A stretch of 64,000 bases of DNA from Thozetella sp. PMI_491 (lineage: Eukaryota; Ascomycota; Sordariomycetes; Chaetosphaeriales; Chaetosphaeriaceae): assembly GCA_021432635.1 (NCBI GenBank), contig MU270037.1:826047-890046 (forward strand), read 5' to 3'. A program made the translations under genes and the position numbers. The notes under the pieces were generated by a model. That model was not told the DNA's origin, searched no databases, and saw only the letters and a program-made list of their open reading frames with translations. Shown here in pieces: positions 1-64,000 of this stretch; the stretch's first letter is position 1; each line of letters begins with the position of its first letter.

Positions 1-252
1 ACCGCAAAGTTAGTATCCCCTGGTTCCGTGGCCTGCTTGGAGACGCCTCATGACCGACTGCTAACATATCTTTGTCTCTCCCCAGGTGCTGCTGCCGATG
101 GCGCTAAACATACACCAGACCGCGAGCCTGGCAGCGACGACGAGGCGAGAAACTCTGGGATGGGGACGCCGTCCGGATTCTGGAGACAAAGCCTAGCCAA
201 CGTGCGTCACCTCTTGACAGGCGGCCGAGGCGGGATTCCTGAGGGCGGGTAG
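1..252 (+). CDS. 3' end of an unidentified gene (partial)
   Basis: This looks like the last coding piece of a gene that begins before the window. A plausible intron runs from 9 (GTTAGT donor) to 85 (pyrimidine-rich tract, CTAAC branch motif at 61, CAG acceptor). Joining 1-8 to 86-252 keeps one reading frame that ends at a TAG at 250-252. The roughly 58 visible residues are polar and low in complexity (D/E, G, R, P), then a short segment with W, L and V, and a glycine-rich end. No domain is recognisable. The call rests only on the intron signals and the open frame, so it may also be chance. Confidence 0.35.
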   Translation, partial: TAKLVSPGSVACLETPHDRLLTYLCLSPGAAADGAKHTPDREPGSDDEARNSGMGTPSGFWRQSLANVRHLLTGGRGGIPEGG

Positions 253-966
253 GAGCCGTTCGCTGAGGACGGTTGGTAAAGGGGTGGTAATTATGTGCTT
301 GGGCTAGTGGCGTTTGGTTTCTTTATTTCCCTGGGTTGGTAACAGTGGGATGGATGATGCTCAGTGATAACCCTGTTACGATGGGGAGGAGTTGCCCGGA
401 ATGACGCTTAGGACCCCTGAACTGGCTCACTTTTGGACCTGTGCTTCGTGTTACGCGTCGGTGCTCGACGAGCCTCCTAGACGGATGTATGTTATTCTTG
501 CCATGGACATGTCCAGACTTATATCTAGAGGACTCGCTATAGTCCAGATTCTCGCCGATGCCTGCTCCACCCTCCACCGTCCACCATTGCGAACAAGACC
601 GCACTTATATCACCGGCGGCATTGCAATCCATCGTTCCCAGCTACGTAGGGCAAGGATCACGACGAGTATAAGACCAGCATGTTTCCTATCTACTAGCTC
701 ATGAGGATGCGGGTATCTAAAGGCACGCTACGCGAATGTCCCATTAATACCCAGAAGCGCCGCATTTCCAACAAGACACCGACGTTGTAGTGATGTGTCC
801 CAGCCCATGCTCCACCACGTGATGAACAGCCGCAACACCTCATTCAGGTCATAACAAACAGAGCTCCTTCATTTGCCAGGTAAAGGCCTGGATTGGAATT
901 CGTCATCATCTCCACAGCTCCGCCACGCTTGCCACTGCCTGTTCTCGTTACTTCGTTCGCATCAAC
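253..966. other. Intergenic region, nothing recognised
   Basis: This stretch lies between the 3' ends of the partial gene at the left edge and of the minus-strand gene at 967. It presumably holds the two 3' untranslated regions. No RNA gene, repeat or convincing reading frame was seen. Confidence 0.5.
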
Positions 967-2865
967 TCACTCGTCCGTCTCCGGCTCTGATTTCACCTTC
1001 CTTAGCTCATGAACGAAACGATAGCCCTTCCGCGGCTTCTTGCTGACAGCGGCAGCCCCTGCCGCCTCTTCATTACGGGTCTCCGTCGTCTTAGTAGGTT
1101 GTCTGGTCGCACTGGGCAGAATTTGCCGAAGAGCGGAGGACTGCGGACTGGCTAGCGATGCCTGATCCTCATCAGTAGGTGAGTGTTGCTGTCCGGAGTC
1201 CGGTGGACTCGATCGACCTGCACCACCTTTCTTTTTCGTAGAACTTCCTTCTCCGCTCGCTTCCCTAACTGCAAGTGCCCTCACAGTTGGCACCTTGACA
1301 TTAAGTTCCTTCCAGGTCGCATTCCGCATTTTTTCTTGCGTGAGCGAAGGGGACCACTCCAGATTCGCGTGGAAGCTTGGGAAGGTTGGTGTCAGAGGCA
1401 GGTGTGGGCCCAAAGTAGGGCTCTGCTGGGTTGGAGACTCCGCCTTGACGCTAGGGTCGGGCCGTGGCTGCAAAGGAGGAAGCGGGGAGCCGAGGATTGG
1501 GGTCTGCGGCGTCGGTAATGGTGATATTTCTAGCCCCGAGTTCGATCTGCGGTGAGTTGGTACAGGTATTGGCATGGGGAGATGATCTGACCCGGGGGCC
1601 GAGTTGGGGCGTGGCAGCATCGCTGGCGGAGACGGCGCTGCGATGGGACCCGGCTGTGAGTACGGTGCGCCAGTTGTTGCTCGCGGGGGTGAGAAGGGGT
1701 TGGAAGGTGCCGGTCTCGGCGGAGTTAATGATCCCAGCCTAGGGAGCGGTGGCACTGGCGACCACTCCGGCGCCGATCCTCGCCGGTGGGTTGGCATCGG
1801 TAGGGGGCCGGTCGCCGGGCTGAGCTGGATGCGAGTGTTTGTTGGTGGCCACTCAGGAGCCCATGCCGGCTTGGTGTCATATAAAGCTTCACAGACTTCT
1901 CTATCTCCATCACGAATCATCTTATTCAAGATAGCCATGATCCAATCCTTCCCCTTGGCGTATTGCCTCTGACTGGTATAGTCCGCAGGTGTGGCCGTCT
2001 GAGCCTCATCCACCATGTTCATGATCTCATGGCGACTTTGACTCGCTGATCCGGGGTTGTCCATCCGCTTGGAGGCTTCTTTCGCAAAGTAGTAGCAGTC
2101 ATACGGCGTGGGCTGCCACTGGAACCCGTCATGCCCTTTAAAGACGGGGATTTTCCGATATCCTAGGACGCGCATGTAGGCCCACACGGGCCCCGAGATG
2201 GTGTCTCTTAGGATGCTCCAGCACGCAGAGAAGCGAGCCTTGCAGACCATGGCATCAACAGTACCAGTGGTGGGGAAGGTGGTAAAGCGGGTGGTGAGCT
2301 CCTCGAGGCAGTGCGACTCCCGAGCAATCGCCTCGACTTGCTCGGCCCAGATTTGGAGGGTAGATGACGTGGTTAGGGTTATGAGCTTCATACCCCACGA
2401 GAACTTGGCCTTATCCCCGACGATGTTTGACACGGGCGCGTGCTTGCATATTTCGGGCGGCTGGGTGAGGAAAGGCGGCATGGGCGGTGTGAGGGGCATG
2501 ACCGGCTCGAACTCTTCTTCCCGACGCCTCTTTGGAGCTTGAGCTGCGGAGGGTTCGGAGGGACCGGCCCGCTTCGTCCCCGATGGCTGCGACGGTCCCA
2601 GACTCCATGGCCGCTGAGGCGTGACGGAAGGCGGCGGTGTGTCGTCGGGGACAGCCCAGAGCGCAAGAGGGGGTGGGCGCTCTGTCGCTACATAGCCGCC
2701 TCTGTGCCCGACCCCGAAGCTGCCTCGGGAGAGATCTGGCCGCTCATCCTGTTGGAGGATGGGGGACGGCAGGCCTCGACTGCCTTGGCTCTCCGGCGTT
2801 CGATATCTCGGTCGGCTGGTCGGTTCATCACTCTCATCAGTCAATATGTGCCTGATATCGGTCAT
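967..2865 (-). CDS. Hypothetical proline-rich protein with a conserved-looking core
   Basis: A single uninterrupted frame of 632 residues starts at an ATG (2865-2863). I do not recognise the family with confidence. Residues 1-130 are disordered and rich in P, S and R, with a basic cluster (KRRREEE, about 112) that could be a nuclear localisation signal. Residues about 145-350 look globular (many W, Y, F and C, few P). Residues about 350-520 are strongly P/S-rich. The C-terminus is basic and ends with a possible sumoylation site (VKSE). The order of the globular core (a W-containing helix, then a segment ILRDTISGPVWAYM) faintly recalls Gag-like folds of copia elements, but this is only an impression. 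The frame is whole and diverges from the helicase gene across about 490 nt. Confidence 0.6.
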   Translation of the reverse strand: MTDIRHILTDESDEPTSRPRYRTPESQGSRGLPSPILQQDERPDLSRGSFGVGHRGGYVATERPPPLALWAVPDDTPPPSVTPQRPWSLGPSQPSGTKRAGPSEPSAAQAPKRRREEEFEPVMPLTPPMPPFLTQPPEICKHAPVSNIVGDKAKFSWGMKLITLTTSSTLQIWAEQVEAIARESHCLEELTTRFTTFPTTGTVDAMVCKARFSACWSILRDTISGPVWAYMRVLGYRKIPVFKGHDGFQWQPTPYDCYYFAKEASKRMDNPGSASQSRHEIMNMVDEAQTATPADYTSQRQYAKGKDWIMAILNKMIRDGDREVCEALYDTKPAWAPEWPPTNTRIQLSPATGPLPMPTHRRGSAPEWSPVPPLPRLGSLTPPRPAPSNPFSPPRATTGAPYSQPGPIAAPSPPAMLPRPNSAPGSDHLPMPIPVPTHRRSNSGLEISPLPTPQTPILGSPLPPLQPRPDPSVKAESPTQQSPTLGPHLPLTPTFPSFHANLEWSPSLTQEKMRNATWKELNVKVPTVRALAVREASGEGSSTKKKGGAGRSSPPDSGQQHSPTDEDQASLASPQSSALRQILPSATRQPTKTTETRNEEAAGAAAVSKKPRKGYRFVHELRKVKSEPETDE

Positions 2866-3358
2866 GATACTAGCCGGCCGTCTCAGTTGTGATGGCGAAC
2901 ATTGTTAAGCAGCTGGGATCGCGGCCGCAAATGGAGTCAAACCGCGGGCGCCCAAACAGAACGACTGAGGAGAAAGGTCGGTAAGGAGAGGGGATGGACA
3001 ATTGGAGTGGAAGACTTACGGTGAGAGGGCGCCACGAGCTGCGGTATTTGTTGGCTCCAGCTAGGAAGGTGCGCATACGGACAGTGTGGCCCTCGCAGTC
3101 GCACTGTATTATTGTGACTGGCCCCGTTCATGGAGCCTTATTCGATGCCGGCTCTTGCCTCAAAACTAACCCTCACCGGCCTCACAGACACAAAATAGGC
3201 AACTGCGTCATCCTCGATGTGCATGTAGGTTGCTTCTGACTGTACAGGAAGCATTTTTCTCTGCAACCCCCCTGAGCGCGAGAGTGCCGTCCAATGGAGT
3301 TTACAGTGTGTCGCCAGATTGCCATCAAATTATCTTTGAGACTGGACGAGTGAGGACA
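2866..3358. promoter_or_regulatory. Divergent intergenic promoter region
   Basis: These 493 nt separate two start codons pointing away from each other, so they must contain both promoters and both 5' leaders. No TATA box or named binding site stands out. The frame of the helicase stays open upstream to 3230, but without an earlier ATG. Confidence 0.5.
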
Positions 3359-6300
3359 ATGCCTAAGAAAGGAAAGGAGAAGAGCAGCACCCCCGCCCCC
3401 GCGCCTGCGCCTGCGCCTGCGGCGGGAGCAGGGTCCAAGAAGAAAAAGCCGCCCGCAGAGGACGACTTCATCATATTCACAAACTCGGACAAGGAACCAA
3501 AGGCCAGGAGGGGTGGCGGTGCCGGCGGGTCGTCGACCAAGAATGCCGAGGGGTCCAGCGGTGCCGGCGACGCTCTGGTAGTAGGACCACCGAAGCCAAC
3601 CGTCAAGCAAATCATTGGCGGCGCTTCATGGACGGGCAAGCTGCCCGTCAACCTTCTCTCCGAGCACTGTCAAAAGCAAAAATGGGAGCGGCCCGACTAC
3701 CACACCCACAAGAACTCGGAAGGATTCTCGGTCATGGTGACGCTGGCGGCCAAGAACCCCAAGACCCAGGAAATCACCAAGCTATCACCTTTCAAACTGC
3801 CGCCGAGCCATGTCCACCTCGCGTACAAGCCAACTGCCCTGGAAGCCAAGCACTTCGCAGCTACCTATGCCCTCTACAGAGTCTGCAGCATGAAGAACTT
3901 GCATATGATGCTCCCGCCGGACTACAAGGACCTCTGGAAGGAGTTCGCGACTCTGAAGGCCCAGGATGTTAAGGAAGGGAAGGGCTGGATGTACGAGGCT
4001 GATCCGTTCCAGGCTTTGAGGGAGAGAGAGGAATCGAAGGCAGCGGCTGAGAAGAAGCGGAAACAGATCGAGGCCGCCAAAGAGAAGGCTGCCAATGAGC
4101 CAGGGGCCCATGGACCGGGGTTCAAGGCCGGAGGGTCTGGCGGCGGCGGTTCCCATGCCATCATGAGGGGGTGGGCGACTGTTCCCAAGATTGAGATGGG
4201 CAACAAAACACGAACCCAGCTTGAGGATCTCCTTCGACGCCAGACCGTATGGAATCCCCATGGCGTTGTCATGACCGCGTCGCAAAAGCAAGCCATCGTT
4301 AAAGAGTTCAAGGAACTTGGGTTCCGTCAAAGCCACGCCGAGGAGGCTGTAGACGAATGTAAGGACAGGGAAGAGAGCCTCGAATGGCTCCTCATTCATA
4401 TCCCCGAGGACGACCTTCCACGATGGGCTCTACCGGAGAAGTACAGCGCCGGTGTTACGGTCGCCTCCACGGACCTTCGAAGAGAAGGTGCCATCAAGCG
4501 ACTGTCAGAGTCCGGATACTCGGCCGAACTTTGCCGGAAGGTCTTCGACACGAACGACGGCGATGAAGGGAGAGCAGCCGAGGCTCTTCAGATGCTTCTT
4601 CTATCTAGCGGGTCAGATGGCCAGGATCTGAACGCCCAGGCCAAAGAAGAGGACGACTCATGGAGAACTCCTGAGGAATGCTGGGAAGAAGAGATGGAAA
4701 CTCTCGAAGCTAGCTTCGGGTCCAGATTCTCCAAACCTTCCTCGGATGTCTGCCAGATCCGTCTCGATGCAGTAAAGAATGGGGTTTCCGGAGAAGTTGA
4801 AACTCTTCTGCAGTTTCGCAAGTCGCCTCACTACCCTGCCCAGATCATCCTCTCAGTCCTTGGCGGCCTTCCAGCATACATCAAGTTGAGTGTCATCAAG
4901 CGGGCCCTAGCATTCGCGCGCGAGTCACTCGCTGGGGAGGAAGCAAAGATTTATTTCGTCATTGACTGGGTGCAGGAGAACATCAACAGCATTGTTGAGA
5001 AGCCTGGGCGGCTGCGCGAGGTCGCCGCTGTAGCCTCAGCTGCCTCCGAGGTGCCCTCCACTGTGAAGAAGATGGGTCGCAGGAAACCCAGGCACCCTAG
5101 GCCTATTGATTGGACGCCGAACCCACAGAGCAAACAAGAGTGGCTTTCCAGGCAAGAGACAGCAGCTTACAAGAAGATGCTGGCTCAGAGGCAGAGGCTT
5201 CCGGCGTGGCAAGTGCAAGAGATGGTCGTCGACACAGTCGCGCAGAACCAGGTCACCATTATCTCAGGCGAGACGGGTTCCGGAAAGTCCACCCAGTCTG
5301 TCCAATTCATCTTGGATGACCTCTATAAGCAAGGGATTGGAAATGCAGCCAACATCATTGTCACCCAGCCTCGACGAATCTCCGCTCTTGGCCTCGCGGA
5401 CCGAGTCAGCGACGAGCGCTGCTCCCAGGTGGGGCAGGAAGTCGGCTATTCTATCAGGGGCGAAAACAAGACCAGCAACCAGACGAAAATCACCTTCGTC
5501 ACCACCGGTGTCTTGCTCCGCCGCCTCCAGACATCTGGTGGCAAGACAGAGGATGTGGTGGCATCTCTGGCAAATGTCAGCCATGTTGTCATTGATGAGG
5601 TTCACGAGCGAAGCTTAGACACCGACTTCCTTCTGAGCATCCTACGAGATGTGCTCTACCGGCGCAAAGACCTCAAGCTCATCCTCATGAGCGCCACTCT
5701 TGACGCAGCGACTTTCAAGGACTACTTTGTTGCCGATAGGAAGGATGTGACGGTCGGCTTGGTGGAGATCGCCGGCCGCACATATCCAGTCCAAGACTTC
5801 TACTTGGACGATGTTATTCGTATGACCGGTTTCACTATCGGTTCTCGAAGGGATTACGACGACGACGATTTCGACCGCCCCAAAGAGTCGAGCATCAATT
5901 CTGATCCTATCAACAAGATTATCATGAAACTTGGCGGCAGGATCAACTATGATTTGCTGGTAGAGACGGTCAAAGGGATCGATGAAGACCTATCATCTAC
6001 CCAAAAGTCGGGCGGCATTCTCATCTTCCTCCCTGGAGTGGCTGAGATCAACCGGGCTTGCAACATTCTGAGGAACACCTCCTCCCTCCACGTGCTCCCG
6101 CTTCATGCATCCTTGGAAACCAAGGAGCAGAGGAAGGTTTTTGCGAGCGCTCCACATGGGAAGAGGAAGGTGGTGGTTGCGACCAACGTGGCCGAGACCT
6201 CCATTACTATCGATGATATCGTCGCCGTAATCGACAGCGGCAGGGTCAAGGAGACATCATTCGACCCTCAGAACAATATGCGCAAACTTGAAGAGACGTG

Positions 6301-7591
6301 GGCTTCAAAGGCAGCCTGCAAGCAACGACGTGGCCGAGCAGGCCGTGTACAGGCAGGCAAGTGCTACAAACTCTACACACAGAACTTGGAGTATCAGATG
6401 GCCGAGCGACCCGACCCCGAGATCCGGCGTGTGCCCCTGGAACAGTTGTGCTTGTCCGTGAGGGCCATGGGGATGCGAGACATCGGGGCTTTCTTGGCCC
6501 GCACTCCCACCCCACCCGAGACCTCAGCGGTGCAGTCCGCGATCGAGATGTTGCGCAGAATGGGCGCACTGGATGGAGATCAGTTGACGGCGCTTGGCGA
6601 GCAGCTGGCTGTAATCCCGGCTGACCTGCGGTGCGGCAAGTTAATGGTCTTTGGCGCCATATTTGGCTGCCTTGACGACTGTGTCACCATTGCTGCTATT
6701 CTCAGCAGCAAGAGCCCGTTCCTGTCTCCACAGGAGAAGCGCGCAGAGGCCAAGGAAGCTAGAATGAGGTTTGCCAGAGGGGACGGCGATCTCCTGACGG
6801 ACTTGAGGGCGTACCAGGAGTGGGACGAGATGATGCAGGACCGTATCCCCCAGCGCAAGGTTCGCGCCTATTGCGACGAAAACTTCCTCTCCTTCCAGAC
6901 CTTGTCCGACATCGCTTCCACGCGTACCCAGTACTACTCCGCCTTATCCGAGATGGGTATCACGCAGCCCGGCGCTCTTCCGACTAGCGGTTCGGCATCC
7001 TTAGCCCTTCTCCGGGCCTTAACAGCATCTGCCTTCAGCCCTCAGATCGCCCGGATCCAGTTCCCTGACAAGAAGTACATGGCTTCAGTGTCGGGAGCCG
7101 TGGAGCTCGATCCAGAGGCCAAGACGATCAAGTACTTCACGCAGGAGAGCGGGCGGATATTCATCCATCCGAGCAGCACCATGTTTGACAACCATGGTTT
7201 CTCGGGCAACGCAGCGTTCTTGTCCTACTTTAGTATGATCTCGACAAGCAAGATGTTCATTCGAGATCTAACGCGTAAGTTCTCCAAATGCCTCTGGAGA
7301 ATTGTAACACTCCTTCCATGGTCCTGACTATTCTTGATAGCGTTCAACGCGTATACTCTGCTTCTATTCTCTGGAGCCATCGAGCTCGACACCCAGGGAC
7401 GTGGTCTTGTAGTCGATGGGTGGCTACGCCTGCGCGGCTGGGCGCGCATCGGGGTCTTGGTGTCGAGGCTGAGAGGGCTGGTGGACGATGTCATCGCCAT
7501 GAAGGTGGACAACCCATCTTTGGATCTCAAGAACAACGACGTCATCAAGGTAGTTACGAAACTCATAGAGTTGGATGGAATGGATGCATAG
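3359..7591 (+). CDS. DExH-box ATP-dependent RNA helicase, DHX29/DHX57/YLR419W type
   Basis: Exons 3359-7274 and 7341-7591 encode about 1388 residues; the 66-nt intron has a GTAAGT donor and a GATAG acceptor. The protein should unwind structured RNA with ATP. Relatives act on ribosomes during translation initiation. Visible order: lysine-rich and Ala-Pro N-terminus; two UBA-like three-helix stretches (about 300-345 and 375-420); an RWD-like domain (about 438-545); RecA1 with P-loop GETGSGKST (637-645), DEVH (746-749) and SAT (778-780); RecA2 with QRRGRAGR (989-996); then winged-helix/ratchet (HA2) and OB-fold regions, the latter continuing across the splice as TPFNAYTLLLFSG. The ATG at 3359 has a good context (ACAATG) and is the first ATG of the frame. 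The UBA and RWD parts set it apart from splicing DEAH helicases such as Prp2 and Prp16. Confidence 0.93.
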
Positions 7592-7754
7592 ACAAGAGAA
7601 GGACTATGGGTTATACATGATAGACGAGTCAATAAAAGAAATTCCTTTTTTGATCGCTGATATATATACATTGAAACCGAAACCTTGGGCCGCCACAACG
7701 CCAGTCATTCATAGCCGTGATATCAAATCCAGCCTTGAGCCTGCCTAGAACCCC

Positions 7755-10348
7755 TTACCAATCCCCCGCCAACGACGGCCTCCATCCCGGAGGGGGCGGC
7801 GTCTTAAAGTACTGTTCCATGACCGCCCAGTCGACGACGCCAGGCTGGCGAGTCTCTACCTGGGGTTCGGCGAATTCTACGTCGTATCGTACTTCCATGC
7901 CGCTCCTACTAATCATGACCTGATCATACCACCGTTCTTCGTCCGGAGCCCCGACCACTCGCAGAGTAGGGTCCAAGGTCTCGACCGTTACCTCCTCTTC
8001 GGACTCCCACTGCACCCAGATCCTAGTGGCGCTCCCATCATCTTGTTGCACAACGTACTCGTCGACCGGTTCCCCAGTACCGAATCGGAAGCTCCCCTTT
8101 GTTCCAGTCGGGGCGGTGACCTCGGCGGCGACTCCCTTTCTTCTCTTATTGCCGGCCTGGTCGACTTCGATGGTCCGCCAGAGCTTCACCTCAAAACGAC
8201 CCAGAACTGTAGCAAATCCGCCTCTGGCCCACCCGAGCCACTTGGTCAGCTGTGAATGGACTACCCACTCCTCACCAGCTGGCTTCACTAGTTCTATCCC
8301 TAGCACTTCGCCGACCATCACGCCCGTGGGGCCGCTCGCCCACCCGTGGGCATGGCTATTGCGGGCGGTGCTCCAGTACGCCGGGTACTGCACGTGTCCA
8401 TCAACGCGGAATCCTTCGGCCAGCGTGCTGTTGGTGAAGCCGTCGCCGTCAAGAAGATACCCCCACTCGAGTAGCGCCAACTCAACGGCGGCGTCAGTAT
8501 TGCCCGCGGCACAGTGGGCCAACAGCTCAAAGCTGCTGGCGAACGGGGAGATGACGTTGGGGAACTCGGTAGCTGGGGCACCAAATTTGATCCAACGTGA
8601 GCGCAGGTTGCTACTGATGTTGAGAGCCGTGGGAGGACCGCCTGGAAGAGGGGTGGCAGCCCGCTGGTCGCTCTTGGGGTGCTCCCAAGGGAGACCAGAA
8701 CGATTGAGACCGGCGCTGCTGATGAGAGTCCAAGAGTTCCCATCTTGAGGCTCGGTGCGCTCATCACCTATGCAATTGCGCCGGCCGACATTGTCCGAGA
8801 AGAGGCCGCTATCTGGGCAGTATAGCCTAGCAAGGCCCTCTTCTATGATCAGCTGGAGGGTGGTCCAGTCCTCTAGTAAGGCAGTGTCATTTCGCCTGAT
8901 ATCCTCCTTGCTGTCTTTGGGGAGCCACGAGAGCAAGAGCTTGCTCTTACTCAAAGCGGCGTGCAGCATGGCAGTAGCTTCGAGATTGTGTCCTGTCATA
9001 CCAGGCCGAAGCCAGTCGGCCGTGGATGCGACGTGGACCAGACCCAGCTCGTCGACCCTTGATATGCTGACCTGGAGCGCTTTCAGGTAGGCGGGCCAGC
9101 GTTGCTCCAACCAGGCAATGTCTCCAGAGTAGAGAACGTAGTTATATGTCCCCAGGAGGGTATGGATATGGTAGGTGTCGCTGAATTCGCCGCGGAAACC
9201 CATGGGTGGGCCGGCGTAGGGCAATGATCCGTCGCTGAACTGATGCGTGTACAGCACGTCCAGCGCATTGCGGACAGCAACCATGTCATAGGTCGACACC
9301 GCTATGCCGGGCACCGCGATGTACATGTCCCCAGGCCACACGACCCTGTCCCTCTTGGCGCCATCTGTTGTCACAGCTTTACCCTCCGCGATGGTAAAGT
9401 TGTTATACCAAGAGCCGGTTGGAGACTCGTTGTGATCGAGGAAGCGGTTGTAGTCAATCAGGGCCGAGCCCTCCTTCGGATCGATAGTCGACAGCTGCAG
9501 CGTCCATGCACCAGCGTACCAAATTCGGTTGAGGAGGCGACTGGAGCTGTAGAAGTATCCCGAGTACGCACGGCCATTCGACTGTGAGGGAAATGCTGTG
9601 CAGTTGACCCAGACGTTGGACAGTGATACATAGGCTCGGCTGTACTTCATAGTGCCGATGTACGTCGAGAGCGGCCTGGAGTCGTGGCCCAGGACCTTCT
9701 GGCCCAACGTGTCCACCATGTTCCATATCCTGTCCCCGGCACTAACGGCATCGTCGGACGACTTTTTGTACGGGAGGTTGATGGTTAAGTACTTGAATGC
9801 GCCACGGTTAAACTCGGGGTCGACGCACACCGTACCGGTCCGATCTCCGATCTCGAGCGCAAGGGGCAGGTCTCGCTCTTGCCGGTCGGTCGTCGCGTCT
9901 GGGATGGGGCCGGCAAACCACGGCGATTCCGAGTATGCGAGGTTGACGACCGGGTCTTCCCCGACGGAGCTGACTTCGAAGCAGACCCTACGGAAAACCA
10001 CCGTCAATACGAATGTCTCTGGCCATATCATAGGAGAAGCTTCACCAACCTCCCCGCGATGTTCTCGGCGAACTGCAAGCTTAGGGTGCCCCCAGCGCCA
10101 ATCAGTAGCCCCTTCCCCTCTTCGTTCTCGTCGCCGTCGACAGTAGATGTCGATACATTCCCGCGGACCTTGTAGATGCGCACCGGTGTAATGTAGCTCT
10201 TGTTCGCCGGGGCCCGGATGTACTCGTCCCAGGGGCCTGGAAATAGGGTCGCGTTGGGGAGGTTCTCGTAGTCGATGTAAGGAAGGCGGCTACCATTCGC
10301 GCAAGCTACCGACACAAAGGCAGCGGCAGCTAACTTGGCACGAAGCAT
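7755..10348 (-). CDS. Secreted GH78-type alpha-L-rhamnosidase (six-hairpin glycosidase)
   Basis: Exons 10348-10050 and 9987-7755 give about 843 residues. The 62-nt intron (GTTGGT donor, CGTAG acceptor) splits an Arg codon. The start at 10348 is the first ATG; it has A at -3 and opens a signal peptide (MLRAKLAAAAFVSVACANG), so the enzyme is probably secreted. It would release terminal L-rhamnose from pectic rhamnogalacturonan or plant glycosides. Diagnostic features are the (alpha/alpha)6-barrel motif KRDRVVWPGD (about 311-320), where GH78 enzymes place catalytic acids, and a downstream SHAHGWASGPTGV segment followed by a C-terminal beta-sandwich. The exact substrate cannot be read. The gene converges on the helicase with a gap of 163 nt. 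No neighbouring pectinase or sugar transporter suggests a cluster. Confidence 0.88.
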
Positions 10349-11752
10349 AGTGATTGATTGGGTGGAGGGGCTCGCCCGCAAAGTCAAGTATAGATCAGGG
10401 GAAGATGCATGAGGGAGGAAACCAGCGGACTGGAATGCTGGAATGCAGGGCTCGGGGAAGGAGCGAAGAGCGTGATACCGTCGTACTCATCGGGCCCCTC
10501 GACGCGAAGAAAGGGTACCTACTTTTACGCCGACACAACACACCACCAACTATAAGGCACTGTTAACTGCCTTCCTGTCAGCTTGAAAGGGGGGGGGGAT
10601 GACGTGGTGCAACGGAGCTCCCACACACGCTAGCCCACCCTCGCGTATCCCCGCTTTCTCCAACGTAGCACATCACACCCCCCTGGCTGGCAGCGTGGCA
10701 GGCTACCTTACCCTGTGCATCGATGTCGCAGCCGGCCGGCACAGCCCTAGCTTACCGGCGCGCCCCTGCATCCCAACAATTTGCCGCCCGCCCAGCTTCC
10801 GGGCTTCCTCCCTGCTTCCCGCATCGGCCTATATATGCTATGTACTGTACGGCGTGTCGGCGGAGAGACAGAGGGGAATATCTTACTCGATGAGGGGATC
10901 CTCCCATCAACCTAGCAAGCGATGCGCCTCTTTAAATCGACAGGTGTTACAAAGATATGCAGTGCTCTTTAACCCCATCCCTAAAAACCGCGGTAGCTTG
11001 CTCTCACATATGGGTGCGCTCGCATTGGGGGAGGGTTTTTTTTGGGGATTACTGTTGTATAAGAGCTATTTAGTGTGTACTAACCGCTCTCATCATCTTC
11101 GTCATCGGGTGTGGTTGATTTGGCTTGGACAGACCAGTCACCAGCCACTTGGCTGGGACAGTAATCGAACCTTCGATGATCGAGGGGACTTTCCGGCGAT
11201 ACAGTCATGCACTAGCAATGACAGACCGGGTTACCTCTGCGCTGCCCTCCGCTGGTTGAGTCGAGCCTGCTTCCCCGTCCGGTCCTTCTAGCCCACGGAC
11301 GGAGTACGCTGCCCGACCGCGGGGACACGCTTTCACATTTCACAAGCTAGGGTTGGAGCTTTCAAGCTACCATTCAGACCCTAGATTCTCCTCATGCTGT
11401 CCAGCCACGAGGGATTCTTCTCGCCAGGCTGGAGCTTTCAAGCTACCAAAGGGCCTGCGTCTCTACCCAGGGCGCCGCTCTCCTGTCGGGTGTCGTGAAA
11501 GCAAAATTAAGATAACGCCAAGTTGTGTGATGGGGCTGGGGTTGGGGAGGGGATATAGGCCTATCAACCTACGGGGTGTGTTGGTGCTGTGTCGTGTGTC
11601 TGGGGAAGTATCGACCAAAATCATGCCGTCGTGCCGCGTGGGCAGACCGGGCTCGACAGGCAGCGATTCGGTCGTAGGGGGGCATCGTCCATGGTGCTAT
11701 CGTATCCGATCCGGGTTTCTCAAACCGGGCCACAGCCGCCTGGCATTTCCGC
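10349..11752. other. Intergenic region: rhamnosidase promoter and importin 3' side
   Basis: About 1.4 kb without a supportable gene. The left part should hold the promoter of the rhamnosidase gene and the right part the 3' untranslated region of importin alpha. Short homopolymers (G9 near 10590, T8 near 11037) and an imperfect palindrome around 11175-11190 (TTCGATGATCGA) are present. A similar motif recurs at 25130. Confidence 0.45.
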
Positions 11753-13724
11753 TTACATGTCCATCGACTCGGCGCCGTTGGCGCCGCCAAAGTTGAAGCC
11801 GCCCTGCTGGGCGCCGTTGGAGCCGAAACCAAACTGCTGGGGAGCCTGGCCCATAGTATCATCCACGTTCTCGTCGTCATCCGAGAAGTACTTATCGATG
11901 ATGTTGTAGGCCTTCATGTAGATCTCTTCGTTGGCATTGGTCTGGCAATCGTGGATCTTCTCCATGCCGCCGCACTCCTCGATAAACAGCGCGTAGCGGT
12001 TGATCGAATCGGCACCTTCGCCAGCAGCCTGCTTGTCCAGGTCTCCGACCTTGAGGATGTTCTCCAGACCGTCGAGCGCAACCTGGATGATCTTGTTGTC
12101 AGGGCAGGCAAGGAGATCGCACAAGGGCTTGATGCAGCCCTGCGAAACCAGATACCGAATCTGCTCGGGCTTCTGGAGACCACCCGAGGTCGCGTTGCTG
12201 ATGGCCCAGCAAGCCTCCTTGCGGGTCTTGAGATCGCCGTTGGAGAGCAGGTGGATCAGAGGCGGGATGATGTTGGCGTCAATGACGGACTGGATCTGAG
12301 CCGAGTTGCCGGCGGTGATGTTGGAGATGGTCCAGCAAGCCTCCTTGCGGATACCTTCCTTGTTGGAGCCTAGCAGAGATAGCAGGCAAGGTAAAGCCCC
12401 ACAGTTGATGATGACTTGGGTCTGCACGTCGTCACCGGTCACGATATTGCCCACGGAACGCAGCGCCGGGGTCTGCACCGAGGTGGAGGCATGCATAAGC
12501 AGCTCGACGAGACGGCGGGGGATGCCGGCCTCAATCACGGCCTGAATCTTGTCGTTGGATCCATCCGAAAGGTACGAGATGGCCCAGCAGGCATCGATGA
12601 GAACCTCGTCGTCGAGCGAGTAGACGAGCTTCGCGAGGACCGGGAGAGCTGGCTGGATCTGCGCGCAACGGTTAGCATCACGTGATGGAAGGCAGTAAAT
12701 AGGCCGGGAACTCACGGTATTCCAGTCAGGCTGAGGGGTCTTGCCACGGCAGAAGTTGCTCAGAGTCCAGGTCGCATTCCTCAGCATGCTAAGCTTGCGG
12801 CTATCGCCTAGAAGGTTGAGAAGAGGACGCAGCGCTCCTTGGCTCAGGACGTAATCGCGGCACTGTGGGCTGTCGCCAGCGATGTTGCCCAGCGCCCAGA
12901 CGGCCTGCTCACGAACATCGGGCTCAGGGCTAGCCAGGAGCTCAACAAAGATAGGGACGGCACCGGCCTCGATCACGACTTGGGTCTGGGTTGCGCTACC
13001 GGAGGCAATGTTGGTCAGAGCCCACGCGGCTTCGAACTGGACGAGGGTGTGGGGCGAGCGGAGGAACTCGACGAAGCGGCTGACGACCCCGGTCTTGATG
13101 ACCTCCTCGATCGGGGGGTTGCGCTCCTTGGACAGCAGCTTCCTGAACTTGGTCGTGGCCTGGATCTGGGCATCGATCTGGTCGGAGAAGACGCCAGCGA
13201 CCATCTGGGGAAGGTCCTCATTGAGCTGTAGGGTTGGGTTAGCACCCGGAAAACGAGACGACAACGGAGGGCGTGGGCGTGGGCGTGTGGATGGGGAAGT
13301 AGCAGGCTTGGGGTTTTGATCCAGGCTGGTAGAGGCAAAGTGCGCGATCAAGGAAAAAAAGTTGCCGAACAAAACAAAACAAGCGGGGCAGAGGCAGCCG
13401 GAGGGCAAGAGGGGCGGCGTGATGGGTCGAGCGCGGGTATGGGGTTCACAGGCACCCAAAAAGGAGGGGAGAGAAGAGAGAAGTACATACCTGAGATTCA
13501 GTCGGAGCGGTGTCATCGTCGCTGTCAGGGGCGGCGCCGAGAGAGGCTCCAGGACGGTCACTTCCAGTGCCGATGCCGCGACGCTTGGCCAAGTTCTCCT
13601 CGCGCTTAGCCTTTCGGATCTCGACTTGCTGTTCCTCGCGGCGGCGCCGAAGCTCCTCGGGCTTGAATGTGTTCTTCGCCTTGAACTGAGTTCGGCGATG
13701 CTCGGGAATGTATCGCTCAGCCAT
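11753..13724 (-). CDS. SRP1: Importin subunit alpha (karyopherin alpha, SRP1 orthologue)
   Basis: Exons 13724-13491, 13225-12716 and 12658-11753 encode 549 residues, the normal length for the family. Introns are 265 nt and 57 nt, both in phase 0. The protein is the adaptor that binds classical nuclear localisation signals and hands cargo to importin beta for passage through nuclear pores. It shows the basic importin-beta-binding region at the N-terminus ([28 protein letters not shown]), then about ten armadillo repeats with the recurrent cargo-binding W...N pattern ([55 protein letters not shown]). The C-terminus is acidic and then G/N/Q-rich. The first intron lies between the IBB region and the armadillo core. 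The gene is divergent from POT1. Confidence 0.97.
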
Positions 13725-14546
13725 GGTTGTGGATAGCTGGTTCCAGACTTTCGGGGCGGGCGGGCTGGATTGTTGACAGAGGCCTCAAAGCGTTTGCTTC
13801 GAAAGGATGCCAGAGAGGGGGATGCCTAGGAGAGTAAAATCCAAGGACGGGAAGGGCAAATGCGTCCTTTTCTATTCGTCGGGTTGAGAAGGGGCAGAAG
13901 GCGGGATGCGGCTTCCTGAGCGACTCGAGTCCGCGTTATGGCAGAAGAGCGGGCAGGTTGCGGCAGGTGGGAAGGGTTAAGATGGAGAGAAGAATTTAGA
14001 AGTGGAAAGGGAATGAATGAAAGTGGTGGATCGAGGGGCCTTTCGCTTGCGCTCAGTGGAGTTGAAAGGGAAAGTTAGCACTATGACTGGCCGGTCAGGG
14101 GCCAGAGCACAGTGCGAGTCAGCGAGGGGAGCGAAAGGGAGCGAGGGGGAGAGAACCAAGTGGGTATTCTCGCGGCCTCAGGCACGAAACTGCTCATCCT
14201 TTGCTCGCGCGCTCGCCCCGCCCCCACCAAAAAAAAGGAGGAAAGGAGGAACGAGGAGAGATCAGCACAGGCCACTGCCAGGCTTTGCCCGGCTTTGAGC
14301 ACCTGAATTCGCGAGCACTTGGTGGGGGGAGAGGGGGACTAAAGCCCGTGCCCCTGGTCTTAGACGCGGTCCAGGAAACGCGTTCCACCCCAAGCATCGG
14401 CGCATCCGCCCTAAGAGGCGCCATTCAACGACAAACCAGCGCGGCTTGGACGACGGAGGGTTTTTTTTTTTTTTTTTTTTTTGGCTCCATCCTCCGCGGC
14501 GAATGGCGCTGCCATCCGTCGACCATCTCGGGCCGGCTGTCTCAAA
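13725..14546. promoter_or_regulatory. Divergent promoter region of importin alpha and POT1
   Basis: These 822 nt lie between two start codons facing away from each other. They contain purine-rich stretches (14100-14250) and a run of 22 T at 14461-14482, which ends 64 nt before the POT1 ATG. Long T tracts of this kind are common in fungal promoters and may exclude nucleosomes. No specific factor site was identified. Confidence 0.5.
14461..14482. repeat. T22 homopolymer tract
   Basis: Twenty-two consecutive T residues just upstream of POT1. This is seen directly; its length is liable to sequencing slippage. Confidence 0.9.
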
Positions 14547-16724
14547 ATGTCGTTCAGTTCATCGGCCTCTAACAGGAGGCGCCCCGCGAAGAAACCCGAC
14601 CTACCGCCCGGCTTCTACTGCATTCGAGACATCCTGGAGGAAGCCGGGCCCGGAGAGGGGCAGATGACCAATCTGGTCGGCATGGTCAAAGATGTCCGGC
14701 TTCCAGCGCCGACAAATGGCACAGGCAAGCACCCCATCCACCACCGTCTACACCCTCGCTAACGGCCTCCCGATGCGCTTGCAGACTTCAAGTGCACCAT
14801 AACACTCTTCGATCTGTCTACAGAAGAAAGCGGAGATGCAATTATCTTCAATCTCTTCCGCTCGGAGAAGGAGATGCCCGAAGTCACAAACAGGGACATC
14901 ATCTTGCTCTTCATGGTCAAGGTACGCAGCAGCCCTCGGCTCCGCTTCCCACACATAGACGCACGCTACCTCGCCCTCCTGCTGCTCCACCGATCGCCTT
15001 ATTTCTCTATATGTTCGTATACCTGACTGAAAACCCAGATCCAAAGATTTCGAGGAGGCTCGCTATCTCTCATTGCCAATTTCAGCACCTCTATATGTGT
15101 CTACACCGCCTCCAAGATCCCACCTGCCCCTAAGTCCGCCACGGTGGCACTGCAGCCTTCCGCGAGGCCGCGCAAACGGGAGCCTACCCAAAGGGAGGTT
15201 GACTATGTGTCATATCTGTACCACCAAATCGACAAGGACTATACGGTCGACGATGAAGAGTTCCAGGCCCGCGCCCAGGCCTCCCTAAATGTCAAGAACA
15301 AATTCAGTCTCCTCCAGGATGTTCGAGACGAAACATTCTACGACATTATTGCCCAGGTGGCTCGGGATCCCTACGACGCGGGCGACAAAGTGACCCTTTA
15401 CGTCTCAGACTACACGGAGAACAAGCTGTTCTTCCACTATACGTATGACGGACTCCGTGAACTAGCAGGCGGAGAGGCACCCGGCCATAGCCAGTCTGGC
15501 CTCACTCAATGGAGTGGCCCGTACGGCAAACGGGTCATGCAGATCACTGTCTACGAACCGCATGCAAGCTTCGTCCGGTCCACCGTCAGGGCGACGCAAT
15601 GGCTTCTGCTTAACAATCTACAAGTAAAATTCGGGCACAACGCTGTGAATTTAGAGGGCTTCCTGCGCGAGGACCGCGACTCCATGGGCGGCAAGCTAAA
15701 CGTATCCATTCTTGAAACTCAAGGAGATCCCGACCAAATCGACCCGCGGCTCAAGGAGGCTGTCCGCAGGCTTCGCGAATACAAGAGAAGGTACAAAGAC
15801 GAGCTCATGAAGCTCGAACAACTAACCAGCGCGAAACGTAAGGGAGACGAAGGACTAGACTCGGATGACACCGACAAGCGCAAGAAGTCAAATTCGAAAG
15901 CAAAACGCGCGCGCCGGCGCCAGGAAATTCAGAAACGGATCGAGGAAGAGCAGTCCAAGAATGCGGTCGACCTGAACAGGCAAGTAACCTGCGAAAGCCA
16001 GGACAATGACGTCTCATCCATCTCCCAGATTCTGGAGCCCAGTTACTACGACACCACGATCAATGGTCAGTGTGTCAAGCTGCCACTTCCTTTCACATGC
16101 GGTAAATACCTCGCCCACGTGCGAGTGATCGATTTTCTGCCCCACGCGCTCGAAGACTTCACAGCGAGCCGCAAGGCCAGTCAGTTCGACATGCTCTCTG
16201 ACACGGGTGACGACTTCTCGGACGACGAGGAAGACGACGGTGTGGGTGGCAGCAGTCAGCATATCTGGGAGTGGCGCTTCTCCGTCCAGCTCGAGGATGC
16301 CCGCCCTCAGAAGGAGGCCGGCATGACGCATCCGAGGCGCTTCTGGGTGGTGGTGGATAACGCCGAGGGACAGTGCCTAACGGGCCTCGATGCCGTCGAC
16401 CTCAGGGCCGATCAGCACGCACTTGAACGACTCCGGGAGAAGATGTTCACACTCTGGGGGGACCTCGAAGAGCACAAGGCAAGGGACGTTGCGCGGCAGG
16501 AAAGGGAGAGGAGCCGACGCCCGGGCGAGCGGCCCGCGCTGGACTCGGACGGGGAGGAAGAAGTGTCAGAAGAGGGCAGGAGGGCGGTATCGAATACGCC
16601 CTTTGCGTGCTGTATCAGAGAGTTTGGCGTCCGGGTGCCGGAGGAAGACCCTGGAAAGGCGGACGCCGGTGAGGGCATGCGTTGGCAAAGGGTCTTTGGA
16701 CTATTTGGGACCAAGATCAGCTGA
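14547..16724 (+). CDS. POT1: Protection of telomeres protein 1 (POT1), telomeric single-strand binding
   Basis: Exons 14547-14724, 14785-14921 and 15039-16724 encode about 666 residues. The first intron is a GC-AG intron (AG|GCAAGC donor, GCTTGCAG acceptor) and the second (117 nt) is GT-AG. The protein binds the G-rich telomeric overhang and controls end protection and telomerase access as part of shelterin. The N-terminal OB fold (Telo_bind, about 20-145) begins LPPGFYCIRDI and includes FKCTITLFDLSTEESG and FMVKIQRFRGGSLSL. A second OB-like region follows (about 195-370, with KVTLYVSDYTENKLF). After it come a basic coiled linker (about 380-450) and a C-terminal domain with FACCIREFGVRV. The start is the first ATG of the frame, with A at -3. 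The gene is divergent from importin alpha. Confidence 0.9.
14725..14784 (+). other. GC-AG intron in POT1
   Basis: The 60-nt intron has donor CAG|GCAAGC and acceptor GCAG with a CTAAC branch motif near 14758. No GT donor nearby restores the frame, whereas this junction gives NGTDFKCTITLFD, which reads smoothly into the OB fold. GC-AG introns are a small minority in fungi. Confidence 0.85.
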
Positions 16725-17264
16725 TGACAACAACAGGCCACGTCTTGACGACCATTAGATCACCTAGTATAGTGCGGCCCCATCCCACCCAATGAGTGCA
16801 TACTGTTCATCCAAGATGATGGGGATGAGGACTGCACGAGGCAGAGGGGGTAGTGGTGGCCGATATTCCAGCTACATCATAATGAATTGCCAATTAAACA
16901 GGATGTCCGAGAGCAACGATATATAAGATGGTAAAGAAGAGTATTGTCACAGACAATGGCATCGCTTCCCTTCCTTGGCAATCTTAGTATTTGCTTTTAC
17001 ACTCTGGGACCGTCTGTTCTCGTATAAAGGGAAGACACATCTCTTATCTAGCACCAGGAGATATCATGGCTTCAAATCTTGATGCGATCAAACAAGTCAA
17101 ACCTGCACGCCTCGACTTCACAATGACGTTCAAGGGATACGAAGAGCTAGCACACAACCAGAATCAATAGAGCGTAGCCTTGGGCGATCCAACCTCCAGC
17201 CAATAAAGCTAATCGCAGGAAGCTTGTCGTTGGCCCTATTTCTACCTGCCAGGGACTCTGTTCT
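16725..17264. other. POT1 3' flank and unassigned sequence
   Basis: This holds the POT1 3' untranslated region, then AT-richer sequence leading into the glucan-synthase fossil. A short open frame starting at an ATG at 17066 (about 34 codons) is not recognisable. Upstream parts of the fossil may extend into 17215-17264 but are too degraded to call. Confidence 0.4.
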
Positions 17265-18615
17265 AACCAATCAAGGGTGGAAATAATCAGCAAGAGCCTG
17301 TGCGAAATGGACGACACTGGATGGGATCCGTGGTTCGAAAAGGTTTCCCCGATCGACAAGTTGCTCTGCCAGTATACCGACACTGGGGCTCTAGACTCAA
17401 GCTCATGCAATCCTTATCGCCATCCTATCGAGAGGCTCGCTCAGAATTCCCACTGCAGCGAGGCGGAAGTTGTCAAGGCAGTAGCCTAGCTGGCGGAGAA
17501 AGCCGCAGTTGAGAATTCTGGCATATGGGAGACAAATGTAGGCGCCTTTATCGTGGGCCGACGCCAGCAAGAGCCAGAAGCAGCCGTGGGCTACGAACCA
17601 CCATTTATTCGGCCGATGCTTCGTATGGTGCGGTCTCTTGGTTTTGCTGCAGTCGTATCCCCTATTTCCTTCATCACTCTGCTAGCAACTGCGGGTGCTA
17701 GCTTCTTCCTAATCCAATCTGGCCTTCCTCTACTCGCCGTCTTCCTCCTTGCTATTTACTTTCTCCCTACCCGCAGCAGAGTGCGCGATCTATCTTTTAA
17801 ATCCCATCATCACCTATGCAGTCACTCAAACTCCACTTATCGGCTACGAATTCAAGGGTGGGGTCCCAGAAGAGGCCAGGACTCTCGTCGTTGTGCCGTG
17901 TCTGCTTGTCGACCGCAGCACAGTAGATCGACTGATTGGTACACTAGAGGAACATTCTCGCGCCGGTATGGTGGGTGAGATCTACTTTGCCCTGCTTACC
18001 GACGGGTGCGACAGTATCTTCGAGATAAACGAAGCAGACACCGAGATTCTTGAGTATGCCAAGCAACGGATTGCCTCGTTAGGCCCAGGCCGTTCTCGTT
18101 TTTTCTTGCTCCTACACTGCTGCCGCCTTTTCAATACAAGCGAAGGCGTATGGACGGGCTGGGAGCGTAAACGCGGCAAACTTCACGAGCTGAACTTGCT
18201 GCTCCGTGGCTCTCGCGACACGAGCTATCTCTCAGGCTATGACTCGGTACCTGAAGGAATACAGTACGTTATGACGCTGGATGAAGAAACGTGACTGCGT
18301 TACGGGGCTGTTACGAAACTGGTCGGAAAGATGCACCATCCAGTCAGCCGGCCGGTTCTTGATCCTAAAACTAATCGCGTTGTCCATGGGTATGGGATCA
18401 TGCAGCCATGGATTATGCCCCCGTCCAACAGCTTGAGGGAGGGTTCCATCTTGCGCCTAACCGAATCAAGCCTCCAACTCCTCTATGGCTACCGCTCTTT
18501 GCTTTTTAACGTCTATCAGATCCTCATAGGAGAAGGCCTCTTCAACGGTAAGAGCCTCTACCATGTTGATGCCTTCAAACCCTCCTTAGATGGCCGCTTT
18601 AGAGAAAGCACTAAA
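17265..18615 (+). pseudogene. Decayed fragment of an NdvB-type cyclic beta-1,2-glucan synthase (GT84)
   Basis: About 450 codons' worth of similarity to bacterial ChvB/NdvB-type synthases can be read in order. It starts with a helical segment (RHPIERLAQNSHCSEAEVVK), then VGYEPPFIRPMLR and membrane segments. Next comes GVPEEARTLVVVPCLL at the start of the glycosyltransferase part, then FALLTDGCDS, the signature SEGVWTGWERKRGKLHELN with LLRG, a variant of the DADT motif (TLDEET), VVHGYGIMQP and LYHVDAFKPSLDGRF. It is broken by a TAG at 17487 (CAG to TAG would explain it), a frame change near 17765-17780 and a TGA at 18292 (CGA to TGA). A segment is scrambled near 18460. The intact family is around 2,800 residues, so most of the protein, including the GH94-like phosphorylase region, is missing. 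Bacterial families of this kind reached fungi by transfer. Confidence 0.88.
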
Positions 18616-19321
18616 AGTTGAAGTAAGAAAAGTGCCAGAGTTGGAGAAGTATAGCAGTCATTTATAGAAGTACTGAAGTTGGAGAAGCATTAGAGGTAGA
18701 GAAATTGAAACTTCACTTCTTCTAAGGGTCAAGCAAGTTAGTTCTATGCCAGGGCAATTTATCTTCATCAGGCCTCATTATTGGACTGCACACTGTACAC
18801 TGCACACTTCTCAATACCCACACATCTCTAGGCACAGTGACAATCTATGAATAGCCCGAAGCTATAACAGATCGATGTTGACAGTCGTCGCCTCTTAGGG
18901 TTCGTAGAGACTCGTCCCGGAGTGGTAGTGCTAGCAAAGGCCACGAGCAACCAGCTCTGGAGAGCGGAACAAGGGCATTTTACTGCCAAATCGAGAGGTA
19001 CCAAGTTGGAAACACGACAGTCTAAACGAGAGGAAGCACTGAGGCACCGCGTAATGAACAAGTTTCGTCAACAGATTATGCATGGTATTGATACATGAAC
19101 CATGTGCATAGGATACCTATTTCCAGGTGCCATGGCCGAACGTGAACCCGAAGAACGAGAATCCATCCGTCACAGGTGTACCGCCACCCCGGGTAAAATC
19201 CGCACTTAAATTTCGCTCCAGAGTCGCAAGATCCTGTGCCTGCGGCGGCTTCCCGTCCCTTAGTCCGCCAAACGCCGGCCGAGCACACATATCAAGAGAA
19301 GAGCACGACACTCCTCCTTCC
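18616..19321. other. Fossil 3' flank and STAG-gene 3' side, with a degenerate repeat
   Basis: Similarity to the glucan synthase stops at about 18612. Immediately after it the sequence becomes repetitive (AGTTGGAGAAG at 18640 and 18673) and carries a segment at about 18654-18675 similar to repeats at 25347 and 27441. The rest to 19321 should contain the 3' untranslated region of the cohesin gene. Confidence 0.4.
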
Positions 19322-22300
19322 TCAATCCCCAAGAATAGACTCATCATCCAGGTGTTCATTACCGGCACCGTCGCCGTCGCCGTCGCCGATCGGGTCATCA
19401 TCGATTATCTCCTCGTCCAACAAACCTCGCCGGCGGAGATCTTCCCGGCTGCCCTCCTCCGGCTCGTCTGCGAACGGGTTCTGCATGTCCTCATCCGAGT
19501 CGCCATCTTCAACCGTTTCTGCGCTGACCGGCTTCTTGGACCCCGGCGCAGCCGACGTCTTCCCCTTCGTCTTCTGCACCTTCTTCTTGGGAGCGCCGGA
19601 CCGCTTGGCCCTGGCCTCGTCCAGCCGCTGGTGAATCTTGTCCTCGTCCAGGTAACCGAGTATCTCCTTGGGGTTGTTGCCCAGCTTGTTGCGATTGCGG
19701 AGCATCCTCTTCCTCAACTTGCCAGCGGTGGGTCCTTCGCAGTCGACCATCTTGGCCAAGATGGTCATGACCAAACGGCCAGCCAGTTCACATAGGGCCT
19801 TCTCCGCCTTGAGCTCTCTACCTTTACGCTCATCGATGGTCAGGTCCGCGTCATCTTCATCGTCAGACAAAGCATCGTCATCGAGGGGGTCTTCGTCCTC
19901 AGCGGGCTCGTTGAGTGTCTTCTTGGCCTTTTTGGCATAAGCCCGCTCCACCGAATCGTACATTTCAAGGAGTTCGCTGTCGACCAGGCCCGGGGCGATC
20001 GGTTGGAGGAGCGGCATCAGTGCTGCGTACTTCTGCGCGGCTCCAGGCTTCTGCTTGATGGTCTCGCGAACGGACGCAAACAAGTAGTGCACATCGCAGA
20101 GACCGCCCGTGGCAAACAGGCGGAGCTCGTCGTTTGTGCCTCGAGAAGACAGAGTGTTGATGAGGTTGTGCTGGTAGGTCTGCAGCAGGGTCTTCAGGTG
20201 CTCGATCGCAACACCAGGAATGTCGGTGTCCGCGCGGATAAGCCCATTGATGGCCCGAACCTTCCACATGAAATAGAAGTGACATGTCCTCACGGCAAAA
20301 GAGATGGCCTCATCCTCGACGTCGTCCAACTCGACGTCCTCCACGTCCAATTGGCCGCGGTGGACGATCCTGACCAAGATCTCGATTGCTGGTGCATCCG
20401 ACTCTTGGGACTGGCCCCTGGCCTCAAGCATGTCTACACAATCGGCAATGCTTGCGAGCTTGCTCATCTTGACTAGGACGTTGCCGAGCTCCGACACAGA
20501 GGGCGCATCAATGTTGAGCCGCTGGCCGAGCTCACAGGTTTTGTCGAAGTGCCTCAGCTTGTTGATGATGTCCTCCCAGAGGACGGAGATCTTGCTATCC
20601 GTGGTCTCCTCCAGTTCGTCATACTTGCGGGCGTGCAGCAGGGCCGCGGTTGCTTCCGAAAGAACCCCCCTGTCGACATGTCTGTTAAACTGCATGCAAA
20701 TCTCGTCTAGCAACCGGGTGTAGGTCGAGGAGTCCTGGCGGAGCTGCTGGAACACGTCGACGTCGAGGGCGCGGACGAGCTGCAGTACCGTCACGGCAGT
20801 GCTGGGGTCGCCGCCGAACTTCCTCAGAAGCGGGGGAATGGCGGCAGCCAGGTGGATCGCGGTGTCCTCAGGGTTGTCTCCGCCGTCAGGCCGGGGTTTC
20901 CGCCTAAACCTGTCGCCATCGGTCGTGCGCACCAGGCTCAGTTTAACAGCAGAGGCGAGCACCTCGAGCAGGATAGTCTCTTCCTGGCCCTCGGGCGCCA
21001 CCGCATTCCTGATTGCGACTTCGTTCGAGGCTTTCTTAGACCTCGACTTCGTCTTTGCGCTTGCCGTATGGTCGTAGAGGAGATAGCCGGCAAGCATCTC
21101 CCAGTTGCGAACCTGTTCGACTTTTTCGTACAAGACTTGTGATGCCAGGGAGATTCGGCTCTCGGGCGCGACAGGCTGCACCATCTCCACGGCGATGTCT
21201 AGCCCACGAGGTGGCTCCGTCTGCTGCTCCGCTGCCAGATCCGCATCGTATGCCGCGAGATTCTCGGCGAGACACTTGATGTTTAGCCAGGCCTGGCGGG
21301 GCGAGAAGTAGTCGTCTGGGTCGTCCTCTCCGAAGAGCTCTTCGACTACCTCGCTACCGCCGATGTCTTCCGTCTTGCCCTCGATCGAGTCTCGGACGCA
21401 GTCGACAAAGAAGTCAATAACAGCCTTTCGGACCCTCAGGTCCGAGTCGAAGATGAGCTTCCCGATCGAGTCGATCTCGTCAGGCTCCAGCATTCCCGTC
21501 GACTTGAGCGTGCCCATGACGTTGATGGCGGCGACGCGGACGGCAACGTCGATATCCATGGTCGCCATCTCGACGAGGCGCGGTCTGAAGCGGTCGATGA
21601 AGTGGCCTAGCTTCTCGGCGTCCCGCTTGAATATCCTCGAAAGCTGCTTAAGGATTTCCTGTCGAGTCTGCGGTGTGATGTCGGAGAGCTGCCAGCCGAG
21701 ATAACGCAAATACTCGGGTTCCATGAACACGGTGGGCAGTTGCCAGACCCACGTCCCGAGCGCCTCGGCAGCCTCGGTGCGAATCATCGCGTCGGTATCG
21801 CGGTAGCGGTGGACAAAGACGGTCTCGAAGAAGTCTTTCAAATGGGTTCCGCATATGCTCCGGCTGTTGTTGGCGTCGTTCAGGCTGCGCTGGAACGAGG
21901 CAAGCCTCTCCTTGTTTTTCCCTTTGCGTTTCTGCTCCGCTTCGACTTGCTGCGTGAGCTTGGTGATACGGTCGTCTAGCTTCTTCGCGACCTCGGTCAA
22001 GGCAGTCTCCATGGCGAGGGCGACGGTCGTCGCTGTGTGGCGGAAGGGGCGGAGGGTCGAGGAAGACATGGAGACGACCCATCGGGCGATATTCTCCATC
22101 AGAGTGTCATCCTTGTAGAGGACATCGGTCTCGTGGATGACGTTGACCAGGGTCTTGAAGAAGCCAACGAGCAGATCGCGGAAGGGCCTGGTAGACTTTG
22201 CTCTCGACATCAGGGGATAGTCGGTGATGCCCTCCTACAGCACTGGTTAGCAGAGATCTTCGCGACTGTGGATGCGAGGAAGGAGCTTACCTCTGTGTAT

Positions 22301-23007
22301 ACGTTCTGGAGATCCGCTAGCCTGTTGGAGGCGTTCTCCGGGTCCTGGATGTCATCCTCCGTCACCAGCTGGTCGCAGCCAGCTGAGAGGAGGATGCAGT
22401 TGACGAGGTCGGTCACGGCGCCGGCATCATCCTCCTGGAACTTGTGGTACCACTCGGTCGCGACTTTTTCCGAGTCGTCGCCCGAGGCAAAGATGTCGGC
22501 TGGGTAGTGGTCAGCAAAAAACGCGTCTTTTGGGAGGTGGAGTGATGGCGGGAGCGGGGTTTTTTTTTTACCGTAAAGTCCGTCGCCCTCGCGACGTGAC
22601 ACGGCGATTCGGACGCCCTTCTTTGGGCGAGTCGGGAGCCTGGCCGCGTGGTTCGCCGAGGAAGGCGCGTCGCCGTTGATTTTGGGCTTCTTCGCGGCAG
22701 GCTTCTTCCCCTTTCCGGATTGCGACGAGCGCTTCCGGGCCCGCGCGGGCCCCTCATCGTCGCCCGTGTCATCCGCGTCTTCGCCGTCGCCGTCGCCATC
22801 GTCTTCGGCGCTCAGCGACGCATTCTCCGCGTCTTCCTCGTCGCCGTCGGTGCCGCGTTTGCGCTTCGCGGCGGCCAGCGCATCGGGGGCGAATTTCTCG
22901 GGGGCCTTCGTGACGCGTCCCGACCGACGCGCAGTCGCAGGGGGGGCTGGGGAGCCCGTCGCATTGGTTTCTGAAATTTCCATCAGAGGCGGCCGTTCGG
23001 GTATCAT
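19322..23007 (-). CDS. Cohesin subunit of the STAG/Scc3/Psc3 family
   Basis: Exons 23007-22572, 22499-22291 and 22234-19322 encode about 1185 residues; introns are 72 and 56 nt. The protein is the HEAT-rich subunit that binds the Scc1/Rad21 kleisin and loads and holds cohesin on chromatin. The N-terminal 130 residues are acidic and basic low-complexity, with chromatin-type basic clusters (KKPAAKKPK). The STAG domain begins at about 225 (FRDLLVGFFKTLVNVIHETD). The stromalin conservative domain follows (CGTHLKDFFETVFVHRYRD, EAAEALGTWVWQLP). Long helical repeats come next, and the C-terminus is acidic and K/R-rich. An in-frame ATG at 22983 could also be the start. I prefer 23007, which has G at -3. 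The gene is tandem with ureD on the same strand. Confidence 0.92.
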
Positions 23008-23521
23008 TACATTGATGTGGTCGCGAAGGGAGGCGATGCCGGGCGGAAGCGACGTTGCGTGGCCTCTCGCTACGATTGAACGCGTCGAGATGTTTTCTGC
23101 GAACGGGATGGCGGTTTGCGAGGTCCTGTTTGTGAAGACTGCTTACATAAGGGCACCCCTCAATCAATCAGTGCGTTTCCCGCGTAGGTAGGACCCACAC
23201 GTTCTCACAGTGTGGATTCGTGGCCGACGGTAACGGCGGGAATACGGAGGGACAGCGCCCCCTTTTTCCAGTTTCACAGTCGGGCGCCAGTCCACATCCC
23301 CCCCTTTCCCCAGCTCCCTCCCCAGCAGACAGCCCAGTTGGGCAATATGGGACATGGGACGGCATTGTCTAGCATACATGCCATGGAATAAGCTGTCTTG
23401 GTAGCGTTCCCACACCGCAGCGCTGGCCCCCGTCTGCAGCTACACTGTAACAAACTCGCGGCGAAGCAGGCGACAGAGCCATGTAGCTATCCTGTTCGGC
23501 TCCGTGGTGCGTGTGCCGTCC
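23008..23521. other. Intergenic region between cohesin gene promoter and ureD 3' end
   Basis: These 514 nt lie between two minus-strand genes. They should hold the cohesin-gene promoter and the ureD 3' untranslated region. Nothing else was recognised. Confidence 0.45.
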
Positions 23522-24505
23522 TTACCGAACACACATCAGAGCCTGGTCCCCAAAGGTTTCCGATACGCTGCCCTCCTGATCCAGCATTGACCCAAGCCAC
23601 AGCCGCCCGTCCTCGACTGCCGGTGCCCCAAACTTGACCACCACACATCCTCTTACCTTAGCCGCCGACCACAGAACTTTGTTTTCTTTTTCCATCTTCT
23701 GCCTGCCTAGCCGCCACTTTTCGACTGGCGAGGCGGTAGTCTCTGATCTCTCATCATCGCCGCCAAAGTCTCGTGCCCCTAGGCGCGGCAAGGCGTCAAA
23801 CTCGGCGAGAAAGAACTCTCCCAAGGACTGCATCAGGGGACCTCGTAGGATTAAGGTCCCGAAGATGCCCATGCCGTGCATCGTATCTGAGAGGACTTTG
23901 AGCTGGGGCTGTTCTTGGCGACCGTCAAGCACGACGGCATCCCTGACGAGGAGCCGCTCCTTCGCTTGTTGCGCGTCTCCGAGCGTCCAGATCTCGTTTC
24001 TCCCAACCCACCGCACGAAGCTCCAGTTCTCGCCCCTAGCAGTCCTCCCTTGGGTCACCCAGTCAAGGCAGCAGAGGGAGGCATCCTGGGCGAGCCGGAA
24101 GATTTGCGTCTGCTCATAGACGCTGCTTTCAAAGGGCTGGACGGGGTCAGGAAGCAGGCACAGCGCAGCTTTGCTGCCGATGCGAACCTGCATCACTTGT
24201 CGCGTCACAATGTCTGGGGTGCGAGACGCGAATATCTTGGTGTGGCCCTGCGTAACAAGGCTGAGTCTAGTGTTTTCTTGCACTTCGACGCTGACGCTGA
24301 CGCTGTCTCCTCCGACGAGTCCGCCGCCGTAGGACAAGAGAAACACTAGAACGCTCTTGGACTCGGAGGGGCGCGAGGGCGAAAGGAGCTTCAGAGGATA
24401 TTGGTAGGTGAGGGCCTGTAGTCCTGGGGCGCCACTGGGTAGCAGGGCGGCTACGATGCGCCCTTCTCCGGGCGCCGAAGAGGACTTGGGAAAGGGGGAG
24501 CTCAT
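23522..24505 (-). CDS. ureD: Urease accessory protein UreD
   Basis: A single exon of about 327 residues. UreD (UreH in some species) is the scaffold on which UreF and UreG deliver nickel to apo-urease. Family features are the start SSPFPKSSSAPGEGRIVAALLPSGAPGLQALTYQYPLKL, here split as SSPFPKSSSAPGEGRIVA and LTYQYPLKLLSP, then LSYGGGLVGGDSV, LVTQGHTKIF, LLPDPVQPFESSVYEQTQIF and DWVTQGRTARGENW, and the acidic end. The frame stays open upstream, with ATGs at 24535 and 24706. I chose 24505 because the family pattern begins there and the upstream residues are cysteine- and proline-rich without resemblance. No urease or other accessory genes are nearby, as usual in fungi, where these genes are unlinked. 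Confidence 0.93.
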   Translation of the reverse strand: MSSPFPKSSSAPGEGRIVAALLPSGAPGLQALTYQYPLKLLSPSRPSESKSVLVFLLSYGGGLVGGDSVSVSVEVQENTRLSLVTQGHTKIFASRTPDIVTRQVMQVRIGSKAALCLLPDPVQPFESSVYEQTQIFRLAQDASLCCLDWVTQGRTARGENWSFVRWVGRNEIWTLGDAQQAKERLLVRDAVVLDGRQEQPQLKVLSDTMHGMGIFGTLILRGPLMQSLGEFFLAEFDALPRLGARDFGGDDERSETTASPVEKWRLGRQKMEKENKVLWSAAKVRGCVVVKFGAPAVEDGRLWLGSMLDQEGSVSETFGDQALMCVR

Positions 24506-25256
24506 GCCGGCTGCCGCCTCATTGTCGAATCGCATCCAAAGCACTGCGGGGCAGGGCAGCCAGCTTCCACGCCCTCCAGCCGGTGTGGACTGGCAGCGAT
24601 TGAGCGCACGGGGGTCGTCAAACGTTGCAGGACAATACGCACGCCTTGGAGAGAAGCATTGATAAGCTTGGGGCGTGCTGAAATGTGCAGGTTCAGTGTC
24701 CATCATCGATATATAAACTTTTCTTGGCAAATGCTAGATATAGTTAGATACAGTATTCGCTTTATTTACACTGTGTCATTACATTCTTTAGCCTTAACAA
24801 GGCTCAAAAGGATAAGAGTCGCTCAAGGTGGGGCGTCAGTTCCTACTTTAGCGGGGCGCCACTGTAATGCATTATACCAAAGCTGTACCAGCCACCTAGA
24901 AACCAGGGGCGTTCCGGGGCAAATCCGGAGGCCTTAGAGGCTTGATCCCCAAAAGGACCGCCTACTGGCTAGTGGCCTTGCAGGAACTTCCTCCTGGAAG
25001 AGTCGGTCTATGTGACCGAGGTGCAATACAGTTCTTCCCTCCCTGGCTTCCAGTATCTGCGAGCTGCCTAGGGGACTGATAGCTACGGTATTACATCTCG
25101 ACGGATTATCGAGAGTATTTATTTATATTAGGCCTTCGATAATCGAGGAGCTATGTCAGTACCATATCGAGCAGGTTCAGCTAACAGGCCGTATTTTAGG
25201 ACACAAGTTATAGCAGTTAGAAAGTTTCAGATTAGAAACTGCTGGAAGTGGCGGCG

Positions 25257-25364
25257 CCACTAATGCTGGATGAGTACCTAGGTACCTACCTGAGTGCCTT
25301 ACCGGCGTGGGTACTTTGACTGGTCACTGTCATCATTGTTAAGGAAGCAGTTTATAGAGGTACT
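25257..25364 (+). repeat. Diverged dispersed repeat, copy A
   Basis: It shares, in the same order, ACTAATGCTGGA, TACCTGAGT, ATTGTTAAG and ATAGAGGTACT with a second copy about 2.07 kb downstream. It also contains a perfect 12-nt palindrome, GTACCTAGGTAC, at about 25275-25286. The family was not identified. Confidence 0.5.
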
Positions 25365-25410
25365 GTATTTTAGGTCATTTCACGAAAACTTCGTCGCCCG
25401 GCAAGGCACC

Positions 25411-25447
25411 ACATACGACCACAGCCTTTGGGAAAACTCGGGATCCC
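25411..25447 (+). pseudogene. Truncated 5S rRNA pseudogene (5' part only)
   Basis: The sequence starts ACATACGACCA, the canonical 5' end of fungal 5S rRNA. It continues with a variable stem, then GGAAAACTCGGGATCCC, which matches the Neurospora-type 5S RNA as I remember it. Similarity ends abruptly after the CCC at 25447. The remaining two thirds, including the A box/intermediate element/C box promoter region, are absent, so it should not be transcribed as 5S. Filamentous ascomycetes carry dispersed 5S genes and pseudogenes, and some of their SINEs derive from 5S RNA. Confidence 0.75.
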
Positions 25448-25974
25448 CTCTAACCGGTGCCAGGGATGGTTTGCATGGCACGTGGGATCACGTAGACAAC
25501 GTGCCCGATGCTGGCTACATCAACAATCAACATTAACAGTAATGGTAGTTACAGTATTCCAACAAACTGTTTCTGTTTACTTCATATAATTTTGTGATCT
25601 TTTTTTTTCTGGCGAAAAAAATAAACAGCATGCAGCCTATACGTTGAGAGAGAGCGGTGCAGATATGCTGCTGCACTTTCTTTCTTCGCCCAGGTGTGAG
25701 TTCACCAGACTCGGCGCTATACATGGCCGCCGCGCAGAACTTTGTCCCGGACAAAAACTTATTAAAGCTCTGTATCTGCCCTCTCCGGCAAGAAATTCGA
25801 ATCTCGGCATATTCCCTCCCAAAGATCAAAATTTACAATTTCTTCAGTGAGTGACATTCACAAATTTTAGGTAGATAAGCTAACATAAAACAATTCACTA
25901 CCAAGAGCGGCTGCAATGTCCTACCACTGAACTCGTTGCCTCTTACAAGCTGGTGAAAAACTCTTCGGCCCTCA

Positions 25975-26763
25975 GTGGATAGATGGCCAACTCAACCCTG
26001 TTCATCTCACAATCGCCACTCTGGGTTACTGGATCCAGTCCAGCGTTTCGGGCTTGTGTTCTTCCATCTAGGCATCACTTGTATACTAGATGCCTTCATC
26101 ATCCTATGGGTTAGAGCCAGAGGGGATCCAATTTTTACATTACTCCGGGGCAAATACGAGAAGCTCTTGACTCTTTCCTCTTTGGTGCTCAGATGGTGCA
26201 AATGGTTCTTTCTTTCTTTTCTCATTGAGCAAGAACTTTCGATCAAGATTGATAAAATAGGAAGGCTAGATAGAAGGTGCATCCATTTTCTCACAACAGG
26301 GAAAGGCCACCGGTACCTCTTGCTTGACTTTTTTCAATTTCGATTCTGTTGGAGCCTGTCACATATCCCTTCGCCGGGAAATTTCTGCTTTCTTTCTTTC
26401 TTTTTCCCTTAATTCGAATACCTGAAGGAATTGGAAATTTCGCCTCTCACGCTCCTAGTTCAATATCTGAACCTAAAAACTTTCATCCTTTCGGTACTTT
26501 TGCTAGTGGTTGGGGCAGTCACCCCTTGGGGTTTTAGTCGACTCGCCGGGGTCGACCACCTTGCCGGTAAGCATTTCGCCTCGTTCCATGCTACGAGTAA
26601 CTCTCCTAATACCTACCATTCTAAACACTTGCCGTCCTACAAGCTTACTGACGGTCAGGTTTCAACAGGGGTTGACTCTGACTGGGTCTTGGCTCTGGCC
26701 TTGACCTTTTGGACGTCTGTCATCATGAGCATTGCTAGCCTCTATCTAGAGGTGACGATGTAA
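25975..26763 (+). pseudogene. Possible decayed membrane-protein gene
   Basis: Two short open stretches in different frames (25975-26412 and 26431-26763) carry hydrophobic runs such as FHLGITCILDAFIILWV and FILSVLLLVVGAVTPWGF. The latter resembles the start of a large family of fungal integral membrane proteins, in which a transmembrane helix is followed by VTPLGL. No start, splice pattern or continuing domain supports an active gene. The resemblance is weak, and the stretches may be chance or part of an unrecognised repeat. Confidence 0.2.
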
Positions 26764-27023
26764 GCTCACCGACCAGGCCACAACTGCCATGTGAGCAATC
26801 GCATGGTGGAATGGGTTTATCTCCCAAGGCTTGTAATGGTCTGAGGGGGGGCTTCGGCCTGCTGTGCGAAGCTTGAACAATGGCATCAGATTCGGACGTG
26901 AGTAGGCCAGTATTCGTGGTCGGCACACTGAGTACACAGCATGCCTCGACAGTGTTAGAGCCGAAGGGGCTTCAAAGGGGCGGGGGATGTAATGACTCTC
27001 ATTCCACCACAGCTTGATTATTT

Positions 27024-27077
27024 CCGAGGGCTTGTTCACATCCGGGGGCTCGTTCACATCCGGGGGGTTGTTCATGC
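27024..27077 (+). repeat. 18-nt tandem repeat, three copies
   Basis: Three adjacent imperfect units of the form CCGRGGGCTYGTTCACAT, the last more diverged. Read on the minus strand they would encode a PPDVNE/PPDVNK hexad, but no gene is supported there. Confidence 0.8.
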
Positions 27078-27331
27078 CTGGCGACCTTTCTTTCTTTGGG
27101 GTCTTGCCACAAACGATCGACCTACACAAACCTTTTTTTCTCGCTTTGCCAAGGGCCTCGCAGCGCTGACAAGGGGAAGAAAATCCACCTGGCTCATTGT
27201 AATGCTGCGTAGCGGGCTGCAATGGTATAATAAGTCTGGTTAGGGCGTTGCTTTAATCGAACTACTGCAACCAAAGGATTGGTCGTTTGCTTAGCGGATA
27301 TAGCGCACCGTTATATTGAAGCAACAGTGTT

Positions 27332-27458
27332 ACTAATGCTGGAAAGGCACCTGGATACCTGAGTACTTGAGCGCTTAGGTGCTTTGGCACCTGCTTCAGT
27401 ACTTCGGGTGCTGAGATGATTAATGGCAGATTGTTAAGTAACAGCGATAGAGGTACTT
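27332..27458 (+). repeat. Diverged dispersed repeat, copy B
   Basis: It carries the same ordered words as copy A (ACTAATGCTGGA, TACCTGAGT, ATTGTTAAG, ATAGAGGTACT) in direct orientation. Spacing differs by about 20 nt. Confidence 0.5.
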
Positions 27459-27761
27459 CTGTTCTGAAAGTTGCACACTATCTCGGACCCACAATTGCTC
27501 CACTCTAGAAATATTTCTAGTATGAAATCTGAACCTGCATGTTACAGTATGCTTAGGCGTGTTCAAAAGGCGTGGGGTTAGCTGAAAACTGGGGCCAAAG
27601 GCGGTGAGATTCAGCAAATAGCGGGACAAGCTCTCGTCCCCCACCTGCCGGAAGAGCTACTGAATCTTTTTTTTGCGGCAAGATGCGAGTCAACTTTCGT
27701 ACCTCTCTCGATCCTCGGCTAACCCCCCAGACGAGCGCATGCAACATCGCCAATCGATATC

Positions 27762-29537
27762 ATGCCGCCCAGAGGATCTGGCAGGACTGCTAGACAGGGC
27801 CGCGGTGCCCAAGGTGCCCGTGGCGCCCGTGGGGCTCGTGGTGGCCGTGGTCGAGGCGGATCACGCGCTGAAGCTACGGGTGGCCCGCCACCACCGGCCC
27901 AAGACGATGCTCTCAGTAGCAATCTCGTCGAGATCGACACGCCCTCCGAACCCACCCACGATGTCCCTGCTGCCACCAGCCAACAAGCGACAGCCCCTAC
28001 GGATCCACTCTCAACCACCGTCGTTGCACAGCCGAGCTCCTCCACGAGAGGCGCAAGCCGTGGTGCCAAATTCCGACCAAAAGGGGTCCGGCGAAGCGAG
28101 GCGGAGCGAGAGAAGATAGTGCAGGAGCAAGATGCTATATTGAACCAAAGGCTGGCCGAAGATGCTCGGCTGCGCGCCCGTGCCAACCGCGCCCGCGGCG
28201 GACGGGGCAGAGGACGGGGCCGTGGCCGAGGCGGACCCATCTCAACAATGGCAGCCGGCCCCTTGTCGCTGGGCTCCGGTTTGGAATCAGGTAAGACCAC
28301 ATGCTGCCATATGAGTCTAAGCATCCCATCTCAAGGACACATTTCTTACATATATGTAGCGAGCGGCGGTTACGGTGTTGCAAGCTCACATCGTGGTGGC
28401 GGCGGCGCTCGCTCGGGCTACGGTACTTCAGACGGCAAAACCAAAGGAGGCCAGCCTAACGAGTCGAGCTATGGATCGGCAGCATACGATTTCGATGACG
28501 GTCGTATTAACGCTGATCTTCTCTACAGCCGTTCCGAAGTTGAGGAGAACAACGACCTATCTCGCTCCATGCCTATGGGCATCCCGCGGATCGAGCACAA
28601 GCAGGAGGAGATTGCCATGGCCACTGCCGCGGAGATCGAGGCCCGCGAGCAAGGCGGGCAGCTGGAAGGCGACAGCGACGATGAACTGTTTGTTGAAAAT
28701 TCAGAAGCACGCCCAAGCAATGCCATCAAGGACGAGGATGTATGGGAGCATGCGGCGCCGAAATCGGCTGATCCCGTCCGGGTTAAGATGCCGGATGGCA
28801 CCATCGTCGAGACGATGGACATTGGTGAGATGGCGGCTGGAGAGGTCATGCACGAAGATAAGAAGAAGAAAGTGGCCAAAGGCCGCAGGCGGACAGTACC
28901 CCCAGACCCGGAGGATGAGTACCTTGCTGGCGTCCTGGAGCGCAACCTCAAGGTCTTCGGTCCTCAAGAGGACGACGACGAGACCAAGGGTCAAACTCAC
29001 CCGCGCGAGGGCAAGGTCTTCCTTTTTCAGTTCCCACCCATCCTCCCGCCCCTGGTGGCTAAGAAGAAGGACCCAGCGCCGAACCCAGTGAAGCCAGAGC
29101 CCAATGACGACGTCGTAATGCTTGATGTGCCTCAAGACGACCCTACTAGCGTCGACCTCACCATGGACGACGAGAAAGAGGTCAAGGAAGAGGAGGGCGA
29201 AAAGGAGGAAGAGAGCAAGGAGAAAGCTGGCCGGAAGTGGCCTGAAAACAGCGGTTATCTGGGCAAGCTCGTCGTGCGCAAGTCGGGTAAGGTTACCCTC
29301 GACTGGGGAGGGCTCTCCATGGCGGTCGAGGCGGCAATTCCTGTCAGCTTTATCCGGACTGCCGTGTTGGTCGATAACAACGACGTCAAACCGAGCACAG
29401 ACGACGCGAGTCAGTTCGATGGTGTCGCGTATGGCATGGGGAGGATCGAGGAGAAGTTCAACGTCGCGCCTATCTTCTCGACACCCGCGCCTTGGGTCAT
29501 CGACCCCAAGGACCTCGAGCCGCCTGCAGAGGAGTGA
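27762..29537 (+). CDS. RPC4: RNA polymerase III subunit RPC4 (Rpc53)
   Basis: Exons 27762-28290 and 28360-29537 encode about 568 residues. RPC4 pairs with RPC5 (Rpc37) in a TFIIF-like subcomplex of Pol III that acts in initiation, termination and reinitiation on tRNA and 5S genes. The first 150 residues are low complexity with RG/GRG blocks (GARGGRGRGG) and a KFRPKGVRRSEAERE motif typical of the family. The conserved RPC4 domain is C-terminal (about 430-565): LFQFPPILPPL, a K/E-rich insert, then GYLGKLVVRKSGKVTLDWGG and the closing segment. The intron (GTAAGA donor, ATGTAG acceptor) is 69 nt and free of stops in frame, so an unspliced message would also be readable. Splicing gives GLESASGGYG. 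Confidence 0.92.
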   Translation: MPPRGSGRTARQGRGAQGARGARGARGGRGRGGSRAEATGGPPPPAQDDALSSNLVEIDTPSEPTHDVPAATSQQATAPTDPLSTTVVAQPSSSTRGASRGAKFRPKGVRRSEAEREKIVQEQDAILNQRLAEDARLRARANRARGGRGRGRGRGRGGPISTMAAGPLSLGSGLESGKTTCCHMSLSIPSQGHISYIYVASGGYGVASSHRGGGGARSGYGTSDGKTKGGQPNESSYGSAAYDFDDGRINADLLYSRSEVEENNDLSRSMPMGIPRIEHKQEEIAMATAAEIEAREQGGQLEGDSDDELFVENSEARPSNAIKDEDVWEHAAPKSADPVRVKMPDGTIVETMDIGEMAAGEVMHEDKKKKVAKGRRRTVPPDPEDEYLAGVLERNLKVFGPQEDDDETKGQTHPREGKVFLFQFPPILPPLVAKKKDPAPNPVKPEPNDDVVMLDVPQDDPTSVDLTMDDEKEVKEEEGEKEEESKEKAGRKWPENSGYLGKLVVRKSGKVTLDWGGLSMAVEAAIPVSFIRTAVLVDNNDVKPSTDDASQFDGVAYGMGRIEEKFNVAPIFSTPAPWVIDPKDLEPPAEE

Positions 29538-30311
29538 AACAAGAAAGTAGCTTGTGCCATGCTCTGCAGGCATCGCAGGAAGCTCGATGCATCTCTGTTG
29601 ACTCCTGAGTCCTTAGGGCCGGAAGGAGGCGTCGAAACTGGCCAGAGACGCTCGACTCTCACCAAACTCCTGGCCAGGTAGGCTGTAATATTTGTATGCA
29701 GCCCACGCCCTTTACCTCCTCTCCTCTCCTCTTGGCCGGGGAAACACTGGTTCTCCCAGTAGAGGTATAGGACAGGACCAGATCGAGGGGAGCCAGTGTG
29801 ATCCATTCAGACTCGCATTCCGCAGTGGTGAATGGCACTGAAACCCTTCACAAACGGGGCATTGGGAGCGAGTTTATTGCTGTAGACCCCTTGGCAGATG
29901 GTAGATTTCAGCGCTGAACAGCCAGCCAGCTGGCCATACGCGTGTTAGAAATATCCACTATTGTCCACCTGTGCGTCCACCGTGAAAATGAATGGCCTGT
30001 TTTGGCTGCCCGAGACTACTGCTGACCTCTAAACCACGGGGTTTCCTTCCCCGCACCCAACTCCCCCCTCATCCTGCCGGGCTTGGACTCCCCGAGTGAC
30101 AAGCTTATCTAGAGGAAGGAGGGTGGACAATTGACGCGCATGGTCCCATTCTATAACCCAAGGCGAAGTAGCAGTGGCTTGGCTTGACTGACATATCTAC
30201 GAAACGTGCTGCTGGCGGATTAGGCAAAAGGTTGCCCCCTGGATTGCCTCTTGTGAACCAGGTACACCACCTTCCGGAACTGAGCTTTAGAACAGGAAAC
30301 GGACCAGGACA
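29538..30311. other. Intergenic region between RPC4 and the monooxygenase
   Basis: About 770 nt between two plus-strand genes. It should contain the RPC4 3' untranslated region and the promoter of the monooxygenase. Nothing else was recognised. Confidence 0.45.
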
Positions 30312-31785
30312 ATGGCGGAGGATCTAGGTGAAGGCATCCACCTTGTGGTAATTGGCGCCGGGTTAGCCGGGCTTTCGGCGGCCATTTCCACCAAACTCGC
30401 GAATCCAGTGCACAAAGTCACGGTCCTTGAGACGGTCAAGGAGCTTCAAGAGATCGGAGTAGGTACACACTCCCCAGCCCCATCTTTACCCTCTTTATAG
30501 ACTGCCTGCCCCTAGGCTCGTGCCCGGGCCTGCTTAGTAGCATCTTCCATGTGCTTCTCGATGGGTACACTCAGGCTCTCCAGCAACGCCGGACTAACAC
30601 TTGCCCCTCCTCTTCTACGTATAGGCCGGCCTGCAAGTAACGCCAAATGGAACGCGCCTTCTGAAGCGATGGGGCCTCTTTGACGAGCTTTCGTCTCAGG
30701 CCAGCAGCCCTGTCACACTCTCGGTGCACCGCTACGACGGCACTAAGCTCCTCGCCCACGAGCCCGACCTGCAGAAGCAGATGCAGGAGCGGTACCAAGC
30801 TCCGTTTTGGGACATCCACCGTGTGGACCTTCAGCGCTCCATGGTGGCCAAGTGCAAGGCTCTCGGCGTTGGGATCCAGCTCGACGCACGCGCGGTCAAC
30901 GTCGACTTCGCCTCGTCCGAGGTCACGCTACACGACGGGCGCAAGGTCCAGGGTGATGTGGTGCTGCTGTCCGACGGCCTCTGGAGCTCCATCCGGCACC
31001 AGTTTGTCGGCCAGTACTGCCCCGCGATCCTCACGGGCGACCTGGCCTACCGCATTGTTATCGACGTGGACGACATGACGGGGCCGGACAAGGAGGAGCT
31101 TGAGGCGTTTGTGTCTAACCCGACGGTCGACTTCTGGGTCGGCCCTCTAAGCCACTCGGTTGGATATTCGATGCGTGGCGGCAAGACATACAACCTCGTC
31201 TTCCTCTGTCCGGATGACCTGCCAGAGGGTGTTGCTAAGCAGCCGGGCGACCTAGCCGAGATGCGCGCGCTCTTCAGCACCTGGGATCCGTTGCTGCGCA
31301 AGTTCCTAGCTCAGGTCCGCCAGGTCAGCAAGTGGAAGCTCATGTGGCTGGACGCGCTGGATCGGTGGGCCAACGACCCGGGAACCTTCTTCATGGCCGG
31401 TGACTGCTGCCACCCGATGCTGCCGTACTTGGCGCAGGGGGCCAACTCGAGCCTCGAGGATGGCGCCGTGCTGGGGTACCTCCTGGGCAAGGTGACGCGG
31501 TCCGAGAGAAAGCGCCAGCTGCGACGGGCGGCCGAGATCTACCAGCGGCTGCGGATGGAGCGCGGGCGCAAGATCCAGCTCGAGACGTTCAAGCAGAGGG
31601 ATGACTTCCACATGGCGGACGGCGAGGCGCAGGAGGCCAGAGATGCCAAGATGACTGCCCTTCTAGGCAAGGAGATCACCGAAGCCTTCCCGAGCCGCTG
31701 GACATGCCCGGTGATCCAGCCGTTCCTATGGGGATACGACGCGTACGCTGAGGTTGAGACGGCGTTCAACGAGAATCCGTATTAG
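30312..31785 (+). CDS. FAD-dependent aromatic monooxygenase, salicylate hydroxylase-like
   Basis: Exons 30312-30458 and 30625-31785 give about 435 residues. The intron (166 nt, GTAGGT donor, TATAG acceptor) restores the family pattern EIGAGLQVTPNGTRLL. Single-component flavin hydroxylases of this group use NAD(P)H and O2 to hydroxylate aromatic or polyketide substrates. Three hallmarks are visible: the Rossmann GxGxxG (VVIGAGLAGLSAA, 15-20), the DG motif (VVLLSDGLWSSIR, about 160-172) and the GD motif (FFMAGDCCHPMLPYLAQGANSSLEDG, from about 303; split here as MAGDCCHPMLPYL and AQGANSSLEDG). No signal peptide or membrane anchor is seen, so it is probably cytosolic. The substrate cannot be read, and no polyketide or terpene synthase is nearby. 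Confidence 0.92.
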
Positions 31786-34700
31786 TACGAAGCAGGCATA
31801 AGGGTATGGAGGTGAGAAGATACCAGGCTACGCGTGCAAATAGAGGCAGTGTAGAACCAGGCGCCGCTCGACACTATAGACGCGCTATCTAGTTCCTGTA
31901 TTTACAATGCACCCTGTTTCGCCTCCGCTCCGGTGTCCGTCTCGACTCCCTCGTGTCGACGTACGAGCACTTGGTTCGCTGTCGGCTACGGGGATCCGAC
32001 GGGAGCTCTCGGACGGCCAGGCAGCTCGCGATATGAGCTGCCTCGAAACTGTCGCGGAACACGGTGACCGATCAGCAAGTGCAGCGTGCGCCGAGATGTC
32101 CCCGGGTTAGGGGGAGACGGCGGCCTGCTCCCGAGACGATAGTCCCGCGCTGGTCGTAACAACTAGACTGGGCATCTAGGCGCAGCTGAGAGATTTGCGG
32201 CACCATAGGAAGCACGGGCGCTTCTAGAAGAGCAAACGGATTGTGTCTGTGAGTGCGCTGCGGCAGCTAGATTCTCTTCCCCGGCGCTAGCCTCGAGCGG
32301 TCATCCATCGCGGCAGGTACATATCAATCCCCCTGAACGGTAGGCGAGAGAGTCCCCCTCAGGTGCCGTCTAATCATAGACAACGCTAACGCCGTCTTAG
32401 ACTATCGAGATGATCGTAGTCATCGTGAGGCTACTGCGGAGTACATACGGACATTCTGCGTAGGACAATGACAAATCCTGCCATTGACCTTTGTCTCCAT
32501 AGCCGGCCCACTGAGCTATAGGCCGCATCGCGTCCTTGACTATCGACTGTCCTAAAGCCATCCCATGACACAAATGGTCTAGAGTACGGACAGCTAATAA
32601 TCCGGGCCGAATATCAAGTGCCGGCAGCGGAGAATGCACATCACATGTACTAACGTGGGCCAGGTCCTCCCGCGCCATGACTCGGCACGATAGAGCGGCT
32701 CAACATTGGCGGCTACTCCCTTTCTTGACCACGGGCCCCCAGGAAGAAAAAAACGGGCGAGGACGGCAGAGGAAAATGGGCCGTTGCCGGTCCACCAGCT
32801 ACTGGTTCACCATCTTCGGAAGCGTCACGCCCGATTACATCCGGGGGGGCGAGGAAGGGGTCGACACAGGACCAGAGCAGTCTCGAGTTTTGTCTGGTCC
32901 GCTCGAGGTTGAACAGTGGTTGGGCGATCGCGCCCAGACGGCCCGGTTGGACGAATCGACATATGGGTGCGGAATTCTAGAAAGTCGGGTCTGCATCTGG
33001 CTCCATGGGTGAAGCTGGTTTGGTGGGAGCGCCGGGGGGCGGGATGAGATGGCTCTACTCCGTGGAAGCGCAACCGGGGAGGATCTACCATGTCTGGGTG
33101 GCCCCCGGATGTGAGCTTTCCAGCCTCGACCGGCCTTGGCACCAGATACACTTATTCTGTATTTTGTGGGTATGATTCGCAAACACTGGCTGCAGCTCCC
33201 CGGGCTCGCAAGGGTCGTGTTTATGCCCGAATCTGCGGGCCTCAGGAGCCTATTTGTAGACTCCATGGTCCACCCGTGTTGCCACGTACCCAGCGTGCGT
33301 GGAAGCCCTGGAGCGCATAAGGAGGGGGGGTGGAAACCAAGGTTGCCCTCGTGGTCCGAACTAGAAAGTAGGTAGTAGTAGGTAGTAGTGCAGACAAGGC
33401 CGAGGTATGCAAGGTCGAGTTTGGGGGTGTCACACCAAAGAGAGATTGTCCATGCCGGGTGCGCCTTTCATAAACAGCGGTTTCCCGGCGGCGATAACAT
33501 TGATAGCAGCTTTGGCATGGCTGAGGGCACACTCTATACTATACATTCCCGGGTATCAGGCATTCGTACTCGGATTTAAGGCTCGTGAGATGGAATTGGA
33601 GGGGGGCAGGCTAGGAATGGTGTTGGAATGGTGTTGAAGTGCTGCAAGGGGGGGGGCGTTCCCGTCCGTCCGTTTCACCATCTCAACTACACCCTACTGA
33701 CTACTACCTACCTACTGCTTCTAGAAGACAATGCAATTAGCAGCTGTAGCAGCTTAGTTTTCCTTGGCCAAGGCGTGTCTTCCCCCGAGCCTTCGCTCAA
33801 ACACACGCATCTCGCAAAAAGCAGCCCGAAACATGCCTGGGCAAGACATGTACAAAACCGTAGCTAAGAGCGAGATGAGACACCAGCTCCGACAACCCAG
33901 CACTCGTTGACCCGACAAGCAAAGGCTAGGGCTTACGGGGCACATTCGACATGCCTCGAGCTTTGTGACGAAATCGATAGTTCGGGTCGCCCTCTGCAGC
34001 CCGTTTCACGTCATCCCAGCTATCTTGGTGTGTCTATGTATGTACTATGTAGCTGGACGGCCTGCAGGACGCCCGGCGTTCTTGCGCAGCCCATCCAGGC
34101 AGGAGATTGGCATGAACAAGTACGGGGGAGTGTTTTATGCCCACCTGTGCATACTCTGCTCCAGGCCAAGTGCGGATGGCACGCGTGTAACAGGTTTTCT
34201 GCCGTCCTATCTCCGGATTAGCTAGTTACCAGGGAGCTATAACGAAGCACATATTCATGGCCGCTGCGATGGGGTGGTTTTAATTTTTATTTTATTTTTT
34301 TAAGCTGGAGCGGGGGGAGGGGGGAGGCTTCATCTTCGGCGACTTGAACCCCGACAGCTCGAGCGCACTTAATTACTTGCTCCTGTACAGACAGTACTGT
34401 ATGTACAGAAAGAAGTACTGCATGTAGTCAGCAGCGCACGAGCGCTCAGCTGTGGGCGCCAGGGTGAACCGGCAGCAACAGGCCATCACCCAGCCGCTGG
34501 AGTCGCTAGATGGCCCCTGGTCGGCTTGGTGCCGTGGTGCTCCCCCTGCGCGCGCCAGCCTTGATGCCACCAAAAACAAGCGCAGTGTTACAATCCGATC
34601 TGGCCCGGGCCTAGGTCGGGGCTGCCCTGCGTCAGGGGGACAGCGTGATTTCAGCCCTCCCGCAACGGCAAAAAGGAAGCACACAAACACGCGAATGCTA

Positions 34701-36530
34701 GGCGAAGCATAGGCGAGTTGACGATGTGCCGGCCCCCGGAGTCGGCACCAGAGGATCACGCACATCGACCTCGGCTTCGCATTTCTACCTGTCATGGGCC
34801 CTCTCCCCCTCCTCCCCGACGGGTCTAACCCCGGCTGTCGACAAAGTTGGCTATCCCCGCATCGACCGGTGAGTGAGACTGCTGCGCACTAGGCAGTTTC
34901 TCGTGTCCCATGCGCAGAACTTGCGAAGAGCTGAGCGACCCGCCATGAAAAAAATGACCCGAAAGTCGCGCGCCAGGCGGACGAAGAGGGGGGAGTCGAA
35001 AGCTGCTTCATACCCCTGAACAGGGTTGCATTGACCTTTCCAAACCGCATGGCGCAGTTGCAGACAGGGACGTACCATGTGGATCCGCTGCCCCGGGAGA
35101 GTCCTTTCGGAAGCCTAAGCCGAAGATCGTTGGCTGCTCAACTTCGAATCATCGCCCGATCCGTCAGCCACGACTCCACGAGAGGCATGTCTCTGTTGGG
35201 GAGGGAGGGTGAGCTATTGCCAGGGGGTCGCGAAGTCATCTCCGTCAGCGCTCTGTCCTGGACCCCGGATGCCTGCCTGCCCATCTGAGACTGGGCGAGG
35301 AGAACGAGGGGGGGGGGGTTAACTATGTACCTACCAAACTGAGCCATCTCAGTATCCCTTCGGGACGAGTTGTGCTCTTGTTTCCGCGGCCAACATGCAT
35401 TCGCTTCGATTGCCCTGTGCTTGGTTCTGCGACAGCCCGCTGTCGGCCACGCGAGCCGCGTCGTGACACGCTGTGATATATATGTACTCCGTAGAATTGC
35501 GGCATCCCCCCCCTGCTGTGTCACCCGCCGAGGAAAAGGGAAGGCTCGCGGCCGCCCCCAAGCCCTTTCATCTTACCTCCCACCCGGACAAGCGCGGCCC
35601 GGGACGTTGGGCTTGCTCAAGCTCGAGGACTGCCCGTTGGCAGTGGCAGACCCGCTCGCTAGAGTCGGGCTGAGGGCCTCAGGAGCAGATAGACCGCATC
35701 GTCGAGCACAGGCTCAGCCAAGTCCGGCTCCGCAGCGCTTTGATCTTTCTTTTTTCCTTCTCGAGGGAAGCCCCCCCGAAGAATCCATCGTACTATGTAG
35801 GTCGGTGAACCCGGTCCCCGTCCCCAAGTTCCACCACGGTCAAGATCTCTCAGGAGAGTGGAGCCATAAGCCTAGCATCTCAGTAGCTCCGTACGGCGCC
35901 AGAGTCTGGACCCTAGCTTGAGACGACTAGGTGCAGGGACAAAGCCATCGAGAATGGCCCACCGATTCCTTCCTTCGCTGTATCTGCCTGGTCAGCACGC
36001 GACTGTTCCCCCTCCCTTACCCTCATGCCATCTGTTCCCGGAACAGGCCTACGCCCGACGGCTCGAGACCTGACAGGGCCTACCCCCGTACACGCAGCTG
36101 ATGGGGATGGGGCTTCCTAGACTTGGGTAACAGGACCCATCCAGGACTGCTGGGTCCTTTCCACCCCATTCTATGGCGCATCTCACCGTCGCGTGGCCGA
36201 CCCTAGTCCTTCCCCCCTCCCCACTTCGCCGATGTGCTCGCTGGGCTAGCCCTTGGATCCCATTCGCTAGTGGAGCCTCTTCCTCTGTTGAGAAGCTTGT
36301 CAGCCCAGATCGCATATACCCCAAGGCCCCATCCTCCCAAGTAAGATCCGAGCGGTGCTTCTTTTTTTATTACATGTGCTCTCGCCCCCGTGTTTGTTTA
36401 CTCCTTCCCCCCGATCGGTTGAGTCATGGGAGCAGCCATTGTCTACTGCCCTCAAGCTCTCCTGTACACGCTGGGATAGTTCCTCGCTCCGGCGCCCCGC
36501 CGGGTCTGATCTTCCCTCTCACCTGCCATC
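31786..36530. other. Gene-poor region, about 4.7 kb
   Basis: No reading frame here shows domain order, splice logic or a compositional signal worth calling a gene. The longest open stretches (32835-33266 minus, 35370-35921 plus) are proline/arginine- or cysteine-rich and look random. A microsatellite-like tract of GTAGTAG words lies at 33366-33388, and homopolymer G runs occur at 33328, 33650 and 35310. The last few hundred bases must include the promoter of the PTH11-like gene. Confidence 0.45.
33366..33388 (+). repeat. Short GTAGTAG tandem tract
   Basis: An imperfect alternation of AGTAGGTAGTAGT words over about 23 nt, seen directly. A TACCTACCTACT tract lies nearby at about 33703-33716. 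Confidence 0.7.
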
Positions 36531-38109
36531 ATGGCAGACTCTGGCGCAGTCGACCTGACCGAGTTCAACGGCAATGCCCTCGTCGTCACGGCATGGTCAT
36601 TGCTGGCCTTCACCTACGTATCCATAGTCCTGAGGACCTACGTCAGGGTCGCCCTCACCCACAGCTTCCAGGCCGACGACTGGCTCATGCTGGTCTCCCA
36701 GCTCATATTCACGATATCATGCTCCTTCATCCTGGTGGGAGTCGGCCAGGGCATTGGCTTCCATGACAAGGCCCTGTCTCGAGCGAGGGAGATCGAGGCG
36801 CTCAAGGTATGCCGAACTCTCTCCCTGTCTTCCCTACCGTCACCCTGGACCAAAGAATACTGACCCGGTGGCACCTACAGTGGCAAGCGCTTGCTACCGC
36901 CACCTATGTGATGAACATGATGTTCATCAAGCTGAGCATCGCCGTCTTCCTGCTTCGGTTGGCAGTGCTGAGGCGCTATAAGTGGATTCTCTGGATTAGC
37001 ATGGGCGTCATCACCATATGGTCCACTGTCCTCTTCCTGTGGGACATATTCCAGTGTAGCCCCGTCGAGGCCCAGTGGAACACCGACCTTCCCAAGTTCC
37101 AGTGTGTGGGCGCCGACCAGGTAGTCAATGCCGCCTACGCTCTGTCCGTCATGACCATCATCAGCGACTGGCTCTACGCCCTCCTCCCGGTCCCGATGGT
37201 GTGGAATGTGAAGATGTCGACGCAGGCTAAGATTAGCGTCATGTTGGTCCTTGGTCTCGGTATCTTGTGAGTACAGAATCTCTCTAGACAATATCCCGCC
37301 CGAGTTACCTGACTCTAACATATCCAGTGCTTCGGTGGCGACCCTAATTCGCCTCAAGTTCCTGGCGGACTTGACCGACACCGATGATATTTTGTGTAAG
37401 TCTTTGGGATCCCGAGCCAGCGCTCAGTTCGATATTTTCTGGCTAACGCACACAAGTCGCCGGAACAGATGCCATGGTCTGGACATTGATCGAGCCCGGG
37501 GTCGCCATCATCGCCTCGAGTCTGGCCACCATTCGGCCATTGCTGCGCAAGCTTCGCGTCAAAGGATTCAACTCGACAAACCAGAGCAGGACTGGCTACG
37601 GTCGGAGTGGGAGCAAGTCTCAAGGCCTCCGCAGCGGGACGCACAAGAGCGCCATGCCGGGCTTCGGGGCGCAAGACGTCACCCTCGTCGACATCGAGGC
37701 TGGCCATGGCGCCGGCGCGAATGGGAAGGGGTCGGCGCCGCTTGGAAACTCAGTCTATGTGACAACGACGCTGTCCTCGACGTCGCGGCCAGCGGGTACC
37801 GCTAAGAAGGGCGCCGGCGCCAAGTCCTCCTACCGGATATCCGAACACCGCGATGCCTATCTGGCCAACGCGGATTCCGATAGCGACCTCTCCGACATCA
37901 GCCCGGCGGCGACGAGCGGTGTGTTAGTGATCGAGGGCGAGGGAACGGGTAGCATGTCGCCGACGACGCTGGCAGCGACCGACGGCGGCATGGAGGGCGA
38001 GGGCCGATGGCATTCGCAGACGAATCTCACTGGTGAGACCCAGCAAACCGGCGCCGAGGGAGAGCAGGGTGAGCGTACCGGTAAGGGACGCCCGGGTACC
38101 GCGCTCTAG
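36531..38109 (+). CDS. PTH11-like integral membrane protein (fungal rhodopsin-fold family)
   Basis: Exons 36531-36806, 36881-37266, 37328-37395 and 37469-38109 encode about 456 residues; introns are 74, 61 and 73 nt. Seven hydrophobic helices are expected. They include VVTAWSLLAFTYVSIVLRTY with a following DDWLML motif, TYVMNMMFIKLSIAVFLLRL, WILWISMGVITIWSTVLFLW, a loop with FQCSPVEAQW and a paired Cys at FQCVGADQ, IISDWLYALLPVPMVW, MLVLGLGIFASVATLIRL, and YAMVWTLIEPGVAIIASSL. The DDW, W(D)xxQC and WxxIEPG patterns are characteristic of the fungal rhodopsin/PTH11-like group, thought to act as receptors or sensors. The cytosolic tail (about 230 residues) is rich in S, T, G and D. It converges on the MFS transporter gene. 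The ligand is unknown. Confidence 0.88.
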
Positions 38110-38963
38110 CACCGCATCCCAACCCCCCCCCCTACACGCCTACCGAACCGCGTCACATCACAATACCTCCCCTCCCCGGGAAACCACCGGCCACCACAGC
38201 AGAAGACGAGAAGGAACTGGGCTGAACAAACCGTCTTAGGCGATGGCGCCAATCGCCTCTCCCTACCAATCTACCGCTCCTTCACGCAAATCGCGAGGCG
38301 CTGGTCGAAGCCCCAGCCCTCACCCCGAGAGGCGCGCGCCCAGTGACCGCCTTCTGCTTCACGACGCCATGTTTTTTTATACATATATTTGCATTTTGTT
38401 GAGTACACAGGAACAATTATACCCACCCCGCACCGGACGGGGTGCCTGGCTTCTGGGATACACGGCTGGCTGCACGGCTGGCTACACGGCTTAAGAGATA
38501 GATTTTGGTCGACTTAGTATACCTTTGGTGTCACCACGGGCAACAGGAAAAAAAAAGGGAGGGTAGTGGTTCCGGTGCAGCTCGCGTGCTCACGGATGAC
38601 GGCGTTCGGCTTATATGTCACCAGTAGCAATACTGCTTTTGTAACTTGTATGTTGGTGCTGATACCCGTAGTAAATATACTTTTAGGTGGCAAGCATGTA
38701 TAATCGCCAAGTATATCCATGAAATGAGCTCCATGTGTAATTAACAGTGTCCCTGGCAGCTGTGGATGTGCTCTGCCGCTCGTGATACCCCCCAAGCCCA
38801 GTACCTTGGCAAAGAATCCCGTTAATAGCCACCATATATAGACTGTATTTTTTGACAATATATGCCCCTTCTAGATATAACCATGTGAGCGCACGAATGC
38901 ATCCAAAGAAAATGTGTACTTGCCAGACCCCTCTCACAATCGTACCGGCTCAACGCGAAGAGC
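38110..38963. other. Convergent 3' regions
   Basis: These 854 nt lie between the converging PTH11-like and transporter genes. They are AT-richer in the middle (38480-38900), with a 12-nt tandem repeat at 38461-38492. No gene was recognised. Confidence 0.45.
38461..38492 (+). repeat. 12-nt tandem repeat, about 2.7 copies
   Basis: The unit CACGGCTGGCTR is repeated, the last copy partial (CACGGCTTA). Seen directly. Confidence 0.8.
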
Positions 38964-40347
38964 TCATATCTTCCTCCACAGCTTGAGCCCTGTGATGGTA
39001 CATCTCGAAACCGAGAACAACAACGATGCGGAGATGATGACCAACCCGGCCCACACCTGCGCATACGTGAAGCTCCCGCCGGCATGGTCGATAATCGCGC
39101 CGGCAGTTGGGGGGCCAGCGAGCGAGGCGAACGCCACCACCGTGCACACCATCCCAAATCGCGTGCCCATTTTGCGTGGATCATTCGTCAAGCTCGCTAG
39201 CGATCCGACAAAGACGCCCTGGGTAACACCGCTCATGATGCCATAAAAAATCGTGAAGACATACATTCCGGTCTTGTCTCGCACGCCGGTCCATGCTATC
39301 GTGATGACACCGAATAAGAAGGATGCCATGATGTACATGTTGATAGGCCCGGTGTACCAATCCGCCAGGTAGCCACAAACCGGGCGGGCCGGAACGCTCA
39401 TGCCGTTCGTAATCAACAAAAGCTGGACCGAGTCGGTGGTAGAGAAGCCAATGATGTTACGAGCAAACACATTGATCTATAACGATAACAAGACGTGTGA
39501 GCCGGGGGAACCAATCCTCCTTTCTGGGGTGGCGGGTTTCACTTACATAGAAAAATCCAAAATAGAGCGCCCAGAAGAGCAAAAAGGCCCCGACCGTGAA
39601 GATAAGATATGGCGGCTCCCTGAAGGCGCTCCATTCCACCAGAGGGCCAGCCTTCCTCGGCTTCAGCCGCGGCTTGATCGAGACAAAGGCCGTGATGGAG
39701 AAGAGCAGCGCAACGAACCCGGAACATCTCACGGCCCAGGGAAAGCCGACTCTGGGGATCAGATATTGTATAATTGCTGGAAATACAATGCTTCCTAGGC
39801 CCGTGCCCATCGCAGAACAGGCCAACGCTAGAGTTCGCTTCCTCTTGAAGTACGATGCGGCCACCGAAAGAGGCGGCATGAACATAGTGCCCAAACCCAG
39901 GCCGATACAAACCCCTTGGGCCAGAAAGAAGTGCCAGTACTCCGTTCCTAAGCTAGTCATGAAGGTGCCGAAAACGACCAAGAACGAGCCGCCCGCCAGC
40001 GTCGACCTCACATACCCGGCATCGGCCAAGCGTCCGGAGAAGGAGCACATGGCGAAGGTCAGGAAGACCTGCACAGAGCCGATCCAGGAAACCTGGGATT
40101 GCGGAAGCTTCAGGGTGTCTCGGTAGTAGAGCTGGTAGACGCCGAACGTTGCGGGAAGGCCCCAGGACATCATATTGACTAGGAGAGTTGCAAAAACCTG
40201 GGACCAGGCGACAAAGCCGCCATCGGGCGGCGTGAACTCCTCGTCCGGCTCGACGAGATCTTCCCTCTCAGATGCCGAGACATCGCCGGGCGGGGCAGCC
40301 GTGGTCTCCGGCGCAAGAGTCTTCTCGATGTCGGTGTTGATGGCCAT
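38964..40347 (-). CDS. MFS monocarboxylate-type transporter
   Basis: Exons 40347-39547 and 39476-38964 give 437 residues; the 70-nt intron has a GTAAGT donor and a TATAG acceptor. Relatives (SLC16/MCH-like permeases of fungi) are plasma- or organelle-membrane carriers for monocarboxylates or related small molecules. After a 45-residue acidic cytosolic tail comes the family signature PPDGGFVAWSQVFATLLVNM, then FGVYQLYYRDTL and WIGSVQVFLTFAMC. About eleven or twelve hydrophobic segments follow, with the loop motif RPVCGYLADWYTG after the central break. The start at 40347 is the first ATG of the frame and has G at -3. The frame upstream stays open but has only non-ATG codons. It is about 850 nt from the PTH11-like gene; a functional link is not shown. 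Confidence 0.92.
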
Positions 40348-43244
40348 GGCGAGAGGCTCTCCCGGTCGGGGCGCGGAAGGAGACGCGGGGGGTGCTGAGA
40401 TCTGGAGAAAGAGACCAAACAGTAGCGAGGCCGGAAACAACGCCACAAAAACATATCCGGTTGTGGTCGGCACTGTCGGAGGGGATCTCCACTCTTGGGC
40501 CGACGGGTTGCCAGAGCGCTCCGACTTCGCGCCCTAGAGGTCGCCAGCGCCTTCATATGCGAATTGTGACCCTCTGGTAGACGGCCGAGGAGTTGTGACG
40601 GTTCGCTTCTGCTCGAAGGTTCAGCACCGAAATCTTAGCTATGTATAACACAACAGGCTCCTCGCATCCTTGGTCACTTGAAAGCCTCTTTCACGTTCCC
40701 CACGAGAGGATTTGGAAAGACGAAACGCGGCTAACGTCTTTTGCGCGCCCAGGATTGAATGTAACTCCTTAGGGGGCGCATCGTAAAAAAACATAGGCGG
40801 ATCCTGCCTGCCGAGAACCGTGGGCTTTACAAGCGTGGTGCTAGGAAAGGGGCCAGGCGCCCAGGCGCAACGGATCCAGGCGAACCCTCCATCATATTTG
40901 ATGGTTATCTGCGCTGCAGGCGGAGAGAGCAACGCAAGGGAATAGGAAAGAGGGGAGGGCACATGAAGGCTGCCAAGCGCATAACCGCCCAATACCTGCT
41001 CTCTGATTAGATAACTGCACGCTGGCGGGACTAGCAGCCGTCGAGGTTGGGGTGACATAGAAAAGAGAGATGGCCCGGAGGCAAATCGGGAAGACCCACA
41101 GAAAAGCTACGGGGCCTGTTGGGCTCTAATATGGGTGAAACCCGGCGCCGGGCGGCATTTGGGCCCCACTCTGCGATCTCCCGCGGGGGTCGGGTCCGGG
41201 ACCGGCGAGATCGATTTCAGGTACCGAGGTACTTAACTCAGCAAGCGCAGGCAGGGATTGCGTATCCGGCCTTGGGCACACGAGCAGGACCTCACCGACT
41301 CGACTCGGAGCGTTGCATCGAGCTCCAAAAAAAAAAAAAAAAAAGAGCTTGTTGGCATTGCAGGGGCATCGTGGCCCATGTAGCCAGGCCAGAAATAGGA
41401 AAGGCCCTTCTTTGTTCCCACTGCACCCGTGTGGGATGGCAAAGGGCGGTAAAGAAAGGGCAGATTTTATTAGGGCGTGGAGGAAGGCAGCAAAAATGAG
41501 AACCCACCTCCAGGGTCACACCGGCCAGACCTTCCCACGCTGGGGTGCCTGGCTGCCACGGTCTACACCGTTTTTGACAGACCGTGAGCACCGCCAGCTG
41601 GCGATCCGTGCATAGCAGAGCCCCGCCATGTACCAATAGTTCGCGACCCATCTGGCCAATGACGTGGCCGATGTCGAGGCATGTTGGTCGCAAAAGGAAG
41701 GCTGGCATTAGACCCCGCACCCCGCTAGTATCAGATGAGGACTAGCGTACTTACTCAACCTCATCTCTCCGCTCACCGTTGTGTCACGATCGCAGCCTTT
41801 GCGACACCATCGGTTCGCCGTTCAAACTGGTCGCAAAAACGCTGGGCACCCGGCGCGCTCGTTGTTTCAGGCGCATCGCGAAGAGATTGCCTTGGAGGGT
41901 TGTTACAAACCTTCTTGCATCTTTGCAGCATTCTGTGACTTCGCGCGCTTATGTGATAGTGTACGGCCGAGTGCCGGGCGTCTCCGTGACCGCGGCTGGT
42001 GCGAACTGACGCGATGCGTAGAAAGGGGGATCGGGCAGGTGCTTGAGAATCGGAGCGGCCATCACCATGTCTCGGTAGCCTGTGTGAGACAACAGAAACA
42101 GCGCAGACAGGAGCTGAGACCACGGGGCACCGCAATCTTGTTCAAAGAAGTCGTCGTATTTGCTACAGAATCGAGAATACAATCCGATCTGCTTGGGTTC
42201 ATATCATTTCTCGCGCCAGGGCAAAACGAAGAAAAGCATAAGCGATGAGACGACTGCAAGGACAAACCAGGCACAGACTAGGAAAATAGTAACAAAGAAT
42301 AACAGCAATAACAGCTGAGGAAAGCAGCTGAGGAAACCCCCACACACAGTATTCCGCCGAGCATAGGCAAAAGGAAATTGTCCCCTGGTGCCAAATCTCC
42401 TTCGTCTGGAGACAGCCGCCTCATCCATCCCGGTAACCCGGAGAAGCACCCTCGTTGTTTCCATGGTGCTCCCATCCATCTCAAGTGAAACAATATTTGT
42501 TTTGTTCGGGGCGGTATTTCCGCCACAAGCTTCTCCATCCCAGTTCTCTCTTGCTCTGTCTCCCGATCCCCCGTGAGCAACTGGGCGACTGCGCAATAGG
42601 GCATGTAGTCGCATTCGGTGCCATCGAATATTTTTATGTTGATAAGTCGGAGAAAACGGGGTGGCTGAAGAACCAAGTTCATGCTGAGCCATTGTGGATG
42701 CGAATTCCTCATCTGGCTCATCGATAAAACTGATGGAAGCCACGGTGACGAGGGGAAAAAAAGATAGTGACCATCCTTCATAACGCCTGACCTTCTCATC
42801 CTTTCCCCGTGGTATATCTTTAAGGAGCGGAAGCCTAGCCCGTGGCGGCTGGTCGTCATTACGGTCCCTCCCAAACAAAGACGGCCGGATCGGCCCTTGA
42901 GCCGGAAAGGAAATAAAAACAATCGCATCGTAAGCGAGCCGGATGGCGAAAGCACTTTTGCCGTACCCATTTATCAACAACAAGGGAGACAGCCCGGCGA
43001 GTTCCATCTCTCTTCGCGCTCCTGTTCAAACTGAGACGTATCGCAAGAGAGGAACCCGCAATGATGGAGAACCAATCTTTCCAATACAGGGAGTAGGGGC
43101 TGCTTGCCAGCTGAGACTGTCGCAAAAGGAGCCCGCCTATCCCCACATGATCATATGTCAATGCTGCGGCTGGCGACCCCGTCGTTCGCATGCTCGTAAG
43201 GGTCATGCATCTTGGGGTGGACCAGGAGGCGCCGGGTAGGCGCT
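40348..43244. other. Gene-poor region with one unexplained reading frame
   Basis: About 2.9 kb. The left end should hold the transporter promoter. A tract of 18 A lies at 41327-41344. Nothing else is recognised except overlapping open frames on the minus strand at 42204-43007, listed separately. Confidence 0.4.
42204..42692 (-). CDS. Doubtful small protein with a C-terminal membrane helix
   Basis: A frame from an ATG at 42692 would give about 162 residues ending in a strongly hydrophobic stretch (LLLLLFFVTIFLVCAWFVL, then VVSSLMLFFVL), as in tail-anchored proteins. The frame remains open upstream to 43007. A second frame on the same strand is also open from 42970 to 42278, so low stop density rather than coding may explain both. 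I know no family for it and see no splice pattern. A decayed gene is another possibility. Confidence 0.15.
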   Translation of the reverse strand: MAQHELGSSATPFSPTYQHKNIRWHRMRLHALLRSRPVAHGGSGDRARENWDGEACGGNTAPNKTNIVSLEMDGSTMETTRVLLRVTGMDEAAVSRRRRFGTRGQFPFAYARRNTVCGGFLSCFPQLLLLLFFVTIFLVCAWFVLAVVSSLMLFFVLPWREK

Positions 43245-45270
43245 CTACCGCTTTCGCTTCTTGTTCTTGTCGAGAACGGCTTGAGCAGACATGATTGGGG
43301 GGGCAGGCATCGCAGCCGCAATGGGGGCAGGAGGGAGGAGAGTTGGAGGAGGTATGGGCAGCACAGCGTCCTTGGAGATGGGAACACCCATATGGCGGCC
43401 GTAACGACCCTTGCGCCCGTTCCCTTCGTCCTCGCTGATGCAAAGCTCGGCGGGGAGGCCCGCATCGCGGCACCGGCCGCAAGGCCGCTGTCGGTCACAG
43501 CCCTTCTTGCTCTTTCGGCAGCGCTGGCACCGAGGCTTGCTGGACAGGTCTGGCTGCTCTTCCTCGCCGGGCGCCAATGGCAGGGCGGGGTTGGAGGCAA
43601 TGGAAGGCTTGCGAGAAGGGGGAACGGAGGTAGGCGACATAGGAACCGACATCGAGGCCGGCTTCTTGACCTTCGGCTTGTTCGGCTTAGGAGTCTTGAT
43701 CTTGTTCAACCCCTGTGGGCGGGGCTTGGCACCGTTCAAGGTGTTGGCCTTGGGCTTGGGCATCTTCAGCTTCGGGGCTGCCATGGAGCCTATGGGGGCC
43801 TCGGCGTCCGAGTAGTCGCTATCCTCAACGCTCGGCTGAAGGTGGTTCTCGACAGTTGGGTAGATGTTCCTGTGGTTGCCCGCGCTGTCAAGCTTTTGCT
43901 TCCGCGCAGGCGGCATCTCCTCCTCGCTATCACTGTCGGCGTCGCTGGTGGCGCCGGTGGAAGAGGCAGCATCTGCCCGTCCGCTGAAGGTATCGTCTAA
44001 TGTCGAAGCTGAAGTTCTTCCGTGGGAGATGTTTGACATTTCTCCAAGGCGCATGAGCTGGATTGCGACGTCCTTGTCCTCTTCCGACATGCAGCTTCCA
44101 ACTGTTGGGTCTGGTGTAGGCATCATTCCCATGCCGGGGGCAATGCCAGCGCTCGGCAGGTAGCCGATGCTACCACGACCACGACGGTGGTCAGCGCTAG
44201 GGGTGGTATAGAGGCTCGCCTGGGACGGCCCGTGGGTATAGCTCTGGGGGGACTGCAGAGGACGGGGGTTCGTGAAAGGGTTTTGGCTGGGGTGGACGTA
44301 AGGGAGGGAGTGTCGGTAGTGCTCAATACGGCGAGCAGGAGAGACAGAAGGATTCGAAGTAGCAGCGGGCATCTGAGGAGGAGCGAAGAGGGGAAGTTCC
44401 TAGTCAAACCAAGTCAGTCAAGCAAGCGAACGCCAATGACGCTGTGTCGGAGGCGGCGACTCTTACAGAGCTCTCGAACTTGGCTCGCTTCCGCCGGCCC
44501 CCCTCGACAATGTTGTCGACGCTGATCTCTGTCGTGCCGATCTGCTCTTTGCTCTTACCCGAGACAGAGCCTGGGGCACCATCGCCGCTGCTGTAGCCGT
44601 TCATATCGCTATGCGCATCGCCATTGGCGGACCCGCGGTTCTTAGAGGAGCGTGAGCGGCCTTTCTTGCTAGTAGGGGGGTTTGTGCCCACCGAAGTGCT
44701 TCGGCGGCCACGGCCGCTGTTAGGGGAGGGGCTGCGCCTTCGCGAAGTCCGCGAGGTGGGCCTAGAGATGTGCTGCGCGATCTGGTGCGGCGGCTGCAGG
44801 GCATAAGCGTCGCCGCTGAAAACAGCGGGTGCAGCGACCGGCGCGCTGTAGGGATGCGTGCTGTAGGCCCCCGGGGGGGGCGGAGTCTCGTCAATTACAC
44901 GCACGTAGACGACCATGTTGTTTTGGAAGTTCTCGTAGCGCGCGATGAGGGTGTTTCCTTGTTCGTCCTCAAAGCTGACGCCTTTGGAGACGCTCGGCCC
45001 CGAGTACAAGCCGTAAAAGTTCTTGACAGTCGTGACAATGGACTCGGTGGTATCATGGGGGAAGATGGAGACACGCAATGGCAAGCGCGCACGATATTGG
45101 GGAGATTCCCGGAACAGCAGCTCAAAAGCGACGTTCTTGGGCGCGGCAGCAGTCCGAGGCGACACGCTGCCGCTGCCGGGGCTGGCTTGTATGGGAGCCG
45201 CACCATATAGAGGAGAAGCGGCGGAAATTGTGTAGCCCATATGGGTTGCCATGTTGCCACCAGTGGTCAT
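43245..45270 (-). CDS. Zn2Cys6 transcription factor with C-terminal zinc cluster
   Basis: Exons 45270-44467 and 44399-43245 encode about 652 residues; the 67-nt intron has a GTAAGA donor and a GACTAG acceptor. Residues about 35-130 form a compact conserved-looking domain (NVAFELLFRESPQYRARLPL, IVTTVKNFYGLYSG, RYENFQNNMVVYVRVID) that could have a ubiquitin/PB1-like fold. Long S/P/R-rich linkers follow, with basic clusters (RRRSPSPNSGRGRRS). The zinc cluster CQRCRKSKKGCDRQRPCGRC plus a sixth Cys sits at about 559-588, close to the C-terminus, where most fungal members have it at the N-terminus. The end is basic (KNKKRKR). The start is the first ATG of the frame. A nuclear regulator is likely; its targets are unknown. 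Confidence 0.87.
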
Positions 45271-48200
45271 GATTGGTGAGGTTGTGTTGGTTCGCGGGAA
45301 ATGGGATTGTGTGGTGGTGATCGGGGGCGGAGTCGTCGGCCCCAAATGCGGATGGGCTGTGACGACTGAGGTTTGTGGGCGGTTTCTTTCGAAACCAGAA
45401 TGGCAAAATCGAGACGCAGCGGAGCACCACGGTCGATTTCTACGATCTAGGATGGAATAACGGTCGGCCAGAGTGATTGACACCTTGCCACCGTACACCG
45501 TCCCTGATCGGGGAGGGAGAAGGGTCACCGCCTGGGCGCCACAGGGGATCGACTGGCCAGTGTCGGGGAGGTGGAGGGCGGGTTTGTCGGCGGCTCGATT
45601 CGGATCTGGAGGCGCTCCTGGAGAGTCAGCGGGGTGATGCTAGCGAAATGGAGCGAAGATGGAAGGAAAGGAAGATAGATGGTGGTTGTCGGCCTGGATT
45701 GGGAGGGGGGTGTTCCAGAGCGGAGGCGCATTCAGCCATGCTCCCCGTGGGAGAGAGGGCGAGCGTCGGCGCGCGTGGAAAAGACGGGGAGCAAATATTG
45801 GGCCAAGATGTCGATCGCGTGAGCGAAAGGCACCGAAAACACTTACCAGAATGACTTGGGAGCGGTGGTGCTGGGCTGGGGATGGCTTCGATCTCCGACT
45901 CTATCGCACCAAGAACCTGCCGACCTGGGAGGCCCAGACGGAACGGTCAGTCTCGACGTCCCCGATGCAAAGAAGCAGTGCAGGGCAGTGGGAGGAGGGT
46001 GCGACGCAGATGCGATGCGAGGGCGATGCCGGATGGCAATGACATACCAGAATCACCGAGCACGAGTTTGATGACGAGGTCTGGTCGAGGAGGTCGGGTG
46101 GTGGTGTGAAGAGCAGAAGAGAATCGCAACGAAAAAGTACGTTAACGTATCGGCCTGCGCACAATGTCTGGTAGCGTAGTGCTCGCCCGCCCACCCAAAA
46201 CCCGCCTCGACCGGCTCGTCCACGTTTTTGCACTGTGCTAGCACAGATGGCCCAGTTGCCCAATTCTGGCCCCAAAGATGAGAATTCTGATTTCCAGACG
46301 GCTCTATCGACTCGAGAAGCCTTCGTTTGGTACCCATCATGCTATATACTTTTTTTGCGCCTGCGCACCGCAGCATCTGCCGTCGCCTGCCTCGATCTCG
46401 AGGCCGGCTTTTCGCACACAGTCCACCTCACCAGTGGCCCAGTTGCAGGAGCGGCACCGCGCTGCACTGACTGGCGGCTGCCCTGCTTGGTCAGTTGGCC
46501 CCAGAACCCACCCCTCCTCTTCAAACGGCCGCTGCTCCTCACACCTACACTATACGACACCACGCTCCCGCCCAGTAGACAAGCCCGTTCCTTATCTCAG
46601 AGATGCGGGTGCGGGTGTGTTTGTGTGTGTGGATGTCACGAGACACACTATGTTTACTTGCTCGACAGTGCCGGCTTCTGCCCATGGGGGGAAGGGCTTG
46701 TGGCATTGTTGGGATGGACGCTGGGACTTACCCGATCCTCACTCGCTGCAGTACCCCGAACGGGGGCGATAGCAAACCAGAGACATGAGGAAGGGGCGTT
46801 GTAATGTTACCATGCTTCTCAATCGTCCATTTGCTATCTGTCTATTACTTGTCCGATGCAGCAAACCATGCTGCAAGGGCAACATCAGAAGAATTTTAAA
46901 AAAATCTAACTTGCGAGGGAAATCGTGTGGAAGGTGTGACCGCCTTCCCCTATCAATGGTCCGGGTCTGTGGTCTGCGACCCGGACAGGGCTCTTCTTGT
47001 AAGTCTGCGCCGGCGGTGAGTATATTCGCCTGGGGCGGCATGTCGAGGCACACGCTACGCAGGCGCTATTCCCTGCTGGCGCCCGGGCTTGATGAAGGGG
47101 GTGGGATTCCGAGGTGAGCGGCTAAGCAGGATCTGCTCTCTTAGACAATCCAAGCCAGACGCTGACTTGTGGACGAGATCACCTGCCGCAAATCCCCCTC
47201 TCTCTTCGCCCCCTCCCCAAAAATGGCCCGGCGAGCGAGCAGCGCTTTCCAGATGGCTTGCTCCTGGTGTCGTCAGAAGGATGCGCCCCTTTCCTGCCAA
47301 TACATCCCGATAGGCCCGCCGTCAGCTGCCAACATGCGACGGGGCCCATGGGCCGCCCTCGGCGATCGGGCTGGCCGCTCCGGGGCCACAATCTCCTCTC
47401 ATGGAGACCCTACTGCGACTTTGGCGTAGCTATCTATACCCATTCGCGTCGGTCGCTAGCGAAGCCAGAGGCCAGTAGCCAGTGGTCAAGAGCGCGCGAG
47501 ACAATGAGCGACCGTCAGGTGTCAATGGGCGGCGACCCGCGAGGGGAGGGTCCAGCCGGCCAATGGCGCAGGCGCCGTCCAGCGTGAGACAGGGATCTCG
47601 CCCTCGAGGTGCCTGGAATTGGTAGCGGGCCACAGCCGGTATTGGGGCCAGTCCAACACGGAGCACCTTGAGGACCCGGCCTGCCGGCGGGCGGCCAGGC
47701 CCCAGACTTGTCCTACTGTGTCTACTGTGCGCCAATGAGCCATAGCATGAAAGTCCATCAAGTTGCTCGTCTAACAAAAACCGGCGCCGCCAGGGTTGAC
47801 AGACTGGAAACGGAGTGGAGGCGGAGCGCGAGGGTTGTGTTTCCCTGATCCCCGTCTTTGATCCCATCGATGCGATGCGCCGAGGCGAGGGGAGGGGCCA
47901 AGTTTGCGTGTGCCAGCCGGCACAGCCATGCAAAGAAAAAAAAGGCGCCTATCACTTGAGGGATGTGCCCCCCCTCCCTCCCCCATGGACAGAGTGTGTA
48001 GAAGAGCCTAGTCAAATCCCTCTTCGCCAGGTCATGCTAGGTCATGTTTCATTGCTCAATCAGGTACCCGTGGGTTTAGACCGCCTTGTAAAACGACCTC
48101 CCGCAACCCCATCATTACTCCAGGGGTTCTGCGTGTGAGCGAGGACGAATAGGAGCGATGCGAACAGAGCGAGGCGGGAGGCTCGGGCTCCAGAGGGCCA

Positions 48201-51200
48201 CTACCAGCATCGCGCCTGAGGATTGACTCGAGGATGGGAAGGATGAATACGGTTGCTGCGGGCCCAAAACAGCTGGTCTCTCCGGGCAGGCATGGAGTTG
48301 AGCTGGCCCTCGGGTTTGAAGATTGGGAGGACCGGACCACCGCGGCTCTATGCGCTGGCAAAGTTTCAAGCGCACTCACACCGTCGAATCACGGTGCAGC
48401 TCTTCCTCAGGCGTCAATTCTACTGCTTGCCTGCCCCCCTCCCCGAGGAACCTGAAGGCCCCCTCTGTTGGCCTACTCAATTCCAATCAAGCGCATGCCG
48501 GCTGGTTTAGATTCACTGCGTTTCTGAAGTGGGCTTTTGCATCCTGCCCAAATCGAGACGAGCCCATCTGCAGGTGTGGCGAATAAGGGCTCGAGAGCTG
48601 ACCCGAGCGTTTTTTTTCTCGTACATACGCCATGCTGGATCCCCCTCCCTCGTACGTAAGAACGCTTGGAGGGAGCTCCCGGGTCGCAGCTGCCTCGGCG
48701 TGCCTTGCTATCAAGGTAGGCATTGCTCACTCGACCTTAGAGGCCGCGAAGCTCTGGGGCTGCCGCGTCCCGTGAGCAGCGGGCCCCTCTCGACTTTCTT
48801 GCTCCCCGGCCACGCCATTGAAGCCATGCATGCTGCATGGAGGGATCGGATTTCTCGCGCCACCGACGGGCCACGGCAGGTGAGGTAGGGTAGCGAGCAT
48901 ATCCACTCGTGCGCAGATAGAGCTTGCCTGACGACTTGGCTCCCTGCGCCAGTTTGTTGGGCAGCCAGCCATTCGCGTGTCCGAAAAGGCACACCACCGC
49001 GGAGTCATCTCCAGGCCTGCTTCCCCCCCATTTTTTTCCCTGCGCTGCCGATCGGCGCCATTGTCGTAACTACCTATGCAACACACCAGCCTGGTATTTT
49101 CGGCGCGGCAGCTGTGAAGGGGGGGACAAAAAAGCGAGGCGTCAGTCCACCTTCCATCGGAGCCCAGGCCAAGGCATCTAGACTCTGAGTTTGCGGGCGA
49201 AAATCCCAGCCCACGGGCACCACAGGCACGAGCCGGATGCGGTCTAAGAGCAAGGAGGGGCGGCGCCATGTCATCCAAGCTATCGTCGGCCCCAACGGGA
49301 TCGGCGGTCTGTCTGCGCTCCACTGGCACTCAAGACAAGAGAGGGCAGACCAGACAAACGATGCAGAACGCTTGCGTTTTTTTTTTTCGATCTTGTTTCC
49401 TCTCTTTCGCTGCGCAGCTTCGACAGACCGCCAGCTCGCACCATGTCTTGCCACATTGCGTCGGTGGAGCGCTTTCATGCGAATCATCAGCGGCCTGCCC
49501 ACACATAGCATATTAACCACTATGCCTCCGCATCGAACCGAGTCGCGGAAGAAAGCGGCGACCTCGAATTATGCCAGTGCTCCCGCGCAAATGATGAAAT
49601 CCCGGATATTGAGACGGTTCACAGGCAGGGGTGTCGAGACCTACGAGACCTGCTCAAACCATCCGGAAAGCTTCTTTAGACTCTGGCCCTTTCGCGGTGC
49701 GAGACGTCGTGCTGCCAGCAAGCGCGGCAAGGGTCTTTTTTTTGCGGTTCTCGGATTTGAGGTTTCGTAGCAGTCCGGAGGCGCCCCATGGCACAGTGCG
49801 TGAAAACTGCTTGGCAGCTTCCAGCGCCAATCTCTGTCCCGAAGCGCCCGAGCAGGCTGCTAATACCTTGCGCAGGCTCTTCCTCCACGGCCGAGGGGGC
49901 CAGGGAATTAACAAAATTTCGGTCGATGATAAAAGCGGTTTCGAGGCGGTCGCGGCCTCCCGCTCGCTCGAGGGTTCCCGGCGAGATGCGCAACTCACCC
50001 GGTCGGGGGAAGCTGCACGAGGTGCCACCCACCCACACGCACATCAACCCCCCCTCCCCATGCCGCACGACGCATGGAGGGCATCATTAGCGGCGGCGAA
50101 GAGGGGTCACGGCAAGCGTCGACTTTCTCGCATAGCCGCACCGCATCCGCCTCACGGCCCCAGGCGGAGCACCGGAGCGAGTTTGAGTTCCCAGCGCGCG
50201 ACGGCAGGCGATAGGCCAGCGCAGGGACCAAAACATCAAAACAATGTGCTTCATGTTCGAATGCGCCTGCCATTCTACTGGCTAGAACTGGCGGCCTAGG
50301 CTTTGAGAATTGGCCCGTCTCCACCCGGCCAGCTGGCGCGTACCTTGCGCAAGCTCCCCCGGCCGCACTCGCGCGAAATATTGAGGCAAATCCCACCAAA
50401 ACAATGTCGCCGATGGCAGCGCCAGCCATTTGAGCCATCGGCGATGCTCGGCCGCCGTCGTGGGCGACGAGTCGTGGCGATGCAGAAATGGAGGATGGGG
50501 GTGAGGAGTGAGGATTCTCCTCACGTGACTGCGCGAGGAGGTCGTGATTTGCGCTAGAAATCGACACGCGAATTTGGGTAATTCTAAACAATGAAGTTGA
50601 ACGTTTCCCCAAGGGCCCATGAGCGAAAGAAAATCGGAAATTATGAAATAAAATGCATCTATAAATTGTACTAAAAGTATATGTCTATTTTTCAATTCGA
50701 TATATATGGTGGGTGGATTTTCGCAGAGCTATTCTCTTTTCCTCCATACTGCCGGGAGACGCGACGGGAAAATCGCTCTCAGGGACCCGATCTAGGCTAT
50801 GACGTAATGCTAGCTGGAAAAACTCGGTCCGGGCTGCACCCCTATGCAAAGCCACACAGCCGCCACATGCCCAGGAACACCACCCCCACTTGGAAGCCAC
50901 ATATGAAGAAGTAAAGAAGCACGGACCAAGAGCTTAGCTTCGGCACCTCCGCTTTGCTTTGCGCAATCCCCCCAGCTTTTGCGACTGTGGCGACCCGGTT
51001 TTTCAGCATGCGCAAGAGCGCTGCGACTGGAAGGCGCACGCAATTTTCTATGTGGCAGGCCGAATACAAGGCCAATAAACCCTCCGCTTACAGTAGTACC
51101 AGTTGCAAGCGCCCGAGGATAGCTCATGGCAGATGCTGCGATACAGCGGAGTCATACTCCGTATATTTGTAGAGGATCTCGTATGCCCAGCGCTCCTGCG

Positions 51201-52241
51201 CCATTCTCTTCTCATTTGCGCAATGCTATTTTGCTACCCTGCGCTTGCGGCCGGGGTCGAAACGAAATGACTGTCTTAACTGGAAAAAGGAGCCCTCAGG
51301 GCCAGAACCTAGTCAGGAGGAAAATGGCAGCGCGCGCGATGGGGCACGTCGGCGCGGCCAGGGGCACGATGGTTGCTTCAAAGGCAGAGTTAACGGCAGC
51401 CGAAAGCGAAACTGCAGGTCGGGGCGAGGTGCAGCGTTTGAGAAGCTGCGGGACAAAGCATTTACTCGCGGCGGCCTCGTATCAAACGCGCAAGAGGCCC
51501 ATTTTGCGCTGTGGTTCGCGAGCTACCCGGCCGACCGGGGGTGCACGCCGAGCCGGGTGAGACCCACTTTTCGCCAAAACGAACGTGCAGCTTGGGCCAT
51601 GGGTCTTGTTTACCAAACAAATAATGACCGGAACAGACCCAGCTCGCCTGCAGCCAGCAATGTTGCCCCGACAGAGCTTTTGAATTCGACAGCATCGACG
51701 ACTCCACTGCTGACTCTTTGCCGCATGCCTCGTCTCCTTTTCTCTTCTTCTGCACTGGAGTTGGTTCGGCCCTCAGCTTCGCCAAAACTTCCTTTCTGAA
51801 CGCTGTTTTCTGCAAGATTCGCTCGAGGGACGAAGATCCTTCCACGCGACGGCTACCCTTTTTCCGCCCTTCCACTTCCTTGCCCTCAACTTTTCTCCCC
51901 TCCACCAACGAGCGCATCGCGGCAGTTCTGCAACGTCGTGCATAGCTGTCTCTGCCCACCATCGCCGCCTCCCCTCCCTGGCTGCTCTCTGCTCTCCGCC
52001 TTCCTCCCTTGAGTCGACCAGCTTCCAGCGCGTCGGAAGCGCAGGGAGAGGCACCGCCATTGGTCGACGCCGAATAACTGGAAACCTACCTTACCGGGCG
52101 GACCTGCTTATTCGAACGCGACGAGCTGTACGGGCATACTACATCCCAAATTTCGACGCTCTCGAACCGTTGATTCACCTCGTTTTCACCTGCCCGCTCG
52201 CTGCATCTACCTGCCTCCCGGGCGCCCCGGTTGGAGAGACA
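45271..52241. other. Long gene-poor region, about 7 kb
   Basis: This is the largest empty stretch of the window. The left part should hold the promoter and leader of the Zn2Cys6 gene; two strong minus-strand splice donors, CTG|GTAAGT ending at 45841 and CTG|GTATGT ending at 46042, suggest leader introns. The right part should hold the promoter and leader of cyclin B. Open stretches in between (for example 47430-47933, 48727-49329 and 49631-50299) are R/P/C/W-rich and overlap on several frames without domain logic. No RNA gene was recognised. Confidence 0.4.
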
Positions 52242-54564
52242 ATGGACGCAAAAGTGAGTCGCCTCGTTCTTTTCACCTTGCTTGCTCCCTTTCCCCCCTT
52301 CTAGAAACCACCTCCTGCCAATTCTCGTCCAAACTCTCTTGTCACGTCACTGCAAGGCAGCTAGCTGGTCACCCATCCGTTCCGGCCACTCTTTCGCTTC
52401 CCAAAGCAACTCGATTCTACTTCATCGTCATACAATCGCCCAATCCAGGCAGAAGTAGCGCAATCCGTCATTCTTACGGCCTGCTCCATCTTGATGCCTT
52501 GCTAACCATCTCTTTTCGCCCGCCCTGCAGCCTCAGCGCGCGTTCAAGTACCGGGTGGTCCCGGGCCAGACGAGCCTCACCGACGAGAACATGATCCCCA
52601 GCAGTCACCTTGTTCACGACCGTCTCAAGTCAGCCAAGTCTACCAGCAACCTCAAGAGCACAATGAACATCACCGGCGCCATGAACGTCGCCCCGAAGCG
52701 CGCCGCCTTTGGGGACTTGAGCAACGCATCCAATGCTTTGATCGACATCGGCGGGAAGGACCTGGGCAAGAACCGGCAAACCCTCGTCATCACCCGCGAC
52801 ACAAAGCCCGCCGACAAGGAGAACCCAACCAAGGCGGCCGGTACCAAGCGTGCCGCCAATGCCTCGGTCGTCCCTGCTCTGGGGGTATCCAAGGCCGTCG
52901 CTGCTGCCCCTTCTCACCTAAACAAGCAGGTCATCGCCAAGAAGACCACCATTGTGTTTCACGACCAGCCTGTCGCCTCGCTGGACACATCGTCCATTTC
53001 GGACAAGCCGGTTAAGAACCCCCGCCACTACAAGAGCCAGCCCTACCTCAAAGCTCAGCAGCCGGTCCTTCGGCGCACCCAGAGCAAGCAGCTTGGCGGT
53101 GTTGGGAAGCCCCTTGATGTCGACGAGGATCTGACCGAGGCGGTCTACGAGGACGCCGTCGAGCAGCTTCCCGAGCACATCGAGTTGGCCGAGGAGGACC
53201 TGCTCCTCCCTGCCGAGGAGCCGAACGTGGTGGTCCACGGCGACGACGACCTCTCGTCGTACCAGCCGTCCAACAAGGAGCTCTCCGTTGCAACTGCTCC
53301 TTCGGAGCCCGAGGAGTACTGGGACGACGAGGACGACCAGGAGCAGGACCTCTACGACGAGCAGGGCTTCACCACGGCCCATTCGTATCGTTCGCACGGT
53401 GACAACACCACAGGCGGGCCCACCACCATGATTGCGCCCAAAGCCACCGAATCGGCGAGGAAGGAGCTCGAGGAGGCGAAGAACTACGTCCTCGAGCATC
53501 AGACCGAGGAGGAGATCGAGGAGGAAGCCTGGGACGTCAGCATGGTCGCCGAATACGGCGATGAGATCTTTGAGTACATGACAGAGATGGAGGTAAGTTC
53601 CTCGTTGGTGCCTGCCCTCCCGCCGACCTCAATTGGTCTAACCGTGTTCGTTCCCCTCTAGTCGCGCATGCTCGCCAACCCCCACTACATGGACATCCAG
53701 ACCGAGATTCAGTGGTCCATGCGGTCAGTTCTCATGGACTGGCTCGTGCAGGTGCACCACCGCTTCGGTCTGCTCCCGGAGACCCTCTTCCTGACGGTCA
53801 ACTACATTGACCGGTTCCTCTCGGTCAAGGTGGTGTCGCTGGGCAAGCTGCAGCTCGTCGGCGCCACGGCCATCTTTGTCGCCGCAAAGTATGAGGAGAT
53901 CAACTGCCCGTCCATCCAGGAGATCATCTACATGGTCGACCAGGGCTACACGGTCGAGGAGATCCTCAAGGCCGAGCGCTTCATGCTCGCCATGCTAAAC
54001 TTTGAGCTGGGCTGGCCCGGCCCGATGAGCTTTCTCCGCCGCATCAGCAAGGCCGACGACTACGACCTGGAGACCCGTACCCTTGCAAAGTACTTCTTGG
54101 AGGTGACCATCATGGATGAGCGCTTCGTCGGCAGCACGCCCAGCTTCCTTGCCGCCGGAGCTCACTGCCTGGCTCGCATGATCCTGGGTAAGGGTCAGTG
54201 GGTAAGTGCCATGCTCTCATGCCTCTCGTATCCGCCGCTTCGGACACATCGCTGACCAGTCCGCTAGACCCCCGCCCACGTGCACTACTCAGGCTACGTC
54301 TTTGAGCAGCTGAAACCACTCGTCACCATGATCCTCGAGTGCTGCCAGGATCCCGTCAAGCACCACCGCGCGGTGTATGAGAAGTACTGCGGCCCCAAAT
54401 TCAAGGAGGCGGCAACCTATGTCAAGCGCGAGCTCAAGGCTGGCTTCACCCTCGACTTCCACAACTATCCCTGGGGCCGCCCTGTCCCTAAATTGTACTG
54501 CCCCGACAGCCGCCGCCACTACCTCAAGTCGACGCTGCCCGAGGCAGTGCCTGCCCGGTCGTGA
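52242..54564 (+). CDS. G2/mitotic-specific cyclin B
   Basis: Exons 52242-52253, 52531-53592, 53662-54201 and 54268-54564 give about 636 residues; introns are 277, 69 and 66 nt. The first exon codes only MDAK and joins to PQRAFKYRVVPGQTSLTDEN. Cyclin B activates Cdk1 at the G2/M transition and is destroyed by the anaphase-promoting complex. Two degrons are visible: a destruction box RAAFGDLSN (61-69) and a KEN box (100-102). The acidic linker (about 190-355) precedes the cyclin fold. The N-terminal cyclin box carries MRSVLMDWLVQVHHRFGL (from 378), ETLFLTVNYIDRFLS and AAKYEEI. The C-terminal box starts near 500. It is the NimE/Clb1-2/Cdc13 type. The long first intron and leader may carry control elements. 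Confidence 0.96.
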
Positions 54565-56617
54565 TGCATACCACCGCGCCTCTCGGCTCCATTCGATTCG
54601 CTGTACATCTTGCAACCACGACCCCCGCCGAGCAGGGCCAGACGTGGATACGCAACAATCTCGGCCAATGTCCTCTGTGCCATACGACCCGCCTGCGCTG
54701 CGCTGTTGTACCGACTAGTGAGCATGTCTGCGCACTCACCAGGTTTCCCGGCATCGTCAGCTTTTCCACCGGCACGATCATCATACAGAAAGGGGTAGGC
54801 TATGTCCTCTGGATGAGAGCTCGGGCTCTCTGAGGACCTCGCTAGCCTCCCGACCACGAGACCACGAGACCCACGATCGCGATTTTCTTTATTGTTTTTT
54901 CCCTTGCCTCGTCTGAGATGCCCTTTCGGTCTGCGCACCCGGCCCTCGTCGCAGACAACACAGATATCCGGTGTGCACGTACAGAGCTGCCACGCCTGTT
55001 CTGCGTGGCGTTCCAGGGAGGTCTTCTCATTTCCAGGACACGACTAATACAGGAGGGGACATGATACCATCATGAAGAAAGTCAGAAAGGGCAGGAAGGG
55101 GGAGAAAAGGCGTTGACCCAGGAGGGGGTCTGCATGCTTTTTTTTAAAGGGGAGATACATGCATACCTTAATCATTTTGTCGTTTAGCTCTAGTTTTCCC
55201 CAGTTGGGGGATGGCGGATCTTTTCATTTCTCTGCGCGATGAAGGCGCGAAGCTACGAGCTGTGCCTAGCTGGTTCTTCCAGGTAGCAACCCGTAGCCGA
55301 TACTCCCATCTCGGAGCAATGGAATCCCCCTTAGGGACCTAGTAAATACCATAATTTGGTGGCCAACGTGACCAGCGCCACTCTTGGTTGTTTATCTCGG
55401 TCGTCTCCGGCGGAAAACCGGACGCTAACCCTCCCTAAATCGACTCCAAATGGAGTTGTCTAGTAGCTCCTATGGAGCAGCGAGGGTCCAAGGAGCGGCT
55501 AGAGAATTTCTTCTGTTGACAGCTCAGACATGCCTGCTGCAGGCCCCCACCATCGAGGGCCCGGTCAGCGGGTTAGCATCACTTAGTCTGTCCCCCAACC
55601 CCCTCCCCTTCAGAGACTGTCGGTGAAAAGTCCTACACCATCTGCTTTGTCTATCCTAGTGACGTGGGTTGGGGTTTGCTGGGCTGAGCAGATGTCTTAT
55701 AACTTCAGTCCCTTTCTCCCACCCTTCCCCCCTCTTCTCCTTACCTCGTATTCTTTCTCTTTGTGGCAATTCTTGCCTCCCGTACAGGAATACACGACAA
55801 CCAAGAGTTTCTGAACCCAACCGAAACCACCCCCACCCAGAGCCCATGCGTCGAGCACCGGAGTAGAGGATGAGCTCCTTGCCCTGAACTGGCCGCTCTC
55901 GGACGCGCCAATCCGGGGCACCGGACAGAATAGTGGGGAAGGGACCTGGTCTGCCCTTGTTGCTCTCCAAAAGCTCCCCCGGCCGCCCGTGGAAGGGGCG
56001 CTACGTAAATCCGCGCAGGGCGTCTCGGGGTAAGGGGATGTGGAGAAGATTGAATCCGGAAACGGAATATCATTGAGTCCGACCCAATCGAAGCACAATC
56101 CGCGCGACTTCCCCACGTTTCGCGCTTGCCCCTGTCGGTGAGCTCCGAATTCCCGAGTCGTGCACGAGGTACTGCCGATCCCCAAAAATTCCAATCTGGA
56201 AAGCTGTTCCTGGCATGGCGGCAACCGGACCTCGATTCTTTTTTTTTTTTTTGCTATCCCGTCCACAACATCGTGAGTCGTCCCACAGAGCCCCTCGAAG
56301 TAAGCCTACGATCGAGCGAGGCCGTCTCTCCTCTCTTTCAAACATCTTTTGTCCGTTAGAAGGAAATTTTCTTCGTCCTCTCCATTTCCCTTCTTTTTTT
56401 TTTTTTTGCCCCTGCATGCCAAGCACGAAAAAAAAGGCTCCGTGATCTTTGCGTGACTCGCGAGCCCGTGTCCATAATTGACTCACTTTGCGCCGCGTCC
56501 CCCCCCGGCACCTCCACTGCCCCAAACCACCGAGCAGTTTGCCGACGAGTGCACAAGTGCATGCCTAGCCCCTGGGACAGCCATTGTTATCGGCATTGAG
56601 CATTTAGAAGCGGCACG
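54565..56617. other. Intergenic region, cyclin B 3' side and carrier promoter
   Basis: About 2 kb without a recognised gene. Several T runs (55138, 56238 and 56393) and pyrimidine-rich sequence lie in the right half, upstream of the carrier gene. No RNA gene or repeat family was recognised. Confidence 0.45.
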
Positions 56618-58903
56618 ATGGCGAACGTAGCCACCGTCAAGGTGGCGGTCAAGGAGACGCTGATCGGGTCCCAGGAACCGGCCCAGCCCACCGCACAAGT
56701 CAAGGCCCGGTTCACTACCTATGCGATCAAGGATGCCGAGACCGGCGACCTCTACATGGGACCTGACCAGTTTATCGATGCGATTGCACCGCCCGATGAG
56801 GACTACGTAGGTCGACTTGTTTCTTTCTTCCGCGCTCCTTCTCTCCCTGCAGCAGGTGGCGACGCTGTGACAGCCGGCTGACGCAGCTGAGGAAAACAGC
56901 ACAAGATCAAGCGGGAGCAATACTCGATCCTGTTCTTCGTCGCCGACCGGACAAGCAAGGGCAAGGTTACCCTATCGGACTGGGCCTACTTCGAGAACTT
57001 GCTCAACAAGCCCGACGCCGAGTATGAGATCGCGTTCCGCCTCTTCGACGTCGAGCGCCTCGGAAATGTGAGCTTCGGGAACTTCAAGAAGCTGTACGAG
57101 CTCAACAAAGGCGCAGATAGCATCCCGTTCAACTGGGACTCCGAGTGGGCCAACCTCTACACCGGAAGCAAGTCCAAGAGGCACACCCTCGACTATGCCC
57201 AGTTCTCGCAGATGCTGCGCGGCCTCCAGGGTGAGAGAATCCGACAGGCATTCCAGCTGTTCGACAAGAACGGCGATGGTTACATCGAGCCGGAGGAGTT
57301 TGAGCGCATCATCATGGAGACGGCCAAGCACAAGCTATCGGACCATCTGCTCGAGAACTTGCATACCCTGTGCAACATCTCGACCGGCAGCAAGGTGTCG
57401 TACGCCAACGTGCGAGCCTTCCAGAACATGATCAAGGAGATGGACCTGGTTGAGCTCATTGTGCGTCGCGCATGCGCGAAGAGCACAGACGGCAAGATCA
57501 CGAGGTCTGAGTTCCTCAACCAGGCGGCCAGGATCACCCGCTTCTCCCTCTTCACCCCGATGGAGGCCGATATCCTCTTCCACTTTGCCAGCATCGACGA
57601 GCCGTCCGGCAGGCTTGGTCTCAAGGACTTTGCCAAAGTCCTCGATCCTTCGTGGAGAAGCCCCGAGGAAGCAGACGATAGCGCTCGGTCAGCGCTGGCC
57701 GCGGCCAAGCCCAAGTCCCAGCAGGTGCTCCACAGGATTTTCGAGTCGAGCTACAACTTCATGCTGGGAAGTGTTGCCGGCGCCTTCGGCGCTTTCATGG
57801 TCTACCCTATCGATCTGGTCAAGACAAGAATGCAGAACCAGCGAGGGGCCTCCCCTGGACAACGGCTGTACACCAACTCGATCGACTGCTTCAGGAAGGT
57901 TATTCGCAACGAGGGTGTACGGGGTCTATACTCTGGCGTTTTGCCTCAGCTGGTTGGCGTCGCCCCGGAGAAGGCCATTAAGCTCACGGTCAACGACCTT
58001 GCCCGAAAGTATTTCACCGACAAGCAGGGCCAGATCTGGTGGGCCCACGAGGTGATTGCCGGTGGCACGGCTGGTGCTTGCCAGGTGGTGAGTAGTACCC
58101 ATCTCGATCATGTCGCTATAGACTGAGCCAGGACAAGATTCTGACTACTTTGCCCTTAGGTCTTTACAAACCCACTCGAAATTGTCAAGATTCGCCTGCA
58201 GGTACAGGGCGAGGTCGCAAAGACGGTGGACGGCGCGCCGAAGCGCTCTGCTATGTGGATCGTTCGGAACCTGGGTCTGGTCGGCCTCTACAAGGGGGCG
58301 TCAGCTTGCTTGCTTCGGGACGTTCCCTTCTCTGCCATTTACTTCCCCACCTACTCGCATCTCAAGAAGGATCTCTTCGGCGAGTCTCCGACTAAGAAGC
58401 TGGGTGTCGTCCAGCTCCTGACGGCCGGTGCCATCGCCGGCATGCCCGCTGCATATCTCACTACGCCCTGTGACGTGATCAAGACGCGCCTGCAGGTCGA
58501 GGCGCGCAAGGGCGACACTGCCTACACTGGCCTTCGCCACGCCGCCAGTACGATATGGAAGGAGGAGGGCTTCAAGGCCTTCTTCAAAGGTGGGCCGGCG
58601 CGTATCCTGCGGTCGTCTCCCCAGTTCGGCTTCACTCTCGCCGCGTACGAAGTCCTCCAGAGCGTGATTCCCTTCCCTGGAAACAAGGCAGAGGACCGGG
58701 TCCATACGGGCGTCGCTGAGGCCATATCGACCCTGAAGGAGAAGACTGCCGTGGACAGCCCGTTCACACGCTCGCGCAACGTTCTCAAGACGGTCCTGGA
58801 CATCGACGAGGACTTTGGTCGCAATCGCCTGACGAACGAGGCTACCTGGAAGGCCCTACCCAAGTTTATGGGAGGCGGAGGCGGTGCCCTCGGTAGCCAG
58901 TAG
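56618..58903 (+). CDS. Mitochondrial aspartate/glutamate carrier with EF-hands (AGC, aralar/citrin type)
   Basis: Exons 56618-56806, 56900-58087 and 58160-58903 encode about 706 residues; introns are 93 and 72 nt. It exchanges aspartate for glutamate plus a proton across the inner mitochondrial membrane and supports the malate-aspartate shuttle. The N-terminal half is a regulatory EF-hand region; a canonical calcium loop [13 protein letters not shown] starts at 185, the other hands being degenerate ([13 protein letters not shown]). Three solute-carrier repeats follow, each with Px[DE]xx[KR]: PIDLVKTR (366), PLEIVKIR (464) and PCDVIKTR (562). A C-terminal tail of about 90 residues ends in a glycine run. 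The length and order match human SLC25A12/13 better than the shorter yeast Agc1 relatives. The start is an ATG with A at -3. Confidence 0.95.
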
Positions 58904-61037
58904 AGCCCATCTGGGCCTTCACTAGGCACCGTCGGAAGACCTTGTCTCTCCAGGCGGCCGCATCTGTATAGCACAACAACGTCTCTGCTCGGCATAAAAG
59001 TGTGACGTTTTTTTTTTTCAGACTGTTGTCAGCCTTCCGGATCGCTTCGACCTTTAGACGTTGCTCTCACCAAGTAGAGAAGGGGAAGGGGGGCTCGCGG
59101 CTCTTGGTTGCTTTTTAGCCGCGTTTTTGTTATTTATGGCTGCATGATGGAAGAGGTAGACGTCGCCGCCATTCACATATGCGTTGAGGGTTCGGCTTCC
59201 CGACAGGCGTTAAGAGGGTACAAGGTGCAGAAATCTTGCTTTGGGGCAAGCCGAACTGGTTAACATTTGCTTTTGCACACTGAAGCGCTAAATAGTTGCA
59301 TCTTCTAGAAACGGAGTGGCTCTAGGTAGCTGCTCCAATGTAGAGTAACCAGGAAAGTATTTTTCCCGCTCCTCCCGGCGCTCCCGTGCCAGGATCGCTG
59401 CATCCTTCCCCTGCGACAGCCCCAACCATGTAGGAGCGTGAGGGCTAGGCTGAAAACTTCACTTCGAATTCATGTGCTCGAGTCTGAGCTACCCGGGAAT
59501 CGCAGCACGGGTTTGCCCACAGGCCGTCACTGTAAGCTTCTTGGTCAGCTTCGGTAGAGCTACAGGTGTGTCAAGCTAAGGTGGAAGCAGGAGCTCAGAA
59601 GTGCGGAGACGAGAAGGCACAAAAGGGGAAGAATCATAAATGCATGGCGAGCATTGAGTGGGATTTTTCTCCCTTCAGGTATGAACACAGTGGGCTAGGA
59701 CGCTGTGCAAGTGTAAACGATTCTAGGCTTTTGAAATGATGCTAGGGTCTTGTGAACTACCTGCTGTCTGGAATCCTACGATGGCATCTACTGCGTCGGC
59801 AGCAAGGCTACCTAATTTGACAGCATCGCTGCAAGAACAAAGTGATGACACTCCGGCGTTGCCTTTTATGTATGTTGAAGAGCTTTTCGAGATCATCTAT
59901 AACAAAGTACCTACAAACTCCCTCATAGTCACCAGTATACTCCTATCATTCCTACTTCTTGTCTTTTTGTCCTAGCTACTCTAGATGCCCCGCTTCAGGC
60001 CGATCGTCAAATCGGTAAAGAGAAAGTGAAGAGGCGTCATAAGTTTTGCTTTCGTCGCTGCTATTCGAACCTTCGCATCCTCATCATCATGTTCCCGACC
60101 GACCTTTACATACACCTTAACTCAAGATATACGAGCAGTTCCCAGAAATGCTTTATAGAATGTCCCTACGCGGAAATTCGGACTCGTAGGGAGCTTCTAC
60201 ACACCAAATAACAGGCGACCCCTAGAGAGGGGTGGCTCTACTGATGGTATAAGACAGCCATGGGGCGCCTGGCCAACCCTAGTCGTCGAAGCCGAGGATG
60301 TAGCATCTTTGCGCAGTGTATGCGTGAGCATGCAGTCGCCGGTTTCGATGTCAAACTACGATGTCACATGGTCCTCTCGCCAAGTTCGACCATGAGCATC
60401 CCGAGATCCTCGTGGAGAATTGGTAAGAGAAATCGACAGCCCCACCGCGACGAAGTGCTAGCACCACTCGAAGCGTAACTGCAGCGGTTCAAAGCATAAA
60501 GACTCCAGGCCCTCCAATGCTCCAGCACAGCGTTGCCATAGCTGAGAATATAGCAAATGGCCCCGTATTGTACAATATCAGGTGCGAGAGGAGGGCTTTT
60601 TTATCAGTGCCCAGCAGCTGAACGAAGTAGAACCGAAACTCGTGGACAATAGCGATTTAGACAAAGAACGAACGCCCCGCAGTCGAGACTACGTATAACC
60701 CAAGTTGGGTGGATAGCGGAAATGGTGTATGCTGTTCTAGTTGCTGAGGCTAGCACTTCGCAGGGGGTTCAATGTACTGTACAGGATAATTCACAAGAAG
60801 CTAACCTAGCGAGCTATACGATACCCGGGCCTGCAGCTCTCTGGTTTCAGCGTTGCAGTATTTACGGCGTATGCCTGCTGCCTCATGGCATTTGGCGCAT
60901 GTCGCCTGACGATTTGGGGTGTTTCTCCGCCAGAGACAGACCCACTATGCATACATTCTGCAGTCACAGCCGAAGTGCAGCTGCATATACCTGCGGTACC
61001 ACCCCCATCGGACGTCCGCTCCACAGCGTTTAGGTAC
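58904..61037. other. Gene-poor AT-richer region
   Basis: About 2.1 kb between the carrier 3' end and the 3' end of the F-box-like gene. It is AT-richer than flanking genes from 59.6 to 60.8 kb. A 79-codon frame from an ATG at 59736 ends in a hydrophobic tail but has no other support. No repeat family or RNA gene was recognised. Confidence 0.4.
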
Positions 61038-61940
61038 TTAACTCCAGCCCCTCAGCCTCTTGCGCTCGCGCTCGTCCGCCGCGACGTATTTCTCGACCTC
61101 CCTCCCGACCGGCGCCGTCATGCTCGCGGCCAACCACCGCAAATAGCCCTCGAAGCCCGTGGTGCTGCCGACGATGCGCACCTTGCGCACCCCGCGCACG
61201 CCCTCGAACCGCTCGAGCACGTCGACGCCCGCCCCGCCCCAGAACGTCGCTTGCCAAACTTCCAGCGCGAGCTCGTCGGCGCCCGTGAAGGCCGCCGTCA
61301 CCGCCTCCGCCGTGAAGGGGCAGGCAATGTCCAGGCGCACCGACATCCGCCACCGGCGGATCTGCGCAAGTGCGCCGGGCTGTGTGACGGGGTGGTTAAA
61401 GGCGCGCAGGCGCGGCAGCGACGTGAGCAGCGACGTATGCGCCTGCCATGTGTTGGCGCCGTACAGCATGGGTGCCGCCTCGGTGTACACTTGGGCGCAC
61501 GTCGCGAGCAGGGCCGGGTAGACACGCGGGCCATTGCCTGGCGCGTCCTGGTGCTTCCCGTACGGCGGGAGCAACAGGAGGTGCGAGTAGATCTCGAGGC
61601 GCACTTCAAGGGGCAGCGTGAGGAAGGTGGGAGGCGGGCGCCGGGTTATCGGCATAGCGGAGAAGCAACCTTCGGGCGTGGGGGCGGACGCGATGCAGTC
61701 TGTTGCATACGAGCCGACGTCCTTTTCTGGTTCTCTTCGTCCCCACGCCTGTGTCTCTGCCTCTCGCTCGTCGTCAGCTTGCTCATGTTGAGCTTGGACT
61801 GGCTTGAGGCGTCGGCTCAGGGGGAATGGCAGCAAGAGTTCAATCAGGAGTCGCATCCAGGGAACGGTGACGAGGATTTTGGCCGTCGACGACAGCGAGC
61901 CCTTGAGAACGGCGCCCATGGTGAGGATCGGAAAGGACAT
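61038..61940 (-). CDS. F-box-like/2EXR-type hypothetical protein
   Basis: A single exon of 300 residues from an ATG at 61940. Around residue 107 it has FLTLPLEVRLEIYSHLLLLP, the pattern at the start of fungal F-box-like and 2EXR domains. It is followed by the usual YPALLATCAQVYTEAAPMLYGANTW, here two parts, YPALLATCAQVYTEAA and MLYGANTWQ. Such proteins are very numerous in filamentous fungi; a few serve as SCF ubiquitin-ligase adaptors, but most have no known role. The first 100 residues are unrelated to the domain. The true start could therefore be an internal ATG at 61655 (MPITRRPPPTFLTLP), just before the domain. No partner gene lies beside it. Confidence 0.75.
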   Translation of the reverse strand: MSFPILTMGAVLKGSLSSTAKILVTVPWMRLLIELLLPFPLSRRLKPVQAQHEQADDEREAETQAWGRREPEKDVGSYATDCIASAPTPEGCFSAMPITRRPPPTFLTLPLEVRLEIYSHLLLLPPYGKHQDAPGNGPRVYPALLATCAQVYTEAAPMLYGANTWQAHTSLLTSLPRLRAFNHPVTQPGALAQIRRWRMSVRLDIACPFTAEAVTAAFTGADELALEVWQATFWGGAGVDVLERFEGVRGVRKVRIVGSTTGFEGYLRWLAASMTAPVGREVEKYVAADERERKRLRGWS

Positions 61941-63116
61941 GTTTCTTGGTCCAACTTGGAGGAAGGATTCTTGGATCGGTTGGGTCGCTATGGTTGTGGC
62001 TTGTTCGAGAGGTAAGCACCAAAATTACACTTGAGACGGCGACAGCGGGGCCCGAGAATGGAGACTTATGCTCCCCCAAACTCTTTCATCGAGTATTCGA
62101 AGTCGTCCAGGCGAGAAACAGTGGGAACCCAGCGAGGTATATAGAAAATACAAAAGACAGGCCCGAATGCGGCAGAAAAGCCCGAGAAGGTAGCGCAGAG
62201 GCTAAGACTACAACGCAAGGATGAGTGCCAATCCCCTCCTGCAAGATGTCCCCCCCCCCCCCCCCTTCAGCACCTCGCCGGCAATCCGGTCCCCTAAGCC
62301 CTCCAACAGAAATCAGCGGGAGCCAAGGAAGGTTTCCGGTTTCTGGTTGGGATTAGACTCGACCAGCTCGATGGCACCAGCGCCAGTGCCGTCGACGTGT
62401 CCTGCCAATCAGATCCGGCTGAGCCGGCGTCCGGCTGACACCTGGATCGCGGCGGACCTCTGCGCTGCTGCATGCTAAAATGCCGCTGACGGCGGCGACG
62501 TTCCAGAGCTCCATTCTAGCGAGCGAGCGAGCGAGAAGATGCATCTGCTGGCGCCTGACGCCGGCCTTCCAGTGTCGCGTGGCGTCCTCCAAATCCCACC
62601 ACCCCAGCCCCCACGCGACGCAATGCCGCAATGCGCGTGTATCTATGTCTGTGTCTGTGTCTGTGTCTATCGCTAGGCTCTGGGGGGTTGGGGGGATGTG
62701 GTTGGAAGGGGGGGGTAACAGGTTACTAGGCAAAGGCTTTTTTGGTTTCCGAGTCTACATCGTATCGCCGGCGCTCGGCGTTCGTCTAATTTGGCATTTG
62801 GAGCACGAGACGCGGTGGGTCCCCATCGATGTCCTCCTTCCCTTACCTATTCTCTAGACGTTATCCCACCGTTCATCCTCCCACCTCCCCCATTTATGGC
62901 TACCTTAGCTTACGTGGTAGTATAACACGGCAAGAAGCACGATCTAGTGGCAGCCGTTACGCGACCACGACTGTCGGTCTGTGTGTAGGGTCACCCAGCC
63001 AATCATCCCTGGAAAGAGGAAACCAAGAGCCTCGCCTCTTGGCCCCCCCCTTCCCCCCCTCTCCTCCTGCTTGATACAGACCGTGATTCCAAACTGCCTC
63101 GTTGCCGCCGCCCGAC
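61941..63116. promoter_or_regulatory. Divergent intergenic region with simple repeats
   Basis: About 1.2 kb between two genes pointing apart, so it must hold both promoters. It contains a run of C at about 62250-62266, a GAGC tetranucleotide tract at about 62519-62533, and a TGTGTC tract at about 62650-62670. No gene was recognised. Confidence 0.45.
62650..62670 (+). repeat. TGTGTC microsatellite
   Basis: About three and a half copies of a hexanucleotide TGTGTC/TGTCTG in tandem, seen directly. Confidence 0.7.
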
Positions 63117-64000
63117 ATGGAGCTTCTGCCGGCCATCTCGGCCTTCTTCGGCTGGATCTACTTCATTTGCTGGTCGCTCTCGTTCTATCCGCAGGCGATC
63201 CTCAACTATCGGCGCAAGTCGACATCGGGTACCACGGTCGACTTCCCCCTACTCAACTGCCTCGGTGCGGCTCCCCCCTAAGCTACTTAGGTAGCTATCA
63301 AATCCGTGCTGACGCTTTGCTGACCGGCTACTAAAAGGATTCTCGGCATACATGGTGGCTAACATCGCTTTCTACTATTCACCGCTCATTAGGGCCCAAT
63401 ACGGTGCCCGCAACCGCGGCCTGACGCCGACCGTGCAGTTCAACGATATCACATTCGCTGCGCACGGCCTCTTGATGTCTGTGATCGTGACCAGCCAGTA
63501 CTTCTTGCCCCGTGCGTGGGGGCTGACGCCCAGCATCGGGAATCGTCCGAGTCGTTTGATCCTGGGCATCTTCTTCGGCTGCGTGCTCGGCGTGGTCGCC
63601 GTCATCTTCGTCGTGCTCGGCTCGCCGGATCGCGACAGCTTGGGGCACGAGGCGGCGGGCGCCTGGGTCTGGCTCGATGCCATCTACGCCATCTCGTACG
63701 TGAAGCTCGTCGTCACGCTGGTCAAGTACACGCCGCAGGTGCTGTTTAACATCCGCAACAAGAGCACCCGCGGCTGGAGCATGCTGCAGATCCTGCTGGA
63801 CTTCTCAGGCGGCATTCTGAGCATCGCCCAGCAGGGTATCGACAGCTGGATCCAGCACGACATCTCGGGCGTGACGGGAAATCCCGTCAAGTTTCTGTTG
63901 GGCAATGTGTCAATAGGCTATGACCTGATCTTTATGGCGCAACACTACATCCTGTACCGGGGGGCGGCCGGCATTGACCCCGAGACGGACGCCCTGCTCG
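63117..64000 (+). CDS. Cystinosin-type PQ-loop lysosomal/vacuolar cystine transporter (3' end outside window)
   Basis: Exons 63117-63264 and 63338 onward; the frame is still open at 64000, giving about 270 residues so far. The 73-nt intron has a GTGCGG donor and a CTAAAAG acceptor and splits a Gly codon (LG|FSAYM). Cystinosin exports cystine from the lysosome or vacuole with a proton. Two PQ-loop repeats are visible: [20 protein letters not shown] (about 25-44) and [20 protein letters not shown] (in the second half), within seven expected helices. In the fungal relatives (Ers1-like) the PQ motifs carry the proton-coupling residues. The N-terminus runs straight into the first helix. Only the far C-terminus is missing. 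Confidence 0.93.

Follow-up and report, generated by a model that had tools for sequence, protein, structure and literature searches.

Between two host genes of a fungal contig there lies, very probably, a pseudogene fragment of a cyclic beta-1,2-glucan synthase (GT84/GH94; ndvB/chvB/cgs), acquired horizontally from a donor among the Rhizobiaceae or a close sister line. This judgement is drawn from sequence comparison, and the confidence attached to it covers the core of the reading, that is, the colinear homology, the one copy found, the stops and the frame change, the lack of both ends, of the catalytic base and of the parts for CY and GH94, as well as the grouping with the Rhizobiaceae; the past of the gene is graded separately below. 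The window, by which we mean the whole stretch of 64,000 nucleotides analysed here, belongs to a contig of 941,190 bases in a genome of 72,315,471 bases and 157 contigs, and the features of the locus are the following:

15027..16724, + strand: upstream flanking host gene with a POT1PC telomere-protection domain, long open frame including the stop (Pfam PF16686, E 8.5e-45)
17262..17486, + strand: piece A, remnant of the N-terminal domain (Cgs chain about 261-334; phmmer)
17487..17489, + strand: in-frame stop TAG in a column that varies among bacteria (translation and alignment column)
17490..17792, + strand: piece B, VGYEP motif and hydrophobic stretch (Cgs chain about 351-432; phmmer, and tblastn in frame 3 up to 17792)
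17752..17792, + strand: stretch of the frame change, where the frame-3 and frame-1 tblastn stretches overlap
17749..18291, + strand: piece C, GT84 core (phmmer)
18292..18294, + strand: in-frame stop TGA where 59 of the 63 bacterial rows have Arg (alignment column)
18295..18612, + strand: piece D, continuation of GT84 and the most decayed part (phmmer)
19322..22234, - strand: downstream flanking host gene, cohesin subunit SCC3/STAG, long open frame (Pfam STAG, E 4.8e-42; also SCD and HEAT_SCC3-SA)

Searched alone against the PDB sequences with phmmer, each of the four pieces matched the Agrobacterium Cgs, on the same strand and in colinear order: in 8rf9_A numbering, chain residues 261-334 were matched by 17178-17486 (E 3e-12), 351-432 by 17490-17975 (E 4.5e-8), 423-608 by 17713-18291 (E 3.8e-55), and 613-714 by 18295-18618 (E 5e-23). 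The last two values, obtained against the solved Cgs/NdvB, place the stretch in GT84 by homology. When the window was searched by tblastn with two full bacterial proteins, the NdvB of Sinorhizobium meliloti (2870 residues) and that of Neorhizobium (2861 from the first Met), the matches covered 17256-18609 and 17286-18612, with main stretches of 294 and 324 bits; the fossil corresponds to residues 315-761 of the Neorhizobium protein and spans about 450 of some 2860 synthase residues, approximately 16% of the gene. As a control, 200 dinucleotide shuffles were searched, of which 189 gave any match at all, the highest reaching 30.4 bits as against 324 for the real sequence. The remaining matches of the two NdvB queries in the window had E values of at least 1.5, and a more sensitive run over 16501-19400 added a single match below 1 (E 0.35, 17 residues, 16966-16916 on the opposite strand), which is taken as chance, the others being at 1.1 or above. 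None of the four pieces matched a Pfam or NCBIfam model significantly, and for this reason the family assignment is based on the PDB and bacterial NdvB matches. An earlier note on this DNA had proposed the fossil of a bacterial-type cyclic beta-1,2-glucan synthase at 17265-18615, with two stops and a frame change, and the results above bear it out: the interval is right within about 10 bases, its five NdvB/ChvB motifs (VGYEP, VVHGYGI and LYHVDAF among them) are found in the order it gave, the lesions lie where the list places them, and the translated search against bacterial GT84 proteins that it suggested as a check produced the significant tblastn matches just described.

No single intact reading frame runs through the fossil, which is interrupted by the TAG, the frame change and the TGA, and whose last frame ends at another stop, 18619-18621, shortly after the homology does. 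Each inner stop corresponds to exactly one bacterial column absent from the fossil pieces: among the 63 bacterial rows, the column of the TGA holds Arg in 59, K in 2, Q in 1 and I in 1, and that of the TAG holds A in 22, D in 14, E in 10, R in 9, S, G and Q in 2 each, and T in 1. Both ends of the gene are absent. With regard to catalysis, in the Agrobacterium Cgs D527 and D624 coordinate UDP, with D739 acting as the catalytic base and R773 as part of the RW motif; an inactive GT variant was made by changing D624, D626 and D739, and CY occupies 979-1535 with the GH94 part starting at 1536 (PMC10901819, available text). The chain numbering is equated with that of the paper from the DAD at 624-626 in the alignment. 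Piece C retains the residues aligned to D527, R586 and D624, and at D626, the second Asp of DxD, the fossil has Glu against D in 63 of 63 bacterial rows; the alignment of piece D stops at residue 733 of 8rf0, before D739 and R773, so that neither the catalytic base nor any part of CY or GH94 is present, no significant match to the CY (GH144-like) domain or to the C-terminal GH94 phosphorylase being found past 18612.

The same picture emerges from the columns that are invariant in the 63 bacterial rows, since the fossil breaks 11 of 46 and keeps 35 (4 of 5 in piece A, 19 of 22 in C and 12 of 19 in D, with none in B), as against 0 to 5 broken when each bacterial row is held out in turn, the maximum being row L030, with 46 of 51 kept. 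Given these 11 breaks, one Asp of the DxD among them, and an end that falls before the catalytic base, the stretch therefore cannot be a working synthase; as read from its sequence, it has no enzymatic function now. Within piece D, the part at about 18405-18530, which surrounds the Cgs IF1h loop, stays in frame while having changed much more than the rest, and it may have lost constraint earlier than other parts.

A different explanation of these lesions is that the gene works and that splicing removes them. All the GT..AG spans of 40-200 bases across the lesions were enumerated (66 over the TAG, 39 over the TGA and 21 over the frame change), and the eight best for each were examined; spans thus exist over every lesion, and five of the eight best over the TGA have a branch-point match. 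However, three of those five shift the frame, all eight would remove alignable GT84 residues at or directly after the DxD, and the eight best over the TAG, like the eight best over the frame change, have no branch-point match; furthermore, neither the locus nor the best-scored candidates elsewhere in the genome yielded the parts of NdvB that hold the catalytic base, CY and GH94. On the loss of GT84 residues, the frame shifts and the scarcity of branch points among these best spans, splicing rescue was judged unlikely, and we would give it almost no credence.

The bacterial descent of the fossil can be specified further. Among plasmid records, 125 were matched by tblastn, all with less than 60% identity, the top one being the ndvB of Sinorhizobium meliloti (59.1%); in a bacterial genome collection, 37 pattern matches yielded 7 loci (three uncultured Rhizobium, Rhizobium sp. 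BK376, Gellertiella, Neorhizobium and one Limimaricola), with that of Neorhizobium at the top (60%). Searches by order matched 20 of 150 genomes at E 1e-20, and by family 153 of 247 at E 1e-30, where the 30 best loci were 57-63% identical; since the loci taken were the best-scoring ones (20 at the level of order and 30 at that of family), the sample leans to close relatives. The 62- and 61-row trees, fossil included, derive from 65 reading frames, from which identical rows were taken out together with L012 and L070, both copies of the Neorhizobium locus; a 26-row tree is a subset of the 62 chosen by us, and rows are called Rhizobiaceae-type when they came from the family search or were so placed by us on the tree, the Sinorhizobium plasmid copy L035, which groups elsewhere, being counted outside. 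In the 62-row tree of piece C, the fossil and 39 Rhizobiaceae-type rows group at 97/99, and in the 26-row tree the fossil and 16 such rows do so at 97/98, while a topology in which these 16 form a clade without the fossil is not rejected (AU test, p-AU 0.372). From the two groupings and this test it follows that the source was Rhizobiaceae or a close sister line, a position inside rather than beside the family not being forced by the data (AU p 0.372). The nearest row to the fossil in the 62-row tree is a single one with support 83/66, and the fossil branch measures 1.49 against a median of 0.094. The tree of piece D, in which columns are few, the fossil branch measures 3.9 and the letter make-up of the fossil is odd, gives its position no support. 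The proposal of the earlier note that a GT84 (NdvB/ChvB) gene of bacterial descent was acquired horizontally and is now dead is thus upheld, with the source narrowed to a Rhizobiaceae-like one by the piece C trees, in which it groups with the donor family.

A sequence so clearly of bacterial descent could also have entered as bacterial contamination or as a chimera of the assembly. However, the fossil is broken, its identity to the bacterial loci found does not exceed 63%, its GC3 of 0.57 lies below that of three Rhizobiaceae rows (0.72-0.86; the host frames on either side have 0.69-0.77), and it is flanked by two host genes, of POT1 type and SCC3, in such a way that an origin of this kind is barely conceivable. 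The window contains 22 long open frames, of which 20 were scanned with Pfam, 9 without a match at 1e-5, and the other Pfam-matched frames include a DHX29-type helicase, an Arm-repeat protein, UreD, RPC4 and mitochondrial carriers. Elsewhere in it, an open frame of 844 residues at 7758-10289 (- strand) matches the six-hairpin domain of alpha-L-rhamnosidase at E 1.6e-9, and three adjacent long open frames of 273, 384 and 411 residues at 42207-45639 (- strand) have no Pfam match at 1e-5.

As to copy number, the genome searched with the GT84-core protein and with the DNA of 17100-18700 gave self-matches alone, and searched with the first 1938 residues of the S. meliloti NdvB gave just two stretches of the fossil, with one stop inside each. 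PF10091, which we take to be the Pfam model for the CY/GH94 part of NdvB, found nothing in the genome at E 0.001, and PF17167 (GH94) found one intact frame of 810 residues over the cut-off, on contig C10, and a weak second one below it, on C7. The genome search scores the best candidates only, and because of this the negatives fall short of proving absence; among those best-scored candidates there is no intact paralogue of the kind that the earlier note proposed to look for, and its suggestion of a partial duplication finds no support, a single copy having been found in the 72.3 Mb genome by the protein, DNA and NdvB queries alike. The flanks of the fossil match only themselves in the genome at E 0.001, and the intergenic region has no inverted repeats and, as direct repeats, two short two-copy ones; a spread carried by repeats was rejected on the self-only flank matches and the absence of inverted repeats. 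Just 3' of the fossil, at 18630-18690, there are two direct repeats of 23 bases, 78% alike and with starts 38 bases apart, possibly due to chance. Among viral contigs, 14 stretches fitted a pattern and none was a relative.

The earlier note had also attributed the decay to RIP or to methylcytosine deamination, and a silencing of this type following duplication would have in its favor that a single C-to-T change in CGA gives the TGA, whose column is Arg, that R-to-C and R-to-W are among the 11 broken universal columns, and that C>T has the highest single rate. A set of 41 Rhizobiaceae-type rows agree unanimously at 385 first and second codon positions, and the fossil differs at 71 of these, with C>T at 9/70, A>G at 11/92, G>A at 9/110, G>T at 9/110, T>C at 9/113 and the remainder fewer. 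However, when pooled, C>T and G>A (18/180) are about as frequent as the reverse A>G and T>C (20/205); by context, C>T amounts to 6/44 in CpA, 6/59 in CpG, 4/46 in CpC and 2/31 in CpT; the RIP composite index comes to -0.35, a value that 35 of the 140 window tiles reach or surpass; and no second copy was found in the genome. In other words, of the three signs of a RIP-inactivated gene (a second copy, an excess of C-to-T and a positive composite index) none was found, and on mutation spectrum, RIP index and copy number we reject this mode of decay, which appears highly improbable. With regard to the C-to-T origin claimed for both stops, that of the TGA from CGA stands as possible because its column is Arg in nearly all the bacterial rows, while that of the TAG from CAG is a guess because its column varies among bacteria, with Q in 2 of 63.

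How the gene evolved before its decay can be approached through the codon positions, for which separate HKY fits with fixed topology were made for pieces C, D and A, one piece each, with 13 bacterial rows chosen by us. The share of the fossil in the total tree length at positions 1, 2 and 3 was 0.178, 0.189 and 0.151 in piece C (180 codons), 0.149, 0.243 and 0.113 in piece A (75 codons), and 0.465, 0.635 and 0.182 in piece D (106 codons). These values suggest that piece C would have evolved mostly as a constrained protein, that piece A would be partly relaxed and piece D strongly so, a leaning rather than a measurement because the third position is saturated (the fossil branch reaches 6.4 in piece C). 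Part of the constrained branch, moreover, may belong to an unsampled bacterial donor, and an earlier working period in the fungus, for which the evidence is one sequence, is plausible but unproven.

The alternative here is that the gene was dead on arrival, a fragment of bacterial DNA having been inserted, for example during break repair, and having drifted neutrally ever since. Such an origin would account for a remnant limited to some 16% of the gene, the surroundings having given no significant match to the remainder, and would agree with the near-neutral piece D and the partly relaxed piece A; on the other hand, the codon-position pattern of piece C resembles that of bacterial genes along a long branch, and 35 of the 46 invariant residues have been kept in spite of third positions that differ from those of five Rhizobiaceae rows at 58-62% of sites. 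The same signs of constraint could come from a donor that sat on a long bacterial branch, and we regard the insertion of a dead fragment as rather unlikely, though worth keeping in mind.

The history proposed instead, to which we would assign roughly even chances, is that the gene would have arrived whole or nearly whole, would then have passed through a period of evolution under constraint at the protein level, and would finally have degenerated through deletion of its ends and through ordinary point mutations and indels. If we go a step further, a rhizobial cyclic beta-1,2-glucan synthase would have been at work in a fungal ancestor, with selection keeping its GT84 core; that ancestor may have made beta-1,2-glucan, and living relatives may keep the gene intact, a tentative proposal that we hold to be somewhat doubtful as a whole.

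With regard to known systems, the intact GH94 phosphorylase frame of 810 residues in the same genome (C10:1211425-1212618, L003) matches the GH94 half of Cgs at 172 bits, in contrast to 1234 bits for 4zle, named a putative b-glycan phosphorylase in the PDB. On this difference (1234 against 172 bits) it was rejected as the lost half of the fossil gene. We take 4zle to be a cellobionic acid phosphorylase. Fungal phosphorylases of the 4zle type may carry an NdvB label by similarity, and such labels could confuse searches for true GT84. Among the literature matches listed, with most subscription papers outside the scope, there is no description of a fungal GT84/NdvB: the ndvB of a paper that combines it with Ascomycota is, in its available text, a bacterial mutant (PMC7816849), and the words cyclic, glucan, ndvB and glycosyltransferase are absent from the main text of a paper on transfer in Colletotrichum (PMC4320630). 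In the available text of PMC12102758, the GT84 proteins are intact CGSs, GH162 is almost exclusively eukaryotic, and beta-1,2-glucan is described as a bacterial product.

If the loss were dated, at its fixed site with a conserved gene on either side, related species would allow a test of how fast fungi gain and lose bacterial genes, and the wider meaning of the fossil hinges on intact relatives. With the Cgs/ChvB/NdvB of the Rhizobiaceae (GT84, CY and GH94) it shares colinear homology across some 450 residues, N-terminal and GT84 parts taken together, and it differs from them in its two stops, its frame change, the Glu in place of D626, the lack of catalytic base, CY and GH94, and its location in a eukaryotic chromosome. 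OpgH, another glucan enzyme, presumably does not belong to GT84. The closest precedent is the transfer of an OpgH-like glucan glucosyltransferase, a different enzyme, present in Verticillium, Fusarium oxysporum and Metarhizium, and nearest to Rhizobiales with a bootstrap of 65%; that of V. dahliae is intact, expressed and needed for full virulence on Nicotiana benthamiana (PMC3145793, available text). As far as that text describes it, the two cases are alike in that a bacterial enzyme of osmoregulated periplasmic glucans, nearest to Rhizobiales, is found in fungi, and they differ in that the OpgH-like gene is intact and the fossil is a dead GT84, which would thus be the second type of osmoregulated-glucan synthase to have moved from Rhizobiales to fungi, after that of the wilt fungi (PMC3145793), and in this case encountered after its death.
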